NCBI GenBank assembly: GCA_035571835.1
Contig: DATNBU010000008.1
Location: 248,001-312,000 of the forward strand
Source of the DNA: Candidatus Limnocylindrales bacterium
GTDB lineage: Bacteria; Desulfobacterota; Binatia; UBA1149; CAITLU01
Direction of reading: 5' to 3'
DNA: 64,000 nucleotides
Below are positions 1 through 64,000 of this stretch, in pieces (position 1 is the first letter of the stretch; every line of letters begins with the position of its first letter). A program made the position numbers and the translations under genes. The notes below the pieces were generated by a model that was not told the origin of the DNA, searched no databases, and saw only the letters and a program-made list of their open reading frames with translations.

Positions 1-743
1 GGCCCGGCACCAACACGTACATCGTCGGCACCGGAGCGCAGCGCCTGCTGCTCGACACCGGACAGGGTATCGACCGCTACGGCGAGCTTCTTGCCGGTGC
101 GCTCGCGGAGTGCGGCGCTTCGCTCGATCGCATCGTGCTCACGCATGCGCATCCGGACCATATCGGCGGCGTCGAGCAGGTGCGCGCGCGCCACGGCGAC
201 CTGCCGCTCCGGAAGATGCCGCTGCCGGCTAGTGATCGCGGACTGGCCGTCGAGCCGCTCGGCGACGGAGACATCGTCGAGGTCGAAGGCGCGACGCTCG
301 AGGCGGTCTGGACGCCCGGCCATGCGAGCGACCATCTCTGCTTCGTCCTGCGTGAAGAGAAGGTCCTGTTTACCGGCGACATGGTTCTCGGCGCCGGCAC
401 CACGGTCATCCCGCCCGACGGCGACCTCGGCGACTACCTCGATTCGCTGAGAAGGCTGCTCGCGCTCGACATCGACCGGATTTTTCCCGCGCACGGCCCT
501 GCGATCGAGGAGCCGAAGCGCAAGATCGAAGAGTATCTCGCGCACCGGGCGCTTCGCGACGAGCAGATTCTGGCCGGCCTGCGCGACGGCGTGCGCCGCA
601 CCGAGGATCTGGTGCGCCGCATCTACACCGACGTTCCGGAGTTCCTGCACCGCGCGGCAGGAGTTTCGGTCGAATCGCACCTGCGGCGCTTTGCGAAGCA
701 GGGCCGCGTCGCGCGCGAAGGCGAAGACTGGGTGCTTCGCTGA
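1..743 (+). CDS. Metallo-beta-lactamase fold hydrolase, LACTB2-like (5' end outside window)
   Basis: The reading frame is open from the first bases of the window, so the N-terminus is missing. The visible part starts in the first beta strands (PGTNTYIVG) and runs into the metal-binding motif THAHPDHIGG at 132-161. Further ligands follow: a His in TPGHASDH, an Asp in FTGDMVLG and a His in FPAHGP. After the catalytic domain there is a winged-helix-like C-terminal segment (about residues 165-245 of the visible part). This order, MBL domain then small helical domain, is that of the LACTB2 and hydroxyacylglutathione hydrolase-like group, which includes single-strand endoribonucleases and thioesterases. 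The substrate cannot be told from sequence. The next gene is convergent and ends 10 bp away. Confidence 0.85.
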   Translation, partial: PGTNTYIVGTGAQRLLLDTGQGIDRYGELLAGALAECGASLDRIVLTHAHPDHIGGVEQVRARHGDLPLRKMPLPASDRGLAVEPLGDGDIVEVEGATLEAVWTPGHASDHLCFVLREEKVLFTGDMVLGAGTTVIPPDGDLGDYLDSLRRLLALDIDRIFPAHGPAIEEPKRKIEEYLAHRALRDEQILAGLRDGVRRTEDLVRRIYTDVPEFLHRAAGVSVESHLRRFAKQGRVAREGEDWVLR

Positions 744-752
744 GCTCCGCGC

Positions 753-1346
753 TTAGTCGAACAGCTGCAGCTGCCTGTCTGCTTCGCGCACGCCGCCGGC
801 GACCGTAACGGAGGCAGGAGCGAGCACTGCCGGCGCCGGCTGATCGGGCCGCGGCGGAATCAGCGGGATGGGCGCAACCTCCGAATCCGGTCCGTTCCAT
901 GCGTGAAACTCACGCAGCCACGCAAACCCGTGACAGTTGGCCTTGGTCTCGTGATCGCGTTTTCGCTGGCCGCTGTGGCAGAGGAAATGCCAGAACTCGT
1001 GCCCCGCGACGAACACCAGCAGGTCGTCGGCGGTCTCGAAGCGCTCCTCGTGCCACACGAGACGATAGGGCAGGCCGCCGAGACGACGGTCGGTGCGCGC
1101 CGTGGTGCCGACGCCGTACGCAGCGGAGCGTGGAAAGCGCAGGCGCTGCTTGATCGCCAGCACCATGCGCTGGTCGTCCCAGCGGTAATATCCGTTCACG
1201 TCGCGCCCGCGCGCTCGAGTGAACTTGATGTGGACCGAGAGCGAGCCGGTGTCGACGAGCGCGGCCTTGGCGCGCACGAATGCTTCGCCCCTTTCGAACC
1301 GGCCGGTGAAGTTGCGGATTTCCACGACGGAAACCGTATCTAGCAC
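753..1346 (-). CDS. Small zincin-type putative metallopeptidase (HExxH)
   Basis: About 197 residues. A HEFWH zinc motif lies in the second half, followed by a possible third ligand in the segment DHETKANCHGF, so the protein has the skeleton of a gluzincin or SprT-like peptidase. The N-terminal half has alternating beta strands (VVEIRNFTG, SLSVHIKFT). The last 35 residues are Pro/Ala-rich and probably disordered. The open frame extends further upstream, but the upstream peptide is Arg/Thr-rich and non-protein-like, so I place the start at a GTG at 1346 (another GTG is at 1325). Neither has a clear ribosome binding site. No signal peptide is seen. The specific family is not recognised. Confidence 0.55.
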   Translation of the reverse strand: MLDTVSVVEIRNFTGRFERGEAFVRAKAALVDTGSLSVHIKFTRARGRDVNGYYRWDDQRMVLAIKQRLRFPRSAAYGVGTTARTDRRLGGLPYRLVWHEERFETADDLLVFVAGHEFWHFLCHSGQRKRDHETKANCHGFAWLREFHAWNGPDSEVAPIPLIPPRPDQPAPAVLAPASVTVAGGVREADRQLQLFD

Positions 1347-1392
1347 GGCCGACGATGCCGTGCGCATCGGGCGGTGCACGAGCGGTCGCCGA

Positions 1393-1429
1393 CGGGTCGG
1401 GACGCTTCCTGGAGAAGCGTCCCGACCCG
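1393..1429 (-). terminator. Strong hairpin after the secreted protein gene
   Basis: A perfect 16-bp inverted repeat (1393-1408 with 1414-1429) around a 5-nt loop. It lies 14 bp beyond the stop codon of the gene ending at 1444 and just upstream of the next minus-strand gene. There is no T-run after it on the minus strand, so it may act as a Rho-assisted terminator or an mRNA 3'-end stabiliser. Confidence 0.6.
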
Positions 1430-1443
1430 CCGGGAAAGGCCGA

Positions 1444-2121
1444 TTACTTGCTGAAGCAGTCGGTATCGAGCTGCGCGCCGTTCGGATCGGTCGCATCCGG
1501 AACGATCGTCGCGCATTCGTAGAAACGGAGCTGCGCGTTGCGCAGGCCGTTGTTGTCGTAGTTCCAGTAGTAGTCCTCGAGCTTCGAGTCGAACAGCGAC
1601 ACGCGGTCGAGCGTGCCGTCGCCGTCGACATCGTTGTAGATATACAGCAGGTCCTTGCTGACGTTCGTGAAGCTCGACTTGCCCTTGCTTCGCAGCAGCG
1701 TCATCGACGTCGTCGAGCACACCGTGCTGCCGTCACTCGGATCGGTCGCGCATGTCGTGGTCACCGAGCTGCCGCCGGGCTTGCCGAGCGCACGGGCGAA
1801 CACCGAGTAGGTCGTCGAGCCGTCGTTGTCTGCATCCGGATTCGGAAGCTGGAAGGCCGAGTCGCCGTCGGTGCAGTTGCCGTCGAGCACCGTGAAATCG
1901 CCTTCGGCCAGCCCGATTTTGCAGTTGCCCGACAGCGGCACGAAGATCGTATGACGCTGCGAGTCGGTAAGATCCGCGAGCTTCGGTTTGGAAGCGCCGA
2001 TCAGATTGAGGTTGAAGTGCGAGCCGCTCGGCGCGCCGTTTCCAGCGTGAGCCGCACCTGACATCGCCAGCGCGAATGCGCCGGACGCAAGATACACGAA
2101 TCCTGTCCCCACCTTTTTCAT
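1444..2121 (-). CDS. Secreted hypothetical protein with DxDxDG-like loops
   Basis: 225 residues. A signal peptide is clear: MKK, a hydrophobic stretch, and cleavage after AAHA (about residue 26). The mature protein has two acidic loops resembling calcium-binding DxDxDG segments (PDADNDGS near residue 95 and DVDGDGTLDR near residue 168) and several cysteines, consistent with an exported, folded protein. The start is well supported: AGGAGA lies 7-10 bp upstream of the ATG. The family is not recognised. It sits alone, with a hairpin behind it. A role in calcium-dependent surface function is only a guess. Confidence 0.75.
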   Translation of the reverse strand: MKKVGTGFVYLASGAFALAMSGAAHAGNGAPSGSHFNLNLIGASKPKLADLTDSQRHTIFVPLSGNCKIGLAEGDFTVLDGNCTDGDSAFQLPNPDADNDGSTTYSVFARALGKPGGSSVTTTCATDPSDGSTVCSTTSMTLLRSKGKSSFTNVSKDLLYIYNDVDGDGTLDRVSLFDSKLEDYYWNYDNNGLRNAQLRFYECATIVPDATDPNGAQLDTDCFSK

Positions 2122-2298
2122 CCTTCTTTCTCCTGTCTTTGTTGTTGCTAAGCCGTGCAGTGTTTCCGCACGGGACTGTCCCCGAACCCGCGGCTACCCT
2201 GACGGGTCATTGCATGCGCCGCAACACCTGGCGTGAATGGGTGACAAAAAATTCGCTGGTGGGTGGGTGCAAATTCTCGTTGCCCATGACCATCAACG

Positions 2299-3885
2299 AT
2301 GTTTCTCCCGATGACTCGCGTGAACGACAAAACCGCCGACGATTCCCGCGAGCAGGAATCTGAAGACTTAGAGCGTCATCGGTTCGACGAAGACGCGCCC
2401 GATCCGAACTCCGCGGACGCGCTCGATCCGAACAATCCGCTCGATCCGGACTCCGAAGTCGAAAGCCAGCCTCTTGATCCGGAAGAAGGACTCGCCGCAG
2501 CGGCGGTGCCGTCGCTTCTCGGGCGTGTCAGCGGCACCGGCCTCGCGACCGGACGGGAAATCTGGCGGCTCGCGATCCCGATCATGATGTCGCAGGTGCT
2601 GGTCACGGCGGTCGGCGTCATCGACATCGCGATGGTCGGCCGCCTCGGGCCGAAGCAGGTCGCAGCCGTCGGCTATGCGACGCAGCTGTACTTCATGTCG
2701 CAGTCCGCGCTGTTCGCGGTCGGCTTTGCGTGCGTCGCGCTGATGGCCCGTGCGATTGGCGCCGGCGACCGGGCGAGGGCCCGGGCTGCGCTGGCCGCTT
2801 CGCTGATCGTCGCGGTCGCGACGGCGTCGGTCGTGGCCATGGTCATGCTGTTCGCGCCGCGGCAGGTGCTCTCGCTGCTGAACGCGGCGCCCGACGTCGT
2901 CGAGCTCGCCGTGCCGTACATGCAGCTGCTGTTCGCATCGTCGATGCTGCTCGCGGTCTCGCTGACGCTGGAGCATGGCCTGCGCGCCAGCCGCGACACG
3001 CGCACGCCGATGCGCGTCTCGCTCGTCGTCACGCTCGTCAAGATCGCGCTCAATTTCGTGCTGATGTTCGGCGTGGCGGGCATCGGCGGGCTCGGCGTGG
3101 TCGGCGCCGGCGTGGCCACGCTCTTGTCGCAGATCGTCGCGATCGTGCTGTTCGGCATCGTCATTCGCCGCCAGGATCCGGAGGGGCCGATGGCGCTCCG
3201 GCGGGCGGACCTCGTTGCCAGCCGCGGCCTGCTGCGCGACGTGATCCGGGTCGCGATGCCGGGAGTCGGCGAGCGCGTAGTGCTCAACCTTGCGCTGCTC
3301 GGATACTTCGCGACGCTCAGCTCGTACGGCACCGTTGCAATTGCCGCCTACACGATCGGCGTGCGCGTCATGGCGTTCTCATGGATTCCAGGCACCGGCT
3401 TCGGCGCCGCAGCCGCGACGCTCGTCGGGCATGCGCTCGGTGCCGGCAAACCTGACGATGCCGAAAGCACCGGCTGGCTCGCCGCACGCATCGCGCTGTT
3501 CGCCGCGGTCGTGCTGGCCTCTGTCGGCGCGCTGGCGCGCGAGCCGCTCGCGCGCATGTTCACGAACGACGCGGCAACCATCGAAGCGCTCGGACCGTTC
3601 ATGCTCGTGCTGGCCGCGGCGCAGCCGATGATGCAGGTGCATTTCACGCTCGGCGGCGCTTTCCGCGGAGCCGGCGACACGTGGACTCCGCTCGTCGGTG
3701 CCGCGCTCGGCAACTGGGGTTTTCGCGTGCCGCTGGCCGCGCTCGCGGCGTCCTGGCATCTGCCGCTGGTCTGGCTGTGGACGGTGCTGGTCTTCGACCA
3801 CGTTGCGCGAATGGTCCTGCTCGCGTTCGAGTTTCGCCGCGGTGCGTGGAAACGCCGCGCGCTACGGGTTCGGCGCAGCGTGTGA
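2299..3885 (+). CDS. MATE family multidrug/cation antiporter
   Basis: 528 residues. The core (about residues 85-515) has the twelve hydrophobic segments of a MATE transporter, in two halves that each start with a conserved pattern: WRLAIPIMMSQ with the GVIDIAMVGRLG loop in the first, and VAMPGVGERVV in the second. The sequence FRGAGDTWTP near residue 455 is also typical. MATE proteins export drugs or metabolites in exchange for H+ or Na+. Unusual here is an acidic, Pro-rich N-terminal tail of about 80 residues with repeated DPN/DPD units, predicted to be cytoplasmic and disordered. A second ATG at 2314 is an alternative start. The 3' end overlaps the convergent gene by 24 bp. Confidence 0.9.
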   Translation: MFLPMTRVNDKTADDSREQESEDLERHRFDEDAPDPNSADALDPNNPLDPDSEVESQPLDPEEGLAAAAVPSLLGRVSGTGLATGREIWRLAIPIMMSQVLVTAVGVIDIAMVGRLGPKQVAAVGYATQLYFMSQSALFAVGFACVALMARAIGAGDRARARAALAASLIVAVATASVVAMVMLFAPRQVLSLLNAAPDVVELAVPYMQLLFASSMLLAVSLTLEHGLRASRDTRTPMRVSLVVTLVKIALNFVLMFGVAGIGGLGVVGAGVATLLSQIVAIVLFGIVIRRQDPEGPMALRRADLVASRGLLRDVIRVAMPGVGERVVLNLALLGYFATLSSYGTVAIAAYTIGVRVMAFSWIPGTGFGAAAATLVGHALGAGKPDDAESTGWLAARIALFAAVVLASVGALAREPLARMFTNDAATIEALGPFMLVLAAAQPMMQVHFTLGGAFRGAGDTWTPLVGAALGNWGFRVPLAALAASWHLPLVWLWTVLVFDHVARMVLLAFEFRRGAWKRRALRVRRSV

Positions 3886-5451
3886 CGAGATCTCGCTGAC
3901 GGCGGCCGAAAGTGCGTCGAGCTGGCTCGCGGCGACGCCCTGCGGGCCAAGGTTGTCGCCGAAGGCCCTTCGTACTTCGACGATGCTGAGCGGCCTGTCG
4001 ATGGCGAGAACGATGCGCGCGATCTTTTCGGTGATTCGCGCGAGCGCCGGACGCAGCTCGGTATCGAGCGCATAGATCCGGCGGCTGCCGGGCTGCCGCG
4101 CGGGCTGATCGGCGTTCGCATCCACTGCAGCGGCGCCCGGTGGCGCGGCGCCGGGCGGCGCCTGTTGTGTACCGGCGACAGGCGCCGTCTTTTGGGAACC
4201 GGCGCCGGCCGCCTGTGCGGAACCGGCGTCGGACGCTCTTCCGGAAGACGCAGCGGTCGCGTGCCCGGACGCCGCATCCGGCGCGTTCGCGGAACCGGAC
4301 GAACGGCGAAGAATCACGCCGGGGCGTCTCTTCGCATCCTCGTCGGCCAGGCCCTGCTGAACCGATTTGCCCATCGCGATCAGCACTTCGAACAACCGTT
4401 TCGTTGCCGGCTCGGGCGGCGCGGTGCGACCGTTTCGCGATGCTGCGTCGGCCACGGCGCGCGCGCCAGCATCGAGCACGGCGGCTTCCTGCGTCTTGTC
4501 CTCGATCGGCCGCCCGGCCTCGTGCTTGGCGTCATAGACCATCGGCATCAGCGACTGGCGCTCGACGATTGCACTCGACAACGCGGCGAGAGGCTCGGCC
4601 GTCGCGAGCTTCTCGTCCGACGTCGGCTCGGTGCTGCCTCCACCGAAGTAGCGGGCGCGAAGCTCGCCGAGCGTGCCGTCCTTCTCGCGGGCGAGAAGCC
4701 ACAGGTCGAGCTCTTCGGCGAGAGCGCCGCGCGCGGCCGGCAGTAGATACGCCTTTCGGTCGTTGGTGAGCGGGCCGATGCGCACGACGCCCTTCAAGCC
4801 GGCGGTCCAGACTTTCTCCTCGAAACTGTCGGTGATGACGGCGTCGAACGCGCGGTCGAGCAGCGCCATGCGCACGGCGTCGTTGTCGGCGACGGCGACG
4901 ATCTCGGCGCGACGGAATGCACGCCGGGCGACGCTTTCGAGATGGCCTCCGGCGTTGACGGCGACCCGGCGAGACGGGCGGTCGAGGTCGCTCGCGGTCG
5001 TGACTCCCGAGCCGTTCCATGTGATTGCGACAGCGTGCGTAGCCGCCACCGGCACGCTGTAGCGGCCGCTGATGGAACGCTCGGCGCGCATCGTCACGCC
5101 GCTCATGGCGACGTCGAACGTGCCGCGCGAGAGCTCGCCGCCGAGCTCGGGCCAGCGGAAACGCACGAGCTCGAGAGCGTAGCCCTTGTCGCGGGCAAAC
5201 CGCCGCGCGACCTCGACATCGAAGCCGTCGAGCGAGCCGACGGATTCGGTCGGCGCGGATGCCTCGGTCGACACGAAGCTGAACGGCGCGTAGTCGCCGG
5301 ACGTCGCGACTCGCAGCGTTCTGGCAGCGGGCGGATTTTCTGAGCGCGCGTCAGGCGCGGGCAGCAGGCAAGCAAGCGCGATGAGGACCGCAGCAAGCCG
5401 CCGCGCTCCGGCGGCAGCTCCCGCACGAACGCGTCGGTGACCTATTTCCAC
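3862..5451 (-). CDS. pheC: Periplasmic cyclohexadienyl dehydratase fused to AroQ-like chorismate mutase
   Basis: About 529 residues from a GTG at 5451 that overlaps the end of the methyltransferase gene by 10 bp (translational coupling). Residues 1-37 form a signal peptide. Residues 45-270 match the family-3 solute-binding fold of cyclohexadienyl dehydratase (PheC), with TSGDYAPFSF, GFDVEVAR, FDVAMSGVTMR, NAGGHLE and DAVITD. This family converts prephenate or arogenate to phenylpyruvate or phenylalanine. Residues 287-372 are helical and resemble the secreted gamma-class AroQ chorismate mutase (RQSLMPMVYDAKHE then PIEDKTQEAAVL, and KSVQQ). The family's usual Lys-Trp pair is Lys-His here. An Ala/Pro/Gly-rich linker (about 385-450) leads to a C-terminal helical tail of unknown role. 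The fusion would turn chorismate into phenylpyruvate outside the cytoplasm. Activity is inferred. Confidence 0.8.
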   Translation of the reverse strand: MEIGHRRVRAGAAAGARRLAAVLIALACLLPAPDARSENPPAARTLRVATSGDYAPFSFVSTEASAPTESVGSLDGFDVEVARRFARDKGYALELVRFRWPELGGELSRGTFDVAMSGVTMRAERSISGRYSVPVAATHAVAITWNGSGVTTASDLDRPSRRVAVNAGGHLESVARRAFRRAEIVAVADNDAVRMALLDRAFDAVITDSFEEKVWTAGLKGVVRIGPLTNDRKAYLLPAARGALAEELDLWLLAREKDGTLGELRARYFGGGSTEPTSDEKLATAEPLAALSSAIVERQSLMPMVYDAKHEAGRPIEDKTQEAAVLDAGARAVADAASRNGRTAPPEPATKRLFEVLIAMGKSVQQGLADEDAKRRPGVILRRSSGSANAPDAASGHATAASSGRASDAGSAQAAGAGSQKTAPVAGTQQAPPGAAPPGAAAVDANADQPARQPGSRRIYALDTELRPALARITEKIARIVLAIDRPLSIVEVRRAFGDNLGPQGVAASQLDALSAAVSEISSHAAPNP

Positions 5452-6296
5452 GCCACCAGGTAGACGACCCAGGCAGGATCGGCATCGCCGCGCGCACGCC
5501 GGCGATACACACCGTTGCCATCGCCGGTCTTCTTGTCGGTGGCTTCCCAGAATACGTCGGACGAGGAGAAGCCCGCTTCGGCGAGCAGCTCGCGAAGCTC
5601 GGGCAGGCTCCACAGGCGCCAGTCGTACGTGAACGCGTTTTTCAGCTCCGACCCATCCTTGAAGCGGAAGTGGATCGCATAGCGGCAATGATGCGAGACC
5701 GGGTCGAAGTCGATGTGGTCCCAGACGTACTTGAACTTCCCGTGCGATGTCTCTTCCTCGCGGTTGTCCTCCATCATCTCGGAGCCGCCGAGGACGTCGA
5801 GCACGAGCATGCCTTCGCTCGCCAGGCAGCGGCGTACGTGGCGGAAGTACGCTCGCAGGTCGTCGCGCGTCTCGAAGCAGAAGTACGAGAAATTCTGCGC
5901 GGCGACGATCTCGGCCTTCGAGTTGGTGGTGCGCACGTCGCCATGGACGAGGCGAAGCCGCGACGACTGGTCGTCGGTGAGCTTGCTGGCAAATCGCTTC
6001 GTGCCCCAGGCCAGCGGCTCTGCGTCGAGATCGACGCCTGTCGCGCGCCGTTCGGCGCCGCTGCGGACCCACTCGTAGCAGACCGCGGCCGTTCCGCAGA
6101 AATCCTCCCGGAGCGTGAGCGGCCTGCGCCCGTACTGGCTGCGAAACGCACGGTCGAAGAACGCGACTTCGATGTCGGGCGACTGCACCGAACGCACGTA
6201 CAGGTCGTACTTGTCGGCGGCCGCGGCCATCGATGCGCGCGTTCCGTTCGAGCTTCGTGCGGAGGTCTTCTTAGGGGACTTGCTGCTGCGGGACAT
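5442..6296 (-). CDS. Class I SAM-dependent methyltransferase
   Basis: About 284 residues from the ATG at 6296; the frame is open upstream but that part is not protein-like. A Lys/Ser-rich N-terminus precedes a Rossmann methyltransferase core. Motif I is weakly conserved (REDFCGTAAVCYEW), followed by the acidic SAM-ribose contact GVDLDAEPLAWG, VHGDVRT, and LVLDVLGGSE as the strand 4/5 region. The C-terminus closes with strands 6 and 7 (WVVYLVAWK). The substrate is unknown. It is the first gene of a pair with the pheC-like gene, whose GTG start overlaps this stop codon, so the two are likely co-translated. Whether they share a pathway is not evident. Confidence 0.8.
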   Translation of the reverse strand: MSRSSKSPKKTSARSSNGTRASMAAAADKYDLYVRSVQSPDIEVAFFDRAFRSQYGRRPLTLREDFCGTAAVCYEWVRSGAERRATGVDLDAEPLAWGTKRFASKLTDDQSSRLRLVHGDVRTTNSKAEIVAAQNFSYFCFETRDDLRAYFRHVRRCLASEGMLVLDVLGGSEMMEDNREEETSHGKFKYVWDHIDFDPVSHHCRYAIHFRFKDGSELKNAFTYDWRLWSLPELRELLAEAGFSSSDVFWEATDKKTGDGNGVYRRRARGDADPAWVVYLVAWK

Positions 6297-6390
6297 CGCG
6301 GCTCTGTAGCGGGAGCACGCGTCGAAGCATAGCGTCGGACGGCCGCTGCGGTGCACTCTGCACCCGGTCACGGCCGGTCGCTGACGGGGA

Positions 6391-6408
6391 CAACGGCGTC
6401 AGCCGTTG
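6391..6408 (-). terminator. Short hairpin after the metalloprotease gene
   Basis: Perfect 7-bp arms (6391-6397 and 6402-6408) with a 4-nt loop, starting 10 bp beyond the stop codon of the protease gene. There is no T-run, so this is a weak terminator candidate. Confidence 0.4.
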
Positions 6409-6418
6409 CCGACTCGAG

Positions 6419-8377
6419 CTACGAACAGGCGAGAAGCCCAGCCGAGACTTCGCACGCCAGGTTCATCGTCGTCCCGCAATCCCCGGTGACGGCGTCGCCG
6501 ATGAGGATCTGCATGTCGACGGAGTCACGGCCGTCGAGAAACGACAGGTCGGTATCCTTCAGGCGAAGGCGGATCTTCGCGAGCGACGCGGCCGGTTTGA
6601 AACGTACCACCATGGCTGCAATTCCGCCCGATGTCGCCGCGAGCGCGCTATCGGCGGGTGCGAACAGGAACGTCGTGCCGGCGTCCTTGCGGTCGACCCA
6701 TCCCGAGGCTGCGGCGAAGCTCTCGTGAAGGAGCCCGCCGGCGCTGTCGAGGAAGCGCACCGCCGCACCGGTCTGGGTGGGGCGGCTTGCCAGTCCGGCG
6801 TCGACGTACGCGCTGAACACCAGCGCATCCTCGCCGCCGCCGCGAAGATGCGCCTTGAACCGCGGCGAATAGAGTGGGGCATAATCTGTAGAGTCGAGGC
6901 AGACGCCGGCCGAGCACTGCCCGTCGGCCGAGCACGCGTCGCCGTCGTCGCACGATGCGGAGTTGTTCGGATGCGTGCACGATCCGCTGCCGTTGCAGAC
7001 GTCGTTGGTGCACGCATTGACGTCAGCCGCGCACAGCGAGCCGGCTGCGTCGAACTTGCAGTCGGCGCGGCAGCAGTCTCCGTTCGAGTTGTTGCCGTCG
7101 TCGCACTGTTCGCCCGAGTTGAGCGTGCCGTTGCCGCAGTTGGTCGGGATCGCGTCACCGATGCACGACGCGAGCTGCACGACAGGGTCGATGCTGGCCT
7201 GGCTGCACGCGGAAAACGCTTCGGTGAGCGAGCTGTAGACGACGGGCCACATCACCCAGCCGATCGGCGTCGAGACACAGGGCGAGCCGCTCTGCCCGTC
7301 GTGGTACGCGCCGAGCGAGTGGCCGAGCTCGTGTCCGGTCAGCAGGGTCATCAGGTGCAGGTTGGTATTGAAGTCCTGCGCGATACTCGCCGCGTAGAAG
7401 CTGTCGCAGACCGTCCCGAGGTACGCGATGCCGATGACGTTCTGGTCGAGATCGCGGCCGGTGAACAGGTGCGTGATGTCTCCGGCTCCGAGCGTTGCCG
7501 GATGCGACTCGCGTGCCTCGGCGAGGCTCGACAGCAGCGTTCCGCTCGCCGTCGAAGACGACAGCGGCTCGGTGCCCGCGCTCTGATAGATGACCGTCTG
7601 CACGATCGAGACCGTCACACCGATGCTCGTTGTGTAGAACGACGCGACCTGATCGACGATCGACTGCATGTAGGCCGACGTATCCGCGCCGTGCGCTGCG
7701 TAGAACGCGTGATCGGCGACCAGCGTGAGCTCGACGAGGCCCATCGTGTCGGTCACCGCGGATTCGGCGGCAACCCCGGCGGCGCCGCCGTCCTGCAAAG
7801 CGCCGAGCGCTGCGATCGGTGCCGACTCGGCGGCGCAGGTGCCGGGATCGGCGCTGACGTCGATGTCGCTCTTGCGGTAGACGATCGTGTCTTCTGCCCT
7901 CGCGCCATGCTCGTAGCGGCGCAGCGGCTCGAACAGCCACGTTTCTCCCGCCGTGGTCACGCTGCCGACCGCAGACGATCCGGCGATCGCAACATGGACT
8001 TCGGAGTCGGGATCGTCGGCGAGGTGACCGCGATAGACCAGCGACTCCGACGGCTGCCGATGTTCACCGTCATCGTCGACGACGATGGTCTGCGCACCCG
8101 CGGCTACGACCGGCGACGGCTCGAGCACGAGATCGAACGCGCGCGCCGCAGTCCTGATCCGCAGATGCGTATGTCCGTCGGGGCCGGGGACTCGCGATCC
8201 TTCGACGGATGCCGCGTCGTGCTTTCGAATCGACGACGGAATTTCCGCGCTCGACGCAGTCGCACCAGCGATCACGATCGCGACAGCGAACGCGCTGTGG
8301 CGAACAAGGGTGGGTTGATATCGACTCGCGCAGAGATCCGCGAGGCGCCGGAAAAACGTCGGAGAAAAATTCGTCAT
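6419..8377 (-). CDS. Secreted metzincin (M12-type) metalloprotease with Cys-rich region
   Basis: About 652 residues from the ATG at 8377; a TTG further upstream is the alternative. A signal peptide ends near SSAEI (about residue 45). A propeptide-like region follows. The catalytic domain has the full metzincin signature HELGHSLGAYHD, with the three zinc histidines and the glycine turn, and a Met-turn candidate in GWVMWP about 30 residues later, as in reprolysin/adamalysin-type (M12B) enzymes. Next is a Cys-rich stretch with the CGNGTLNSGEQCDDGN repeat common in secreted proteins of Myxococcus-like bacteria, then CTNDVCNG and CSADGQC repeats. The last 170 residues form a beta-rich domain. The protein is probably exported, zymogenic and proteolytic. 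Its substrate is unknown. Confidence 0.88.
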   Translation of the reverse strand: MTNFSPTFFRRLADLCASRYQPTLVRHSAFAVAIVIAGATASSAEIPSSIRKHDAASVEGSRVPGPDGHTHLRIRTAARAFDLVLEPSPVVAAGAQTIVVDDDGEHRQPSESLVYRGHLADDPDSEVHVAIAGSSAVGSVTTAGETWLFEPLRRYEHGARAEDTIVYRKSDIDVSADPGTCAAESAPIAALGALQDGGAAGVAAESAVTDTMGLVELTLVADHAFYAAHGADTSAYMQSIVDQVASFYTTSIGVTVSIVQTVIYQSAGTEPLSSSTASGTLLSSLAEARESHPATLGAGDITHLFTGRDLDQNVIGIAYLGTVCDSFYAASIAQDFNTNLHLMTLLTGHELGHSLGAYHDGQSGSPCVSTPIGWVMWPVVYSSLTEAFSACSQASIDPVVQLASCIGDAIPTNCGNGTLNSGEQCDDGNNSNGDCCRADCKFDAAGSLCAADVNACTNDVCNGSGSCTHPNNSASCDDGDACSADGQCSAGVCLDSTDYAPLYSPRFKAHLRGGGEDALVFSAYVDAGLASRPTQTGAAVRFLDSAGGLLHESFAAASGWVDRKDAGTTFLFAPADSALAATSGGIAAMVVRFKPAASLAKIRLRLKDTDLSFLDGRDSVDMQILIGDAVTGDCGTTMNLACEVSAGLLACS

Positions 8378-8560
8378 TTGGAGGAGCGGTGATGGTAACA
8401 CGCGAACGAGCGATAGGAACGCAGAATCACGCAAAATTGCCGCACCCGCATTCGATCCACCGCATGGCGCAGCGCAGCAGCAACGAGAGGTTTTAGCGCA
8501 CGTAAAGTTGTCGCGTCTTGCGGAGGATGGCTCGAAGCTGCGTGGCGACCGACGTCGGGC

Positions 8561-8700
8561 CGCTACGCCGCGTGCATCTCAACGCCTCGCTGCTACGCGC
8601 CGGTCATTTCAACGCCCGGCGGCTACGCGCCGTGCATCTCAACGACCAGCCGCTACGCGGCGTGCATCTCAACGACCAGCCGCTACGCGGCGGTCTATGC
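8561..8700. repeat. 30-bp tandem repeat, about 4.7 copies
   Basis: Units start at 8561, 8591, 8621, 8651 and 8681 (last partial), all sharing the core GCTACGC then a GTGCATCTCAACG-like half. Units 3 and 4 are nearly identical. The array lies at the 3' end of the FAD oxidoreductase gene, whose stop codon (8669-8671) falls inside unit 4. On the plus strand, 8518-8730 is open and would give a 10-residue repeat (HLNDQPLRGV type). There are no spacers, so this is not CRISPR. Confidence 0.85.
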
Positions 8701-10018
8701 GCCGATCGATTGCGTCGAAGAAGCCGCTGAGGATGCGGAAGACGAGCCAGCGCAGCGGTTCGGGCGGAAGCGGGAGTGTTTTTCGCTTCCACAGCGTGGC
8801 GCCCGGGCCGTCGCGGCCGGCGGCAAGGTCGGACAGCATCCGTCCGGCATAGCTCGCCATCGCGATGCCGTGGCCGGCGTACGACATCGAATAGAGGATC
8901 CGGCCGTGCGCGCCGGCGCGTCCGACGACGGGCAGGAAGTCGAGCGCAAAGCCGATGCGCCCGCCCCACACCGACGCCACTTCGACTTCGGCGAGCTCGG
9001 GAAATCGGCAGCGCAGCACCGCTTCGAGCCGCAGCGTGACGCCTGCATCGCGATCCGGCAGCAGGCGGCCGTGATAGCCGTAGCGAACGTGCTTGGCTCC
9101 GCCGACGATGCGGTTGTCGCTGGTCAGTCGCCAGCTCTCGAGCGCTTCGTGTGCCGTGTAGATGCCTTCGCGACCGTGCCAGCCGACGCGGCGTAGCTGC
9201 TCGGGCGTCAGCGGTGCGGTCTGCAGCAGCTGCACGTAGACCGGCAGGATCCGCGACTCGAGCTCACGCGGCAGCGCGAGTCCGAGCGCGTAGGCGTTGA
9301 GCGCGAGCACCAGAAGGTCGCCGGTTGCCGACCCCTCGCGTGTTCGCACGCGCGGCGTGGCGCCGTCTTCGATCGAGATCGCCGGCGAACGCTCGTAGAT
9401 CTCGACGCCCGCGCCGATGGCAGCGCGGCGCAGTCCCTGCACGTAGCGACCGGGATTGAGAATTCCGCCATGGCTTTCGTGAAATCCGCGAAGGAACGAA
9501 CCCGGCAGTCCGCGGCGCTGCATCTCCGCGTGCTCGAGGAGCTCTCCGGGAAGCCCGAGCACGCGCGCGGCTTCGGCCGCTCGATCGACGGCGCCGAACT
9601 GCTTCGGATGCACGGCGGCGATCACGTTGCCGACCGGCTCGTAGTCGCATTCGATCGCATGGGCCGCGAGCAGCCGTTCGACTTCCGCGATGGCAGTGTC
9701 GGCCAGAGAGACGAATTGCGACGTTCGTTCCTTGCCGAACAGACGGAGCAGGGTCGGTACGTCCTTGCCGATCGTCGGTGTCAGATGTCCGGCGTTCCGG
9801 CCGCTTGCGCCGAAGCCGCAGGCCTGGCCTTCGATGAGCACGACGCGCATGCCTTCGGAGCGCAGCGCGAGCGCGGTGGACAGGCCGGTGTATCCGCCGC
9901 CGACGATGACCGCATCGGCGTGGACGTCGCCGCGAAGCACGGGCGCCGGCGTGGCCGCTTCGACGAGCCACGGGCTGACCGCCGCGGCAGCGCGCTCGAT
10001 GCTCGCGCTGCCGGTCAA
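8669..10018 (-). CDS. FAD-dependent amine/amino acid oxidoreductase (DAO family)
   Basis: 449 residues. The N-terminal Rossmann motif VGGGYTGLSTALAL (residues 39-52) and the ribose-binding LIEGQ bind FAD. ASGRNAGHLTP is the flavin-proximal motif of the glycine oxidase, sarcosine oxidase and gamma-glutamylputrescine oxidase (PuuB) group. The C-terminal FAD contact is YAGHGIAMASYAGR. These enzymes oxidise secondary or primary amines and give H2O2 or reduced carrier. The TTG start at 10018 is chosen because GAGG lies about 8 bp upstream and it follows the stop of the GST gene by 19 bp. The upstream frame is Arg-rich noise. The C-terminus runs into a tandem repeat. Substrate not determined. Confidence 0.85.
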   Translation of the reverse strand: MTGSASIERAAAAVSPWLVEAATPAPVLRGDVHADAVIVGGGYTGLSTALALRSEGMRVVLIEGQACGFGASGRNAGHLTPTIGKDVPTLLRLFGKERTSQFVSLADTAIAEVERLLAAHAIECDYEPVGNVIAAVHPKQFGAVDRAAEAARVLGLPGELLEHAEMQRRGLPGSFLRGFHESHGGILNPGRYVQGLRRAAIGAGVEIYERSPAISIEDGATPRVRTREGSATGDLLVLALNAYALGLALPRELESRILPVYVQLLQTAPLTPEQLRRVGWHGREGIYTAHEALESWRLTSDNRIVGGAKHVRYGYHGRLLPDRDAGVTLRLEAVLRCRFPELAEVEVASVWGGRIGFALDFLPVVGRAGAHGRILYSMSYAGHGIAMASYAGRMLSDLAAGRDGPGATLWKRKTLPLPPEPLRWLVFRILSGFFDAIDRRIDRRVAAGR

Positions 10019-10037
10019 TGGACGTCCTCGCTGCCGC

Positions 10038-10745
10038 TCACTCGACTTCCTGTCGCGATGCTCCGGCGCGGTACGGCTCCTCGAACGCAACGAAGTCCTT
10101 CTCGGCGATCGCATCGCGAATCCATTCCGAGACGGAATCGAGCCGGGTGATCTCGGAGGCGTACGACTCGATGCCGGCCGGTACGGGAAGCGCATACGTG
10201 CGCAGGCGCATCACGACGGGTGCAAAGTACGCGTCCGCTGTCGAGAATTTCCCGAACAGAAACGGACCGCCGTAGTCGGACAGAAGCTCGCTCCACAGCA
10301 TGACGATGCGGTCGAGATCGGCGCGCACGCCGTGGTGCTCGCTGAGCACTCTTGCGCCAACCTCCGGGAGGGACGCGTCGATGTTCATCGGGCAGTGCGT
10401 TCTCAGGTCGGAAAAACCGGAGTGCATTTCGGCGCACACGCTTCTGGCCCGCGCGCGGCGCTTGGTGCGCCTCGGCCACAGGCGTTTGTCCGGGAAGCGT
10501 TCGGCCAGATACTCCGCGATCGCGAGCGAATCCCACACGTGGAGCTCGCCGTCGACGAGGACCGGCACGCGTCCGGCGCCGCTCACACTTGCGATCTCGG
10601 TCTTGAATTTCGATCCGGGTGAAAACCCGTCGAAGCGCAGCATCACTTCTTCGAACGGGATGCGGGCCTCTTTCATGAGCACCCACGGACGCATCGACCA
10701 CGACGAATAGTTCTTGTTTCCGATGAAAAGCTTCACCCGCGGCAT
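10038..10745 (-). CDS. Glutathione S-transferase family protein
   Basis: 235 residues. The N-terminal thioredoxin-like domain has NKNYSSWSMRPWVL, with serines near the glutathione thiol position, and the cis-Pro motif GRVPVLVDGE followed by WDSLAIAEYLAERFP, which holds the gamma-glutamyl contact. The C-terminal half is the all-helical GST domain (GPFLFGKFSTADAYFAPV is the N-capping motif). It is probably a cytosolic detoxification or isomerisation enzyme. It is the promoter-proximal gene of a two-gene unit with the FAD oxidoreductase, 19 bp apart. No tailored substrate can be inferred. Confidence 0.87.
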   Translation of the reverse strand: MPRVKLFIGNKNYSSWSMRPWVLMKEARIPFEEVMLRFDGFSPGSKFKTEIASVSGAGRVPVLVDGELHVWDSLAIAEYLAERFPDKRLWPRRTKRRARARSVCAEMHSGFSDLRTHCPMNIDASLPEVGARVLSEHHGVRADLDRIVMLWSELLSDYGGPFLFGKFSTADAYFAPVVMRLRTYALPVPAGIESYASEITRLDSVSEWIRDAIAEKDFVAFEEPYRAGASRQEVE

Positions 10746-10825
10746 GCGACGACACTAGCCGCTTGTTGATTCCGGGTCACGGGGGAGGGCGCCGTTCCGG
10801 GCCGGACGATGCCCCGGGCTGACCC

Positions 10826-10927
10826 GGGCTGGCGATCGATTTCGATACGGGCTGGCGATCCGTTCCGATAGGTCTGGCGATCCATTCCGATACGGTCTGG
10901 CGATCCATTTCGATACGGGCTGGCGCC
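10826..10927. repeat. 22-23-bp tandem repeat, about 4.5 copies
   Basis: Units start at 10826, 10849, 10872 and 10894 and a partial one at 10917. The consensus is GGGCTGGCGATCCATTTCGATAC with one to three changes per unit and one unit shortened by a base. The array fills the region between the divergent GST and serine hydrolase genes, upstream of both. Repeated binding sites or a replication-slippage array are both possible. Confidence 0.85.
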
Positions 10928-10976
10928 CTGGTCGCCCCTTCTCTAAAAGGACCCGGCGCGCTGTGGCGGCTTTTCG

Positions 10977-12395
10977 ATGGACGTACCTGGATTTTCTGAT
11001 TTGCCGTTTCTGCCGTCGATCGTGACCCGCGCGGATGTGCCGGAGGATCTCGCGGCGGTCCAGACCGTCGATTCGCGTGCGGAAACGTCGCCGGTCGAGC
11101 TGGGCCTCGACCCCGATGCGGCCGAAAACATCTGGGCCTCGGCGCTGCGCTGGTACCGCACAGGCATCCATCCGGCCATCTCGATCTGCATCCGCGTGCG
11201 CGGCCAGGTGCTGGTCCGCCGTGCGATCGGCTACGCCCACGGCGGCGGTCCCGGCGATCCGCACGGCACGCCGAAAGTGCGGGCGACGCCGGAGACTCCG
11301 TTCAACGTCTTCTCTGCGTCCAAGCCGATGCCGGCGATGATCGTCCACCTTCTCGATCAGCGCCACCTGCTGCACCTCGACGATCCGGTCTGCGAGTACA
11401 TTCCGGAGTTCGCCCAGCACGGCAAGGAATGCGTGACGATCCGCCACGTGCTCACGCATCGCGCGGGGATCCCGACTCTTCCCGATGCGGCCATGGACCT
11501 GACGCTGCTCGAGGACATCCAGAACCGCGAGGCGATCAAGATCCTGTGCGATGCGCGGCCGACGTCGCGCGCGGGCGGGAGGCTCGCCTACCACGCGGTG
11601 ACCGGCGGCTTCCTTCTCGGCGAGATCGTTCGCCGCATCACCGGGAAGAACATCCGCAACGTGGTCGAAGAAGAGCTCTGCAAGCCGCTCGGCTGGCGCT
11701 GGATGAACTTCGGCGTCAAGCGCCGCGACGTCGACAAGGTCGCGCGCAGTTATTTCACGGGGCTGCCGCTGTTTCCGCCAATCGGCGCAATCGTGCGCGG
11801 CATTCTCGGTCTCGATTTCGTCGAAGCCGTCGAGCTCTCCAACGATCCCCGCTACCTGATGGCGGTTCTGCCCGCCGCCAATCTGATCGCGACGGCCGAC
11901 GAGCTCTGCGAGTTCTACCAGCTGCTGCTCGAAGGCGGCACGCTGCGCGGAAAGCACATCTTCGAGCCGCGCACCGTCTGGCGCGCGACGTCCGAGCAAT
12001 CCTACAACGAGCTCGACTTCACGCTCGGCATTCCGCTGCGCTACGGCATGGGTTTCATGCTCGGCGGCGAGTACCTCAGCATGTACGGCTTCGGCAGCCA
12101 TCACGCGTTCGGCCATCTCGGGCTGACCAATGTCGTGGCGTGGGCCGATCCGGAGCGGCACCTGTCGGTCGCGATCATGACCAGCGGAAAGCCGGTGATG
12201 TATCCGGAGATGTTCCGCGCGATCTCGCTGGTCTACGCGATCGCCGCCGCCGTCCCGAAAGACGATACCGTCCCGACCCGTCCATACGTGGACGTGCGGC
12301 CGCGCGCGGCGAAGAGGGCTGCGAAACCCGTTCGGAAGAAGAAGACCGTTCGCAGGGTCGAGTCGAAACCGAACAGGAAAAAGAGCGCGCGCTGA
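10977..12395 (+). CDS. Beta-lactamase-family serine hydrolase (class C/esterase type)
   Basis: 472 residues. The serine beta-lactamase/penicillin-binding fold is shown by the SxxK motif S113-A-S-K116 in FNVFSASKPM, the helix RHVLTHRAGIP that follows in class C-like esterases, the Tyr of the second motif in LAYHAVTGGFLLGEI, and a third-motif candidate HLG in FGHLGLTN. No signal peptide is seen, which is unlike true AmpC and more like EstB-type esterases or LACTB-like proteins. The C-terminal 45 residues are Lys/Arg-rich and likely disordered. Probably hydrolyses an ester or amide; substrate unknown. It lies opposite the convergent Uma2 gene. Confidence 0.85.
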   Translation: MDVPGFSDLPFLPSIVTRADVPEDLAAVQTVDSRAETSPVELGLDPDAAENIWASALRWYRTGIHPAISICIRVRGQVLVRRAIGYAHGGGPGDPHGTPKVRATPETPFNVFSASKPMPAMIVHLLDQRHLLHLDDPVCEYIPEFAQHGKECVTIRHVLTHRAGIPTLPDAAMDLTLLEDIQNREAIKILCDARPTSRAGGRLAYHAVTGGFLLGEIVRRITGKNIRNVVEEELCKPLGWRWMNFGVKRRDVDKVARSYFTGLPLFPPIGAIVRGILGLDFVEAVELSNDPRYLMAVLPAANLIATADELCEFYQLLLEGGTLRGKHIFEPRTVWRATSEQSYNELDFTLGIPLRYGMGFMLGGEYLSMYGFGSHHAFGHLGLTNVVAWADPERHLSVAIMTSGKPVMYPEMFRAISLVYAIAAAVPKDDTVPTRPYVDVRPRAAKRAAKPVRKKKTVRRVESKPNRKKSAR

Positions 12396-12441
12396 TCCGT
12401 CGTCGCGCTGCCCGGCAGCACGCGCCGGCGAGCGCGCGGCG

Positions 12442-13026
12442 CTATTTCGTCTTCGGCGGCGGAGGCGGCAGCAGCTCGGCCGCCGAGAACACCACGTCCG
12501 GATACGCCTCGATCGTGACCGGCTGCTTTCCGGTCACACGCAGGAAGCTCATGTACTGCGACTTCCAGCGGTCGGGCGCGCTGTACGCTTCGACGCGGCG
12601 ATCGCGCACATTGACGATCCAGTAGCACGGCACTCCCGCGCGCGCGTAGATGGCGGCCTTGGTGATGCGATCCTGCACGACCGACGTCTCGGCCACCTCG
12701 ACGATCAGGTCGGCGCGCGTCGGATGCTTCTTCGCGTAGTCCTCGAGCTTGCCGGGAACCACGGCGAGATCCGGCTCCGGCGCGCTGTCGCGGCCGGCGA
12801 GAAACGACATCTGCACGCGCACGACGACGTCGCGGCCGAGCTTCTCCGACAGCACGGTGCCGACACGATGCACGGCAAGAAGGTGAGGAGATGTCTGCGG
12901 TGCCATCGCAACGATGAGGCCGTCCAGCAGCTCGCAGCGATCGTGCGCAGCGATGACACCCTTGCGGGCGAGCTCGAAGTAGTGCTCGACGCTGTAACGT
13001 CCGGATTTCGGTGCGCTGTGGATCAT
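12442..13026 (-). CDS. Uma2 family (DUF820) PD-(D/E)XK nuclease-like protein
   Basis: 194 residues. The characteristic Uma2 blocks are present: YSVEHYFELA at the N-terminus, CELLDGLIVAM with the Glu-Leu-Leu-Asp-Gly signature, SPHLLAVHRVGTVLSE, PEPDLAVVPG with the first acidic metal ligand, ADLIVEVAETS with the E-x-V motif, and KAAIYARAGVPCYWIVNV. The fold is that of restriction-like endonucleases. Family members are abundant in cyanobacteria and deltaproteobacteria, but a cellular role has not been shown. The Pro-rich C-terminus (PPPPP) is probably flexible. It is not next to an antitoxin-like gene. Confidence 0.85.
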   Translation of the reverse strand: MIHSAPKSGRYSVEHYFELARKGVIAAHDRCELLDGLIVAMAPQTSPHLLAVHRVGTVLSEKLGRDVVVRVQMSFLAGRDSAPEPDLAVVPGKLEDYAKKHPTRADLIVEVAETSVVQDRITKAAIYARAGVPCYWIVNVRDRRVEAYSAPDRWKSQYMSFLRVTGKQPVTIEAYPDVVFSAAELLPPPPPKTK

Positions 13027-13183
13027 GGCTGCATCATAACGCTCGACGCATGTGGGGCAAGAGACAACCCCCGCATGTGTGCCGGACGTCGGCGACCCGC
13101 CGTCGCGCTCTCGCGCAAAAATGAACGGTCGTCGTTGCGCCTTTGCAACTTCTCAGGTTGGCCTGCCGCTCCGCGTCGTATGC

Positions 13184-14386
13184 TCATCGCAGTGCCAGCC
13201 TCTGCGGCTCGACGGTCGCGGCGCGGGCGTTCTGCGACGAGCGCCGCTTGCCGACTCCGCTCGGCAGCACGGCCAGAAAATTGGTGACGTGATCGAACAG
13301 GCGATCCGCATGCGCGCGGCGATAGGCGACGAACTGCGGCACCAGCGCTGCGTCGAGAAGCTGCATGAAGATCGCTTCGTCGAGATAGCCTTCGTCGACG
13401 GCATTCCTGATCGTGGGCCACGTCTTCGGTGTACGTCCGGAGGATGCGGACGGCGCGGCAGGCGGACGGTCCGCTTCGGGCCGGTAGCTCGCGAGCGTGG
13501 TCCGCACCAGGTAGCGCTCGCGCTCGAGCGGCGACCACTTCGCCCACTCGTCGTCGATCTTTTCCTTGTGCAGCGTCTTTTGCGGTCTTGCTGCGGCGGC
13601 GGATGGCCGCTCGCTGAGATCGGCGCGGCGCAGCTCGCGCGTGCCGAGACCGATCGCATAGGCGATCCATCCACGCGAGTTGGCGATTTCCTTTACCGGA
13701 TCGAGCTCGAGATCGAGATGCCCGTAGACTGCGCGCGCGACCGGCTTGCGCTCGTACTGCCGCAGGAAAGTTCCGCCGCGGCTGTCGGTCGCTTTTCGAA
13801 GCGCGGCCCAGCAGGTTTCGCAGGTCGGATCGCTCACCACGGCCAGGACGGACTGCCGCCAGCTCTCTTCGTCGTTGCCGAGCCCGGTTTCGACGTACGA
13901 AAGGTAGCGGTGCCCGTCGCGCTCCCACGGCTCGATCGCAAGGCCGCGCGTAAGCATCTGCTTCGCGGCGTCGAGGTTGCCGTCGCGAAGCTCGACATCG
14001 CCAGCGTCGATCCACCAGCGCGCGTTGCCCGGACAAATCGCGAGAGCTTCGGCGAACCTGCTGCGCGCGTCTGTGCGCTGTCCGGCAGCGAGAAGCTCCT
14101 CGGCGATGCTGCCGGAAGTCGCCGCGTCGTCGCTGCAGTCGTAACGCGGCTCGGGCAGGAGGCGATTGGCGGCGAGGTCCAGCTCGATGGCCTGATCCAT
14201 CGTATCGGTCGCGGCTCCGAGCGCGGATTCGAGCGGCGACGCGTCGGATGCGAGCGCGCCGGCGGGTGCATCCGGCACCGGCGGCACGGGCGGGATCGCC
14301 GGCACGCAACCGGCGGACATCAGCATCAGAAGACCAAAGACCGCGGCCGGCTGCGGCCGGAACGCGCGGTGATCGCGTCGAAGCAT
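13184..14386 (-). CDS. Lipoprotein with TPR-like helical repeats
   Basis: About 400 residues from the ATG at 14386 (the frame is open 13 codons further). The signal ends in a lipobox, LMSAGC, so the mature protein is lipid-anchored. A Pro/Ala-rich linker is followed by three or so tetratricopeptide-like units (AEELLAAGQRTDARSRFAEAL, NARWWIDAGDVELRDGNLDAAKQ and the next), then a Cys pair (CETCW) and a long helical C-terminal domain with no match I recognise. TPR lipoproteins usually serve as scaffolds for envelope complexes. No partner is evident. The next gene downstream is Uma2. Confidence 0.7.
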   Translation of the reverse strand: MLRRDHRAFRPQPAAVFGLLMLMSAGCVPAIPPVPPVPDAPAGALASDASPLESALGAATDTMDQAIELDLAANRLLPEPRYDCSDDAATSGSIAEELLAAGQRTDARSRFAEALAICPGNARWWIDAGDVELRDGNLDAAKQMLTRGLAIEPWERDGHRYLSYVETGLGNDEESWRQSVLAVVSDPTCETCWAALRKATDSRGGTFLRQYERKPVARAVYGHLDLELDPVKEIANSRGWIAYAIGLGTRELRRADLSERPSAAAARPQKTLHKEKIDDEWAKWSPLERERYLVRTTLASYRPEADRPPAAPSASSGRTPKTWPTIRNAVDEGYLDEAIFMQLLDAALVPQFVAYRRAHADRLFDHVTNFLAVLPSGVGKRRSSQNARAATVEPQRLALR

Positions 14387-14559
14387 GTTGTACGAACCCC
14401 CCTGAAGCCGGCGTCGCAACCGCATGCGATACGTCGGGCGTCATCCGGACAAGCGGCCCCAGCGTTCCGGATGGCCCAATGGTAGCGCGCGGGATTTCTC
14501 ACGCAAAGGGAAAGCGGTGCTTTTCGCGGGCGACGACCCGGCGCGGTGTGCGGATTCTT

Positions 14560-14607
14560 CTGGTCGTCCTTCCGGTCGTCCCGCCGGTCGTTCTGCCGGT
14601 CGGGACG
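14560..14607. repeat. 12-bp tandem repeat, 4 copies
   Basis: Units begin at 14560, 14572, 14584 and 14596, built on CCGGTCGTCC. The array ends at the base next to the stop codon of lpdA (14608-14610), so it lies directly in the 3' region of the dehydrogenase operon mRNA. Confidence 0.75.
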
Positions 14608-16065
14608 TCAGATGTGGATCGAACGCCCGTCGACGCCGAGCGCGGCTTCCTTGAGCGCCTCGGCAAGCGTCGGATGCGCGTGCACCGAGCGCGCGATGTC
14701 TTCGGACGTGGCTCCGAATTCGATCGCGACGGCCGCCTCGGCAATCAGCTCGGACGCGTTGGCCCCGACGATATGGATGCCAAGCACCGTGTCGGTCGCC
14801 TTGTCGGCGATGATGCGCACCGCGCCTTCGGTCTCGCCGGTGCAGCGCGCGCGCGGCGTGGCGGTGAACGGAAAGGTTCCGATGCGCACGTCGTAGCCCG
14901 CGGCTTTCGCGGCTTCCTCGCCGAGCCCGACGCTGGCGAGCTCCGGCCACGTGTAGACCACCGATGGAATCGCCTGGTAGTTCACGTGTCCGGCAATGCC
15001 CGCCATGCGTTCGACGCACGCGATGCCTTCTTCGGATGCCTTGTGCGCGAGCATCGCACCGGCGACGACGTCGCCGATCGCGAAGATCCCCGGAACGCTG
15101 GTCTCGAAATGCGCGCCGACGGTGATGCGGCCGCGCTCGTCGGTCGCGACGCCCGCTTCGGCAAGGCCGAGACCTTCCTGGAACGCGCGGCGGCCCACGG
15201 CAACCAGCACGACGTCGTAGCTTTCGGTCGTCTGTTTGCCGTCCTTGCCTTCGATCGTGACCTTGACGGCTTTGCTCGCCACGTCCGCGGAAACGGCGCG
15301 GCTCTCGAGCAGGATCTCGATGCCCTGCTTGCGAAGCGACCGCTCGAGAAGCTGCGCGCTGCGGCGGTCGGCGCCCGGCACGATCTGGTCCATCAGCTCG
15401 ACGATGCGCACCTTGGATCCGAGGCGTGCCCACACCGAGCCGAGCTCGAGACCGATGGCTCCGCCGCCGACGACGAGCATGCGCGCCGGCACAGTCTCGA
15501 GCGCGAGCGCTTCGGTCGACGACAGGATGCGCTTGCCGTCGAACGGCATGTGCGGGAGCCCGATCGGCACGCTGCCGGTTGCGATCAGGATGCGCGGAGT
15601 TTCGAGCTCGCCGTCGTTCTCGCCGCGGACTTCGACGATGCCGGATGCCGCAGCGGCAGCGCCCGGCGCTGCCGCTGAAGAAGCTGCGCCTGCCGGCGGC
15701 GCCGCGGCAATCCGGGCGCGCCCGTGCCAGACGTCGATCTTGTTCTTCTTCATCAGCCCGAGCACGCCGCGCGTCAGGCCGTCGACCACGTCCGTCTTGC
15801 GCGCCATCATGCGCGCAAGGTCGAGCTCGACGCCGGCCACGCCGATTCCGTGCACGGCCAGGCCTTCGCGTGCCTGCGCATACAACTCCGACGATTCGAG
15901 CAGGGCCTTGCTCGGGATGCAGCCGACGTTGAGACAGGTGCCGCCGAGCGGGCCGTCCTTCTCGACGACGGCCGTCTTCATGCCGAGCTGTGACGCGCGG
16001 ATGGCCGCCTGGTAGCCGCCGGGACCGGCTCCGATCACGACGAGGTCGTAACGCTGCTTGGGCAA
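14608..16065 (-). CDS. lpdA: Dihydrolipoyl dehydrogenase (E3)
   Basis: 485 residues. FAD-binding GAGPGGYQAA (12-21), the redox disulfide GGTCLNVGC (Cys44 and Cys49), the NAD-binding motif GGGAIGLELGSVWARLG, the FAD motif IFAIGDVVAGAMLAHKA, and the C-terminal His-Glu dyad in HAHPTLAEA show a complete E3 enzyme. It reoxidises the lipoyl groups of E2 and makes NADH. Unusual is an Ala/Pro/Ser-rich insertion at about residues 119-141, where other Lpd proteins have a short beta turn. It follows sucB by 46 bp and is the last gene of the sucA-sucB-lpdA operon, so it probably serves the 2-oxoglutarate complex and perhaps other 2-oxoacid complexes. Confidence 0.95.
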   Translation of the reverse strand: MPKQRYDLVVIGAGPGGYQAAIRASQLGMKTAVVEKDGPLGGTCLNVGCIPSKALLESSELYAQAREGLAVHGIGVAGVELDLARMMARKTDVVDGLTRGVLGLMKKNKIDVWHGRARIAAAPPAGAASSAAAPGAAAAASGIVEVRGENDGELETPRILIATGSVPIGLPHMPFDGKRILSSTEALALETVPARMLVVGGGAIGLELGSVWARLGSKVRIVELMDQIVPGADRRSAQLLERSLRKQGIEILLESRAVSADVASKAVKVTIEGKDGKQTTESYDVVLVAVGRRAFQEGLGLAEAGVATDERGRITVGAHFETSVPGIFAIGDVVAGAMLAHKASEEGIACVERMAGIAGHVNYQAIPSVVYTWPELASVGLGEEAAKAAGYDVRIGTFPFTATPRARCTGETEGAVRIIADKATDTVLGIHIVGANASELIAEAAVAIEFGATSEDIARSVHAHPTLAEALKEAALGVDGRSIHI

Positions 16066-16079
16066 GGTGTTCTCCTGAT

Positions 16080-16098
16080 GCGCGAGCTCTGATCGCGC
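16080..16098 (-). other. Intercistronic hairpin between sucB and lpdA
   Basis: Six-bp arms (16080-16085 and 16093-16098) with a 7-nt loop lie in the 46-bp gap between the two genes. It could set mRNA processing or stability within the operon. There is no T-run, so full termination is unlikely. Confidence 0.35.
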
Positions 16099-16111
16099 AA
16101 AGTGATGGCGC

Positions 16112-17413
16112 TCAGACTTCGAGCAGCAGGCGGGCCGGATCCTCGACGCGCTCTTTGACCCGAACCAGGAACGTGACCGCTTCGCGTCCGTCGACGAGGC
16201 GGTGATCGTACGAAAGCGCCACGTACATCATCGGCCGGATCACGATCTGGTCAGCCACGACGACAGGGCGCTTCTCGATCTTGTGCATGCCGAGGATTCC
16301 GCTTTGCGGCGGATTGAGGATCGGCGTCGACAACAGCGAGCCGAACACGCCGCCGTTCGAGAGCGTGAACGTCCCGCCGGAAAGATCCTCGACGCCGAGC
16401 TTGCCGTCTCGCGCAAGCCCCGCAAGCCGGCCGATTTCGCGCTCGATGTCGGCCATGCTCATCAGGTCCGCATTGCGGACGACGGGGACGACGAGGCCGC
16501 GGTCGGTCGACGCCGCGATCCCGAGATGCACACGGCGGCTGGTCACGATCTCGTCGCCGTCGAGGTGTGCGCCGACGACCGGTACGTCGCGAAGCGCGAG
16601 CAGGCATGCGCGCGCGAAAATCGACATCAGGCCGAGCGAGACGCCGTGGGTCTTCTCGAAGCGTTCCTTGTGGCGCGCGCGAAGCTCCATCGCTGCGCTC
16701 ATGTCGATCTCGTTGAACGTCGTCAGGATCGCAGCGGTGTGCTGTGCGGCAACCAGCCGGTCGGCGATCGTGCGCCGCAGGCGCGACATGCGCGTGCGCT
16801 CTTCGACGTCCTCCGCGCTTCGCGGAGCGGAAGGAGCGGGCGCTTTCTGGATTGCGGGCGCAGAGGCGGCCGGCGCCTGGGGCAGCGGTGCGGCCTGGCG
16901 CGCAGCGGCGGCTGCGACGTCGGACTTGGTAGCGCGTCCGCCCGGTCCGGTTCCTTCGATCACTCGCGGATCGACGTTCTGTTCTTCGGCCGCGCGCCGC
17001 GCAGCAGGACCGAGCCGCGCGGAACCGGCCGACGTTGCCGCCGGAGCAGGCGCCGCTGCAGCTGACGGCACCGTCGCAGCAGCCGGTGCCGGTGCGGCTT
17101 GCACCGGCGCAGCGGCCGAAGACGGCGCGGCAGCGGCCTGGCTCTTTGCGGCCTTCGCGCCGGCCGGTTTCGCGGCCGATGCTTCTTCGATCCGTCCGAT
17201 CACGTCGCCGACCGCGACCAGCGCGCCTTGCGGCTTGAGAATGCGCAGCGTTCCGGCGGCAGGCGACGGCAGCTCGACCGTAGTCTTGTCGGTCTCTAGC
17301 TCGACGACGATCTCGTCGACGGCGACGACGTCGCCGTCGGCGCATCGCCACAAGAGAATCTCGGCTTCGGTGATCGACTCGCCGAGCTGCGGGATCTTGA
17401 GATCAGCTGGCAT
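16112..17413 (-). CDS. sucB: 2-oxoglutarate dehydrogenase E2, dihydrolipoyllysine succinyltransferase
   Basis: 433 residues. The lipoyl domain (1-78) carries Lys43 in [12 protein letters not shown]. An Ala/Pro-rich flexible linker (about 80-130) leads to the peripheral subunit-binding domain ([20 protein letters not shown]), a second linker, and the catalytic acyltransferase domain (from about 205). That domain ends with the active-site [13 protein letters not shown] (His and Asp). The motif DKTTVELPS and the gene order after sucA identify a succinyltransferase rather than an acetyltransferase. Its start codon lies inside the end of sucA (11-bp overlap), giving translational coupling and equal dosage. 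Confidence 0.94.
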
Positions 17414-20240
17414 GACTCACCCACGAGACCGACTGCGAGCGGCTCGGACGGAACGCGTTGTCGAGAAGCTGCCGGAGCTCGGCGTTGTGTTTCTTGTAAG
17501 AGCCCGTGGCCGGACTCGCTGCCGCTTCGCGGCCTACGTAATAGAGCATGCGCGGCTCGTCGAGGATCATGTGGTTGCGGTCGAAGACGAAGCGCCACGC
17601 TCCCATGTTCTTGGGCTCCTCCTGGACCCAGTCGACTTCGGCGTCGGCCGGATAGCGTGACAGCACTTCGCGAACCTCGGTGAGCGGGAACGGGTAGAGC
17701 TGCTCGACGCGCACGATCGCGACGTCGTGGATGTTGCGCTCGGTGCGGTCGGCGAGGAGGTCGTAGTAGACCTTGCCGCTGCACAGCAGCACGCGGCGCA
17801 CGTGCTCGCGGTCGATGTCCTCGACCTCGTCGAGCACGAGCCGGAAGTCGCTGTCGGTGAACTCCTCGATCGCCGACACGCACAGCTTGTGCCGCAGCAT
17901 GCTCTTCGGGCTCATGATGACGAGCGGCTTGCGGAAGTTGCGGCGCACCTGGCGGCGCAGCGCATGAAAGAGCTGCGCAGGCCGTGTCAGGTTGCAGACC
18001 TGCATGTTCTGCTCGGCGCAAAGGTTGAGGAAGCGCTCGAGCCTGGCGCTCGAATGCTCGGGCCCCTGGCCTTCGTAGCCGTGCGGCAGCAGCAGCACGA
18101 TGCCGTTGCTGCGCTGCCACTTCGATTCGGCCGACGCGATGAACTGGTCGATGATGATCTGCGCGCCGTTGGCGAAGTCGCCGAACTGCGCTTCCCAGAT
18201 CACGAGGTTGGCCGGGTCGGCCGACGCGAATCCGTACTCGAAGCCGAGCACGCCGGCTTCCGACAGGTTGCTGTCGATCAGCGTGAAGCGGCCCTGGTCG
18301 GCGGTCATGCGGTCGAGCGGAACGAGGCGCTGGCCGTTTTCCATGTCGTACAGCGCTGCGTGGCGATGGCTGAACGTGCCGCGGCCGCTGTCCTGGCCGG
18401 AAAGCCGTACGTCGGCACCCTCGATGAGCAGCGAGCCGAGCGCGAGCATCTCTCCGCAACCCCAGTCGATGCCGGTTCCGGTCTCGACCATCTGGGCGCG
18501 CTCGGCGTAGAGCTTTTCGACCTTGGGATGCGGCGTGAATCCTTCCGGTCGCGTCGCGGCCGCGCGGGCGATCCGGCGCAGCTCGTCCGCACTGACGCGC
18601 GTGGTGGCCGACCAGTCGTCGCCGGCCCAGCCCATGCCCTTCCACGCACCGCCGAACGAGAACACCTGCTGCTTCGGCATGAAGTCGCGCGCGTAGTCGA
18701 GCGCCTCGTTGAGCTGAGCGTCGATCTCCCCGGTGATCGCGGCGACGCCGTTTTCGTCGAGCACGCCTTCGCGCACGAGGCGATCGGCGTACAGGCGCGA
18801 CACCGGCGGCCTGGCAGCAATCTTGCGGTACATCAGCGGCTGCGTGAACGTCGGGTCGTCGAGCTCGTTGTGGCCGTGCCGGCGGTAGCAGACGAGGTCG
18901 ATCAGCACGTCTTCATGGAAGCGGTTGCGGAACTCGGCGGCGATGCGGCCGGCCTGCACCACCGCTTCCGGATCATCGCCGTTGGCATGCAGCGTCAGCG
19001 CCGAGATGAGCTTGGCGACTTCGGTCGGATAGCGCGTGAAGCGGTAGTCTTTCGGCGACGTCGTGAAGCCGATCTGGTTGTTGACGATCAGGTGGATGGT
19101 TCCGCCGGTGCGGAACGCATCGAGCTCGGACAGCCCGAGCGTTTCCATGACGATCCCCTGGCCCATGAATGCCGCGTCGCCGTGCATCAGCAGCGGCAGC
19201 ACCAGGCTGCAGGTGGAATCGGCGAGATACTGCTGTTTTCCGGCGACGATGCCCTCGGCGACCGGATTGATCGCCTCGAGGTGGCTCGGATTGAACAGCA
19301 GCGACAGGTGGATGTCGTCGCCCGAGCGCGTGCGATGGTCACGCGAATATCCGAGATGGTACTTGACGTCGCCGTCGCCCTGCACGCTGTCGGCGAGAAA
19401 GTTTCCTTCGAACTCCGACAGGATCATTTCGTACGGCTTGCCGAGGATGTGCGCGAGCACGTTCAGTCGCCCGCGATGCGGCATGCCCATGACGACTTCA
19501 CGCGTGCCGATGCGGCCAGTCTCCTCGACGATCTCGTGCAGCAGCGGGATCAGCGTCTCGGCGCCTTCGAGCGAGAAACGCTTGGCGCCGACGTACTTCT
19601 TGTGCAGGAACTGCTCGAACATGTTGGCGCGCAGCAGCTGCTCGAGGATCTGGATGCGCTCGGCCGGCGCGAGGTTCGGCTTGTTCGACGACGGCTCGAT
19701 GCGCTCCTGGATCCACTCGCGCCGTTCCTTGTTCTGGAAGTACATGTACTCGATGCCGACCGTGCCGCAGTACGTGGCGCGAAGATGCTCGATCAGCTCG
19801 CCGAGCCGGGCAACGGGCTTGGCTTTGAACGCCGGAATTTCGACGGCGCGCGAGAGGTCCGCTTCGACCAGCCCGAACTGCGACAGCTCGAGCAGCGGAT
19901 GGGTCGTCTGGTTCTCTCCGAGCGGATCGAGATCGGCAACGAGGTGCCCGAGCTCGCGATACGAATGGATGAGATCGAGCACGCTGACGTTCGGCCCGGC
20001 GGCGCCGCCTCGGCGCGACGCCTTGCGCGCTTCCTCGACGGTTTCGGCACGCACCACCGGCGCAGCTGGTGCAGCGGCCGCCGAAAGCGCCGGCGCGGCG
20101 GCGCGCCCGCCGGCAAGGTCGAACCCTGCGAAGAAGATGCGCCAGTCCTCGCTGACCGAAGCCGGGTCGGCCTGGTACTGGCGATACAGCGAGTCGACGT
20201 AATCAGCGTTGGAGATGTTGGCGAAGTCGGGCTTGTTCAT
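17403..20240 (-). CDS. sucA: 2-oxoglutarate dehydrogenase E1 component
   Basis: 945 residues, a typical length. The N-terminal segment [20 protein letters not shown] is the E2-interaction region. An Ala-rich stretch (about 45-65) follows, then the helical region ending [19 protein letters not shown]. The ThDP domain has [21 protein letters not shown] and [16 protein letters not shown] (metal and diphosphate binding). The transketolase-like beta domain includes [14 protein letters not shown] and [20 protein letters not shown]. It decarboxylates 2-oxoglutarate and succinylates the E2 lipoyl group, a TCA cycle step. First gene of sucA-sucB-lpdA. Confidence 0.96.
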
Positions 20241-20550
20241 GGCCTGCGCTCGTTCGGGTCGTCAGGGTCGCAGAAGGCGGCTCGTTCACAGCGCCGCTCC
20301 TCGGGAAGTATTTCAAAACTGTTGGGGACAACGGGTTTCACGATGGCATCTGCCCATTGGCCCATCGAGCGAAGGCATCTCATTCTAGTCGGCAGCGATG
20401 CAGTTGCGAGCCAATCCGTGCAGGAAATTGCGGTCGCATGCTCGCGCGACCGTATCGGGCAATCGCGGGCGATGGCGGAGATTCGCTGATAAGCGACTCT
20501 TACCGTAAGAGACGTATCGGCTTATTGCTTCGGAAAGAGGTGCAATCACG
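20241..20550. other. Divergent intergenic region, sucA / 96-residue gene
   Basis: 310 bp with no gene. It must hold the sucA promoter (minus) and the promoter of the small plus-strand gene. Apart from the palindrome at 20497-20511, I see a GGGGACA motif at 20325-20331, also present in other gaps of this window. No confident -35/-10 pair could be read on either strand. Confidence 0.5.
20497..20511. promoter_or_regulatory. Palindrome, candidate operator
   Basis: CTCTTAC and GTAAGAG form perfect 7-bp arms around one C, 40 bp before the start codon of the 96-residue gene and in an AT-richer segment than its surroundings. Size and symmetry fit a repressor dimer site. The protein that would bind is unknown. 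Confidence 0.4.
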
Positions 20551-20841
20551 ATGCAGACGATGAAGATGTTCACCCATGCCGAGCTTCGTGAGCTTCGCGA
20601 GCGCGCCCGCCGCGAGCCCGAAATGCTCGTGGGCAATCCCGATCTGCCCGATCTCCTCGATCGGCTGATCGGCCAGGCCGAGTACGGGCTCGATTGTGCG
20701 CGCCTGCTCGAAGAGGCCGTCCATTACCCGGCTGAGCCGTACGGCGAAGCCGAGGTCCTCGTGGCCAGGCTGACCAATGGCCGCAACGACATCTGGAACC
20801 GCCACCACTACCGCGAGAGCCAGGGCAGACCCGCGAAATGA
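20551..20841 (+). CDS. Hypothetical small helical protein
   Basis: 96 residues, start ATG with AGAGGTG about 10 bp upstream. The sequence is charged and strongly helical (FTHAELRELRERARREPEML), with no signal peptide, no membrane segment and no cysteine apart from Cys near residue 49. It ends with a basic tail (WNRHHYRESQGRPAK). I do not recognise the family. It is divergent from sucA and close to a candidate operator, so its expression may be regulated. Confidence 0.6.
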   Translation: MQTMKMFTHAELRELRERARREPEMLVGNPDLPDLLDRLIGQAEYGLDCARLLEEAVHYPAEPYGEAEVLVARLTNGRNDIWNRHHYRESQGRPAK

Positions 20842-20930
20842 TCTCGGCCGGCAGATTCCGGGTTGAGCGCAGGTGGCGACCCCGGCACACTGCCGGTTTC
20901 GGACGCTCATGCGCCCGTTCCGGAGGAATC

Positions 20931-21461
20931 TTGTCGAACCGATCGTGCATGCGAGCCGTGGCCTTCGCTTTTTCGCTTTTCTCGGCCGTCGCGATGATCG
21001 AGGTGCCCGCGCTGGCCGCCCAGGGCGACTGCTCGCAGCCGGTTTCCAGCGGGACCGGTCCGAATACGAGCGACTGCAGCTTCATCCTGCGCTCCGCGGT
21101 CGGCTCGAAAACCTGCGCGCTGTGCGTCTGCGACGTCAACAGCAGCTCGTCCCTCACCACGGTCGATGCGCTGATCTGCCTCAAGAAGGCCGTCGGACAG
21201 TCCGTCACGACGAACTGTGTGCCGTGCGGCCCGACGACGACCGCTCCGTCGACCACGTCCACTTCCACGACGTCGACGACCACGACGATTCCTGTACGCT
21301 GCGACAACAACAGCGACTGCGGCGCGCTGCCGACGACGTTCCGCTGCAATCCGAACACCGACACGTGCGAGAAGCCGTGCACGAAGACAGCCGACTGCAA
21401 GGACTTCTACGAGTGCAACACGACGACCGGCTACTGCCAGCAGCCGGCGCTGCTGTACTGA
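20931..21461 (+). CDS. Secreted protein with dockerin-like motif, Thr-rich linker and Cys-rich tail
   Basis: About 176 residues. A TTG at 20931 has GGAGG four bases before it; the ATG at 20949 is the alternative. A signal peptide ends at VPALAAQ. The mature part has a Cys-rich N-terminal segment, then CDVNSSSSLTTVDALICLKK, which looks like a dockerin-type calcium loop (Asp and Asn ligands, helix DALxxL) between cysteines. A Thr/Ser linker of about 22 residues follows, of the kind that is often glycosylated. The last 45 residues hold eight cysteines in pairs (CDNNSDCG, CNPNTDTCEKPC, CKDFYECN), suggesting a disulfide-bonded, EGF-like fold. Extracellular. Function unknown. Confidence 0.72.
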   Translation: MSNRSCMRAVAFAFSLFSAVAMIEVPALAAQGDCSQPVSSGTGPNTSDCSFILRSAVGSKTCALCVCDVNSSSSLTTVDALICLKKAVGQSVTTNCVPCGPTTTAPSTTSTSTTSTTTTIPVRCDNNSDCGALPTTFRCNPNTDTCEKPCTKTADCKDFYECNTTTGYCQQPALLY

Positions 21462-21505
21462 CGGCCGCAACGGCGAAGCGCGGACGCGATGAGCAGGGTG
21501 CCGCG

Positions 21506-22492
21506 GTGACTTCGACCGGCCACAACAACACCGCCTCCCTTCGCGCAGGTGGCCTGTGCAGCGAGCTCGCGTCACGCCGTGGACTTCCGCTGATCGGGAG
21601 CGCGGGCTCCTATGATGCCATTCTCGCGTTCGAGCTCGCGCCGCCGTGGACCGCGCGGCTGGTCGGCTCGCGCGCGAGCGATGCCGCGCTCGATGCGGCG
21701 ATGGACTTCGCCGGCCGGCACGGACGCAAGGTGCGCGTGCTCGCTCTCGAGCCGGACGCGGTTCGCGCCGGCGTGCGCGTGCTGTGGCTGGCGCGGGATC
21801 CCGGCAATCCCGCGCGTTTCGTGCGTCATGAGTACGAGGTGCCGCGAGGTGCTCTCGCGCAGACGATCGAACGGCTTGCGGCCGGCGGTGACGCCGGCAT
21901 CGAGCCGGTCGCGGGCGGCGAGGCCGGATCCGCGCGGCGCGACATCCTCGTCTGCACGCACGGTGCGCGCGACGCGTGCTGCGGCAAGTTCGGCTATCCG
22001 ATCTATCGCGAGCTGTGCCGGCTCGCGGGCAACGCCCGATCCGGTTCCGAGCCGGTAAAGATCTGGCGAACGAGCCATCTCGGCGGTCACCGCTTCGCGC
22101 CGACGCTGCTCGATCTTCCGAGCGGACGCATGTTCGGGCGGCTCACGATCGGCGACGCCGAGGCCGTACTCGGAGGCGGCCAGCCGCTCGTCGACCGGCT
22201 CGCGGCGATTTATCGCGGACACTGCGGCCTTCCGGAGGCAGCGCAGATCGTCGAGCGCGATCTGTGGCTCGCGTCGGGTAGCGCATTCCCGGCCGCTGCG
22301 CTTTCGTGGAACGTCGATGCTGCCGGCAGCGACTGGCATGTCGAGATGTGCGCGCGTTCCGACCTTCACGGTGAATGCACCTCGATTGTGCGAGTAACCC
22401 GCTGCAAGTCGTCCGCGGTCTCGACGCCGCCCAGCTGCGGGCGCGATCCCGAGGTCGAATCGCCGTGGCAGATCGTGGAACGGGTCGCGTGA
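21506..22492 (+). CDS. Sucrase/ferredoxin-like family protein (thioredoxin-like [2Fe-2S])
   Basis: About 328 residues from a GTG at 21506; the frame is open upstream but overlaps the previous gene in another frame. The middle holds the family signature: CTHGARDACCGKFGYPIYREL followed about 25 residues later by WRTSHLGGHRFAPTLLDLPSGR. This is the pattern of Suc_Fer-like (Apd1-like) proteins, thioredoxin-like ferredoxins that bind a [2Fe-2S] cluster with Cys and His ligands. The N-terminal 140 residues form an alpha/beta domain, also usual in the family. The role is probably electron transfer or redox sensing in the cytoplasm. It stands alone between secreted-protein genes. Confidence 0.82.
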   Translation: MTSTGHNNTASLRAGGLCSELASRRGLPLIGSAGSYDAILAFELAPPWTARLVGSRASDAALDAAMDFAGRHGRKVRVLALEPDAVRAGVRVLWLARDPGNPARFVRHEYEVPRGALAQTIERLAAGGDAGIEPVAGGEAGSARRDILVCTHGARDACCGKFGYPIYRELCRLAGNARSGSEPVKIWRTSHLGGHRFAPTLLDLPSGRMFGRLTIGDAEAVLGGGQPLVDRLAAIYRGHCGLPEAAQIVERDLWLASGSAFPAAALSWNVDAAGSDWHVEMCARSDLHGECTSIVRVTRCKSSAVSTPPSCGRDPEVESPWQIVERVA

Positions 22493-22793
22493 CGCGGCCT
22501 GCAGCATTACTCCCCGAAACTCGACGACCGAGCTGACCTCGACGGCCGCCGCGCGCGTGCGCGATGGCGCCGGACGCGCGGCGGCATCATCGCGGGCGCG
22601 ACACCCTTCTGCGGCGCAGAAACGGCTGCGCCGGCCGTTTCAAGAGAAGTTCAAGATCTTCTCAAAGATCCAGGACCCGTCTCCAAGGCAGAGTTGCCGC
22701 CGGAACGCCGCCCTGTGGCCCGGCAACTATCGCCAGCCAGGCAGTGCGAACGCAGGGCGGTCGCGGCTTTTCGCAACCACCGAGGAGAAGATC
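22493..22793 (+). other. Long GC-rich leader before secreted protein gene
   Basis: 301 bp with no gene. It is very GC-rich with several self-complementary segments, for example GAGAAG at 22643-22648 with CTTCTC a few bases later. I compared it by eye with c-di-GMP, cobalamin and SAM riboswitch cores and found no match. Confidence 0.3.
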
Positions 22794-23474
22794 ATGGGAA
22801 AGAAGATCACGGGGATAGTTTTCGGGTTCGTGGCTGTGCTGGTCGTTGTGGCCGGTTCCGCCGACCTCAGCATCGCCGCGGGCAGGCCCGACGGTTCGAC
22901 ATGCCATGTCAGCAAGAGTTGCAGGAGCGGACTCTGCGTTCGCCTTCAGCCGCAGGACAAGTTCGGCGTGTGCTGCGCGCCGGATTCGTGCCAATCCGTC
23001 GGCGCCCAGTGCGGACAGATCAGCGACGGCTGCGGGAGCCTGCTCGACTGCGGCTCGTGCGACACGACCAGCATCTGCGTCGACAGCCTGTGCGTCACGA
23101 CGACGACCACTACCACCAGTACGACCACGACGAGCACGACATCGACGACGACGAGCACACTGGAGCTGGATTGCAGCGCGTCGTCGGGCTCCAACGCGCG
23201 GCCGGACGGTTGTCCGTGCGATGGCAACAGCGATTGCTGCGGCGTCTGTGGCGGATCGGGGGCAACCACGATCTGCGGCGGCGCCCGCAAGCCCGGCGCG
23301 CCCGAAATCTGCTACGGCGAGGATTGCAGGCCGCGCGGCTCGCTGAGCAACGACTCGCCCGACGGATGTCCGTGCCTCGGCAACAGCGACTGTTGCGGAG
23401 TTTGCGGAGGCTCGATCGACGACCCGATCTGCGGCGGAATCACCAAGCCGGACGCACCGCAAAGCTGCTTCTGA
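22794..23474 (+). CDS. Secreted Cys-rich protein with poly-Thr linker and duplicated domain
   Basis: 226 residues, ATG with GGAG 9-12 bp upstream. A signal peptide ends near LSIAAG. Residues 30-100 contain six or more cysteine pairs (CHVSKSCRSGLCV, CGSLLDCGSCD). A Thr/Ser run of about 24 residues (103-126) acts as a linker. The C-terminal part consists of two copies of a roughly 40-residue unit, each with DGCPC, GNSDCCGVCGG, ICGG and KP.AP...C, clearly a tandem duplication. The pattern suggests a compact disulfide domain. Secreted or cell-surface; no enzymatic motif seen. Family not recognised, though the CCGVCGG unit should be easy to search. Confidence 0.78.
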   Translation: MGKKITGIVFGFVAVLVVVAGSADLSIAAGRPDGSTCHVSKSCRSGLCVRLQPQDKFGVCCAPDSCQSVGAQCGQISDGCGSLLDCGSCDTTSICVDSLCVTTTTTTTSTTTTSTTSTTTSTLELDCSASSGSNARPDGCPCDGNSDCCGVCGGSGATTICGGARKPGAPEICYGEDCRPRGSLSNDSPDGCPCLGNSDCCGVCGGSIDDPICGGITKPDAPQSCF

Positions 23475-23621
23475 AGGATTCGGCACTGCTCGAAGGGATC
23501 CAGGCTCGAGCCGCGCGACGACGCCGCGCGGCTCGAGCACCATCCCGTGGTGCGGACACGCGCCGCGCGCCGCCGACTGGACTCCGGCTGTTATTTTTCT
23601 TACGCTCGCGCGTTCGGTTCC

Positions 23622-23665
23622 GGCGATTCGCCGATTCGCACAGGCGATTCGCCGATTCGCGCACA
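23622..23665. repeat. Two-copy direct repeat before tRNA-His
   Basis: Two copies of a 21-23-bp unit built on GGCGATTCGCCGATTCGC (from 23622 and from 23643) end a few bases before the tRNA. Each unit is itself made of two GATTCGC half-units. Confidence 0.55.
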
Positions 23666-23673
23666 GGAACGTG

Positions 23674-23746
23674 GTGGGCGTAGCTCAGCTGGTAGAGCCC
23701 CGGATTGTGGTTCCGGTTGTCGCGGGTTCAAATCCCGTCGCCCACC
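23674..23746 (+). tRNA. tRNA-His (GTG)
   Basis: Acceptor arms GTGGGCG (23674-23680) and CGCCCAC (23739-23745), D-arm TAGCTCAGCTGGTAGAGC, anticodon stem CCGGA/TCCGG with loop TTGTGGT giving anticodon GTG, and T-loop GGTTCAAATCC are all present. A G precedes the acceptor stem at 23673 and the discriminator is C, the G-1:C73 pair special to tRNA-His. CCA is not encoded. Confidence 0.97.
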
Positions 23747-23844
23747 CCAACTTCTTCTTCCTGAACGAAAACAGGGCGATTTGTGCACTTCGCTCGCGGA
23801 CGCTTTGCCCTTCGGCGGAACATCGGGTAGCAGAGCCGGCCTGT

Positions 23845-23920
<76 letters not shown>

Positions 23921-23942
23921 ATTTCCAGAACAACTCGCGAGC

Positions 23943-23970
23943 GTCGGCCGGATCCGCGGATCCGGCCGAC
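23943..23970 (+). terminator. 28-bp perfect palindrome after tRNA-Lys
   Basis: The sequence is a perfect palindrome centred on CCGCGG, starting 22 bp after the tRNA-Lys CCA. It can fold into a very stable GC hairpin of up to 13 bp and is the likely terminator or 3'-processing element of the tRNA transcript. No T-run follows. Confidence 0.55.
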
Positions 23971-24008
23971 ACTTGCAGACTTCCGGCTCACGCTCGCGAT
24001 CTCCCGCC

Positions 24009-25190
24009 ATGCTGACGAAGCGATCGGCTGATCGCGTGTCACGCCTCCGACGTCGCATCTCGCTGATTCTTCTGGTGCCCGCGCTCGGCGTCCTCGCGTT
24101 CCAGCTGCTTACGCTGCGCGGCGGGTTTTCCACGGCTGCGATGCTGTCGGCGGCCGGCCGCGCGGATCTCGTCGTTCCCGACGGATTTGCGGCCAGCGTG
24201 TTCGCAAGCGGCCTTGCCGGACCGCGCCTGATCACGTTCGGACCGGGCGGCCTCCTGTACGTGGCCGAGGCTTACGCCAACCGCATCGCCGTTCTCCATG
24301 ACCGCAATGGCGACGGAACCGCCGAGGCGACGTCGATCTTCGCGTCGGATCTGCCGTCGGTGCATTCGGTCGTCTGGCACGACGGCGCGCTTTACGCCGG
24401 CGTTCCGACCGGCGTCATCGAGCTTCGCGACAAAAACGGCGACGGAAAGGCCGATGCGCGCAAGGTGCTCATCGACAACTATCCGACCGACGGTCACAGC
24501 ACGCGCACGGTGCTGTTCCTCCCGGACGGGCGCATGCTCGTGTCGGTCGGATCGAGCTGCAACGTCTGCAAGGAAAGCGATCCGCGCCGCGCAGCGATCG
24601 TCGCCTACGACGGGCCGTCGGCCATGGGCGAGAAAGTCTTCGCGAAGGGCCTTCGCAACGCGGTCGGTCTCGCGCTCCATCCTGTGACGGGCGAGCTCTG
24701 GGCAACCTGCAACGAGCGCGACTGGCTCGGCGACGACCTTCCGCCCGACACCGTGCGGATCGTCACGGAAGGCTCGGACAACGGATGGCCGCGCTGCGAT
24801 GCCGGCACGATCTCCGATCCGGATTTCGGCGCAGACACCGGTTGCAGCGGCGTGCCGGGTCCCGCGGTCCTGCTGCAGGCGCATTCGGCGCCGCTCGGCC
24901 TTGCGTTCTACACCGGCACGTCGTTTCCGCCGGAGTATCGCGGCGATCTTTTCGTCGCGTTCCACGGGTCGTGGAACCGCTCGGTTCCGACCGGTTACAA
25001 GGTCGTGCGCATCCACATTTCCGGCGGCAAGCCGGAAGGCGCGGCGCAGGATTTCGCGACCGGATTCGCAATTGCCGACCAGAGCCGGATTCTCGGCCGG
25101 CCGGTCGGCGTGGCCGTGGGGCCCGACGGCGCACTCTACGTCAGCGACGACAAGGGCGGCTTCATTTACCGGATCGCATACATCCGCTAG
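24009..25190 (+). CDS. PQQ-dependent sugar dehydrogenase-like (sorbosone dehydrogenase type) beta-propeller
   Basis: About 393 residues from the ATG at 24009. An N-terminal basic segment and one hydrophobic helix (SLILLVPALGVLAFQLL) form an uncleaved signal anchor or signal peptide, so the enzyme is periplasmic. The propeller has repeated blade motifs: PRLITFGPGGLLYVAEA, DGHSTRTVLFLPDGRMLVSVGS, LRNAVGLALHPVTGELWATCNERD with the conserved Arg-Asn, GSDNGWPRC, and LFVAFHGSWNRS. These match the soluble glucose/sorbosone dehydrogenase family, which uses pyrroloquinoline quinone. A Cys pair (SCNVCKESD) is a common extra. The true sugar substrate is unknown, and no pqq genes are in view. Confidence 0.85.
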   Translation: MLTKRSADRVSRLRRRISLILLVPALGVLAFQLLTLRGGFSTAAMLSAAGRADLVVPDGFAASVFASGLAGPRLITFGPGGLLYVAEAYANRIAVLHDRNGDGTAEATSIFASDLPSVHSVVWHDGALYAGVPTGVIELRDKNGDGKADARKVLIDNYPTDGHSTRTVLFLPDGRMLVSVGSSCNVCKESDPRRAAIVAYDGPSAMGEKVFAKGLRNAVGLALHPVTGELWATCNERDWLGDDLPPDTVRIVTEGSDNGWPRCDAGTISDPDFGADTGCSGVPGPAVLLQAHSAPLGLAFYTGTSFPPEYRGDLFVAFHGSWNRSVPTGYKVVRIHISGGKPEGAAQDFATGFAIADQSRILGRPVGVAVGPDGALYVSDDKGGFIYRIAYIR

Positions 25191-25238
25191 AAGCGCGCTC
25201 GTGAAACCATCGAGCGCAATCGCAAAGGCGGTCAACCA

Positions 25239-25943
25239 ATGAAACAGGATGGACAGGTAATCGCCGCCGTTCTCGCAGCCGGCGTCCGTGAACAGATCCA
25301 CGCGTGGCGAAACCGTCAGGCGGCCGGGAAGCCGCGTGGCGGCTGGAAAGTCTGTATCAACGATCCCCAGATGCAGAAGAAGCTCGGCCTCGAGCGCTCG
25401 TTCGTCGGCTGCCTCGACGGTTCGCGCGAGCTCGCCAGCGGCGACCGCTGGATCGTCGCAGAAGGCTCGGTGCTCGCCGTCGAGCCGGAATTTGCGATTC
25501 GCTTTTCGGCCGAGGTTCCGCGGCAACCGGCCGCGGAAGACATTCGCAAGGCGATCGAAGGCGTCGCCCCGGCGATCGAAGTCGTCGACTGGAAGGATGC
25601 GAAACCCGACCTGATGTCGATCGCCGCGTCGTCGAGCTTTCATGCGGGATATGTCGTCGGCGAGCTGCAACCGTTCGCCGACGTTCCCGCGATAGGCGGA
25701 GGGTGCCCGCTGTTTCTTCGCGGTGAGGAAGTCCTCGGCGTGCCGGACCCGGCGCTTGTTCCGGCGGACCTCCTCGACCTCGTCGCCGGCGTCGTCGAAT
25801 TCCTGACCCGCCACGGCGAATCGATCCAGGCCGGAGACTGGCTGCTCTGCGGAGCCTGCACGACCCCGGCGCGCGTCGCAGCGGGAGACAGCGTCGAAGC
25901 CGATTTTGCGACGCTCGGACGCGTTCGCGTCGAGTTTGCGTAG
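25239..25943 (+). CDS. 2-keto-4-pentenoate hydratase/fumarylacetoacetase-like enzyme
   Basis: 234 residues. The protein has the layout of the MhpD/2-oxopent-4-enoate hydratase family: helical start, WKVCINDPQMQKKLGL, the acidic metal-site strand VEPEFAIRF (Glu-x-Glu), VVDWKDAKPDLMSIAASSSFHAGYVVG, and GDWLLCGACTTPARVAAGDSVEADFATLGRV, which corresponds to the G-x-x-x-G-x-x-x-P end motif. The family hydrates dienoates in aromatic catabolism. It is slightly shorter than usual and its neighbours are not catabolic, so the exact reaction is open. It follows the PQQ enzyme by 48 bp in the same direction and may be cotranscribed. Confidence 0.8.
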   Translation: MKQDGQVIAAVLAAGVREQIHAWRNRQAAGKPRGGWKVCINDPQMQKKLGLERSFVGCLDGSRELASGDRWIVAEGSVLAVEPEFAIRFSAEVPRQPAAEDIRKAIEGVAPAIEVVDWKDAKPDLMSIAASSSFHAGYVVGELQPFADVPAIGGGCPLFLRGEEVLGVPDPALVPADLLDLVAGVVEFLTRHGESIQAGDWLLCGACTTPARVAAGDSVEADFATLGRVRVEFA

Positions 25944-26026
25944 CAGGCTGCGGTAGACGGTTACGGTTCGCTCGCGAACGGCTGACAGCGAGCCGCTGAC
26001 GAGCGACCGGTCAGCGAGCGAGCTGT

Positions 26027-28405
<2,379 letters not shown>

Positions 28406-28409
28406 GCGC

Positions 28410-30227
28410 CTACGACAGCGCGTGACGCTTCTCCTCGAGCTCGGCCCAGCGATCGTAAAGGCGCGTGACTTCGGCCTGTGCCTGGTCGAGCTCGCGATAG
28501 CGCACGGCGACCTCGCCGGCATCCGACTGCGCGGCCGGATCGTGCGCGCGTCGCGACGCCGCTTCGAGATGTTCTTCGGCGGCGAGGATGCGCGCTTCCA
28601 TCTCGTCCCATTCGCGCTGCTCGAGATAGCCGAGCTTTTTCGTCCGCGAAGGTTGCGCGACCCGCTCCTCACGGGCGGGCGCTTCGTCCGCGACCGGTGC
28701 GGCCGCCGCGCGGCGCTCGCTCTCCCACTGCGAGTAGTCCGCGTACGCCTGCGCGCCGCCTTTTCCGTCGAGCCCGATGACGGTCGTGGCGACGCGTTCG
28801 AACAGATAGCGGTCGTGCGTGACCAGCACGACGGCGCCGGGAAACTCGAGAAGGCTTTCCTCGAGGACTTCGAGCGTCGGGATATCGAGGTCGTTGGTCG
28901 GCTCGTCGAGGATCAGCAGGTCGGCCGGCGTGAGCATCAGGCGCGCGAGCGAGACGCGCGCCTGCTCTCCGCCCGAAAGCTTGCCGACCGGCATCTGCAG
29001 CTGCTCGGGACGGAACAGGAAGCGCTTGGCCCACGCGACGACATGCATCGGCCGGCCGGCGAAGATGACCTGGTCGCCGTCGCTCGCGAGCGCGCGCCCG
29101 AGCGTCTGCGACGGATCGAGACTCGCGCGGTGCTGGTCGAGCAGCGCGATGCGAAGATCGTCGGCGCGCAGCACGCGTCCGCGGTCGGGCGCGAGCTCGC
29201 CGGTCATCATGCGGATCAGTGTCGACTTGCCGCTGCCGTTTGGTCCGAGCAGGCCGACGCGCACGCCCGGCGACAGCAGCACGTCGACGCCCGCGAGGAT
29301 CGTGCGTCCGGCAAAATCCTTGCCCGCCGATTCGCACTCGAGAAGGCGCTGCGTGCGCCGCTGGCTGGACGTCATCTCGATCGATGCGACGCGGCGGTCG
29401 AGCCGCGCGCTCACGTCGGCAAGATCCTGCTGGATGCGGCCGGCTTCCTCGATGCGTGCGCGCGCCTTGGTCGAGCGCGCCTTCGGCCCGCGCCGCAGCC
29501 ATTCGACTTCGCGCCGCGCCTGGTTCGAAAGCGTCTCCTGCCAGCGGGTCTGTTCGCGCAGCGCGATGTCCTTGCGTTCGAGAAATTCGCTGTAGCGCCC
29601 GCGCGTCTCGAAAAAGCCTCCGTCGTGCACCGGGTCGAGGTCGAACATGCGCGTCGCCACGTGCTCGAGAAACCAGCGGTCGTGGCTGACGACGACGAAC
29701 GCGACGGTGCTCGATGCGGGCGCCGACAGCAGATCCTCGAGCCACAGGATGCCGTCGAGGTCGAGATGGTTGGTCGGCTCGTCGAGCAGCATGAGGTCGG
29801 GCTCGGTGACGAGCGCTTCGGCGATGGCGAGACGTTTCTGCCATCCGCCGGAGAAATGTTCGGGCCGTGCGTCCGGATCCTGGAAGCCGCAGCGGCCGAG
29901 GGTTGCGCGTGCGCGAGCGCTTCGCGCGGTCGGATCGAGCCCGGAGTCTTCGAGCGCGGCTTCGAGCACTTCGGCCACGGTCTTGCCCGGTGCGAACGAC
30001 GGATGCTGGGCGACCCATGCCAGCCGCGTCATGCGGCGCAGCGACACGCTTCCGGAATCCGGCTCTTCGAGTCCGGCAAGAACGCGCAGCAGCGTGGATT
30101 TGCCGCATCCGTTCGGACCGACGAGGCCGATGCGGTCGCCGTCGTGGATGCCGAACGACAGCCGCTCGAACAGCGGCGCCGCGCTGTAGGCTTTTGCGAT
30201 CGACTGCGCTCCGAGGACGAGGGCCAT
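28410..30227 (-). CDS. uup: ABC-F family ATPase, Uup-like
   Basis: 605 residues with two ATP-binding domains and no membrane segments. Walker A motifs are GPNGCGKST and GPNGSGKST, Walker B regions [14 protein letters not shown] and [14 protein letters not shown], signatures FSGGWQKR and LSGGEQAR. The domains are joined by the long helical linker typical of ABC-F proteins, and the last 90 residues form a charged coiled coil ([20 protein letters not shown]), which marks the Uup subgroup. ABC-F proteins act on ribosomes or on branched DNA intermediates (Uup), not in transport. The downstream DUF255 gene begins 4 bp after its stop. Confidence 0.93.
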
Positions 30228-30251
30228 CGGGGCGGTCTAGCGATAAATTGA

Positions 30252-30289
30252 GTACAGGTACAGAAATCACCCGAAATCGCCGCGATTTC
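30252..30289. promoter_or_regulatory. Candidate operator in divergent intergenic region
   Basis: Between the divergent uup and DUF5715-like genes, GTACAG is tandemly repeated (30252-30263), followed by a 17-bp inverted repeat at 30273-30289 with 8-bp arms GAAATCGC/GCGATTTC around one base. Position and symmetry suggest a regulator site. No binding protein can be named. Confidence 0.4.
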
Positions 30290-30392
30290 CGGCAGATGCG
30301 GACCGCGCCGCGCCGGCGGATGAATGCAGAAAAAGCACGGCGACATCCCCCGAAAGCGCTGACAATGCCGTGGAAACAGATATGCTCGCCCG

Positions 30393-31361
30393 GTGCCCAT
30401 TCGAGTGATCGGTTCCCTCGTCGCGGCGGCTGCGCTCGCGGTCGCGTGGCCTGCGTTCGCGATCGACCTCCCGATCCCGGGACAGGCTTCGCCGAGCGCA
30501 GTGCTTCCTCCGAAGATCATCAACGTGAGTGAGCCGAAAATCATCGACGTTGCGCCCGACATCGGCGACCTGCGCGCGCGACACGAGACCGCCGACCGCG
30601 CGCTTCTGCTGCGCGAATTTCCCGACGACCTCGTCGAACGGATGTGGATGCAGGACTGGCAGGATCTCGAGCGCGCGTATGCGGTCGGACGTCTCGTCGA
30701 CGTTCCGTCGGATCCGGAAGGGCGCGGCATCCGGCTTCGTCTCGACGGCCCGTCGCGCATCGGCGAGCTCGTCGACGATCCGTATCGCCAGATGCTTCTG
30801 TGCCGGCTCACGCGACCTGCGGCCGGTCTTCTCTACCGCATCGCCGGAAGGCTGCGATTGATCGAAGGCGAGGCGTACCAGCCGCTCGAAATCACCAGCC
30901 TCGCGAGAACCTGGGACTACCAGCTGCGACTTGCCGACGTGAATCCGAACGCCGACCGCACGCCCGACGGCGTGCCGCCGACGCACGTGCTCGGCGTCGC
31001 GTTCGACATCGCGCGAACGCAGATGAGCGCCGAGCGCCAGGACCGGATCGAGTCACTGTTCGATCAGCTCGCGCTCGACGGCGAGCTTGCCTACTACAAG
31101 GAAGGCTCGAACAACGGACTCATGCACTATCACGTGATCGCGCTTCCGTCGGCCGACCTCGACCTTACGCGCGACTACGAGCGTACCACCGATGTCGCCC
31201 AGCGCCGCGACGACGCGCTCGACCGCCATCACTACGTCGCCGAGGCGCCGTGCGTGACGTTCGGGAGCTCGCTCGAACCGTTCAGCGCGATCTGCAGCTG
31301 CGAGCTGCCGCTCGAGGTCTCGGCCGGGCCGGTCGACCCGGGCGCCCCGATGTCGCACTGA
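30393..31361 (+). CDS. DUF5715-like secreted protein, M15-peptidase-like core
   Basis: 322 residues from a GTG. A signal peptide ends at WPAFA. The C-terminal half has the core of D-Ala-D-Ala peptidase-like/DUF5715 proteins: LEITSLARTWDYQ, THVLGVAFDIAR (the usual metal motif in M15 is SxHxxGxAxD) and LMHYHVIALP with a His-x-His-like end. These residues could hold a zinc ion and cleave peptidoglycan stem peptides, but the first ligand pair is not fully classical. Periplasmic or surface-located. It is followed 63 bp downstream by the cysteine synthase gene. The function is inferred from fold-like motifs only. Confidence 0.68.
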   Translation: MPIRVIGSLVAAAALAVAWPAFAIDLPIPGQASPSAVLPPKIINVSEPKIIDVAPDIGDLRARHETADRALLLREFPDDLVERMWMQDWQDLERAYAVGRLVDVPSDPEGRGIRLRLDGPSRIGELVDDPYRQMLLCRLTRPAAGLLYRIAGRLRLIEGEAYQPLEITSLARTWDYQLRLADVNPNADRTPDGVPPTHVLGVAFDIARTQMSAERQDRIESLFDQLALDGELAYYKEGSNNGLMHYHVIALPSADLDLTRDYERTTDVAQRRDDALDRHHYVAEAPCVTFGSSLEPFSAICSCELPLEVSAGPVDPGAPMSH

Positions 31362-31424
31362 CCGCCTCTTCCTTTCGAGCTTTCGTTTTCACCTTTCCTC
31401 CCGTTTCCGGATAAGACCCGTCCG

Positions 31425-32435
31425 ATGAACGTACGTGACGGATTTGTCGGTGCGATCGGCAATACTCCTCTTCTTCGCCTGCGCGGCCCGTCGGAGGCCA
31501 CCGGCTGCGAGATCCTCGGCAAAGCCGAGTTCCTGAACCCCGGCGGATCGATCAAGGACCGCACCGCGTGGTTCCTCGTCGACGACTTCGAGCAGCGCGG
31601 TCTGCTCGAGCCGGGCGGCGTAATCGTTGAAGGCACGGCCGGCAATACGGGCATCGGCCTGTCGCTGGTCGCGGCGGCGCGCGGCTATCGCGCGGTCATC
31701 GTGATGCCGGAGACGCAGAGCGAGGAGAAAAAGCAGACGCTGCGCCTTTTCGGCGCCGACCTCCGGCTCGTCAAGGCCGTTCCGTACAAGGATCCCAACA
31801 ACTACGTGCACGTCTCCGAGCGGCTGGCCGCCGAGATGGCGAAGACCGAGCCGCACGGGGCGGTGTGGGCGCAGCAGTTCGACAACACCGCCAACCGCGA
31901 CGGCCACTATCATCAGACCGGCCGCGAGATCTGGGAGCAGACCGGCGGCAAGCTCGACGGCTTCGTTTCGGTGATCGGCACCGGCGGCACGATCGCCGGT
32001 GTCGGCATGTACCTGAAGGAACAGAACCCCGCCGTGAAAATCGCGCTGGCCGACCCGCTCGGCGCCGCGATGTATGCGTACTTCACGCGCGGCGTGCTCG
32101 AATCGAGCGGTTCGTCGATCACCGAAGGAATCGGGCAGGGACGCGTGACGAAGAACATCGAGGGCGCGCCCGTCGATCTCGCCTACCAGATTCCCGATGA
32201 CGAGATGCTCGGCGTCGTGTTCGCGCTGCTTCGCGACGAAGGGCTCTGCGTCGGCGGCTCGACCGGCGTCAACGTCGCCGGAGCGATCCGCCTCGCGCGC
32301 GAGCTCGGGCCGGGCCACACCATCGTGACCATCCTCTGCGACGGCGGACAGCGCTACCAGAGCAAGATGTTCAACGCGGCGTTCCTGCGCTCGAAGGGGC
32401 TTCCGGCGCCGGACTGGCTCGATACGATCGGCTGA
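31425..32435 (+). CDS. cysK: Cysteine synthase family PLP enzyme
   Basis: 336 residues. The fold-type II PLP motif NPGGSIKDR places the Schiff-base lysine at Lys44. The substrate loop is GTAGNTGIGL (about 71-80), the phosphate-binding loop is GTGGTIAGVG, and the PLP N1 contact sits in GLCVGGSTGVN. Together these define O-acetylserine sulfhydrylase/cystathionine beta-synthase-type enzymes, which make cysteine from O-acetylserine (or O-phosphoserine) and sulfide. The loop FDNTANRDGHYHQTGREIW is the form found in a bacterial subgroup with an EGIGQGRVTKNIEG segment, so the assignment as CysK rather than a paralogue is likely but not certain. A strong terminator follows. Confidence 0.85.
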   Translation: MNVRDGFVGAIGNTPLLRLRGPSEATGCEILGKAEFLNPGGSIKDRTAWFLVDDFEQRGLLEPGGVIVEGTAGNTGIGLSLVAAARGYRAVIVMPETQSEEKKQTLRLFGADLRLVKAVPYKDPNNYVHVSERLAAEMAKTEPHGAVWAQQFDNTANRDGHYHQTGREIWEQTGGKLDGFVSVIGTGGTIAGVGMYLKEQNPAVKIALADPLGAAMYAYFTRGVLESSGSSITEGIGQGRVTKNIEGAPVDLAYQIPDDEMLGVVFALLRDEGLCVGGSTGVNVAGAIRLARELGPGHTIVTILCDGGQRYQSKMFNAAFLRSKGLPAPDWLDTIG

Positions 32436-32553
32436 GAGTTCACTGCAGCACATTCCGCGCGGAATGTTCATGCACGCTGTCGCTGATCTGACGGAACCCG
32501 TTTGATCAAAAACCCCGAAACCGGGATCCACACAAGGCCACGACGACACGAAA

Positions 32554-32589
32554 AAAAGGCCGGCCCCGCGTCAGCGGGACCGGCCTTTT
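32554..32589. terminator. Bidirectional Rho-independent terminator
   Basis: A long GC hairpin with the arms AAAAGGCCGG and CCGGCCTTTT plus inner GC pairs around a short loop, between the convergent cysteine synthase and pectinacetylesterase-like genes. On the minus strand it is followed by a run of seven T, on the plus strand by four, so it serves both genes and is strongest for the minus strand. Confidence 0.88.
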
Positions 32590-32621
32590 GCTGGTCGGCG
32601 ACGATTCGCCGAAGTTTCAGA

Positions 32622-34742
32622 TCACGGGGCTGCGCAGTTCACGTACGAACACGATCCAACCTCGTTGACGTCGCCCGGAACGTTCTTGCAGTCTTCCTTC
32701 CCGCCAAGCGGCTTCGACGGATCGCACGAAGCGCCCGCGTGGACTCCGCCGTAGCACCGCGCATTCGCGGTGCCGCACGGACACGTCGTCGGCGCGCACG
32801 TGACCGTATCGTTGTTGGCGTACGGTGCGGTGCCCGAATCCGGATCGAACTCGCAGCTGCCGCGGCAGACGCCGCCGCCGGTGCATGCCGTGTCGTCGAC
32901 GCAGACGGTTCCGTCGTTGGTCCCGCGCACGCACGTCTTCGGAGCGCACTCCGCACTGCTCGTGCACGTCAGGCCGGCGTTCTGGCCGCCCTGGCAGGTG
33001 TTCGACAGGTTGCAGTCGCTGCCCTCGGCGCCGTCCGGATTGGCGCAGTCCATGTTCACCCACGCCGGCGAATCGTCGATCATCGCCTGCACCCACTCGG
33101 CGAACGTCTGGCTGTTGCCGAGCGCGTCCGTGCTCTTGAGCTCCGTGTAGACCTTGTCGGAACCGAAGATCGTGTGACGCGAGCCGGCGCCGGTGAAGTA
33201 GCGGTAGTTGGTCGCACGCGACGCGTTCTCACCCTTGAACTGGCGCATGCAGGCGTTCCAGTCGCAGGTCGACTCCTGGTAGTTGCCCCAGTTGCTGATG
33301 ATGTTGATGTCCGGCGGTGTCGGATAACGCATCACCTGGAAGAAGTTCGACTGGCTGCCGCTTCCGCCGTCGTACGAGCTGTCGTAGTTCGCAAAACGTG
33401 CGTTCGTGAAGTGGTCGGCAAGGCCGTCGATCAGGTCGACCAGCGACAGGTCCTTCGGGTCATCCGAAGCAAGCCCCAGATCCGCGGGGAAGTTGTTCGC
33501 GACACCCCAGTTGTCGATGTAGCTGTCGAGCCACTGCTTGGTGATGACGCCGACGCCCGCGTCGCCGAGGACGGCGAAGTCGGAGTTCGGCCACACGTCG
33601 CGCATCAGGAAGTACGAGTTCATGATCGCGCCGTAGGAGCCGGCGCTCGATCCCGTCACGAACACGCGGTCGGGATTGACGAAGTGCTCTCGTGCGAACT
33701 TCTCGACCACGGCCGCATTGGAGCGCCCGTAATGCTGTGAGCCGTAGCTGGCGCTGTTCTCACCCCAGTGCACGTCGCACGTGCAGTAGGTAATGAAGAC
33801 GACGTTCCAGTCCTTGAACGGGTTGTCGGGATTGTTGTAGTTCGCAAAACCGGTCGTCGACAATGCGGGATTGTCGTTCGCGTCGGCCGTGCGCGAGCAG
33901 ATGCTGTTGGTCGGCGCGCCGTTGGGCGGAATGTGGTTGCACGAAGTGTCGCTCCAGCATGCTCCGCCGCCCTGGTAGTACATCAGCACGTTGTTGGTCG
34001 TGCCTTTGCGGGCGAAGTACATGTACGGGTCGCCGTCGATGCAGATCGGCTGCAGCTCTTTCTTCTGGTAGACGATCGTTCCGCACTGGGCGTTGGTCGT
34101 GCACGCGCTGTCCGTGCCGCCGCAGACGCCGCCGGCGCAAATGTTCGGCTGGATGGTCTGGAACGTCGTCGGGTAGTTCGGCGCGGTGGTGGTCTGCTCG
34201 ACGATGCCGTCAACGACAGCCGTCGCGCCGGCAATCACGTTGGCGGACGCGCCGGCAAGGTTCTCGGTGCTGGCGTCGGCCATCGCGGCCGTGAGCGTGA
34301 CCTTGCCCGGATCCTTGGTCTTGTCCTTGAAATATTTCGATTGGGCTTTGGTCGCGTCCTTTGCGTAGTCGCCGAGCTGCGACAGCGTGGAATCGGCTCC
34401 GATCGGTGTGATCACGCCGTCGATGAGCGTCTCGACCTGCAGCGAGGTCGCGGTCGACTCGTTGCACGCCGATCCTTTGCCGGCCGCTTTCGTCTCTTCC
34501 TTCGTCCAGGCCTTGTCGAGCTTCTCGACGGCCTTTGTGATCTTCTCGTTACGAGCGGCGGCGTCGTCGGGCTCGCCGACCCACGCCTTGACGACCGATG
34601 CTGCGTACTTGCCGGCAGCGGCCTGTTTTTTCGCGACGCAGGCGTCGCCGGCGAAACCGCCAGCCTGCGCGGCCGATGCCATGGCGAGACAGCCAATGAG
34701 CATGGCGGTCGTCGCAGATGATCGACGAATCAATGAATGCAT
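32622..34742 (-). CDS. Secreted pectinacetylesterase/Notum-family esterase with helical and Cys-rich extensions
   Basis: 706 residues. GAGG lies 7-10 bp before the ATG, and a signal peptide ends at AQAGG. Residues about 28-195 form a helical, Lys-rich extension. The alpha/beta hydrolase core (about 220-600) has MYYQGGGACWSDTSC (oxyanion region and disulfide), the nucleophile elbow FVTGSSAGSYGA with the catalytic Ser, and likely acid and base in the DAGVGV region and around GSRHTIF. This layout is that of pectin acetylesterases and the Wnt-deacylase Notum. The C-terminal 110 residues carry about 18 cysteines in short repeats (CQGGQNAGLTC, CVRGTNDGTVC). Probably secreted and able to deacylate polysaccharide or lipidated protein; substrate unknown. 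Confidence 0.85.
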   Translation of the reverse strand: MHSLIRRSSATTAMLIGCLAMASAAQAGGFAGDACVAKKQAAAGKYAASVVKAWVGEPDDAAARNEKITKAVEKLDKAWTKEETKAAGKGSACNESTATSLQVETLIDGVITPIGADSTLSQLGDYAKDATKAQSKYFKDKTKDPGKVTLTAAMADASTENLAGASANVIAGATAVVDGIVEQTTTAPNYPTTFQTIQPNICAGGVCGGTDSACTTNAQCGTIVYQKKELQPICIDGDPYMYFARKGTTNNVLMYYQGGGACWSDTSCNHIPPNGAPTNSICSRTADANDNPALSTTGFANYNNPDNPFKDWNVVFITYCTCDVHWGENSASYGSQHYGRSNAAVVEKFAREHFVNPDRVFVTGSSAGSYGAIMNSYFLMRDVWPNSDFAVLGDAGVGVITKQWLDSYIDNWGVANNFPADLGLASDDPKDLSLVDLIDGLADHFTNARFANYDSSYDGGSGSQSNFFQVMRYPTPPDINIISNWGNYQESTCDWNACMRQFKGENASRATNYRYFTGAGSRHTIFGSDKVYTELKSTDALGNSQTFAEWVQAMIDDSPAWVNMDCANPDGAEGSDCNLSNTCQGGQNAGLTCTSSAECAPKTCVRGTNDGTVCVDDTACTGGGVCRGSCEFDPDSGTAPYANNDTVTCAPTTCPCGTANARCYGGVHAGASCDPSKPLGGKEDCKNVPGDVNEVGSCSYVNCAAP

Positions 34743-34974
34743 TTCGAACCTCGCTTGAAGAAAGCCGTTGAAGGCAGGTTGCCCAGCGCGACCCTGTGCC
34801 GCGCGTCCCCAGATTACCGGCGAAAGTTAGGCTTCGGCCCAGACCGAAGTCAACGAAGACCTTGCACTCGGAACGCAATCTGTTTGCGCGAACATCGCGC
34901 GCGCCGCGTCATTGCTGAATGCACGTTTCACGAGACGATGGGCGGAACTTTCCGCGACGGCGGTGCGCACTGCG

Positions 34975-37482
34975 TCATTCTGCGTAGCCGAGTGCTCGCA
35001 GGCGCTCGTTCACAGCGGGTTCGTTCGGGATTCTCTGTGCCTGTCCGCCCATCATCTGCCGCCAGGCGCGCAGCCCTTCGGTCTGGATTTCCTCGAGACC
35101 GCGGCGGGCCGTCTCGTCGACTGTTTTGAGCAAGTCCGGTGCGGCCGCCGCTTCGACGCCGAAGCTCGGGGGTACGAGGTCGATGCGCCGCAGCGCGGTC
35201 GCCTTTCCGGCTCTGGCCGGGAGAAGGCGGTCCGGTGAAAAGTCTTCGTCGCGGGTACACGACAGCAGCCACAGTGCGTTCGGCGTCGCGAACGAACCGC
35301 AGCCGCGCGCGCGCCGCTCGCCGTCTTCGAAGCTCATTTCGTCGGCGACGATTGCGCGCACCGCTGCGTCGTTGCCGGCGAGCACGGGCAGAAGCGACGT
35401 TCCATGGACGACGAGCGTAGAGACATCGACGTGCGCGAGCTCGAGCAGCGTCGGCGCAACGTCGAGCAGAGCGACGGGTTCGCGAATGCGCCGCGATGGC
35501 GCTGCCGGCGCGTGCAGCAATGCTGGACGAGCGGCGGGATGCAGCTTCGCAGCCGGTGCACGAAGAAGAAACGGCACGCGCGCGATTTCGACGTGCGCCG
35601 GCGGATGATGCCGCCACATGCCGCCGTGTTCGCCGAGATACTCGCCGTGGTCGGCGATGACGGCAATGGTTGCGCGCGCGAGATCGCCGCGCGCATCGAG
35701 GTGGTCGAGAAGGGTGCCGAGCGCACGGTCGTTGGACGCGACTTCCGCGTCGTAAAGCGCGCGCCGCGCGCTCGCGGTCGGATGCTCGAGCCATGCGGCG
35801 TCGAGCGACGGATCGCGGCGAAGCGTTGCGCCGGACGCGGCAGGCAAGCCCGCTTCCAATGAGAGGTTGAGAGGCGGTCGCGGCTCGGGATCGTACGGCC
35901 CGTGCGGATCGAGGATGTGCACGTACGCGAAGTACGGGCGGCCGCGCTGGCGCGAAACCCAGCGGTCGAGCGGTCCGCCGCTCCGCACCAGATCCGCGGC
36001 CCGCGAGCCCGAGCTGCGCTCGTCGAACACCACGTCGAATCCCTGCGCAAGGCCCGCATAAACGCCGGCATTGCCGTTCTGCAGGAACGACGCCGTCGCG
36101 AAGCCGCACGCGCGCAGCGCCTCGGCGAGCGTCACGTAGCTCTCCGACAGCGAATCGGAAAAATCCCACACGCCGGTCGCGCTCGGCAGCAGCGACGTCA
36201 TCAGCGAAGACACCGATGCGCGCGTCTGCGTGGCCTGCGAGAAAGCCCGTTCGAAGACGGCACCGCCGGCGGCGACGCGTTCGTGCGCCGGCGACGCGAC
36301 CGGCCCGCCGTAGACGGACAGGCGATCGGCGCGCAGCGCATCCTCGAGAATCAGGAAGAACGCTTCGGTGCGATCGTCGTTCGACCGGGGCCGCACGACC
36401 GGTGAGCTCCACAGCACGACTGCGTCGCCTCGTGCGTGCACGGTGAGTGACAAGCGCACGCGCCGGCCGGCCCAGCGACTCATGTCGATCGAGACGTCGG
36501 CCCACGCTGCGCTGCCGGCCGGACGTTCGAGGACGGCCGTGCGCGCTCGGCCGTCGGTTACGGCGACCTCGACCCGCACCTGATCCTGGGCCCCGGTCTG
36601 CGCGAGGCCGGTTTCGAAGACGGGGCTGTCCGACGGTACCGCGACATCGAACTCGAGCGTCGTCGTCGCGCGCATGTAAAGGACGCTTCGCAGCTCCTCG
36701 CCGAGCTGTTCATGGGCCGTTCCCCACGGTCTCGATTCAAAACGCGCCGAGCGCGCCAGCACCCGGAAGCTGCGCACGATGATAGGCTTGTCCGCATGCG
36801 CAGTGAGAAACCAGCGGCGCACCGATTCGCCGTTGGCAAGGCCGCGGGCGAGGCTGCTCGCGGCGTCGATCGAGTATGTATGCACGCGGCCGTCGCCGAC
36901 GAGCTCGATGCGTGCGCTGTTGCGCTTGATGCGGGGAGTGTCCGCCTTCCTGCTCCAGCCGACCAGCACGTAGCTGCGCGCCGAAGTCTCGATCTCGATC
37001 TCGATCGTGCCGATCGAGTCGCGGGCAATCGCGAATGCGTCCTCCGTCCGAATCCCGCCGCGAAGCTCGAGCCCGCGTTCGTCGAGCGTGTACTCGTCCT
37101 GTTTCTGTTTGCCTGCGCCGGCAATGCGCGCCGTCGCAGCGCCGGCCGTCGCTGGGTGCGCGCGAAAATCGATTTCGTAAAGTGCATGGCTGCCGGCGGC
37201 GGCCGCCTCGGACTTCACGCTCGCCGGCTCGATCTCGTCGAGCCGCACGACGCCGCGCGACGCGCACGAGCGGCGGATCTTCTCGAGAGCCTGAGCCTGG
37301 TAGCCGGGGCCTGCCTTTTCGGCGAGCAGGCGGCTTTGCGACGCGGCCTCGCTTGCTGCCGCCTGGATCAGTGCCGCGTCGTCGAGATCGCCGCGCGCGG
37401 GACACGCCGTCGCGGCGAGCAGAACCGCAGCGACCGGAAAAAGTGCAATCCGCGCCGATCCTGGCCTGTAAACGACGCGCAC
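34975..37482 (-). CDS. Sulfatase-fold (alkaline phosphatase superfamily) secreted hydrolase without formylglycine motif
   Basis: 835 residues. Signal peptide or lipobox (LLAATAC) at the N-terminus. Residues about 30-375 are a beta-rich non-catalytic region. The sulfatase-like domain begins at AFFLILEDALRADRLSVYGG (metal ligands) and ends with the second metal site IADHGEYLGEHGG. The nucleophile region reads SQATQTRASVSSLMTSLLP: Thr stands where classical sulfatases have Cys or Ser of C/S-x-P-S-R, and the Pro and Arg are absent. It therefore cannot form formylglycine in the usual way and is more like LtaS-type phosphotransferases or Thr-dependent phosphohydrolases. Extracytoplasmic; substrate unknown. 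Confidence 0.83.
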   Translation of the reverse strand: MRVVYRPGSARIALFPVAAVLLAATACPARGDLDDAALIQAAASEAASQSRLLAEKAGPGYQAQALEKIRRSCASRGVVRLDEIEPASVKSEAAAAGSHALYEIDFRAHPATAGAATARIAGAGKQKQDEYTLDERGLELRGGIRTEDAFAIARDSIGTIEIEIETSARSYVLVGWSRKADTPRIKRNSARIELVGDGRVHTYSIDAASSLARGLANGESVRRWFLTAHADKPIIVRSFRVLARSARFESRPWGTAHEQLGEELRSVLYMRATTTLEFDVAVPSDSPVFETGLAQTGAQDQVRVEVAVTDGRARTAVLERPAGSAAWADVSIDMSRWAGRRVRLSLTVHARGDAVVLWSSPVVRPRSNDDRTEAFFLILEDALRADRLSVYGGPVASPAHERVAAGGAVFERAFSQATQTRASVSSLMTSLLPSATGVWDFSDSLSESYVTLAEALRACGFATASFLQNGNAGVYAGLAQGFDVVFDERSSGSRAADLVRSGGPLDRWVSRQRGRPYFAYVHILDPHGPYDPEPRPPLNLSLEAGLPAASGATLRRDPSLDAAWLEHPTASARRALYDAEVASNDRALGTLLDHLDARGDLARATIAVIADHGEYLGEHGGMWRHHPPAHVEIARVPFLLRAPAAKLHPAARPALLHAPAAPSRRIREPVALLDVAPTLLELAHVDVSTLVVHGTSLLPVLAGNDAAVRAIVADEMSFEDGERRARGCGSFATPNALWLLSCTRDEDFSPDRLLPARAGKATALRRIDLVPPSFGVEAAAAPDLLKTVDETARRGLEEIQTEGLRAWRQMMGGQAQRIPNEPAVNERLRALGYAE

Positions 37483-37651
37483 GGCGCGTAGCTAGGGAAA
37501 AAGCGGCCGCTAGTCGAATCGGGGGGACGCGTATTGCGGCGCGCGGATCGCGCGTCTGCCGCTGTTCTCGCAGCAATCCGGCTTCGCAACGCAAAAAATG
37601 CCGATTCTACGGATTCGTCGGAATCCGCAGTTTGTGGTTGATCGTGCGCGG

Positions 37652-38317
37652 ATGCCCGTTGCATCATGCGGCCCCGTGAGAGCACGCCCCGGACTTACCG
37701 ATCCTCCGAGCGACGACGAATTGTTTTCGCTCGCAGGCTTCCTCGTCGAACGACCCTGCGGAAGGCCTGCGCTCGGTCTCGAGCAGCTTCATGGATTCCT
37801 GACGTCGCTGCATTGCGTTCCCGGACCGCTGCCTCCGCGCACGTGGCTTCCGGTGGTCTTCGGCGGCGACGTCGAGCGATCCAAAGGGCGCATCGGCTCG
37901 GCGATGGTCGCCGTGGTCATGCGCATGAGCAACGAGATTGCGCGCTCGCTGTTCGATACCACCAATCAGGAGAACTACGTGCCGCTGATCGCGTTCCCGG
38001 GAACGTGCGAGCAGGTTTCGGCGCGCTCGTGGTGTGACGGATTTCTCGTCGGGCTCGATCTGAAGGCCCGTCCGTGGGTCGAGCACATCGAAGAGGATCC
38101 GGCCATGCGCCGGATCCTGTGTCCGATCATCGCGCTGTCGACGAGGTTCGGTGCGGTGCTCGAAGCCGAAGGGCGCCGTCTCGAAGACGATGCCGACGAA
38201 GAAGAGCTCGAAGAGATGCTGCCGTCGGCGGTGCTTGCCGCCTACAACTGGTGGCGGCTCGGAACCCCGCGCACGACCCTCAACACTCCGGAGGCAATTG
38301 CCAGCGCGATCATCTGA
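37652..38317 (+). CDS. UPF0149 (YecA/YgfB-like) family protein
   Basis: About 221 residues from the ATG at 37652; an in-frame ATG at 37598 is the alternative. The family block LGLEQLHGFLTSLHCVPG followed by PPRTWLPVVFGG is distinctive, and the remainder is helical with CDGFLVGLDL and an acidic segment (DDADEEELEEML). There is no C-terminal SEC-type zinc motif. UPF0149 proteins are small helical proteins without a settled function. The last 76 bp overlap, on the other strand, the end of the ABC permease gene, an unusually long tail-to-tail coding overlap. Confidence 0.8.
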   Translation: MPVASCGPVRARPGLTDPPSDDELFSLAGFLVERPCGRPALGLEQLHGFLTSLHCVPGPLPPRTWLPVVFGGDVERSKGRIGSAMVAVVMRMSNEIARSLFDTTNQENYVPLIAFPGTCEQVSARSWCDGFLVGLDLKARPWVEHIEEDPAMRRILCPIIALSTRFGAVLEAEGRRLEDDADEEELEEMLPSAVLAAYNWWRLGTPRTTLNTPEAIASAII

Positions 38318-39966
38318 ATCGCGAGCGAAGCCACTCCTTCCGTTCCGAAGCCGCTCGAGGCCACCAGCGACCACAGCAGCTGCGCAAGAAACGCGGCCGT
38401 CCATCCGTAGCATTCGGCGAGCGCACCGAGCGAAAGCGAAGCAGCCAGTGCCGACCACGGCGCCCACGGGCTGACGGCAACGCACCACAGCACGCTCGCC
38501 GTGATCCATCCGAGCCGCGTCGCAACGACGCCGCGAAACAGCACCACCTGGCCGAACACCGACATCACGGCGCACGCCGCCGCCGCGAGTGACACGAACA
38601 TGGTCGACGGCACCGCGGCGTCGCGCAGGCGCGACAGCATCAGGTCGACGGCCGGCAGGACCGGCGACAGGTCGAGCTTCGGCAGCGGGCCGCTCGCTCC
38701 GAGGACCGCCGCGACGAGCGAGATCAACAGCACCGGCGGGACGCGGTGGCGCACGCGCGTCCTTTCGACGGCTTTCTGCTGCGGCTCGCGCACGAGCGCG
38801 ATCAGCGCGCACGAAACCAGCGCCATTCCTCCGACCATCATCGAATGCACGGTCGGCGTGATCAGGTCGGTCGCGACGCCGCCGCTGCCGGCTCCCCACA
38901 CTCCGGGACCGCCGACCGTAAGCCACCACAGCAGGATCGCGACGGCGGTCAGGCCCGCCGCGCCCCAACGCGTCGGCGACGAGTACGTATCGATGCGGTC
39001 GAGCTCGCGTCCGGTCTTCGTCAGCACGGCGGTGATGAACAGCGCCGTGCTGACCGAGGCCGCGACGATCTGACCCGGCGACGAATACAGATCGGCGGCG
39101 ATCAGCAGCGGGCCGCCGAGTGGAATTGCCGCTGCGGCGACCGGGCTCGTTCCGGAGATCGCGCGCGACAGTGCGGCCATCGCGCCGGCGGCAACCGGCA
39201 GCACGCGCATCGGCGCCGCCGAGCCGCCGACCACGTCGTCGACGAGGCGCACGAGCCACAGTCCGAAGGCAACAGCGGAACCGATGAACATCGGCAGGCC
39301 GAGAAGCCACCATCCGGGAGCCTGCACGCCGCGCCAGCACGCCACGGCGGCCGCGACGAATGCGGTCAAGGTTGCGGACGCCGTCCACGCCAGCCACTTG
39401 CCGCCGATCAGCTCGCCGCGGGTGATTCCGGCCGTGAGCAATACTTCGAGAGTCCGGCGCGCGCGTTCGCCCGGGAGCGCATCGGCAAGCGGTCCCGTCA
39501 GCAGCGAGATCGCAAGGATCGCGATCAGCAGCGAGCGTCCGGGCAGGCGACCCGGCAGGACGAAGTTGCGCGTTTCGAAACGCTTCGGCCCGTCGAGCGT
39601 CTCGAGCGCGGCGCGCGTCTCGGGCGACAGGTCGACGGCGCGCACGATCAGCGGATTCTCGCCGTGCAACTCGATGTTCGCGCGGTCGGCGGTTTCGAAT
39701 CGATCGGCGAGCGCGACCGGAATCTCGCCGATGGCGGCGATCTTCGGCGGCCGCGGAGGTCCGAGAAGATCGGGGTCGGCCTGCACGACGACCGGAGGCG
39801 GCGCCGGCGGCCGGATGCGCGGCGTCGGGATCGCTCCGGCCGGAAGCAGAAGCGCGGCGGCAACGCCGAGCAGCTTGAGCGCGGGACGGCCGCTCATGTG
39901 GTTGCGAACTTCGTAGCGCGCAACCGACAGCAGACGCCCGATTCTGAGCAGTGGCCGGCGGCTCAC
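38242..39966 (-). CDS. ABC-2 type exporter, large permease subunit
   Basis: 574 residues. The N-terminal half follows the ABC-2/NatB plan: one entry helix, a large extracytoplasmic loop (about 55-155, Pro-rich), then LLIAILAISLLTGPLADALPGERARRTLEVLLTA-type segments (the ERxxxTLE motif of ABC-2 permeases) and a run of helices. The second half (about 320-570) has six or so further helices with little loop, an extra domain not seen in the companion permease. It shares a 4-bp overlap with the upstream permease gene and is encoded with the ATPase at 41000-41797. The complex probably exports or flips an unknown hydrophobic substrate. Confidence 0.82.
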   Translation of the reverse strand: MSRRPLLRIGRLLSVARYEVRNHMSGRPALKLLGVAAALLLPAGAIPTPRIRPPAPPPVVVQADPDLLGPPRPPKIAAIGEIPVALADRFETADRANIELHGENPLIVRAVDLSPETRAALETLDGPKRFETRNFVLPGRLPGRSLLIAILAISLLTGPLADALPGERARRTLEVLLTAGITRGELIGGKWLAWTASATLTAFVAAAVACWRGVQAPGWWLLGLPMFIGSAVAFGLWLVRLVDDVVGGSAAPMRVLPVAAGAMAALSRAISGTSPVAAAAIPLGGPLLIAADLYSSPGQIVAASVSTALFITAVLTKTGRELDRIDTYSSPTRWGAAGLTAVAILLWWLTVGGPGVWGAGSGGVATDLITPTVHSMMVGGMALVSCALIALVREPQQKAVERTRVRHRVPPVLLISLVAAVLGASGPLPKLDLSPVLPAVDLMLSRLRDAAVPSTMFVSLAAAACAVMSVFGQVVLFRGVVATRLGWITASVLWCVAVSPWAPWSALAASLSLGALAECYGWTAAFLAQLLWSLVASSGFGTEGVASLAIQMIALAIASGVLRVVRGVPSRHQL

Positions 39967-41003
39967 ACTAACTCACGGCGGTGAAAATCGACGGAGACGA
40001 CAGCGGCGATCAGCACGGCGACCGGTACGATCCACAGCGACGCCGCATTTCCGGAAAACGACGAGCCGAGCGACATCAGCGGAAGGAAGCGTCCGACGGC
40101 CGGACTCCAGTAACCGAGCGAGATCAGGCCCATGCTGACCATCAGCGCCTGCGAGAGCGGTCCCGAAAAGCCGCGGACCGAGTTGGCACGCGCCATCAGC
40201 ACGACGCCGAGCGTGCCGCCGAGCACGGCAGCGAAGAAGCCGGCGAACATCCAGTGGTAGAGCCGATAGATCGGCAGCAGGCCGTCGACGATGAACAGGC
40301 TGACGATGAGGGCAGGGCCGAGCACTGCCGCAAGCGCGACGATCCTCGCAGCGGCATGGATCCAGCGCGGCACCGGCAGTGCGAGATCCGATTCGAGCAC
40401 GCCGCTCGAGCGGTCGCGGTACAGCGAGCCGGCGCCGATCACCACGCCGTACAGCGTGAACAAGAGCGCGACGACGCCGGCGAGAAGCCCGGTGACGGGC
40501 CGCAGCTCGACGTTGTCGCGCCGGCGTTTCTGCGGCGCAGGAACTTCGAGGCGCCAGCGTTCGTTGGTCAGGTTGCGCAGCACCGACTCGGCCTTGTAGC
40601 TGAGCGAGCCGCCCCACGTGACGCCGAGGACGAGCTTGTCGCCTTCGCGCCACACCGCGCGCTCGGCGCGTCCGTCCTTGAGCGTGGCCTCGGGATCGTC
40701 GACGACGAAGACCTGGAAATCGGCGGCCTTGAGCGGCTCGACGACCGACGCATCGCTCACGTAGATCACCGGATTGCTTCTCCACGCGATCGTCACCGAT
40801 GCCGAGATGAACATCGACAGCGCCGTCAGAAGCCCCGGCCACGCGAGCGCGCGCACGACGAGCCCTTCGCGCAGAAGGCGCACGATGATCGCGACCGACA
40901 TTCCGGCGAGCGCGCGAAGGTTCGACGGATGGATGCGCACCGCGGGCAGACCCATGCTGCCGCGGCGAGCGCCGGCTTCCTGCGGATCGTCGGCGATGCT
41001 CAC
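39963..41003 (-). CDS. ABC-2 type exporter, second permease subunit
   Basis: 346 residues from a GTG that overlaps the ATPase stop codon by 4 bp. One membrane helix near residue 60 is followed by an extracytoplasmic domain (about 80-165) and five helices, with the ABC-2 signature SLYRDRSSGVLESDLALPV. It pairs with the larger permease downstream (4-bp overlap), so ATPase, this subunit and the larger subunit are translated as one coupled unit. A heteromeric transmembrane pair of this kind is seen in lipid, sodium (NatAB-like) and gliding-related exporters. Confidence 0.82.
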   Translation of the reverse strand: MSIADDPQEAGARRGSMGLPAVRIHPSNLRALAGMSVAIIVRLLREGLVVRALAWPGLLTALSMFISASVTIAWRSNPVIYVSDASVVEPLKAADFQVFVVDDPEATLKDGRAERAVWREGDKLVLGVTWGGSLSYKAESVLRNLTNERWRLEVPAPQKRRRDNVELRPVTGLLAGVVALLFTLYGVVIGAGSLYRDRSSGVLESDLALPVPRWIHAAARIVALAAVLGPALIVSLFIVDGLLPIYRLYHWMFAGFFAAVLGGTLGVVLMARANSVRGFSGPLSQALMVSMGLISLGYWSPAVGRFLPLMSLGSSFSGNAASLWIVPVAVLIAAVVSVDFHRRELV

Positions 41004-41797
41004 GCGGCGTTTTCGCGGGTCGGCGACGCGGTATCGCGAGGCGGGGCTGCGTTATCGCGAGCCGGCGCTGCGTTGTCGCGAGTAAGATGGAGGAACGCGT
41101 CGCCGAGCTCGCGCGTCCCGGTCGACGACAGCAGGCTTGCCACCGAGCCTTCGGCGACGATGCGCCCGCCCGACATCACGCCGATGCGTGAGCACAGGGC
41201 CTCGACCTCGCCCATGATGTGCGACGATACGATCACCGCGCGGCCTTCTCCGGCGAGGCCGCGGACGAGCTCGAGCACGTCGCGGCGTCCACCCACGTCG
41301 AGGCCGTCGGTCGGCTCGTCGAGAAGCAGCAGCGGCGGATCGTGGATGAGCGCGCGCGCCAGCACGACGCGTCTTTTCATGCCGGTCGACAGCGACGAGC
41401 ATGGCGTGCGCGCATAGTTGGCCGCGCCGAGACGCTCGAGCAGGTCGGCGGCGCGGCGGCCGGCGTCGTGGATGCCCTGGATCTCGCCGAACAGCTGCAC
41501 GGTCTCGATCGGAGTGAGGCGCTCGGGCAGGCCGGCTTCGGCCGGAACATAGGCGAGGCGGGAACGTGCGCCGACCGGATCGTCGACGGCATCGATTCCG
41601 TCGATCTCGATGCGGCCGCGTTCGGGTCGCAGCAGTGTCGCGAACAGGCGCAGGGTAGTCGTCTTGCCGGCGCCGTTGGGGCCCAGAAGGCCGTAGATCT
41701 CTCCGGTATCGACGCGAAGAGTAAGGCCGCGGACCGCTTCGACGCGCCCCCGCGAGCCGTCGAGAAATGAGCGTGCAAGATCTTCGGTGACGAGCAT
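41000..41797 (-). CDS. ABC-2 exporter ATPase subunit with repetitive C-terminus
   Basis: About 265 residues from the ATG at 41797. Walker A GPNGAGKTTT, the Q-loop region near YVPAEAGLPERLTP, signature LSTGMKRRVVLARAL, Walker B LLLLDEPTDGLDVGG and the switch His in VSSHIMGEVE are complete. The signature is LSTGM rather than LSGGQ, which is common in ABC-2 exporters. The last 27 residues are four near-copies of a 7-residue unit (TRDNAAP, ARDNAAP, PRDTASP, TRENAA), encoded by a 21-bp tandem repeat, and are probably an unstructured tail created by repeat expansion. First gene of the exporter operon. Confidence 0.9.
   Translation of the reverse strand: MLVTEDLARSFLDGSRGRVEAVRGLTLRVDTGEIYGLLGPNGAGKTTTLRLFATLLRPERGRIEIDGIDAVDDPVGARSRLAYVPAEAGLPERLTPIETVQLFGEIQGIHDAGRRAADLLERLGAANYARTPCSSLSTGMKRRVVLARALIHDPPLLLLDEPTDGLDVGGRRDVLELVRGLAGEGRAVIVSSHIMGEVEALCSRIGVMSGGRIVAEGSVASLLSSTGTRELGDAFLHLTRDNAAPARDNAAPPRDTASPTRENAA
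41003..41083. repeat. 21-bp coding tandem repeat at the ATPase 3' end
   Basis: Nearly four units of 21 bp encode the R-D/E-N/T-A-A/S-P heptads. It also covers the start of the next gene, so contraction or expansion would change the protein tail but keep the frame. Confidence 0.75.
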
Positions 41798-41910
41798 TTG
41801 CGCGAGTGTAGCGGGCAGACGCGTCCCATCCCAGTCGGTGTGCGACGAAAATACGGGCATGGCGCCGCGAAGTTGCGCCACCGCCTTCCGCTGACATCAT
41901 CGGCTCCCCG

Positions 41911-42663
41911 ATGCGATTTCCATTCATCAGGCCCGTGAGGAGGCCGGCGAGCAGTTTTGCGCGACGCGTCCTGTCCGCGCTCGAGCGTCACCGGTTTCTC
42001 GCCGCGCTCGTCGCCGCCGATGTCGCCAGCAAGGTTGCGGCGTTTCATTTCCTGCCCGACGGCCGGGCGGTCACGCTGCTGCCAGGAGTGCGGCTCTATC
42101 TGGCCGTCAACGAATGGGGAGTCATGGGAGGAGTCGAGGGAATCGGCCGCGTGACGGCCAATCCGGCCTACACGGTGCTGCTGGCAGCCGGTCTGATCGT
42201 GTTCGCCGGTGCGATCGTGCGACTGAGCGCGTCATCGATCGCGTTCGGATGGCAGGTCTTCGCCGGCCTGCTGGTGTTTCTCGGCGTTGCGTTCGCCGCG
42301 CAGGCAATCGCCGCGCCGCTGTCGCACATTCCGCTTCCGGCCAGCATGATCGTTGCGACCATTCGTCTTGCCGTGCTCGCGGTGAGCCTCGCGTTTTATT
42401 TTGCTTCGAGCGCGCCGATTGCGCGTGCAGCGTTCACGCTGCTTGCGGCCGGATCTCTGTCCAACGCGGTTTCGTACGTTTATCCACCCTACGAGGTAGT
42501 CGATTTTCTCATCGTGCCGCTCGGATCGCTCTCAGACGGGGCGTCGTTCGGCGTGATCAATTTTGCCGACATCTACCTGTTCCTGTTTCCGCTGATGCTT
42601 CTCGCGTGGCCGGCGTCGGCGCTGATCTCGCGCAGATTGCGCACACGCACGGCACTCGGCTGA
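41911..42663 (+). CDS. LspA (signal peptidase II)-like membrane protein lacking one catalytic Asp
   Basis: 250 residues, four to five hydrophobic segments. Hallmarks of lipoprotein signal peptidase are present in order: D37-V-A-S-K41 (family D-Q-x-S/T-K), LYLAVNEWG (family N-x-G), GSLSN185 (family G-N), VVDF at 196-199, and FGVINFAD220 (family F-N-x-A-D). The first catalytic aspartate, normally in GNxxDR, is replaced by Ser188-Tyr189; the second, Asp220, is kept. The protein is also longer than usual LspA (about 165 residues), with a basic N-terminal tail. It may be an inactive or repurposed paralogue. It is divergent from the ABC exporter operon. A canonical lspA is expected elsewhere. Confidence 0.72.
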   Translation: MRFPFIRPVRRPASSFARRVLSALERHRFLAALVAADVASKVAAFHFLPDGRAVTLLPGVRLYLAVNEWGVMGGVEGIGRVTANPAYTVLLAAGLIVFAGAIVRLSASSIAFGWQVFAGLLVFLGVAFAAQAIAAPLSHIPLPASMIVATIRLAVLAVSLAFYFASSAPIARAAFTLLAAGSLSNAVSYVYPPYEVVDFLIVPLGSLSDGASFGVINFADIYLFLFPLMLLAWPASALISRRLRTRTALG

Positions 42664-42749
42664 GGAACACGAAACAAACCAGCTTGCTCCTTCGGCGGTG
42701 AACCGGTTAACAGTCGGGGGCGGGTCCGAAGGCCGCAAAGGAGTCCCGG

Positions 42750-42950
42750 ATGAAGAACAAGCCCGAATTTCAACTGGCGATAGCGATCTTCGTCGGGATC
42801 TCGGTCATCGGCACGGTGTTCGGATTGTGGTGGGCCAGCTACTACGCAGGCATGAAGTCGCGAACCAACGTCGAATCGCCCGCAACCGAAGCGGCAGCAC
42901 CGGCTCCGGAGCCGCAGACACCGCCGGTCACGGTTCCGCACAACAAATAA
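42750..42950 (+). CDS. Small single-helix membrane protein
   Basis: 66 residues. AAAGGAG lies about 8 bp before the ATG, so translation is convincing. A short polar start (MKNKPEFQ) is followed by one membrane helix (LAIAIFVGISVIGTVFGLWW) and a Pro/Ala-rich tail on the far side (EAAAPAPEPQTPP). There is no cysteine or charged motif for function. It lies 86 bp after the LspA-like gene in the same direction and may be cotranscribed. Family not recognised. Confidence 0.6.
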   Translation: MKNKPEFQLAIAIFVGISVIGTVFGLWWASYYAGMKSRTNVESPATEAAAPAPEPQTPPVTVPHNK

Positions 42951-43005
42951 CCGCAGGCAGCATCGAGCACGCAAAGAAGCAGACGAGTGGATTCGGGCGA
43001 GGCGT

Positions 43006-43470
43006 TTACTTCGGAGGACGCCGCGGGATCCACTTTTTCTTCACACGCGTCTGCTGCGCGCGCAGGATTCCGTCGAGCACCCGCGTCAGCGGACGCGGGC
43101 CTTCGCCTCCGAGGCTTTCGTCGAGCGCGGCAAGCTTGTCGAGGCTCGGCCGCAGCTCCTGGGCCGTGACGGCGCCTCCGGCTTCGCGGCAGAAATGCGT
43201 GCGGCAACCGAACGGCCGGCCTTCGTAGACCGAGCAGGTCTTTTCGTCGCGGTCGAGGAACGGGCACGCGCCGTCGCTGCGCGGCGGCGGCAGGCGGCGT
43301 CCGGTCGAGCGCAGCACGGCGAACAGGTAATCGGTTTCGGCCCGCGTCACGTACGGCTCGCGGCCGGTTTCGACGAAGCGGCAGCAGCGCGTCGTTCTCG
43401 TGCAGTTACGCGCCGGCAGCGAGGCCTCGGCCTCGGCGTAGATTTTCTCGATGTCCTCGTGTCCGCGCAT
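43006..43470 (-). CDS. YkgJ-family cysteine cluster (zinc/iron-chelating) protein
   Basis: About 154 residues from the ATG at 43470; a TTG three codons upstream is possible. Cysteines are arranged as in the YkgJ/FliB family: CTRTTRCCRF near the N-terminus, then GACPFLDRDEKTCSVYEGRPFGCRTHFC. The CPFL...C.VYE.RP..CR signature is diagnostic. Members bind Zn or an Fe-S cluster; one branch is the flagellin lysine N-methylase. The C-terminus is basic (VKKKWIPRRPPK). Function here unknown. It follows the SDR gene on the same strand, separated by a palindrome. Confidence 0.82.
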   Translation of the reverse strand: MRGHEDIEKIYAEAEASLPARNCTRTTRCCRFVETGREPYVTRAETDYLFAVLRSTGRRLPPPRSDGACPFLDRDEKTCSVYEGRPFGCRTHFCREAGGAVTAQELRPSLDKLAALDESLGGEGPRPLTRVLDGILRAQQTRVKKKWIPRRPPK

Positions 43471-43530
43471 CAGCGGCAATCCGTATCACGGGCAGGCGAA
43501 AGGGGACAGGCGCAATTTCGCGTACTTGCG

Positions 43531-43551
43531 AAAATGTACCTGGTACATTTT
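43531..43551. promoter_or_regulatory. 21-bp palindrome between SDR and YkgJ genes
   Basis: Perfect 10-bp arms (AAAATGTACC and GGTACATTTT) around a single T, 10 bp after the SDR stop codon on the minus strand. It could be the SDR operon terminator (T-run TTTT after the arm) or an operator for the following gene. A second short inverted repeat (TCGC..GCGA, 43518-43531) and GGGGACAGG at 43502 lie beside it. Confidence 0.5.
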
Positions 43552-43560
43552 TACACCCCT

Positions 43561-44340
43561 TTACCAGAACCAGTGGCCGGCGTTCACGTCGAGGGACTGG
43601 CCGGTGATCATCGTCGACATGTCGGATGCGAAGAAGACGACGCTCTCGGCGATCTGCTCGGAGGTCGGGATCGCCTTGAGCGCGGTTTCGCTGGCGACCG
43701 CGTCGTAGATGACTTTGGGCGTCGTGCCGGCGCGCTCGGCTTCGCCTTCGAAGTAGCGCTCGAGCGGCGGTCCCCAGATGTATCCCGGCACCACCGAGTT
43801 CACGCGGATGCCGTAGCCGCCGAGCTCGAGCGCAAGCGTCTGCGTTGCGGCGTTGAGCGCGGCCTTGGACGCGGCGTAGCCGCCGAACATCGGCATCATC
43901 CGGCGCATCGACATGCTGTTGATCATCACGATCGAGCCGGCCGCACGCTCTTTCATCGACGGCACGACGGCCTGCGACAGGCGAAGGGATCCGAGCACGT
44001 TGACCTCGAACGGCGGACGCCACGTGTCGAGGTCGATGGTCTCGATGCGCTCGTAGGTGCCGGGGTGGTACGCGTTGTTGACGAGCACGTCGACCTTGCC
44101 GAACTCGGCGAGCGCTTTTTCGACCACGTTGCGGCACGACGCGGTGTCCGAAATGTCGGTGGCAACCGGCAGCGCGCGGCCGCCGGCCGCCCGAATCTCG
44201 CCGGCAAGCGTCTCGAGCGAATCGGCGCTGCGTGCCGCGAGCACCACCGCCGCGCCTTCGCGCGCGAGCGCGCGTCCGATGGCCTGACCGAGGCCGGGGC
44301 CGATGCCGGAAACGATGGCGACGCGATCCTTGAGCAGCAT
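43561..44340 (-). CDS. Short-chain dehydrogenase/reductase
   Basis: 259 residues, classical SDR. The cofactor motif is SGIGPGLGQAIGRAL (a Gly-x-Gly-Pro-Gly-x-Gly variant of TGxxxGxG), NNAYHPG replaces NNAG, catalytic Ser lies in MINSMSM, and Tyr/Lys in GGYAASKAAL. ARS after the second strand (LAARSADSL) suggests NADP preference. The C-terminus is the usual GQSLDVNAG. It is the third gene of an operon after DUF1214 and sulfotransferase genes, 36 bp behind the sulfotransferase, so it probably acts on the same lipid or alcohol substrate. The substrate is unknown. Confidence 0.9.
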   Translation of the reverse strand: MLLKDRVAIVSGIGPGLGQAIGRALAREGAAVVLAARSADSLETLAGEIRAAGGRALPVATDISDTASCRNVVEKALAEFGKVDVLVNNAYHPGTYERIETIDLDTWRPPFEVNVLGSLRLSQAVVPSMKERAAGSIVMINSMSMRRMMPMFGGYAASKAALNAATQTLALELGGYGIRVNSVVPGYIWGPPLERYFEGEAERAGTTPKVIYDAVASETALKAIPTSEQIAESVVFFASDMSTMITGQSLDVNAGHWFW

Positions 44341-44376
44341 GGGTGTTCTCCAGTCCTGTGTATCTGCGCCGGCGCG

Positions 44377-45627
44377 TCAGGCCGCGTCTTCCGGCTCGAT
44401 TGCGAAATGCTCGATGTACTTCGAGAAGCGCTCGCGCATCGCCGCCGGCACGAGGCCGAAGTCGGCGGCGCTGTAGCGGTGCTCGCCGTGCTTGTGCTGC
44501 GGGTGCGTGCGGTGCCACTCGCGAAGGCGCGCTTCGGTCGCCTCGGGATAGTCGATGCCGAAGTGCCGGTAGACTTTGCCGACCGCGGTCGCCGGATCGC
44601 CGACGGTCTCGCGAAACGGAACGTCGAAGAAGCGGTGCTCGCCGAGCTCGCGGCGCGCGGCCATCGCGTTCTCCATCGTCGTTGCGTAAAGCTCGACGAC
44701 CCACTGCGCGATCGCGCGCCGGTCGGGATTGTCCTCGTAGATGCCGCGCCAGCCGGCGATCAGGCTGCACAGCGACGGCAGCACGCGCGCCGGATCGCGA
44801 TGGGTCTGCACGATGCACGCGTCGGGATACACGTCGAGGATCTCGCGCAGCCAGCGCAGGTGCGCGGGATACTTGAGCACCCAGCGCCGGTCCGGATCGC
44901 CTGCGCCGACGAGGCGCAGAAGGTCGCGATGGCGAAGGTACGCGGGCTTCATGTCGCACGAGTCGTACCACGCCGAATAGCTCGGAATCGTCGCGTTGCA
45001 CTCGAAGCTGTCGTCGCGAAACGTATGCTGCAGCAGCAGCCGGCATTCTTCCGGACCGTCGGCGGTCAGAAGGTGGATCGCCTTCAGGCGCGGGTCGAGC
45101 CAGTACGAAAGGCCGAGGCCCTGCGCGGCCTGCTTGAAGCGCGGATCCTTGTCCCACTGCTCCCGCGGCGGGCGCGGTTTCGGCGAGGCGCCGAGCCAGT
45201 ATTCGAGCGCCTGATTGGCCTGATCCTGCGCGACCAGCGCATGCAGCGCGGTCGTTCCGGTTCTCGGCAGACCGAGGATGAAGATCGGACGGCGGATTTC
45301 ACTGCCGAAGATCTCCGGCCGCTCGCGCCGCCAGCGCTCGCACTCGAGGCGTCCGCGGAAAAGCCCGACGAGCTGCTGCGTGACCATCCAGCGCCCGAAC
45401 GGATTCAGGCGCGACTCTTCGTCGTACGCGCGCAGCAGCACCGACAGGCCGTCGCGATAGTCGTCGGCGCCAAGATCGGTCCCGCCGCCGGCGGCCTTGC
45501 TCGCGGCCTCTACCATCGCTTCTTCGGATTCGACGAATCCCTTGCGGCGGCGGCCGAGCTTCTCGAGCGTTCGTGCGGCCGCGTTCAGCAGGCGTACGGG
45601 CAGGCGTTGGTCGCGCTCGGTCGTCAT
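44377..45627 (-). CDS. Sulfotransferase family protein
   Basis: About 416 residues from the ATG at 45627. The PAPS 5'-phosphosulfate loop is FILGLPRTGTTALHALVAQD and the 3'-phosphate motif is VQTHRDPARVLPSLCSL. A helical N-terminus of about 110 residues precedes the fold. DDSFECN and WVLKYPAHLRWL are further conserved family segments. The enzyme would transfer sulfate from PAPS to a hydroxyl group of a small molecule, lipid or sugar. It lies between SDR and DUF1214 genes with gaps of 36 and 34 bp, so a joint pathway is likely. No PAPS synthesis genes are in view. Confidence 0.88.
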   Translation of the reverse strand: MTTERDQRLPVRLLNAAARTLEKLGRRRKGFVESEEAMVEAASKAAGGGTDLGADDYRDGLSVLLRAYDEESRLNPFGRWMVTQQLVGLFRGRLECERWRRERPEIFGSEIRRPIFILGLPRTGTTALHALVAQDQANQALEYWLGASPKPRPPREQWDKDPRFKQAAQGLGLSYWLDPRLKAIHLLTADGPEECRLLLQHTFRDDSFECNATIPSYSAWYDSCDMKPAYLRHRDLLRLVGAGDPDRRWVLKYPAHLRWLREILDVYPDACIVQTHRDPARVLPSLCSLIAGWRGIYEDNPDRRAIAQWVVELYATTMENAMAARRELGEHRFFDVPFRETVGDPATAVGKVYRHFGIDYPEATEARLREWHRTHPQHKHGEHRYSAADFGLVPAAMRERFSKYIEHFAIEPEDAA

Positions 45628-45661
45628 CGTGGCAGATTTCGCAATCTCGGCCGCTCTGTCG

Positions 45662-46765
45662 TCAGTCGGGCTCGAGCTCGGACAGAAGCGCGACACGCGC
45701 CGACGGCTGCGGATGGTCCTTCGCCTTGATCCAGCGCAGGCCCATCGTGCCGCGCTGGTGCGAGCCGGTGTCCATCCAGTTCGCGAAGCCGCGGTTCTCC
45801 GCCGAGATCACGATGCGGAACGATCCGTCGCTGCGATAGCGCGTGGTGTGCTTGTTGGTCGAGACGGGAAGGTAGCGGTAGTCGAGCGATTCCATCCAGA
45901 CGTTGTTGAGCTGGAAGTTCCAGTATTCGCATTCGGGCGGCGTGGCTTCGATGACGAGCGCTTCGTTCGGCGCGAGCTGCCACCATCCCATGTAGAAAAA
46001 GATATTGGGATCGCCGTGCGCGCCGCCGGTCACTTTCGGATCGAGCGCGAGCATGCGGTTCGGCCGCGTGCGAAACGCGCGCGCCCAGTCGGCGAACAGT
46101 CGCGCCGTTCCGGCTACGTACGAGCCCGCGCCGCGAAGGCCGGCGACCAGCCGCTCGCTGGTAAGAGGAGAGGGCGGGCCGTCGGCGCCGATGCGTTCGA
46201 GCTTGAGGTCGGCGATGGTCTCGGTGCTGCGGTCGAGAAAATTCTGCCGCACGATCAGCATCGACGAATCGGGCTCGAGCCGAATCCAGTTTCCCGGATG
46301 CGGCCTGGCGGAAAGGATGATTTCGAGGCGGCCGTCGGGCCCGACCTTCATGCGCGTGCTTTCGAGATAGTCGCTGCAGCCCGAGCGCGCGCTCGATCCG
46401 TAGTGCCCGTAATACGCACCGATGCCCAGATACGCGATGGTGCCGCGCGTTCCGTAGAGGCGATATTCGCACGAGCCGTCGATGGCGGCGTTCTGGTAGA
46501 AGCTGTCGGGATTGTCGCAGCCGATCTTGGCCGTCTCATGGCTGAGCCGGTAGAACGTCGGCGCGAGCGGATCGGCATGCTCGAGGAATTTCTCGAGCGC
46601 AAGACGCGTGAGCCTCGTCAGGTAACGGTAGCCCTCGGCGCGGTCGAGCGGATCGCCGGCAAGATCGCACGCGACGATCTTGCCGGCGTCCTTCAGCGCA
46701 TCGCAGAACTCTTCCCAAAGGCGGCCGCTTTCGACGACGGACGCTGCATCGCTCTCCCCGGACAT
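45662..46765 (-). CDS. DUF1214 domain protein
   Basis: 367 residues, no signal peptide. The C-terminal 130 residues carry the DUF1214 signature: PPECEYWNFQLNNVWMESLD, NKHTTRYRSDGSFRIVIS, and ANWMDTGSHQRGTMGLRW. The N-terminal half is helical then beta-rich (YGTRGTIAYLGIGAYYGHY). DUF1214 proteins often stand beside sulfotransferases, SDRs and lipid enzymes in actinobacteria and proteobacteria. No catalytic role is known. First gene of the three-gene operon. Confidence 0.85.
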   Translation of the reverse strand: MSGESDAASVVESGRLWEEFCDALKDAGKIVACDLAGDPLDRAEGYRYLTRLTRLALEKFLEHADPLAPTFYRLSHETAKIGCDNPDSFYQNAAIDGSCEYRLYGTRGTIAYLGIGAYYGHYGSSARSGCSDYLESTRMKVGPDGRLEIILSARPHPGNWIRLEPDSSMLIVRQNFLDRSTETIADLKLERIGADGPPSPLTSERLVAGLRGAGSYVAGTARLFADWARAFRTRPNRMLALDPKVTGGAHGDPNIFFYMGWWQLAPNEALVIEATPPECEYWNFQLNNVWMESLDYRYLPVSTNKHTTRYRSDGSFRIVISAENRGFANWMDTGSHQRGTMGLRWIKAKDHPQPSARVALLSELEPD

Positions 46766-46820
46766 TGCTGCGGCGGACCATAGCGACGGGGCGCGCCAGT
46801 GGCCAGACCGCAGCGCACGG

Positions 46821-47531
46821 TTACTCGGGGACGGCGCCGTTCACGGACGGGCGGCGATAGCTTCGTGCGTGCTCCGGCGGCTCGGCGCGTGGAGCATGCA
46901 GCGGATCGTCGACGGGAGCACCGAAGACCGTCGTCAGCGGGATCGTTCCGGCCCAGATCCCGAGGTCGTAGTCTTCCTCGTCGTCGACCGGCCCGCCCAT
47001 GCGCTCCTTCATCGACACTTCGATGATCGGAAAGCGTACGACGAGCGTGCGCAGGCTTTCCTCGCGGTTTGGCCCGCGCACGTACGCCGACCTTCCCGGC
47101 ACCACGTGCTCGACGACCGCGGCGAGCGCGCGCGCATGCTCGTCAGGATCGGTCACGCGCTCTCCGGTGCCGAACACGACCACCGAACGATAGTTGACCG
47201 AGTGATGGAACGCCGAGCGTGCCAGCACGAGGCCGTCGAGCAGCGTGACCGCAATCGACGCCGGACCGCCGCCGGCGAGCGTGCGAAGCATGCGATTGGC
47301 GGTCGAGCCGTGAAGGTACAGGTCGTCGCCGATGCGCGCGTAGGCGACCGGGATCACGACCGGCGAACCGTCGGCCACGAACGCAACGTGACAGACCAGG
47401 GCCTCGTCGAGCACCGCATGCACGGCCGCGCGATCGTAGCGCCCGCGCACGGCCAGACGCTTGAGCGTCGTGCGCGGGGTCGCCGGATACGTGGTCGGGT
47501 TCGGGGATTCGGTGATCGTCGAGGTGCTCAT
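46821..47531 (-). CDS. Pyridoxamine 5'-phosphate oxidase-like flavin-binding protein
   Basis: 236 residues, AGGAG about 6-11 bp before the ATG. The split beta-barrel fold is shown by RAAVHAVLDEALVCHVAFVADGSPVVIPVAY, LYLHGSTANRMLRTLAGG and VNYRSVVVFGTGERV, the pattern of PNPOx-like/NimA proteins that bind FMN or F420 or reduce nitro compounds. It is longer than NimA at its C-terminus. It is divergent from a MocR-type regulator, a common arrangement that implies regulation by PLP or vitamin B6 state. True PNPOx activity is not certain. Confidence 0.87.
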   Translation of the reverse strand: MSTSTITESPNPTTYPATPRTTLKRLAVRGRYDRAAVHAVLDEALVCHVAFVADGSPVVIPVAYARIGDDLYLHGSTANRMLRTLAGGGPASIAVTLLDGLVLARSAFHHSVNYRSVVVFGTGERVTDPDEHARALAAVVEHVVPGRSAYVRGPNREESLRTLVVRFPIIEVSMKERMGGPVDDEEDYDLGIWAGTIPLTTVFGAPVDDPLHAPRAEPPEHARSYRRPSVNGAVPE

Positions 47532-47549
47532 GGGACTTCTCCTGTCTTT

Positions 47550-47607
47550 CTTGATCCTCGCCCTTGCGGGCTGCGGACGTCTTGATCCTCGCCCTTCGGG
47601 CTGCGGA
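47550..47607. repeat. Two-copy direct repeat with hairpin cores
   Basis: Two units of 27-28 bp (47550-47577 and 47581-47607) share CTTGATCCTCGCCCTT.CGGGCTGCGGA. Each contains a GCCC..GGGC hairpin, one with a TTCG-like loop. They lie in the divergent region between the PNPOx-like gene and the MocR gene, in the 5' leader of the former. Confidence 0.7.
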
Positions 47608-47615
47608 TTTCCGGC

Positions 47616-47644
47616 TTGCCAACCGCGCCGGAGTTTGTTACACT
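47616..47644 (+). promoter_or_regulatory. Sigma-70-type promoter of the MocR gene
   Basis: A -35 like TTGCCA (47616-47621) and a -10 like TACACT (47639-47644) are spaced exactly 17 bp. Transcription would start near 47651, giving a leader of about 8 nt before the GTG at 47659, which has no ribosome binding site, so the mRNA may be nearly leaderless. Confidence 0.55.
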
Positions 47645-47650
47645 ACAAAC
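47633..47650. promoter_or_regulatory. Inverted repeat over the MocR -10 box, candidate autorepressor site
   Basis: GTTTGT and ACAAAC (6-bp arms, 6-bp spacer) flank and include the -10 hexamer. ACAC...GTGT symmetry is also seen from 47641 to 47661. An autoregulatory site for the MocR protein is the simplest reading. Confidence 0.45.
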
Positions 47651-47658
47651 CATTCATT

Positions 47659-48981
47659 GTGTCGGCACGTTCAGGTATCACAGGTCGCAGCGCGGATGCA
47701 ATCGCGCGCAGCATCGAGGAGTCGCTGCAGTCGGGACGGCTTCAGGCGGAAGCCTCGCTGCCGCCGGTACGATCGCTCGCCGAATCGCTCGGCGTGAGCC
47801 CGACGACCGTCGCCGCGGCGTACCGCACGCTTCGCCAGCGCGGGCTCGTCGTGGGGCAGGGCAGGCGTGGCACGCGCATCGCCCGCCGCGAATCGGCGCC
47901 GCCGCGTCTGCCGATTCCGCACGCGGCCGGTACCATCAATCTGTCCGACGGAAATCCCGATCCCGAGCTTCTTCCCGATCTCGAGCCGCTGCTGCGTGAG
48001 CTGCCGTTTCCGCGCGACCTCTACGGCGCGCCGTGCGTGCTGCCCGAGCTTCACGCCGCAGGTCACCGTCTGCTTGCGGCCGACGGTGTCGAAGCGCCCG
48101 CGCTTGCCGTGGTCTCGGGCGCAATGGACGGCATCGAACGCGTGCTGACGACGCAGCTTCGTGCCGGCGACAAGGTAGCCGTCGAGGATCCGGCGTTCGC
48201 GGGGCTTCTCGACCTGCTGGCTGCGCTTGCGCTCGTGCCGGTTCCGTTCGCGATCGATGCCGACGGTCCGGTTCCGGAATCGTTCGCGCGCGCGCTTGCC
48301 GGCGGCGTGCATGCGGTCGTGATCACGCCGCGCGCGCAGAATCCGACCGGCGGTCGCATCGAGAAGTCGCGTGCGGCCGAGCTGCGCCGCATCCTCGATC
48401 GCCATCCGTCGGTGCTGCTCGTCGAAGACGATCACGCGGCCGGTGTGGCCGGTGCGCCGCTCGAATCGCTCGGATCGCCGAGGCGAATGCGGCATGCGTA
48501 CCTGCGCTCGATGGCAAAAGCGCTCGGGCCCGACGTTCGCGTCGCGCTGCTGGCCGGATCCGCCGACGTCGTGGCGAGGGTCGAGTCTCGCCAGATCGTC
48601 GGCATGCGCTGGGTCAGCCGGCTGCTGCAGCGCCTGGTGGTCGCAGCACTGGCGGACGCATCGGTCGGCGCGTCGGTCGCTCGCGCGGAAAAGGCTTACG
48701 AAGCGCGGCGCCGCGCCGTCATCGATGCGCTCGCGGCACGCGGCATTGCCGCCACCGGAGCATCGGGCCTCAACCTCTGGATTCCGGTCCGCGAGGAAGC
48801 GTACGCAATGCAGGTGCTGGCGCTGGCCGGCTGGAGCGTCGCACCCGGCGAGCGCTTTCGCGTGCGCAGCGCACCCGGGCTGCGCGTGACCGTCTCGCGG
48901 CTATCGACAGCGGACGCGTTGCGCTTCGCGGACGATGCGTCGCGTGCGCTCGCTCCCGCACGCGCGACCGCAACGACCTGA
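47659..48981 (+). CDS. MocR-type GntR/aminotransferase transcriptional regulator
   Basis: About 440 residues. The N-terminal winged helix (1-75) has DAIARSIEESLQSGRL, LPPVRSLAESLGVSPTTVAAAYRTL and RGTRI, the GntR signature. The C-terminal domain is an aminotransferase class I fold: DGNPDPELLP, the aspartate motif LLVEDDHAAGV and PRAQNPTGGR. The Schiff-base lysine is probably that in RSMAKALGPDVRVALL. MocR proteins sense PLP or its adducts. Divergent from the PNPOx-like gene, which is its most likely target. The start is a GTG without ribosome binding site; the reading frame extends upstream into sequence that is not protein-like. Confidence 0.9.
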   Translation: MSARSGITGRSADAIARSIEESLQSGRLQAEASLPPVRSLAESLGVSPTTVAAAYRTLRQRGLVVGQGRRGTRIARRESAPPRLPIPHAAGTINLSDGNPDPELLPDLEPLLRELPFPRDLYGAPCVLPELHAAGHRLLAADGVEAPALAVVSGAMDGIERVLTTQLRAGDKVAVEDPAFAGLLDLLAALALVPVPFAIDADGPVPESFARALAGGVHAVVITPRAQNPTGGRIEKSRAAELRRILDRHPSVLLVEDDHAAGVAGAPLESLGSPRRMRHAYLRSMAKALGPDVRVALLAGSADVVARVESRQIVGMRWVSRLLQRLVVAALADASVGASVARAEKAYEARRRAVIDALAARGIAATGASGLNLWIPVREEAYAMQVLALAGWSVAPGERFRVRSAPGLRVTVSRLSTADALRFADDASRALAPARATATT

Positions 48982-48984
48982 CGG

Positions 48985-50058
48985 CTACTTTTTGTCGTGC
49001 TCGTCGGGTTGCGGGAGGACCAGCGAAAGGACGACGCCGCCGATCAGGATCAGCACGACGAGCCCGAGCACGTACAGGTTGTAGCTCTCGCCGAAGAATT
49101 TCCCGAGCCACTCGCCGACAAGCATCTTGATGCCGACCAGCGCCAGCACGAGCGCCAGCGAAACCTCGAGCATGTGGAAGCGGTTGAGCATGCCCGCGAG
49201 CGCGAAGAACAGTGAACGGAGGCCGAGGATCGCGAAGATGTTGCTGGTGAAAACCAGGAACGGATCGGCCGTGATCGAGAAGATCGCGGGCACCGAGTCG
49301 ACGGCGAACACGACGTCGCAGGTTTCGACGACGAGCAGCGCGAGGAACATCGGCGTCATCATCAGCGTGCCGGGAGCGGCGGCGTCGACCGCGGGGTCGC
49401 GATCGTGGACCCCATGTCCGGGTACCGGCGGCCGGAGCGAGGCCTCGCTGCCGGCCCGGACGAAGAAGCTCTCGCCGTGGTAGTGGCGGGTCACCGGCAG
49501 GAAGCGCCGCGCGAAACGGACGACGGCGTTGTTCTGCGGCTCGGGGCTGTCCATTTCGAAGCGCAGCATCCCGTACGCCGTGTAGAGCAGGAACGCGCCG
49601 AACACGTAGAGGATCCAGTCGAAGTTGTGGATCAGCACCGCGCCCGCGCCGATCATGCCGCCGCGCATGATGAGAGCGCCCAGGATCCCCCAGAACAGCA
49701 CGCGGTGCTGGTAGAGTCCCGGCACCCCGAACGTCGAGAAAACGACGGCCATCACGAACAGGTTGTCGACGCTCAGCGAGAGCTCGACGAGGTAGCCGGT
49801 GACATATTTGAGCACCGCCCGCGCGCCGTCGTTCGTCGTGCGGTCGACGACGTCGATGGCTGTCCCGAGCCCGAACCAGTGTCCGTCATAGGCGACATAG
49901 ATGAAGCCCGTGAAGAGCAGCCCGAGGGTGATCCACATCGCCGACCAGCCCATCGCCTCGCGGACCCCGATGATGTGGGCCTTGCGGTTGAGCACTCCAA
50001 GATCGAGCGCGAGCAGCGCGAAGACGAGGACGAGGAAACCGGAGTAAAGCCAGAACAT
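48985..50058 (-). CDS. TerC/Alx family membrane protein
   Basis: About 357 residues from the ATG at 50058. Nine or so hydrophobic segments in two halves, with the TerC acidic motifs ELSLSVDNLFVMAVVFS and VVFAVDSVPAIFSIT. A Pro/His-rich loop (about 215-240) joins the halves. TerC-family proteins have been linked to metal (Mn) efflux and to tellurite resistance phenotypes. The C-terminus is soluble and charged (PQPDEHDKK). It ends 4 bp from the convergent MocR gene. Confidence 0.92.
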   Translation of the reverse strand: MFWLYSGFLVLVFALLALDLGVLNRKAHIIGVREAMGWSAMWITLGLLFTGFIYVAYDGHWFGLGTAIDVVDRTTNDGARAVLKYVTGYLVELSLSVDNLFVMAVVFSTFGVPGLYQHRVLFWGILGALIMRGGMIGAGAVLIHNFDWILYVFGAFLLYTAYGMLRFEMDSPEPQNNAVVRFARRFLPVTRHYHGESFFVRAGSEASLRPPVPGHGVHDRDPAVDAAAPGTLMMTPMFLALLVVETCDVVFAVDSVPAIFSITADPFLVFTSNIFAILGLRSLFFALAGMLNRFHMLEVSLALVLALVGIKMLVGEWLGKFFGESYNLYVLGLVVLILIGGVVLSLVLPQPDEHDKK

Positions 50059-50194
50059 GGAGACGATCCGAGGGGCAGGCGTCCGGTGTAGCCACGCGCG
50101 TGCTCGTTCGCAACTCGGGCCCGCGCACACGCAACGAGAATTCGCCGTGCATGCCCGGGCGGCTCGCGATAGCGTCCCGATCGAGGTCCTTGGA

Positions 50195-50887
50195 ATGCAT
50201 CACTATCGTCGCGCCGGGAGCGCAGCTCCCGAAAAATGGATGGCCGCACTCGCCGGCGTTACCGCTCTGCTCGCGGTTTCCTGCTCAAAGCCGGCCGAGC
50301 CGGTTTCGAAGAACGCGATTCACGTAGCCGCCGGCGCTGGGGATATCGCTGGCGTCGAGCGTGCGATCGACGCCGGCTACGGCGTGGAGACGCTCGGGCG
50401 CAACAGCGCGACTCCGATTTTCTCGGCCGTCTGGGGCAACAAACCCGACATGGTGCGCTTCCTCGCAAAGAAAGGCGCGAAGGTCGACGCCCTCGACGGC
50501 AGTGACCGGGCGCCGCTGCACTACGCCGCGCAGAACGGCTTTATCGAGACGGTGACGGCGCTGATCGACAGCGGCGCCAATCCCGACGTCCGCAACGCGT
50601 ACGGTTATACGCCGCTGATTGCCGCGTCGATGGACGGCAAGATCGAGGTGATCCGCGTGCTCATCGCGCGCGGTGCGAACGTGAATCTCTCCGACCTGGC
50701 CTCGAAGACGCCGCTGCACTTCGCGCTCAAGCAGAAACAGGACGCAGCCGCACGGCTGCTGGTCGAGTCCGGTGCCGACGTCAACGCCGTCGATCGCGAA
50801 GGCCGACGGCCGCTGGCGGAAGCCAAGGCCCGAGGAGTCGATGCGGCGACCGTCGACTTCCTCGTCGCACACGGTGCGCACGAGTAG
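50195..50887 (+). CDS. Lipoprotein with ankyrin repeats
   Basis: About 230 residues from the ATG at 50195. A lipobox-like end of the signal (ALLAVSC) suggests a lipid anchor. At least five ankyrin repeats of 33 residues follow (from about residue 45): NAIHVAAGAGDIAGVERAID, SATPIFSAVWGNKPDMVRFL, APLHYAAQNGFIETVTALID, TPLIAASMDGKIEVIRVLIA, TPLHFALKQKQDAAARLLVE. Ankyrin lipoproteins act as protein-binding modules, for example catalase or toxin immunity partners. No such partner is adjacent. The start is chosen to leave the signal intact. Confidence 0.82.
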   Translation: MHHYRRAGSAAPEKWMAALAGVTALLAVSCSKPAEPVSKNAIHVAAGAGDIAGVERAIDAGYGVETLGRNSATPIFSAVWGNKPDMVRFLAKKGAKVDALDGSDRAPLHYAAQNGFIETVTALIDSGANPDVRNAYGYTPLIAASMDGKIEVIRVLIARGANVNLSDLASKTPLHFALKQKQDAAARLLVESGADVNAVDREGRRPLAEAKARGVDAATVDFLVAHGAHE

Positions 50888-51409
50888 CGGCTGGGCAGCT
50901 GCTTATGTCGATGCCGCTACGGGCGATGGGTTTGTTGTTGCGATGCGCAGCGCGGCCCGCGCGGTCGTGGCGCACGAGCATTCCGCGGGGAATGTGATCC
51001 AGGTTTCGTTCGATGCATCACCCTCGGGGGATCGGTGTCTTGAGCACCTGCACCGGTGGCGACGGGTCCGAGGGTTTGGCGGATCATACACGCGCGGCGT
51101 CGGGCTTGGATACGCGCCGCGTCGGGCGACGTCAGCGGAACGGCAAGGTCGAGAGTGTCCTGTCGACCTCGCTCACTGATCTGGTTGCGTCCTGCCGGGC
51201 GCGAATCACGGGCGGTATGCCACTTTTGTTATTGAAGCGTCGTCGCGATGTCGGTGCGAACTGGAACATGGGTAACGAATCAGACCGAGTACATGGGTAA
51301 CAGTCACTCATCGTTTTCGACGCTTTCTTCGGCGCCGGCCGGGCGTGGAAATCAGGCTGGTTGCGCGCGGCTCAGGACCTCGAAGCACCCATACCAATAG
51401 CCATTCATT
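50888..51409. other. Gene-free stretch with a probable insertion-sequence end
   Basis: 522 bp without a convincing gene; short open frames here lack codon structure and similarity. The first 350 bp show nothing clear. From 51266 there is the repeated motif listed separately. The region before the next gene (51302-51409) has no terminator-like hairpin I can see. Confidence 0.5.
51266..51301. mobile_element. Possible terminal remnant of an IS481-like element
   Basis: ACATGGGTAAC occurs at 51266-51276 and again at 51291-51301. In reverse complement this reads TGTTACCCATGT ... GTTACCCATGT with a 25-bp period, a form I recall from ends of IS481-type elements, where multiple copies of GTTACCCATGT bind the transposase. 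No transposase gene and no second end are present, so this is a solo relic at best. Confidence 0.4.
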
Positions 51410-52168
51410 TCAACGGAAAGACAGATCGGTCGACTGCCAGATTCCGTCGGGAGCACGGAACGTGAGCAGCCGCAGTCGCGTCGTCACCGTCGCGAGACTT
51501 CCGTGCGCATGCAGCGACTGCACCTCCTCGCGGATTCCGAGGTCGGCCTGGAACAGACCGCCGCGTGCGGCGGCGACACCGAGCACGCGCGTACGCGTGA
51601 CGGCAACAGCGACGTTGGTTCCCGCGTCGGCCAGCAGGACCTCCTCGCGCGGGCCGAGTCCGGCTTCGCTCCAGCTCCCGCTTACGCCTTCGAACCCGAA
51701 CACCCTGCGGTCGGTGACCAGCAGTGCGACGCGATCGCCGAGAAGAATCCGCTCCGGGCTCGACTCGCGCAGCTCGAACGCGCGCTCGGCCCACGACGAC
51801 AGTCCCGGAACCGTTGCGAGCGCGCGGCGGTCGGTGATGGCCAGCGCAACCCGTCCGCGCACGCCTGTCCACAGCACCGATTCGCCGCGGAACAAGTCGA
51901 CCGATGTGATCGCATGAGTCCATGCATCGACCGCGAGGATCTCGCGGTCGCGCACGAGGATCTCGAGCTGATCCTCGATCGGACCGAAGTCGAGAAGCGG
52001 AACCTGCGGGAAGAAACCGAAATGGCGCGCGTGCGCAGCGGTCGGTATTCCGATGCCGGACGCGGCCAGCACAGCCGCGAGCACGACAGCAAACGTCCGC
52101 GGGCCGCGGCGATGGCCAGACGATCTGCTCGCCGGCAGACGGATCGGGGTGGTGCCGGCGCGCGTCAT
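51410..52168 (-). CDS. Secreted repeat protein, possible small beta-propeller
   Basis: About 252 residues from the ATG at 52168. Arg-rich N-terminus and a hydrophobic segment ending at PTAAHAR give a signal peptide. The mature part consists of four to five repeats of about 40 residues with a shared strand pattern: RVALAITDRRALATVPG, RVALLVTDRRVFGFEGV, NVAVAVTRTRVLGVAAA, SLATVTTRLRLLTFRAP, each followed by G.W/F and a charged turn (LGPREEVLLADAG, LGIREEVQSLHAHG). This suggests a propeller or beta-prism fold. Family not recognised. Convergent with nothing; the gene-free region lies behind it. Confidence 0.7.
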   Translation of the reverse strand: MTRAGTTPIRLPASRSSGHRRGPRTFAVVLAAVLAASGIGIPTAAHARHFGFFPQVPLLDFGPIEDQLEILVRDREILAVDAWTHAITSVDLFRGESVLWTGVRGRVALAITDRRALATVPGLSSWAERAFELRESSPERILLGDRVALLVTDRRVFGFEGVSGSWSEAGLGPREEVLLADAGTNVAVAVTRTRVLGVAAARGGLFQADLGIREEVQSLHAHGSLATVTTRLRLLTFRAPDGIWQSTDLSFR

Positions 52169-52313
52169 CGCTCTCGTTAGTAGCACGCCCTGACCTCGCC
52201 CGCACTGGAGAATCGTCGCCAGCAGCTGCGCGTCGCAATCCGCGGCGAATGCCGGACGCGATTCCTGCACGCCGCCGGTATGCGGCTGCGACGCCGCTCG
52301 GCTATTGGGGCGC

Positions 52314-53561
52314 GTGCCAGCCTCTGCGGTGCTTTCGCTCTACTGGTTTGTTTCGCTGATTGCGCTCGGGCTGTTCTTCCCATTGTTCAGTCTCTACCTC
52401 TCGGAGAATCTCGGGCTGAGCGGAAAGGAGACCGGCCTGGTCACCGCAGCGATTCCGCTCGCCGGCCTGCTTGCGCAGCCGCTGTGGGGCGTCCTGGCCG
52501 ATCGCAGCGGCTCGCGCGTGCGAATGCTCTCTCTGGTTACGGCCGGAGCATCGATCGGTTACGCGCACCTCGCATTCGAGCGCACGTTCGGGTCGGTCCT
52601 GCTCGCGACCCTGCTGCTCGCGGTGTTCTCGACGTCGGTCATGCCGATGTCGGTCTCGGTTTCGATGGCGCTGCTGCGCGAGCGCGGACGCCATGCGTTC
52701 GGGATCGTGCGCTCGGCGGGAACGCTCGGCTATCTTGTTGCGGTCGCCGGATTTCCGGCCGCGCTGCACGCGTTCGGAGCTCTCGTGCCGCCCGCAGAGT
52801 CCGCCGCGTCGCACGCGTCGGAGCCGCACCTCGGGCTCATGCTGTTTGCCGCATGCGCCGCGATGGGGACGGCGTCGCTCATTTCGCTCGCACTGCCGCG
52901 CGGCGGTGCCGTTTCGCTTCGCGCCGCGTCGGGCGATTGGCGGCTGCTGTTTGCCGGCGGTCCGTACCCTCGGCTGCTCGCCGTCACGCTCGTCACGTAC
53001 GTGTTCCTGCAGGGTCCGCTCGTGATGTTTCCTCTCTATGTGCGTTCGCTCGGCGGCGGCCTCGACGTCGTCAGCCACATGTGGATCTGGATGCTCGCAT
53101 TCGAGATTCCGCTGCTCGCCGGCGTGGCCGCCGCACCGTCGTGGATCGGCGCCCGCGAGCTGATCGGCATCGGAATCGCGGCCGATGCCACGCGCTGGCT
53201 GGTATGCGCGTCGGCGCACAGTCTCGATGCGATCTACTACGTGCAGGTGCTGCACGGGGTCGCGGTCGCCGGGTTCGTCGTCGGCAGCGCGCTTTACGTG
53301 GAAGCCGTCGTGCCTGGAAAGCTGCGCTCGACCGCGCAAGGGCTCGTTTACATGATCGGAGTCGGCATCGGCGGCGTCGTCTCGAGCGCGGCTGCCGGAG
53401 CGCTCGTCGACGCGTATGGTCCGCGTGCACCGGCTCTGGTCGGCGGGCTCGGAGGAGCGATGCTCGCGATCGCGCTTCCGTGGGTTCTCCCGAAAGTGTC
53501 ACGCCACTCGCATGACGATCTGGTCGCGATCGAGGCGATCGACGAAAGGCCGACGGCGTGA
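52314..53561 (+). CDS. Major facilitator superfamily transporter (MFS_1-like)
   Basis: About 415 residues from a GTG at 52314; a TTG at 52305 is the alternative. Twelve hydrophobic segments. The loop between helices 2 and 3 is GVLADRSGSRVRML, a version of the MFS G-x-x-x-D-R-x-G-R signature. The FPLFSLYLSENLGLSGKETG start and the layout YVEAVVPGKLRSTAQGL near the end are typical of MFS_1-like proteins related to nucleoside and phenylpropionate permeases. Substrate unknown. The C-terminal 20 residues are charged. Confidence 0.88.
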   Translation: MPASAVLSLYWFVSLIALGLFFPLFSLYLSENLGLSGKETGLVTAAIPLAGLLAQPLWGVLADRSGSRVRMLSLVTAGASIGYAHLAFERTFGSVLLATLLLAVFSTSVMPMSVSVSMALLRERGRHAFGIVRSAGTLGYLVAVAGFPAALHAFGALVPPAESAASHASEPHLGLMLFAACAAMGTASLISLALPRGGAVSLRAASGDWRLLFAGGPYPRLLAVTLVTYVFLQGPLVMFPLYVRSLGGGLDVVSHMWIWMLAFEIPLLAGVAAAPSWIGARELIGIGIAADATRWLVCASAHSLDAIYYVQVLHGVAVAGFVVGSALYVEAVVPGKLRSTAQGLVYMIGVGIGGVVSSAAAGALVDAYGPRAPALVGGLGGAMLAIALPWVLPKVSRHSHDDLVAIEAIDERPTA

Positions 53562-53689
53562 GCGGGACAGCCAGAGCTCCGGACAAGAGGCGGGCGAGGG
53601 CTGGCTTCAACGCGGCGGTTGACGGACCTTTGCGCTTCGATCGCCCAGACATCGAATTCACCGCCAGCGTGATCTTCGGGAGGCAACGG

Positions 53690-54448
53690 ATGGTTCAACG
53701 GTTGCACAATCTGCTCGTGCACGTCGGGATCACGCTCGCTGTGACGTGTTCAGTAGCGACTGCGACCACGTGTGGCGATCTCGACAACAACGGCAAAGTC
53801 GTCACGAGCGATGCGCTCAGGCTCCTCAAATTCTCGGTTGGCCAGTCGGTCGACCTGAGCTGTCCCGCCGGTCTCAGCTGCTGGGACACGGACAACAACG
53901 GCGTCTGCGATGCCGAAGAGGACGTGTCCGGCGACGATGCGTGCAGCGTCGAGGATTGCAAGGGACCGAAAGGCGATCCCGGGGAGCCCGCCGATGCGGA
54001 GTTGCTGAACGATCTCGACGAGCGCGTCGCCACGCTCGAATCCTCGGCAGCCGGACGTCCGCCGAGCAGCAACCTCATTCTCTATCTGGGAACTCCTGCA
54101 AGCTACGGCCAGTGTGGCTCGGCAAGCGGGCTCGCTACGATGAGCGTGGGCGGACACTCGGCGGTTCCGTTTGCCGTTCCCAGCGGGATGGTTCTGGTCC
54201 TGACCGGAGCGAGCTGGGCCGTGCCGCCGTCGCAGTATTTCTGCACCAACTTTTCCATCCCCGACGCCCCGAATCCCGCAAGATATGTTTTTTCCACCTG
54301 TCCGACGATTCTGCTGAATAGCAGTACGTATGGTGCGGGTGTCTACTCGTTTCCCCCCATCACGCTTCTTCCCGGGAAGAATATCTGTGCATCCGAAGGC
54401 GTTCGCCCGAGCGTTGCGTTCTTCGGCTATTTCGCTCCCAACGAATAG
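53690..54448 (+). CDS. Secreted protein with dockerin-like loop, collagen-like triplets and C-terminal beta domain
   Basis: About 252 residues, GGGAGG 7-12 bp before the ATG at 53690. A signal peptide ends at ATATT. CGDLDNNGKVVTSDALRLL (about residues 28-46) is a dockerin-like calcium loop followed by its helix; a second acidic loop, CWDTDNNGVCDAEED, follows. Then comes a short Gly-x-y run (GPKGDPGEP) and a coiled-coil segment (LNDLDERVATLES), the usual trimerisation pair of tail-fibre and collagen-like proteins. The last 130 residues are a beta-rich domain with four cysteines. Predicted extracellular, possibly trimeric. Function unknown. Confidence 0.75.
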   Translation: MVQRLHNLLVHVGITLAVTCSVATATTCGDLDNNGKVVTSDALRLLKFSVGQSVDLSCPAGLSCWDTDNNGVCDAEEDVSGDDACSVEDCKGPKGDPGEPADAELLNDLDERVATLESSAAGRPPSSNLILYLGTPASYGQCGSASGLATMSVGGHSAVPFAVPSGMVLVLTGASWAVPPSQYFCTNFSIPDAPNPARYVFSTCPTILLNSSTYGAGVYSFPPITLLPGKNICASEGVRPSVAFFGYFAPNE

Positions 54449-54471
54449 AGCTGCCGGTCGTCGAGCGGTAA

Positions 54472-54999
54472 GTGAGATCCGTCGTGTCATCATCCGCTCC
54501 CGCCGTCCGCGTGCTGTTCGTCTGCCTCGGCAACATCTGCCGCTCTCCGACCGCCGAAGGGGTCTTCCGACGCCTCGTCTTGGACGCCGGGCTCTCGGAC
54601 CGCATCCAGTCGTGCTCGGCCGGAACCCACGCGTACCACGTGGGCGAAGGCGCCGATCCGCGCTCGGCGCGCGCCGCGAAACGGCGCGGATACGATCTTT
54701 CGTCGCATCGCGCACGGCGCGTGGCTGTGTCCGATCTCGACGAGTTCGACTACATCCTCGCGATGGATCGCGAGAACCTTGCGTATCTGAAGACGCTCGA
54801 ATCGCAGGCGGGGCCGAACAAACGCGCGCAGGTCTCGGCAATGCTGTCGTTCGCGCCAGCCGTTCGCTACGACGAAGTGCCGGATCCGTACGCGCGCGGC
54901 GACGAAGGATTCGAGATCGTCCTCGACATGCTGGAGAGCGCCTGCGAAGGGCTGCTCGAAGACATTCGCAGCCGCAGGCTTCGCGCGACGGACCGCTAG
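54472..54999 (+). CDS. Low molecular weight protein tyrosine phosphatase
   Basis: 175 residues from a GTG at 54472 (another GTG at 54484). The P-loop CLGNICRSPTAEGVF has the catalytic Cys and Arg of the C-x5-R-S/T signature. The general acid Asp sits in DEVPDPYARGDEGFE, and LDEFDYILAMDRENLAYL is the conserved middle block. Cytosolic phosphatases of this class dephosphorylate Tyr kinases for polysaccharide export, or arsenate-type substrates. No kinase is adjacent. It lies 23 bp after the secreted protein gene in the same direction. Confidence 0.93.
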   Translation: MRSVVSSSAPAVRVLFVCLGNICRSPTAEGVFRRLVLDAGLSDRIQSCSAGTHAYHVGEGADPRSARAAKRRGYDLSSHRARRVAVSDLDEFDYILAMDRENLAYLKTLESQAGPNKRAQVSAMLSFAPAVRYDEVPDPYARGDEGFEIVLDMLESACEGLLEDIRSRRLRATDR

Positions 55000-55011
55000 C
55001 GTTTCGGACGA

Positions 55012-55758
55012 CTACAGCGGACGCGCGGGATCGAACGTCGCCTGCATGTGTTCCATCCAAACCGCCATCAGCGGCGCTTTCGGCAAACCGAGCCCGCGCA
55101 GCGTAGCGGCCATCGGATGATCGCCGAGCACGAGATCGACTCCGGAGCGCGAGAACCCGACGCCGCGTGACGACGAGACGAAGCGCGTCGCGCACGTGCG
55201 CCCGTCCATCCGCGTGTAGGTCGTCATTTCGTTTGCGGGAAGCTCGCGGGCGCCGCCGCGAGGCATCGAGAACGTCAGAACGTGCCTGCCGCCGCTGACG
55301 AGCCGGCACGTGGCCCTTTCGCCGGCATGGTCGAACGCGATCTCCTCGATCGTCTTCGGGAATCCCCACATCGTCTCGCCGGCTTCGCGCGTGAATGCCT
55401 GATCGACCGGAAGCCAGAAGATATACGTGCTGACGCGCCCGCGCAGGAAATCGATCGCGGTGCCGAGCCACGGGATGCCGCGCGGCGCGTTCCGTTCGCG
55501 CACGAAGAGTGCGAACGACACTTCGTTGTAGTCGCCGAGGTCGTTGTCGATGTAGTCGATGCACGCAAGGCTGAAGAGCGCACGGCCGGGAAGAAGCTCG
55601 ACGACGTCGAGGTCGGGGCACGGCAGCAGCGCGCGCGCTGCTGCGGCATCGACGAGGTACGTGGCCGACGCGGACGCGGCCTCGCGAACGACGACAGGGT
55701 AGGGGACGACGCGGCCCTGGATGACGGCGCCTTCGCGCTCGGTAGCGGCAGTAGCCAT
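55012..55758 (-). CDS. Acetoacetate decarboxylase family protein
   Basis: 248 residues, GGAG before the ATG. The beta-cone fold is shown by LLPGRALFSLACIDYIDNDLGDYNEVSFALFV and GETMWGFPKTIEEI, where the Lys after Phe-Pro matches the Schiff-base lysine of acetoacetate decarboxylase. A further acidic residue pair (TIEEI) stands where the family has its active-site Glu. The family also includes decarboxylases and hydratase-aldolases for other keto acids, so the reaction is not certain. It is followed on the same strand by nothing and preceded by the AraC regulator gene, which may control it. Confidence 0.82.
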   Translation of the reverse strand: MATAATEREGAVIQGRVVPYPVVVREAASASATYLVDAAAARALLPCPDLDVVELLPGRALFSLACIDYIDNDLGDYNEVSFALFVRERNAPRGIPWLGTAIDFLRGRVSTYIFWLPVDQAFTREAGETMWGFPKTIEEIAFDHAGERATCRLVSGGRHVLTFSMPRGGARELPANEMTTYTRMDGRTCATRFVSSSRGVGFSRSGVDLVLGDHPMAATLRGLGLPKAPLMAVWMEHMQATFDPARPL

Positions 55759-55873
55759 TGCGCTCCGCTTAAAACAGACGCCGGACGATGTGGCCAGCGA
55801 AGCTCACGGCCGAGCGCCGGCGCGTCTCGCCGGGATCCTCACGCAGCGGCGAGTCGGCGCGCCGTCACGATGC

Positions 55874-56881
55874 TTACGCGGTCGCGCGCTGGCGCCGCTC
55901 CGCCGGCGAACGTCCGGTCCAGCGCTTGAATGCACGCGAGAACGAAGAGAGGTCCGAGAACCCGAGCATGTAGCTGATCTCGGTCACCGGAATGCTGCGG
56001 TCGTCGACGTACTGCTCGGCGAGCTCGCGGCGCACCGCGGCCAGCAGCTCCTTGAAGCTCGTGTGCAGCGACGCGAGGCGCCGCTGCAGCGACCGCGGGC
56101 TCATCGAGACCACTTTCGCGATGCTGTCTTCGGACGGCGTACCCGACGGAAGCTCGTCGACCATCGCCATCTTCACGCGCGAGACCAGATCGTCCTGGCG
56201 CAGGCTCTGGACCATCTGGTCGAGCACGTGGTCGTTGCTGCGCGCGAGCTCGCGGTTGGACGCGAGGAACGGCCGATCGGCGTCGCTGCTTCGAAACGAG
56301 ATCCTCCATTCGGGCGCACCGTAGACGACCCGTGCGCGCAGCGCCTCGCTCACCCGGCTGCCGCCTTCCGGTTTCGGATACGTGAACGCGACCTCGAGCG
56401 GATCGAGCGGGCCGCTGATCGCGCTCCGCAGCAGGTCGATCAGAATCGCGCTGCGGCCGCTTTCGAGAACGCGAACGGCGCGCGGATCCACTTTGAGCGG
56501 CGTGCAGAGGAGATCGATCCGGGTGCTCTTTTTGTCGAGGCGGATCTTGAGCGCCGTGTTGACGACGGTGTGGTAGCGGGCGAACCGCTGCAGCGCTGTC
56601 GCGAGATCTGCGCTGGCGAGAACGACGACCGCGAGCCCGTGAAAATCTGTCGGCCGGTACCAGTTGACCGCGTCCAGTCCGAGATCCGCGTCGCCGGTGA
56701 TCTCGACGGCTCGCGCCCACGCGGCCGCGACACGATCGAAAGGAAAGCGTGCGCGCGGCTGCTCGACGAGCGCCGGATTCAGACCGGCGCTGCGAAGCAC
56801 CTCGCCGGCATCGATCCCCCGATCCTCGAGCGCGCGCGAAAGGAGCCGGATTTCCGAAGCGAGGAACGTGCCGATCATCAC
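55874..56881 (-). CDS. AraC family transcriptional regulator
   Basis: 335 residues, start GTG at 56881 or the ATG one codon later. The N-terminal domain (about 20-210) is of the OruR/ArgR-type ligand-binding class (YRPTDFHGLAVVVLASADLATALQRFARY). The C-terminal 100 residues hold the two helix-turn-helix motifs of AraC: SIAKVVSMSPRSLQRRLASLHTSFKELL and IPVTEISYMLGFSDLSSFSRAFKRWTGRSPAE. Inducer unknown. It lies 115 bp upstream of the decarboxylase-family gene on the same strand, a likely target. Confidence 0.92.
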   Translation of the reverse strand: MMIGTFLASEIRLLSRALEDRGIDAGEVLRSAGLNPALVEQPRARFPFDRVAAAWARAVEITGDADLGLDAVNWYRPTDFHGLAVVVLASADLATALQRFARYHTVVNTALKIRLDKKSTRIDLLCTPLKVDPRAVRVLESGRSAILIDLLRSAISGPLDPLEVAFTYPKPEGGSRVSEALRARVVYGAPEWRISFRSSDADRPFLASNRELARSNDHVLDQMVQSLRQDDLVSRVKMAMVDELPSGTPSEDSIAKVVSMSPRSLQRRLASLHTSFKELLAAVRRELAEQYVDDRSIPVTEISYMLGFSDLSSFSRAFKRWTGRSPAERRQRATA

Positions 56882-57085
56882 ATCAAAACCCTACATCAAA
56901 TCCCTGCCGGACGTCGCTTAGAGAGGATGGCGGCGCGGATCAAGCGTTTGGCGTCCGGGGTCAAGCAGGAAAGGCAGCCGGTTCGTAGAGTCCGCATGTG
57001 ACGTTCGCTTTCGAACGCTCCGCGGTGACCGGGAAACAGGGGCCGGCTCATCGACGCGAAAACTCCCGGACCAGGAGACTCTGCG

Positions 57086-57529
57086 ATGACGGGCTGCAAC
57101 GAAGATCTGTCGCTGAAGACCATCGACCTCGATTGCGATACCAGGGCATGGGCTCCCGAGTTCAAGCTGATGCTTGCGGTGATGGAGGATGCGCTGGTGA
57201 CGTTTCAATACGGACTTCGCTCGGCCAATCCGCTGCGGCGCCGGCGGGGATTCGAAGTCGAGAGCTGGGTTGCGAGCACGGACTCCGACTCGCCGTTCTC
57301 GTTCGAGAACATCTGCACGACGCTGTGTCTGGATCCCCAGTACATCCGCGAGGGGCTGCTGCGGATGAAACGCAGCGCGTACGCCGAGCGATGCCGCATC
57401 CGGCGCATCCGTCTGCGCAGGCAGCCGGCCGAAGGCCAGCGAAGGCGCAGCGGAACGATTGCGAACGACGCCAACGAATCGCGCCGGTACGGACCGCGCA
57501 CGGAGCAGGGCGCGAAGTCGGGCGGCTAG
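57086..57529 (+). CDS. Hypothetical protein, basic C-terminus
   Basis: 147 residues. The central part (WVASTDSDSPFSFENICTTLCLDPQYIREGLLRMKR in pieces) is well structured, with a helical DNA-binding-like segment and a strongly Arg-rich tail (RRIRIRLRRQP-type), so nucleic acid binding is possible. No signal peptide. The stop codon overlaps the convergent ilvB end by 4 bp. Similar short proteins with STDxxxPFSFENIC seem familiar from deltaproteobacterial genomes, but I cannot name the family. Confidence 0.6.
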   Translation: MTGCNEDLSLKTIDLDCDTRAWAPEFKLMLAVMEDALVTFQYGLRSANPLRRRRGFEVESWVASTDSDSPFSFENICTTLCLDPQYIREGLLRMKRSAYAERCRIRRIRLRRQPAEGQRRRSGTIANDANESRRYGPRTEQGAKSGG

Positions 57530-59376
57530 AAATAGCCGCCTTCGGTCGAGTCGGCGACTTTCTTCGGAGGTGTCCGCGCGCGGATGTTCTTGCCGGTGAG
57601 CATGTCCTTGTATCCCATGCCCGGGCCGATCATCGGGTAGACGTGCTCGCGCTGGTCGACCATGACTTCGAGCAGCGCGGGACCGTCGAACGAAATGAAG
57701 TCGGCGAGCGCCGCCGCAAGATCCGCGCGCGCCACCACGCGGCGCGCGAAGCCGAATCCGTCGGCCTCGGCGGCCTTGACGAAGTCCTTCTTGTGAAGCG
57801 TCTTGTCCGAGCCCGAGTAGCGGTTCGCGTAGAACAGGTCCTGCCACTGGCGAACCATGCCGTCGCCGAGATTGTTGAGCAGCAGCACCTTGACCGGAAT
57901 GTCGTAGTTGGTCAGCGTTTCGAGGTCGCCGAGGTTCATACGGATGCTGCCGTCGCCGTCGACGTCGATGACGAGTCGGCCGGGATTGGCGAGCTGCGCG
58001 CCGATCGCCGCGGGCAGGCCGAACCCCATCGTTCCCATGCTTCCCGACGTCAGCCAGTCGCGCGGGTTCTTGAAATCGAGGTACTGCGCAGCCCACATCT
58101 GGTGCTGGCCGACGCCGGTCGCCACGATGGCTTCGCCCTTGGTAATGCGGTTCATCTCGATCAGCACTTCTTCCTGCTGGATCGCCTCGGCGTCGTGGTT
58201 GTAGTCGAGCGGATGCTCCTTGCGCAGCTTCGCGACGTGCTCTCGCCACGCCGAGAAATCCTTGCGGAATGCCTTTCCGGCCTCGAGCAGCTCGGCGAGG
58301 CCGCGCTTGGCGTCGACCACGCACGACCAGTCGACGCCCTTGACCTTGCCGATCTCGGACGCGTCGACGTCGAGGTGCGCGATGCGCGCGCCCGGCGCGA
58401 ATTCCTTGACCTTGCCGGCCACGCGATCGTCGAAGCGCGCGCCGACGGCGAACAGGAAGTCGCAGTCTTCGACGGCGTAGTTCGCGTACGCGGTGCCGTG
58501 CATGCCGAGCATGTGCAGCGCCAGCTCCGACGTCGTCTCGATCGATCCGATGCCCATCAGCGTCGTCACGACCGGTATCCCGAAGCGCTCGGCGAAGCGG
58601 CGCAGTTCCGGGGAGGCTTCGGCGTTCGGCACGCCGCCGCCGACATACAGCAGCGGGCGCTCCGAGCGCGAGAGCATTTCGAAGAACGATTTGGCCGCCT
58701 GCGCATCGACGTGATGGCGCGCCTGCTCGCTGCGGCGCTCATCGTAGCCGCGCAGCTTGAGCAGGCCCGAGCCGCGGAACGCGCCTTGCGTGAGCTGCAC
58801 GTCGCGCGGGATGTCGACGACCACCGGACCGGGACGGCCGCTGCGCGCGATATCGAATGCGCTGCGCATCGTCTCTTCGATCTTGGTTTCATCGGTCAGC
58901 AGGAACACGTGCTTGGCGCACGGCGACATGATGTTGAAGACCGGCGCTTCCTGGAACGCGTCGGTGCCGATGGCCGCGCGCGGCACCTGGCCGCAGATGA
59001 GCACCATCGGAATCGAATCGGCCTGGCAGTCGCGCACCGGCGTGACGGTGTTGGTGGCGCCGGGGCCGGACGTGACGAGCGCGACGCCGACGCGGCCGCT
59101 GGAGCGCGAGTATCCGGCCGCCATGAATCCTGCGCCCTGCTCGGTGGCGGGCACCAGCAGATTGATCCGGCGCGACGGGTTCGACTCGTTGTAGCGGAAG
59201 ACCGCGTCGTAGGTCGGCAGGATCGCGCCGCCGCTGTAGCCGAAGATCGTATCGACGCCTTCGTCCGCAAGGACCTGTACGACCGCGTCGGCTCCTGTCA
59301 TCACGGTGCCGGCCATCGGGTGTTTGGCCGGGGCGAGTCCCAGGTGTGCGGCGGAGGAGGTCTTGCGGGTGGTCAT
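57526..59376 (-). CDS. ilvB: Acetolactate synthase large subunit
   Basis: 616 residues. The catalytic Glu is in LLVPATEQGAGFMAAG, the ThDP/Mg motif is GDGSIRMNLGDLETL...LLLNN, and QVPRAAIGTDAFQE and GRFDDR-type ARFDDRVAGK are conserved in biosynthetic AHAS. It condenses two pyruvates to acetolactate, or pyruvate with 2-oxobutyrate, the first step of branched-chain amino acid synthesis. No small regulatory subunit gene (ilvN) is adjacent; it must be elsewhere or absent. A GC hairpin lies in the 5' leader. Confidence 0.95.
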   Translation of the reverse strand: MTTRKTSSAAHLGLAPAKHPMAGTVMTGADAVVQVLADEGVDTIFGYSGGAILPTYDAVFRYNESNPSRRINLLVPATEQGAGFMAAGYSRSSGRVGVALVTSGPGATNTVTPVRDCQADSIPMVLICGQVPRAAIGTDAFQEAPVFNIMSPCAKHVFLLTDETKIEETMRSAFDIARSGRPGPVVVDIPRDVQLTQGAFRGSGLLKLRGYDERRSEQARHHVDAQAAKSFFEMLSRSERPLLYVGGGVPNAEASPELRRFAERFGIPVVTTLMGIGSIETTSELALHMLGMHGTAYANYAVEDCDFLFAVGARFDDRVAGKVKEFAPGARIAHLDVDASEIGKVKGVDWSCVVDAKRGLAELLEAGKAFRKDFSAWREHVAKLRKEHPLDYNHDAEAIQQEEVLIEMNRITKGEAIVATGVGQHQMWAAQYLDFKNPRDWLTSGSMGTMGFGLPAAIGAQLANPGRLVIDVDGDGSIRMNLGDLETLTNYDIPVKVLLLNNLGDGMVRQWQDLFYANRYSGSDKTLHKKDFVKAAEADGFGFARRVVARADLAAALADFISFDGPALLEVMVDQREHVYPMIGPGMGYKDMLTGKNIRARTPPKKVADSTEGGYF

Positions 59377-59397
59377 CGTGTCTTCCCGTTGGGTCCG

Positions 59398-59424
59398 ACA
59401 GGCCCGGCAGGCCCGGCGGCCTGT
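59398..59424 (-). other. Hairpin in the ilvB 5' leader
   Basis: ACAGGCC and GGCCTGT arms (7 bp) enclose a 13-nt GC-rich loop that can pair within itself, 22-48 bp before the ilvB start codon. It could modulate translation. No leader peptide rich in Leu, Val or Ile codons is seen, so classic attenuation is not supported. Confidence 0.35.
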
Positions 59425-59584
59425 TGGTCGTCGAATGAATTTCGCGTGCCGTGGCGGCGCGCGAGCTGGCCACTATGGCTGAGTCGGTCCGGTTTTCCTA
59501 CGTCCCGAGGGTGGTTCGCAACCGCTCTCTCCGCCCTGCAGACCCCGACCATCGGTAGATCGAGCCGGGCCAGGATCGCGGCGG

Positions 59585-60007
59585 TCAGGCCGTGCGACCA
59601 GACGCCATCCGGCGGGCATGCTCCTTCTCGATGCAGCGATCCATCACGACGAGCAGGCCGGCCGCACGAGCTCGCTCGGCGGCGGCTTCGTCGATGACGC
59701 CTTCCTGAAGCCACACGGCGCGCGCGCCGATCGCGATCGCTTCGTCGACGACGGCGCCTGCCTCCTCGGACCGGCGGAACACGTCGACGACGTCGACCGG
59801 CCCGTCGACCGTGCCGAGATCAGGCTTGCACGCCATGCCGAAAACCTCTTTCAGCATGGGGTTTACGAACGAAATCCTGAACCCATGCTTGAGGAGATAG
59901 GACGCGACCTCATTGGACGGTCGCGCGGGGTTGTCCGAGATCCCGACGACGGCAATGTGCTGCATCGTCGAAAGGATCTCGTCGATCTCGCGCTCCGGCT
60001 CCGTCAT
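59585..60007 (-). CDS. CoA-binding domain protein (YccU-like)
   Basis: About 140 residues from the ATG at 60007; an upstream ATG would add 30 residues not conserved in the family. The Rossmann-type CoA-binding fold is shown by HIAVVGISDNPARPSNEVASYLLKHGF, VDVVDVFRRSEEAGAVVDEAI and AVWLQEGVIDEAAAERARAAGL, with a Cys near the end (VVMDRCIEKEH). Related to succinyl-CoA synthetase alpha N-domains but without the ligase part. Function unknown, perhaps CoA or acyl-CoA sensing. Confidence 0.87.
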   Translation of the reverse strand: MTEPEREIDEILSTMQHIAVVGISDNPARPSNEVASYLLKHGFRISFVNPMLKEVFGMACKPDLGTVDGPVDVVDVFRRSEEAGAVVDEAIAIGARAVWLQEGVIDEAAAERARAAGLLVVMDRCIEKEHARRMASGRTA

Positions 60008-60188
60008 CGCGATGCGACCATCGGACGTTCGGACGAACGCATCAAGCGGCAGAGCTGCCGTGAATCTCGATGGTTTCACGACCATGACGCGTTGCATTAG
60101 AGCGGGGCCGCGTTACTCTCCGACGGCAGCGCGCGGCGCACGCCGCCGCCTGGGGGCAATCGCGGAGGTCTGGAAGAGGTGAGGTGGC

Positions 60189-60839
60189 ATGGACATCAGG
60201 CAGGAAATTCGAAAGCTCGTGCCGGCCGGGGCGCTTGGACTGTTCGGCATCGAGCGCACGAGCGCCGAGCCTCTCGGTGATGCGGACCTGACCGTCCTTT
60301 TCACCGACATCGAAGACTACACCGGTCTTACCGATCGGCTCGGCGACCGCGCCGCCCGCGAGCTGGTCCTGGTCCACGACCGCATCGTCCGCGCGGCGCT
60401 GGCCGACACCGGCGGCCGCGAGATCAAGCATACCGGCGACGGGATCATGGCGTGCTTCGCGTCGGCGTCGCGCGCGATCGAATCGGCGCTGTCGATCCAG
60501 GCGACCTCGCACGCGTGGACACTGACGAGCGCTCAGCCGGCTCCGCTGCGGATTGCCGTAGGCATGAACGCCGGCGCACCGATCGTCGATGGCGGCGATC
60601 TGTTCGGAACCGTCGTCAACGTTGCAGCCCGCATCACTGATTGCGCTGCGGGAGGCCAGGTTCTGGTCTCGGACGTCGTCCGCCTTCTGGCGGCGGGAAA
60701 AGGCTTCCAGTTCCGTCATCACGGAACTCGCTGCCTCGACGGAATGGCGGAAGAGGTTCCGCTATACGAAGTCGTCTGGCAGGAAGACGCCCGGTCTGCA
60801 GACGCAAGCGACGAGCGCGCACGCACGGCCGCCGCCTGA
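60189..60839 (+). CDS. Class III adenylate/guanylate cyclase domain protein
   Basis: 216 residues with GAGGTGAGG before the ATG. The cyclase domain occupies residues 30-185: TVLFTDIEDYTGLTDRLGD has the first metal Asp, IKHTGDGIMACF the second Asp and a substrate-reading Lys, and FGTVVNVAARI the transition-state Asn and Arg. No membrane segment, HAMP or sensor domain is present; the N-terminal 30 residues are amphipathic. It may make cAMP or cGMP as a soluble enzyme. A short LGLFGIERTSAE segment before the domain is also found in other stand-alone cyclases. Confidence 0.88.
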   Translation: MDIRQEIRKLVPAGALGLFGIERTSAEPLGDADLTVLFTDIEDYTGLTDRLGDRAARELVLVHDRIVRAALADTGGREIKHTGDGIMACFASASRAIESALSIQATSHAWTLTSAQPAPLRIAVGMNAGAPIVDGGDLFGTVVNVAARITDCAAGGQVLVSDVVRLLAAGKGFQFRHHGTRCLDGMAEEVPLYEVVWQEDARSADASDERARTAAA

Positions 60840-60889
60840 CAAATATCAAAGAGTATCCGCTGCCTGACGGTCAAAGCGGGATGGCTGCA

Positions 60890-62290
60890 TCAGTCGGCGC
60901 GGCGAGGCGCTCGCGCGAGCGGCACGCCGCCGAGAATCACCTGCTGAATACGGCCGAGATCGGCGATGTTCGCGGTCGGATCGCCGGCGACCAGCACGAG
61001 GTCGGCCCTCCTGCCAACGGCGATCTCGCCGAACTCCGGAGTTTCACCGGCAAGAAAACGGGCATTGTCCCACGTCGCGGAGCGCAGTGCTTCGGCAGGC
61101 GTCATTCCCGCATCGACGAGCTTCGCCAGCTCGAGATGAAGGCCGGCACCCGCGATGATGCCGGGGTTGAGCGAATCGCTGCCCGCCAGCACGGTGATGC
61201 CGGCCGCGCGCAGCCTTGCCACGTTGCGCCTGCGCGCTTCGTGCGCGGCGCCGGCCGCCGCAACGAACGCGACGCTGTCTTCGTCGCGAAGAGGCGCAGT
61301 CGTCAGCAGTCGATCGATCAACTCTGCGGATGCGACCTCGCGCTCGATCGGCAGGAAATCTCCGCGTGACTTTCGCGGGCTGCCTGCGATGTCCCAGCCG
61401 GCCAGCGTCGCGATTACCGGCACGTGCCTCGCGGCGATGGCCGAGATCACCTGATCCGTAAGCTCGTCGCGCCACGGCGAATGAGCCAGCGCATCGACGC
61501 CGGCTTCGACAGCGAGGCCCGCTTCGGCCGAGCTTCCGACGTGCGCAATCGAACGGACGCCGGCCTCATGACCTGCGGTGACGATCGCCCTCATCGTCTC
61601 CAGCGAAAGGCATGGCACGACGCCGCGCGCCTCGGCATCGATCGTGATCTTGAGGATCTCCGGATGCTGCGGCGCAAGCTCGGCGACCGCGCGGCGCGCC
61701 GCGGCCGCATCGTCGACCTCGCGCGTTGCTCGCGGCAGCACGTACCAGCCGAGGTACCAGGGGAGCCACGCGCGCAGCACGTTGGCCGGATGTCCGCCGC
61801 TTGCGGTAAACACCGGACCCGCGGCGTAGACGCGCGGGCCGAGCATGCTGCCCGACGCAACGGCGTCTCGCTCGGCGAATACGGCCGGGGTCAGGTTTCC
61901 GAGGTCGAGAACGGTGGTGACGCCGGCATAAAGGAATGCTGCGAGATTTCCTTCGACGTCGGGCAGCAAGCCCGTCGCACCCGGCGGATTGGATGACGAA
62001 GCCGTGTGCGTGTGGACATCGACCAGGCCGGGCAGCAGTACGCCGCCGGATCCGTCGATCTCTCGCGCCTGCCCTGTCTCGATGCCGGTCTCCGCGATTC
62101 TGGCGATGCGGCCGCCTTCGACCAGTACATCGACAGGCCCGGCAGCGAGCGACGCCCGCGGCGCATCGAAGATGCGAACGTGGCGAATGACGAGTGAGGC
62201 GGGCGGCGGCGACGGCCGCGCCATCAGCGCTTCGCCGCCGCCGCATCCGCACAGGACGACCAGGGCCACGGCTGCGGGTCGAAGCTGCAT
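60890..62290 (-). CDS. Secreted lipoprotein amidohydrolase (imidazolonepropionase-like)
   Basis: About 466 residues from the ATG at 62290, chosen because a lipoprotein signal (VVLCGCGGG) follows. The amidohydrolase metal sites are complete: VDVHTHT (HxH), a Lys in ILKITIDAE that may be carboxylated, His in SIAHVGSS and in ALAHSPW, and Asp in LAGSDS. The composite beta domain is split between N- and C-terminal parts. Enzymes of this group cleave amide, peptide or cyclic ureido bonds (prolidase-like, imidazolonepropionase-like). Located in the periplasm or outer membrane. Divergent, 94 bp from the next gene. Confidence 0.86.
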   Translation of the reverse strand: MQLRPAAVALVVLCGCGGGEALMARPSPPPASLVIRHVRIFDAPRASLAAGPVDVLVEGGRIARIAETGIETGQAREIDGSGGVLLPGLVDVHTHTASSSNPPGATGLLPDVEGNLAAFLYAGVTTVLDLGNLTPAVFAERDAVASGSMLGPRVYAAGPVFTASGGHPANVLRAWLPWYLGWYVLPRATREVDDAAAARRAVAELAPQHPEILKITIDAEARGVVPCLSLETMRAIVTAGHEAGVRSIAHVGSSAEAGLAVEAGVDALAHSPWRDELTDQVISAIAARHVPVIATLAGWDIAGSPRKSRGDFLPIEREVASAELIDRLLTTAPLRDEDSVAFVAAAGAAHEARRRNVARLRAAGITVLAGSDSLNPGIIAGAGLHLELAKLVDAGMTPAEALRSATWDNARFLAGETPEFGEIAVGRRADLVLVAGDPTANIADLGRIQQVILGGVPLARAPRRAD

Positions 62291-62384
62291 GCGCGCGTGT
62301 AGCACCCCGGCCGCCGCCATTCCAAGCCGGTGCGGAGATCGAGCCTTGCCATGGCTCGCGCAATCGCGGCAATGTGCGCGCCGC

Positions 62385-64000
62385 ATGACGATTCGTTTTC
62401 TGGTTACGCTTTTCACACTGTCATCGATGTTCGCCTCCAGCCTCGCAGGTGCTGCGATGGTCCCGTCCGGCGCGTCCATCCCACTCAGCGGCGAGAACGG
62501 CTCCGAGTCGCCCTCTGTCGCCGAGTCGCCGAGTGGTTTCGTCGTGGTCTGGAACGACACTGGGGGCCAGTCGCGAATTCGCGCACGCAGGCTCGATGCG
62601 ACCGGATCTCCTTCCGCTCCCGCAGTTGCGGTCGACGCGGGCGCGCTCGCGCACAACACGCTTGCCGACGTGACGCGTGCCGGGGACGGTTTCATCGTCG
62701 TATGGCGGCAGGATCTCGAAGGCGACGACGAAGCGTCGCGCGTGACGGGTCGCTTCCTGGATGCAGCCGGCAATCCTGTCGGTGGCGAATTTCGCATCGA
62801 CGAGCCGCATGCGGCTCCGGCCGGTCATTTCTACGCAGGCGCTCCCGCGGTGGCAGCCGATGCCAATGGCTTCGTCGTCGCATGGGCGCAAGGCACGACG
62901 CAGACGATTGGAAACGTCACGTACTACGACTCGACGATCTATGGCCGGCATTTCTCACTCGACGGCGTTCCCACCACCGGCGAGCTCCTGCTCGCTGGTG
63001 GTGGTCCGGCGCCGGCCATTGATGCGGACATCGACCGCACCGCGGCCGGATTCGTGCTGTCGTGGGTACGAGCCATCTCGGATCATTTCGGGTCGGTTTA
63101 CGTGCGCGCACTCACGTCGGCAGGACAGCTCGCGGACAATTCCGAGGTCCTGGCCTACGACGGCGGTGCAGTGGACGCCGAGCTTGCTGCCGGCGGACAG
63201 GCCGTGCACGTGCTGTGGACCTCGGAGTACTACACCGACGTGTACACTTCGGAAGTTCGCGCGCGCAAAATCGACGAGACTTCGACTCGCTCGTTTCTCG
63301 TCAGCGCAAGCGCACCGAAAAACGAAGGGCTCGCGGCCGGCGCAAACGGACTTGCGGCCGTGACAATCGGCGGAGACAGGCTGGCCGCAGCGTGGACGAC
63401 CGCTCTCGGCGATACTCCGGCAGAGATCGTCGTTCGGGAGTTCAGCGGCGACGGCGATGCGCTCGGGCCGGTCGTGCAGCTGAGCCACGACGGGCCGGTG
63501 CGCCATCCCGCCATCGCAGCAATCGATCCGCGTCGTGTACTGGTCGTCTGGCAGACCGGCGCCGGAGCAATCGCATCGAGATTGCTCCGGATTCGCGCAC
63601 CGGAATGCGGAGACGCAGACGAGAACGGCGTAACGACGACGAACGACGCGCTCGCGGCGCTTCGCGCGAGTGTACAACTCCAGCCCTGTGCACCGTGTGT
63701 CTGCGACGCCGACGGCTCCGGCGCGCATACGGCTCACGACGCGCTCGTCGTACTGCAGTCTGCGCTCGATCTGCCGGTCACGCTCCATTGCCCGATCTGT
63801 TCCGAAGGCCCCGGGGATCCGCTGCGGCTGGTTGCATCCCCGACGTGCGCCGCGACGCACGTCCGCGTTCCACGATCGTCGCTGCCGGGGGATCTTTCGC
63901 TTCTCTCGTGTAGTCTCGACGGGGCAGTCACCGACTCCGGCTGCAACGCAACGCTTCAGATCGACGAGGCCGGCATGGTCGTCGACGTACGGGCGACGGA
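62385..64000 (+). CDS. Large secreted propeller-like protein with two dockerin-like loops (3' end outside window)
   Basis: At least 538 residues; no stop before the window ends. The ATG at 62385 is followed by a signal peptide (LTLSSMFASSLAGA). Residues about 30-400 are repeats of roughly 50 residues with SPSGFVVVWNDTGG, GDGFIVVWRQD, ANGFVVAWAQG, TAAGFVLSWVRA, and RRLDATGSPSA-type tails, as in beta-propeller or FG-GAP-like surface proteins. At about 406-465 two dockerin-type loops follow, CGDADENGVTTTNDALAAL and CDADGSGAHTAHDALVVL, each with cysteines before it. The C-terminal visible part has more cysteines. Probably exported and surface-bound; ligand unknown. Confidence 0.78.
   Translation, partial: MTIRFLVTLFTLSSMFASSLAGAAMVPSGASIPLSGENGSESPSVAESPSGFVVVWNDTGGQSRIRARRLDATGSPSAPAVAVDAGALAHNTLADVTRAGDGFIVVWRQDLEGDDEASRVTGRFLDAAGNPVGGEFRIDEPHAAPAGHFYAGAPAVAADANGFVVAWAQGTTQTIGNVTYYDSTIYGRHFSLDGVPTTGELLLAGGGPAPAIDADIDRTAAGFVLSWVRAISDHFGSVYVRALTSAGQLADNSEVLAYDGGAVDAELAAGGQAVHVLWTSEYYTDVYTSEVRARKIDETSTRSFLVSASAPKNEGLAAGANGLAAVTIGGDRLAAAWTTALGDTPAEIVVREFSGDGDALGPVVQLSHDGPVRHPAIAAIDPRRVLVVWQTGAGAIASRLLRIRAPECGDADENGVTTTNDALAALRASVQLQPCAPCVCDADGSGAHTAHDALVVLQSALDLPVTLHCPICSEGPGDPLRLVASPTCAATHVRVPRSSLPGDLSLLSCSLDGAVTDSGCNATLQIDEAGMVVDVRAT

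Follow-up and report, generated by a model that had tools for sequence, protein, structure and literature searches.

The window, i.e. the whole stretch of 64,000 nucleotides that was analysed, carries on its reverse strand (3862..5451) a gene coding for a fusion of a PheC-like, or cyclohexadienyl dehydratase (CDT)-like, domain with a chorismate mutase (CM) domain of the AroQ-gamma type. The open reading frame, delimited by ORF reading and by comparison with relatives, runs from 5451 to 3862 without internal stop codons and encodes 529 amino acids, with a GTG start assumed and the stop codon included. Directly upstream on the same strand resides an ORF for a class I SAM methyltransferase (5442..6371; Pfam PF13649, 3e-6, 28.3 bits versus 27), and a MATE-family transporter gene on the forward strand (2299..3885) is convergent with the fusion gene, with an overlap of 24 bases at the 3' ends. 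With the GTG at 5451 as start codon, the fusion gene would overlap the methyltransferase stop codon (5442-5444), by 10 bases overall; however, as no obvious Shine-Dalgarno sequence precedes this GTG on inspection, the translational coupling put forward in the earlier note appears plausible at most.

The MATE-family transporter adjoins the fusion in all six host-family loci examined, and the methyltransferase lies directly upstream in all five host-family loci that show that side. In contrast, no member of the methyltransferase cluster occurs at the class loci examined outside this family, a fusion having been identified at 32 of these, so that the methyltransferase is not a general partner of the fusion in other genomes, and a functional partnership is unsupported beyond the host's family. 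The neighbours of the fusion vary between the families of the class, and none points to a role.

With respect to the domain organisation, the proposal of a PheC-like domain and an AroQ-type CM in a single chain is borne out by Pfam and NCBIfam matches, the family profile, the predicted fold and conservation, and the export signal is presumed from inspection; profile and fold matches place the PheC-type domain first and the AroQ-gamma CM second. The PheC-like domain comprises residues 46-270 (4642..5316, reverse strand, as for all parts of the fusion) and is identified by Pfam (SBP_bac_3, 8.7e-19), by phmmer against PaCDT (5hpq, 1.1e-24) and by Foldseek, which finds the solute-binding protein (SBP) fold (3kbr, TMt 0.85). 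For the CM part, the call is weak from the window protein alone, since Pfam CM_2 on residues 291-366 (1.9e-4) scores 22 bits where the cut-off is 27, and the NCBIfam AroQ-gamma model TIGR01806 on residues 285-368 (1.7e-5) 24.9 bits, below its curated cut-off of 74.15. The family profile, whose CM part matches 6cnz (7.3e-25) and 8cq6 (1.7e-22), makes the call firm, together with the predicted fold and conservation. Among solved structures, 14 AroQ-gamma entries align with the predicted CM over both its halves, with Z scores of 12.8-19.6, 145-155 aligned residues and a stretch of the model that begins at residue 2-6 and ends at 239-250 of 250; this agrees with the all-helical fold expected for the type, which has two halves and about 150-165 residues. 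Helical bundles may reach Z of about 13 by arrangement alone, and 12 of the 14 entries score at least 15.4; the model, built with the family alignment, does not count as evidence separate from the sequences. The CMs of Yersinia pestis and Mycobacterium tuberculosis also occur among the structure-search matches (2gbb was aligned), as a fold comparison only.

These alignments change the reading of the C-terminal part. What the earlier note had regarded as an extra helical tail (residues about 460-525, 3877..4071) is the second half of the CM, as indicated by the profile alignment, a confident structure prediction and the fold matches; a separate new domain was rejected, since the corresponding half of AroQ-gamma CMs aligns with this part. 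Likewise, the supposed Ala/Pro-rich linker is a disordered Ala/Pro/Ser-rich loop inside the CM fold (residues 389-447, 4111..4287, pLDDT under 50), which separates the two halves and is longest in the host genome and its congener. The assignment of residues 287-372 to gamma AroQ is correct as to the fold, but this segment represents the first half of the CM only (residues 283-375, 4327..4605, including R298, K309, D318, Q321, E322 and Q365, from Pfam, alignment, profile and model).

The catalytic Arg and Lys of the CM, the absence of which would have spoken against this assignment, are both present: R298 and K309 correspond to Arg49 and Lys60 and are found in all 39 readable class copies, window included. 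In the second half, R467, at a position kept in 37 of 38 class rows, is the likely equivalent of Arg134 of MtCM; the match was made by aligning this half with those of 6cnz and 8cq6 and by comparison with the catalytic residues of MtCM. The Arg72 position is occupied by Q321 in the window and by Arg in 18 and Gln in 21 of the 39 class rows (window included). At the Q76 position V or I is found in 39/39 class rows, and at the E109 position Gln in 34 and Glu in four of 38, states much like those of active published fusions.

In the PheC-like domain, six of nine active-site residues are kept in the window, while Lys100, Thr132 and Asn133 of PaCDT are replaced by Ala140, His170 and Leu171 (K100A, T132H, N133L). 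The same positions carry Ala/Val, His/Tyr and Leu/Met, respectively, in each of the 42 readable fusion-holding class genomes (of 44), as against K, T/S and N in all eight proteobacterial PheC-like proteins and fusions examined; the three residues are retained in 9/9 published fusions (PMC10520331). Among eight non-fused SBP proteins that were read, the six from the class (L138-L143) differ from the residue set of CDTs, and the two from elsewhere in the phylum (L136, L137) keep K100 and N133, with T and L at position 132. The Cys pair described as a disulfide of PheC-type CDTs (PMC10520331) is missing, as the window protein has no Cys from residue 46 on. The general acid Glu173, E211 in the window, is kept in 40/40 class rows, as is N152, with N128 in 39/39 and Y22 and W60 each in 38/38; T120, R125 and K233, which were equated with Ser107, Arg112 and Lys225 of JbCDTCM, show no exceptions in 22, 22 and 24 rows. 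The columns conserved to at least 90% overlap the 19 listed active-site positions in 10 of 42 cases, which is above chance (p 1.5e-6).

The uniform replacement of K100, T132 and N133, and the fact that the replacements themselves are conserved, unlike decay, raise the possibility, to which we give a minor share of credence, that the rebuilt pocket (Ala140, His/Tyr170, Leu171) serves a changed reaction or substrate, be it another shikimate-derived compound or another product. However, the domain retains its general acid (Glu) along with Tyr22, Trp60, Asn128, Asn152 and the residues presumed to bind the carboxylate, and may therefore still act on prephenate as PheC does.

The N-terminus of the window protein is clearly hydrophobic on inspection, giving a presumed export signal of about residues 1-38 (5338..5451), and the protein is apparently exported. 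Its Cys28 lies in an imperfect lipobox, and the relatives G001, G002 and G005 have none, but lipobox patterns occur in many others: the strict pattern is present in 22 of 36 readable class N-termini, the window protein not being among them (four of the 40 rows are unreadable, and L101 fails the strict pattern though lipoprotein-like). This suggests membrane anchoring for many relatives, but not for the window protein. Together with the SBP fold and the substitutions in both active sites, these lipoboxes could be taken to indicate a protein that binds or senses a ligand, with no turnover in its PheC-like domain and with the CM active or not, and that passes a signal or ligand to some partner. 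We consider this clearly unlikely, as the invariant Glu173 is the proton donor of PaCDT, the Gln mutant of which is inactive according to an excerpt of PMC10520331, and as no transporter or receptor gene was seen to recur next to the fusion at the class loci, where neighbours outside the host's family were glanced at from sequence starts.

CDT/CM fusions have been published from nine beta- and gamma-proteobacteria and termed "extremely rare" (Stocker et al. 2023, PMC10520331). For the beta-proteobacteria, the CDT-CM order was described in three species, with crystal structures from two (PMC10520331), so that the fused form is not without precedent. Like the window protein, the fusions of Janthinobacterium sp. 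HH01 (8cq4) and Duganella sacchari (8cq6) consist of a PheC-type CDT followed by a full AroQ-gamma CM, and they are exported, as is presumed for the window protein; they are the best full-length matches of the class family profile (4.5e-74 and 1.1e-77, respectively) and share the CM changes Q76V, E106K and E109Q. In contrast to them, the window protein has CDT residues K100, T132 and N133 replaced, Gln at the CM Arg72 position, no Cys after the signal and a 59-residue disordered loop in its CM, many of its class relatives are lipoprotein-like, and it belongs to another bacterial class, with a CDT tree favouring separate fusion. The exported CM-CDT fusions of the gamma-proteobacterium Aequoribacter fuscus (8cq3, 8pnj) contain the same two domains, in the opposite order, and are the closest of all in CM fold (Z 19.3 and 19.6). 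PheC (PaCDT, 5hpq/3kbr) and exported single-domain AroQ-gamma CMs (6cnz, 2fp2) share the folds and most listed active-site residues, except at K100, T132, N133 and Arg72, but are separate proteins.

Common descent with the beta-proteobacterial fusion is disfavoured by the CDT-domain tree (AU p 0.019), which was calculated without the contig-end fragments L009 and L029; since the test was done after viewing the first tree, with two long SBP rows dropped, this is moderate evidence only that the class fusion may have arisen separately. In the CM tree, a single clade of class and beta-proteobacterial fusions is not rejected (p-AU 0.207).

Within the host's class, 44 of 148 genomes contain the fusion family; at the cut-off used, none of 379 genomes sampled elsewhere in the phylum does. 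In the larger surveys, between four and 12 candidates were scored per genome at E cut-offs of 1e-10, 1e-40, 1e-45 and 1e-40, so that a copy of low rank may have escaped. Alignment A1 comprises the window protein together with 23 of the 27 strong loci (L004-L030), omitting L012, L018, L023 and L027; L027 gave no BLASTP match though its frame encodes the fusion, and its genome is counted as L102 in the 40-row conservation table. As to an unfused source within the class, a search of the 148 genomes with the CM part gave, apart from the fusions, one standalone exported CM (G007, L117) and weak matches (up to 30.9 bits) in other frames, one of them the host's own CM-PDT-ACT protein. A plasmid search returned 101 matching records, none covering 80% of the query, the ten listed ones matching the SBP part, and a genome-contig scan, from which near relatives of the host were perhaps left out, gave 15 loci with no match past query residue 286.

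The host genome also encodes a cytoplasmic-type protein with CM_2, PDT and ACT domains; with this complete protein in the same genome, the fusion should not be needed for phenylalanine synthesis. An ordinary enzyme of phenylalanine biosynthesis, as might be supposed from both steps from chorismate to phenylpyruvate being present in outline, is for this reason highly improbable, the more so as the fusion bears an export signal by inspection, showed no ACT domain match in a Pfam search of the protein and was not found in 104 of the 148 class genomes, some of them incomplete.

Taking architecture, predicted fold, conservation and spread as computed, and export, catalysis and role as what we infer, we lean towards an exported two-domain protein of the CDT-CM type that would convert chorismate via prephenate to phenylpyruvate outside the cytoplasm. 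The AroQ-gamma domain, completed by the former "tail", most likely rearranges chorismate to prephenate there; the PheC-like domain would then take the prephenate, Glu211 and the partly rebuilt pocket most likely giving phenylpyruvate. For the two steps claimed in the earlier note, both domains are in place, but with three of nine PheC residues replaced and Gln at CM Arg72 it is only probable that both run, and the last one, from prephenate to phenylpyruvate, is uncertain. The fusion most likely captures or senses chorismate or prephenate leaking from cells. The purpose of the published fusions was termed an enigma, and low-Km chorismate sensing has been proposed for those of beta- and gamma-proteobacteria (PMC10520331).

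A bolder proposal, which we regard as doubtful, is that the class fusions form a third, independently fused lineage of exported SBP enzymes coupled to a CM, common throughout one class and often lipoprotein-anchored, the dehydratase pocket of which was rebuilt (Lys/Thr/Asn to Ala/His-Tyr/Leu) for a different extracytoplasmic chemistry on prephenate or a related compound. While the CDT-CM fusion type as such is known, the class studied here has it frequently and with a uniformly changed dehydratase site, which adds a further case of an SBP enzyme with a diverged active site. The 44 genomes among the 148 of the class are natural replicates, with family-wise presence and absence, lipoprotein-like and soluble-looking forms, two states of CM Arg72 and a uniformly altered dehydratase pocket, and should therefore make it easier to test why chorismate chemistry runs outside the cytoplasm.

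The fusion gene is an open frame of 529 residues on the minus strand of the window (5451-3862), and its reading in the earlier note as a PheC-like domain and an AroQ-type chorismate mutase (CM) in one chain is borne out by domain and structure matches. Pfam places SBP_bac_3 at residues 46-270 (8.7e-19) and a weak, below cut-off CM_2 match at residues 291-366 (1.9e-4). When the protein alone is compared with solved structures, the best matches are the cyclohexadienyl dehydratases (CDT) 5jos (4.6e-26) and PaCDT, the PheC reference (5hpq, 1.1e-24), with the bifunctional enzymes 8cq4 (3.5e-22) and 8cq6 (3.7e-22) also amongst them.

AroQ-gamma CMs comprise two helical halves within one chain. The C-terminal segment at about residues 460-525, previously regarded as an extra tail, is instead the second of these halves, as revealed by both profile alignments and predicted fold. 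In a CM-part profile built from 24 fusions, positions 5-158 match 6cnz (7.3e-25), positions 5-150 match 8cq6 (1.7e-22) and positions 4-151 match the numbering reference MtCM (2f6l, 1.6e-11), and the segment falls on the second half of 6cnz, 8cq6 and 8cq4; the match to 8cq3 ends early within it. A second segment, of consensus DLxxxLRPAIxRID, is present in relatives from the class; the Q365 and R467 columns are separated by 16-60 residues in these relatives, by 102 in the window and by 101 in the congener G001. AlphaFold2 predicts helices at 462-482, 490-504 and 508-525 (block pLDDT 93-98, and 84 for the last block, 521-529), while residues 389-447 have a pLDDT below 50. For the CM part modelled alone, 6cnz is the top Foldseek match (3.2e-4), and VIA-align gives Z values of 19.6 and 19.3 with A. 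fuscus 8pnj and 8cq3, and of 16.9 and 16.6 with 6cnz and 2fp2, 151-153 residues being aligned in these four within model residues 3-249. Z ranges from 12.8 to 19.6 across all 14 AroQ-gamma entries; the single-half CM 1ecm covers only model residues 1-98 (Z 10.2). The top Foldseek matches of the full model are the CDT-CM fusions 8cq6, 8cq4 and 8pnh (2.6e-21 to 9.3e-21), at an rmsd of 23-25, and the placing of the domains is therefore different or uncertain.

With respect to the CM active site, Arg134 is amongst the MtCM residues listed by Stocker et al. 2023 (PMC10520331). In the readable class sequences R49 and K60 are kept in 39/39 and R134 in 37/38. The Q76 position is Val or Ile in 39/39, the Glu106 position Lys in 29/38, and the E109 position Gln in 34/38 and Glu in 4/38. 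At the Arg72 position, 18/39 have Arg and 21/39 Gln, including the window protein (residue 321), and since this split largely follows family, the clades of the class may differ in CM activity.

In the dehydratase domain, nine PaCDT active-site residues are described as conserved in all nine published fusions (PMC10520331). Site counts cover the readable positions of 40 class sequences from as many genomes, with PaCDT numbering transferred via structure-match alignments and our own alignments. Y22 (38/38), W60 (38/38), N128 (39/39), N152 (40/40) and E173 (40/40) are kept, and the T169 position has T (28), S (9) or another residue (3). The K100 position is Ala in 35 and Val in 3, the T132 position His in 34 and Tyr in 5, and the N133 position Leu in 37 and Met in 2; as the remaining four genomes (G063, G103, G114, G118) concur at readable sites, each of these three residues is replaced in 42/42 readable genomes. 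K100 and N133 are kept in all eight PheC-like proteins and fusions examined from proteobacteria, which have T (seven) or S (one) at 132. In JbCDTCM, according to the same source, the MES sulfonate contacts Ser107, Arg112 and Lys225 directly and Lys127 via water. T120, R125 and K233, which we presume from alignment to be equivalent to the first three, occur without exception in 22, 22 and 24 sequences, respectively; the K100 position would correspond to Lys127. Hence the general acid and the presumed carboxylate pocket are retained, and the changes fall in another part of the pocket.

A search of 148 genomes of the class with a profile of the 24 aligned fusions gave matches in 84 at 1e-10, the weaker ones mostly via the SBP part only, and a gap separates the fusions (at least 192.6 bits) from other matches (at most 139.1 bits). 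So defined, the family is found in 44/148 genomes, under eight family codes (f1, f7, f8, f9, f11, f13, f15, f16), and in 7/7 genomes of the host's family. Amongst the 44, one fusion ends at a contig end ahead of the CM (G063), two are cut inside it (G103, G118), two are missing their front part where a contig ends (G003, G006), and two have the CM wholly or partly in another frame (L098 in G015, L093 in G042), by sequencing error or in a broken gene. A phylum sample of 395 genomes includes 16 from the class as listed; in the 379 outside it no fusion was found at 1e-40, and two matches cover the SBP part only. A CDT-CM fusion is present in 2/399 genomes from the order of a Cupriavidus genome (L122, L123; cut-off 1e-45), where four further genomes match in the PheC-like part only, and a CM-CDT fusion in 1/274 from the class of a gammaproteobacterial MAG (L135 in G945; cut-off 1e-40), where one genome has a PheC-like protein (L134). 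According to Stocker et al., who considered only hits classified to species, the fused form is "extremely rare" and known from nine species (PMC10520331). It thus has a published precedent and, at 44/148, is common in this class. The open-licence literature matches listed include no publication on the fusion from another class. A standalone AroQ-gamma-like, apparently exported CM lies at L117:6399-7145 in G007, of the host's order, the only unfused CM of that length found in the 148 genomes.

As to descent, a branch (96/94) of the CDT-domain tree splits the class fusions from all other sequences, and both beta-proteobacterial fusions lie among PheC-like proteins. Constraining both groups together, as common descent would imply, is rejected in this tree (p-AU 0.019) but not in the CM tree (p-AU 0.207), so that a separate fusion event with the same domain order is moderately better supported.

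A strict lipobox pattern occurs in 22 of 36 readable class N-termini. Since the signal of the window protein fails it, with Arg too near Cys28, and a lipobox is lacking in the relatives G001, G002 and G005, a soluble periplasmic form is the better guess here. In a comparison of neighbouring genes picked by our own script, with upstream flanks of differing length, a methyltransferase lies directly upstream in 5/5 host-family loci showing that side, and a MATE gene is convergent with the fusion in 6/6. No member of the methyltransferase cluster occurs in the remaining class loci examined, of which 32 had an identified fusion. The window also encodes an M12B reprolysin-like metalloprotease (6422-8434, minus strand), in which a Cys-rich stretch weakly matches DUF4215, and the host genome a CM-PDT-ACT protein (L001).

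In the proposed mechanism, the AroQ-gamma domain would rearrange chorismate, and prephenate would reach the PheC-like domain by diffusion; the published fusion enzymes showed no channeling (PMC10520331). Glu211 would then protonate the leaving group, likely acting as described there for PaCDT Glu173. Following the role proposed for the published fusions (PMC10520331), we suggest that the fusion of this class may scavenge or sense leaked chorismate.
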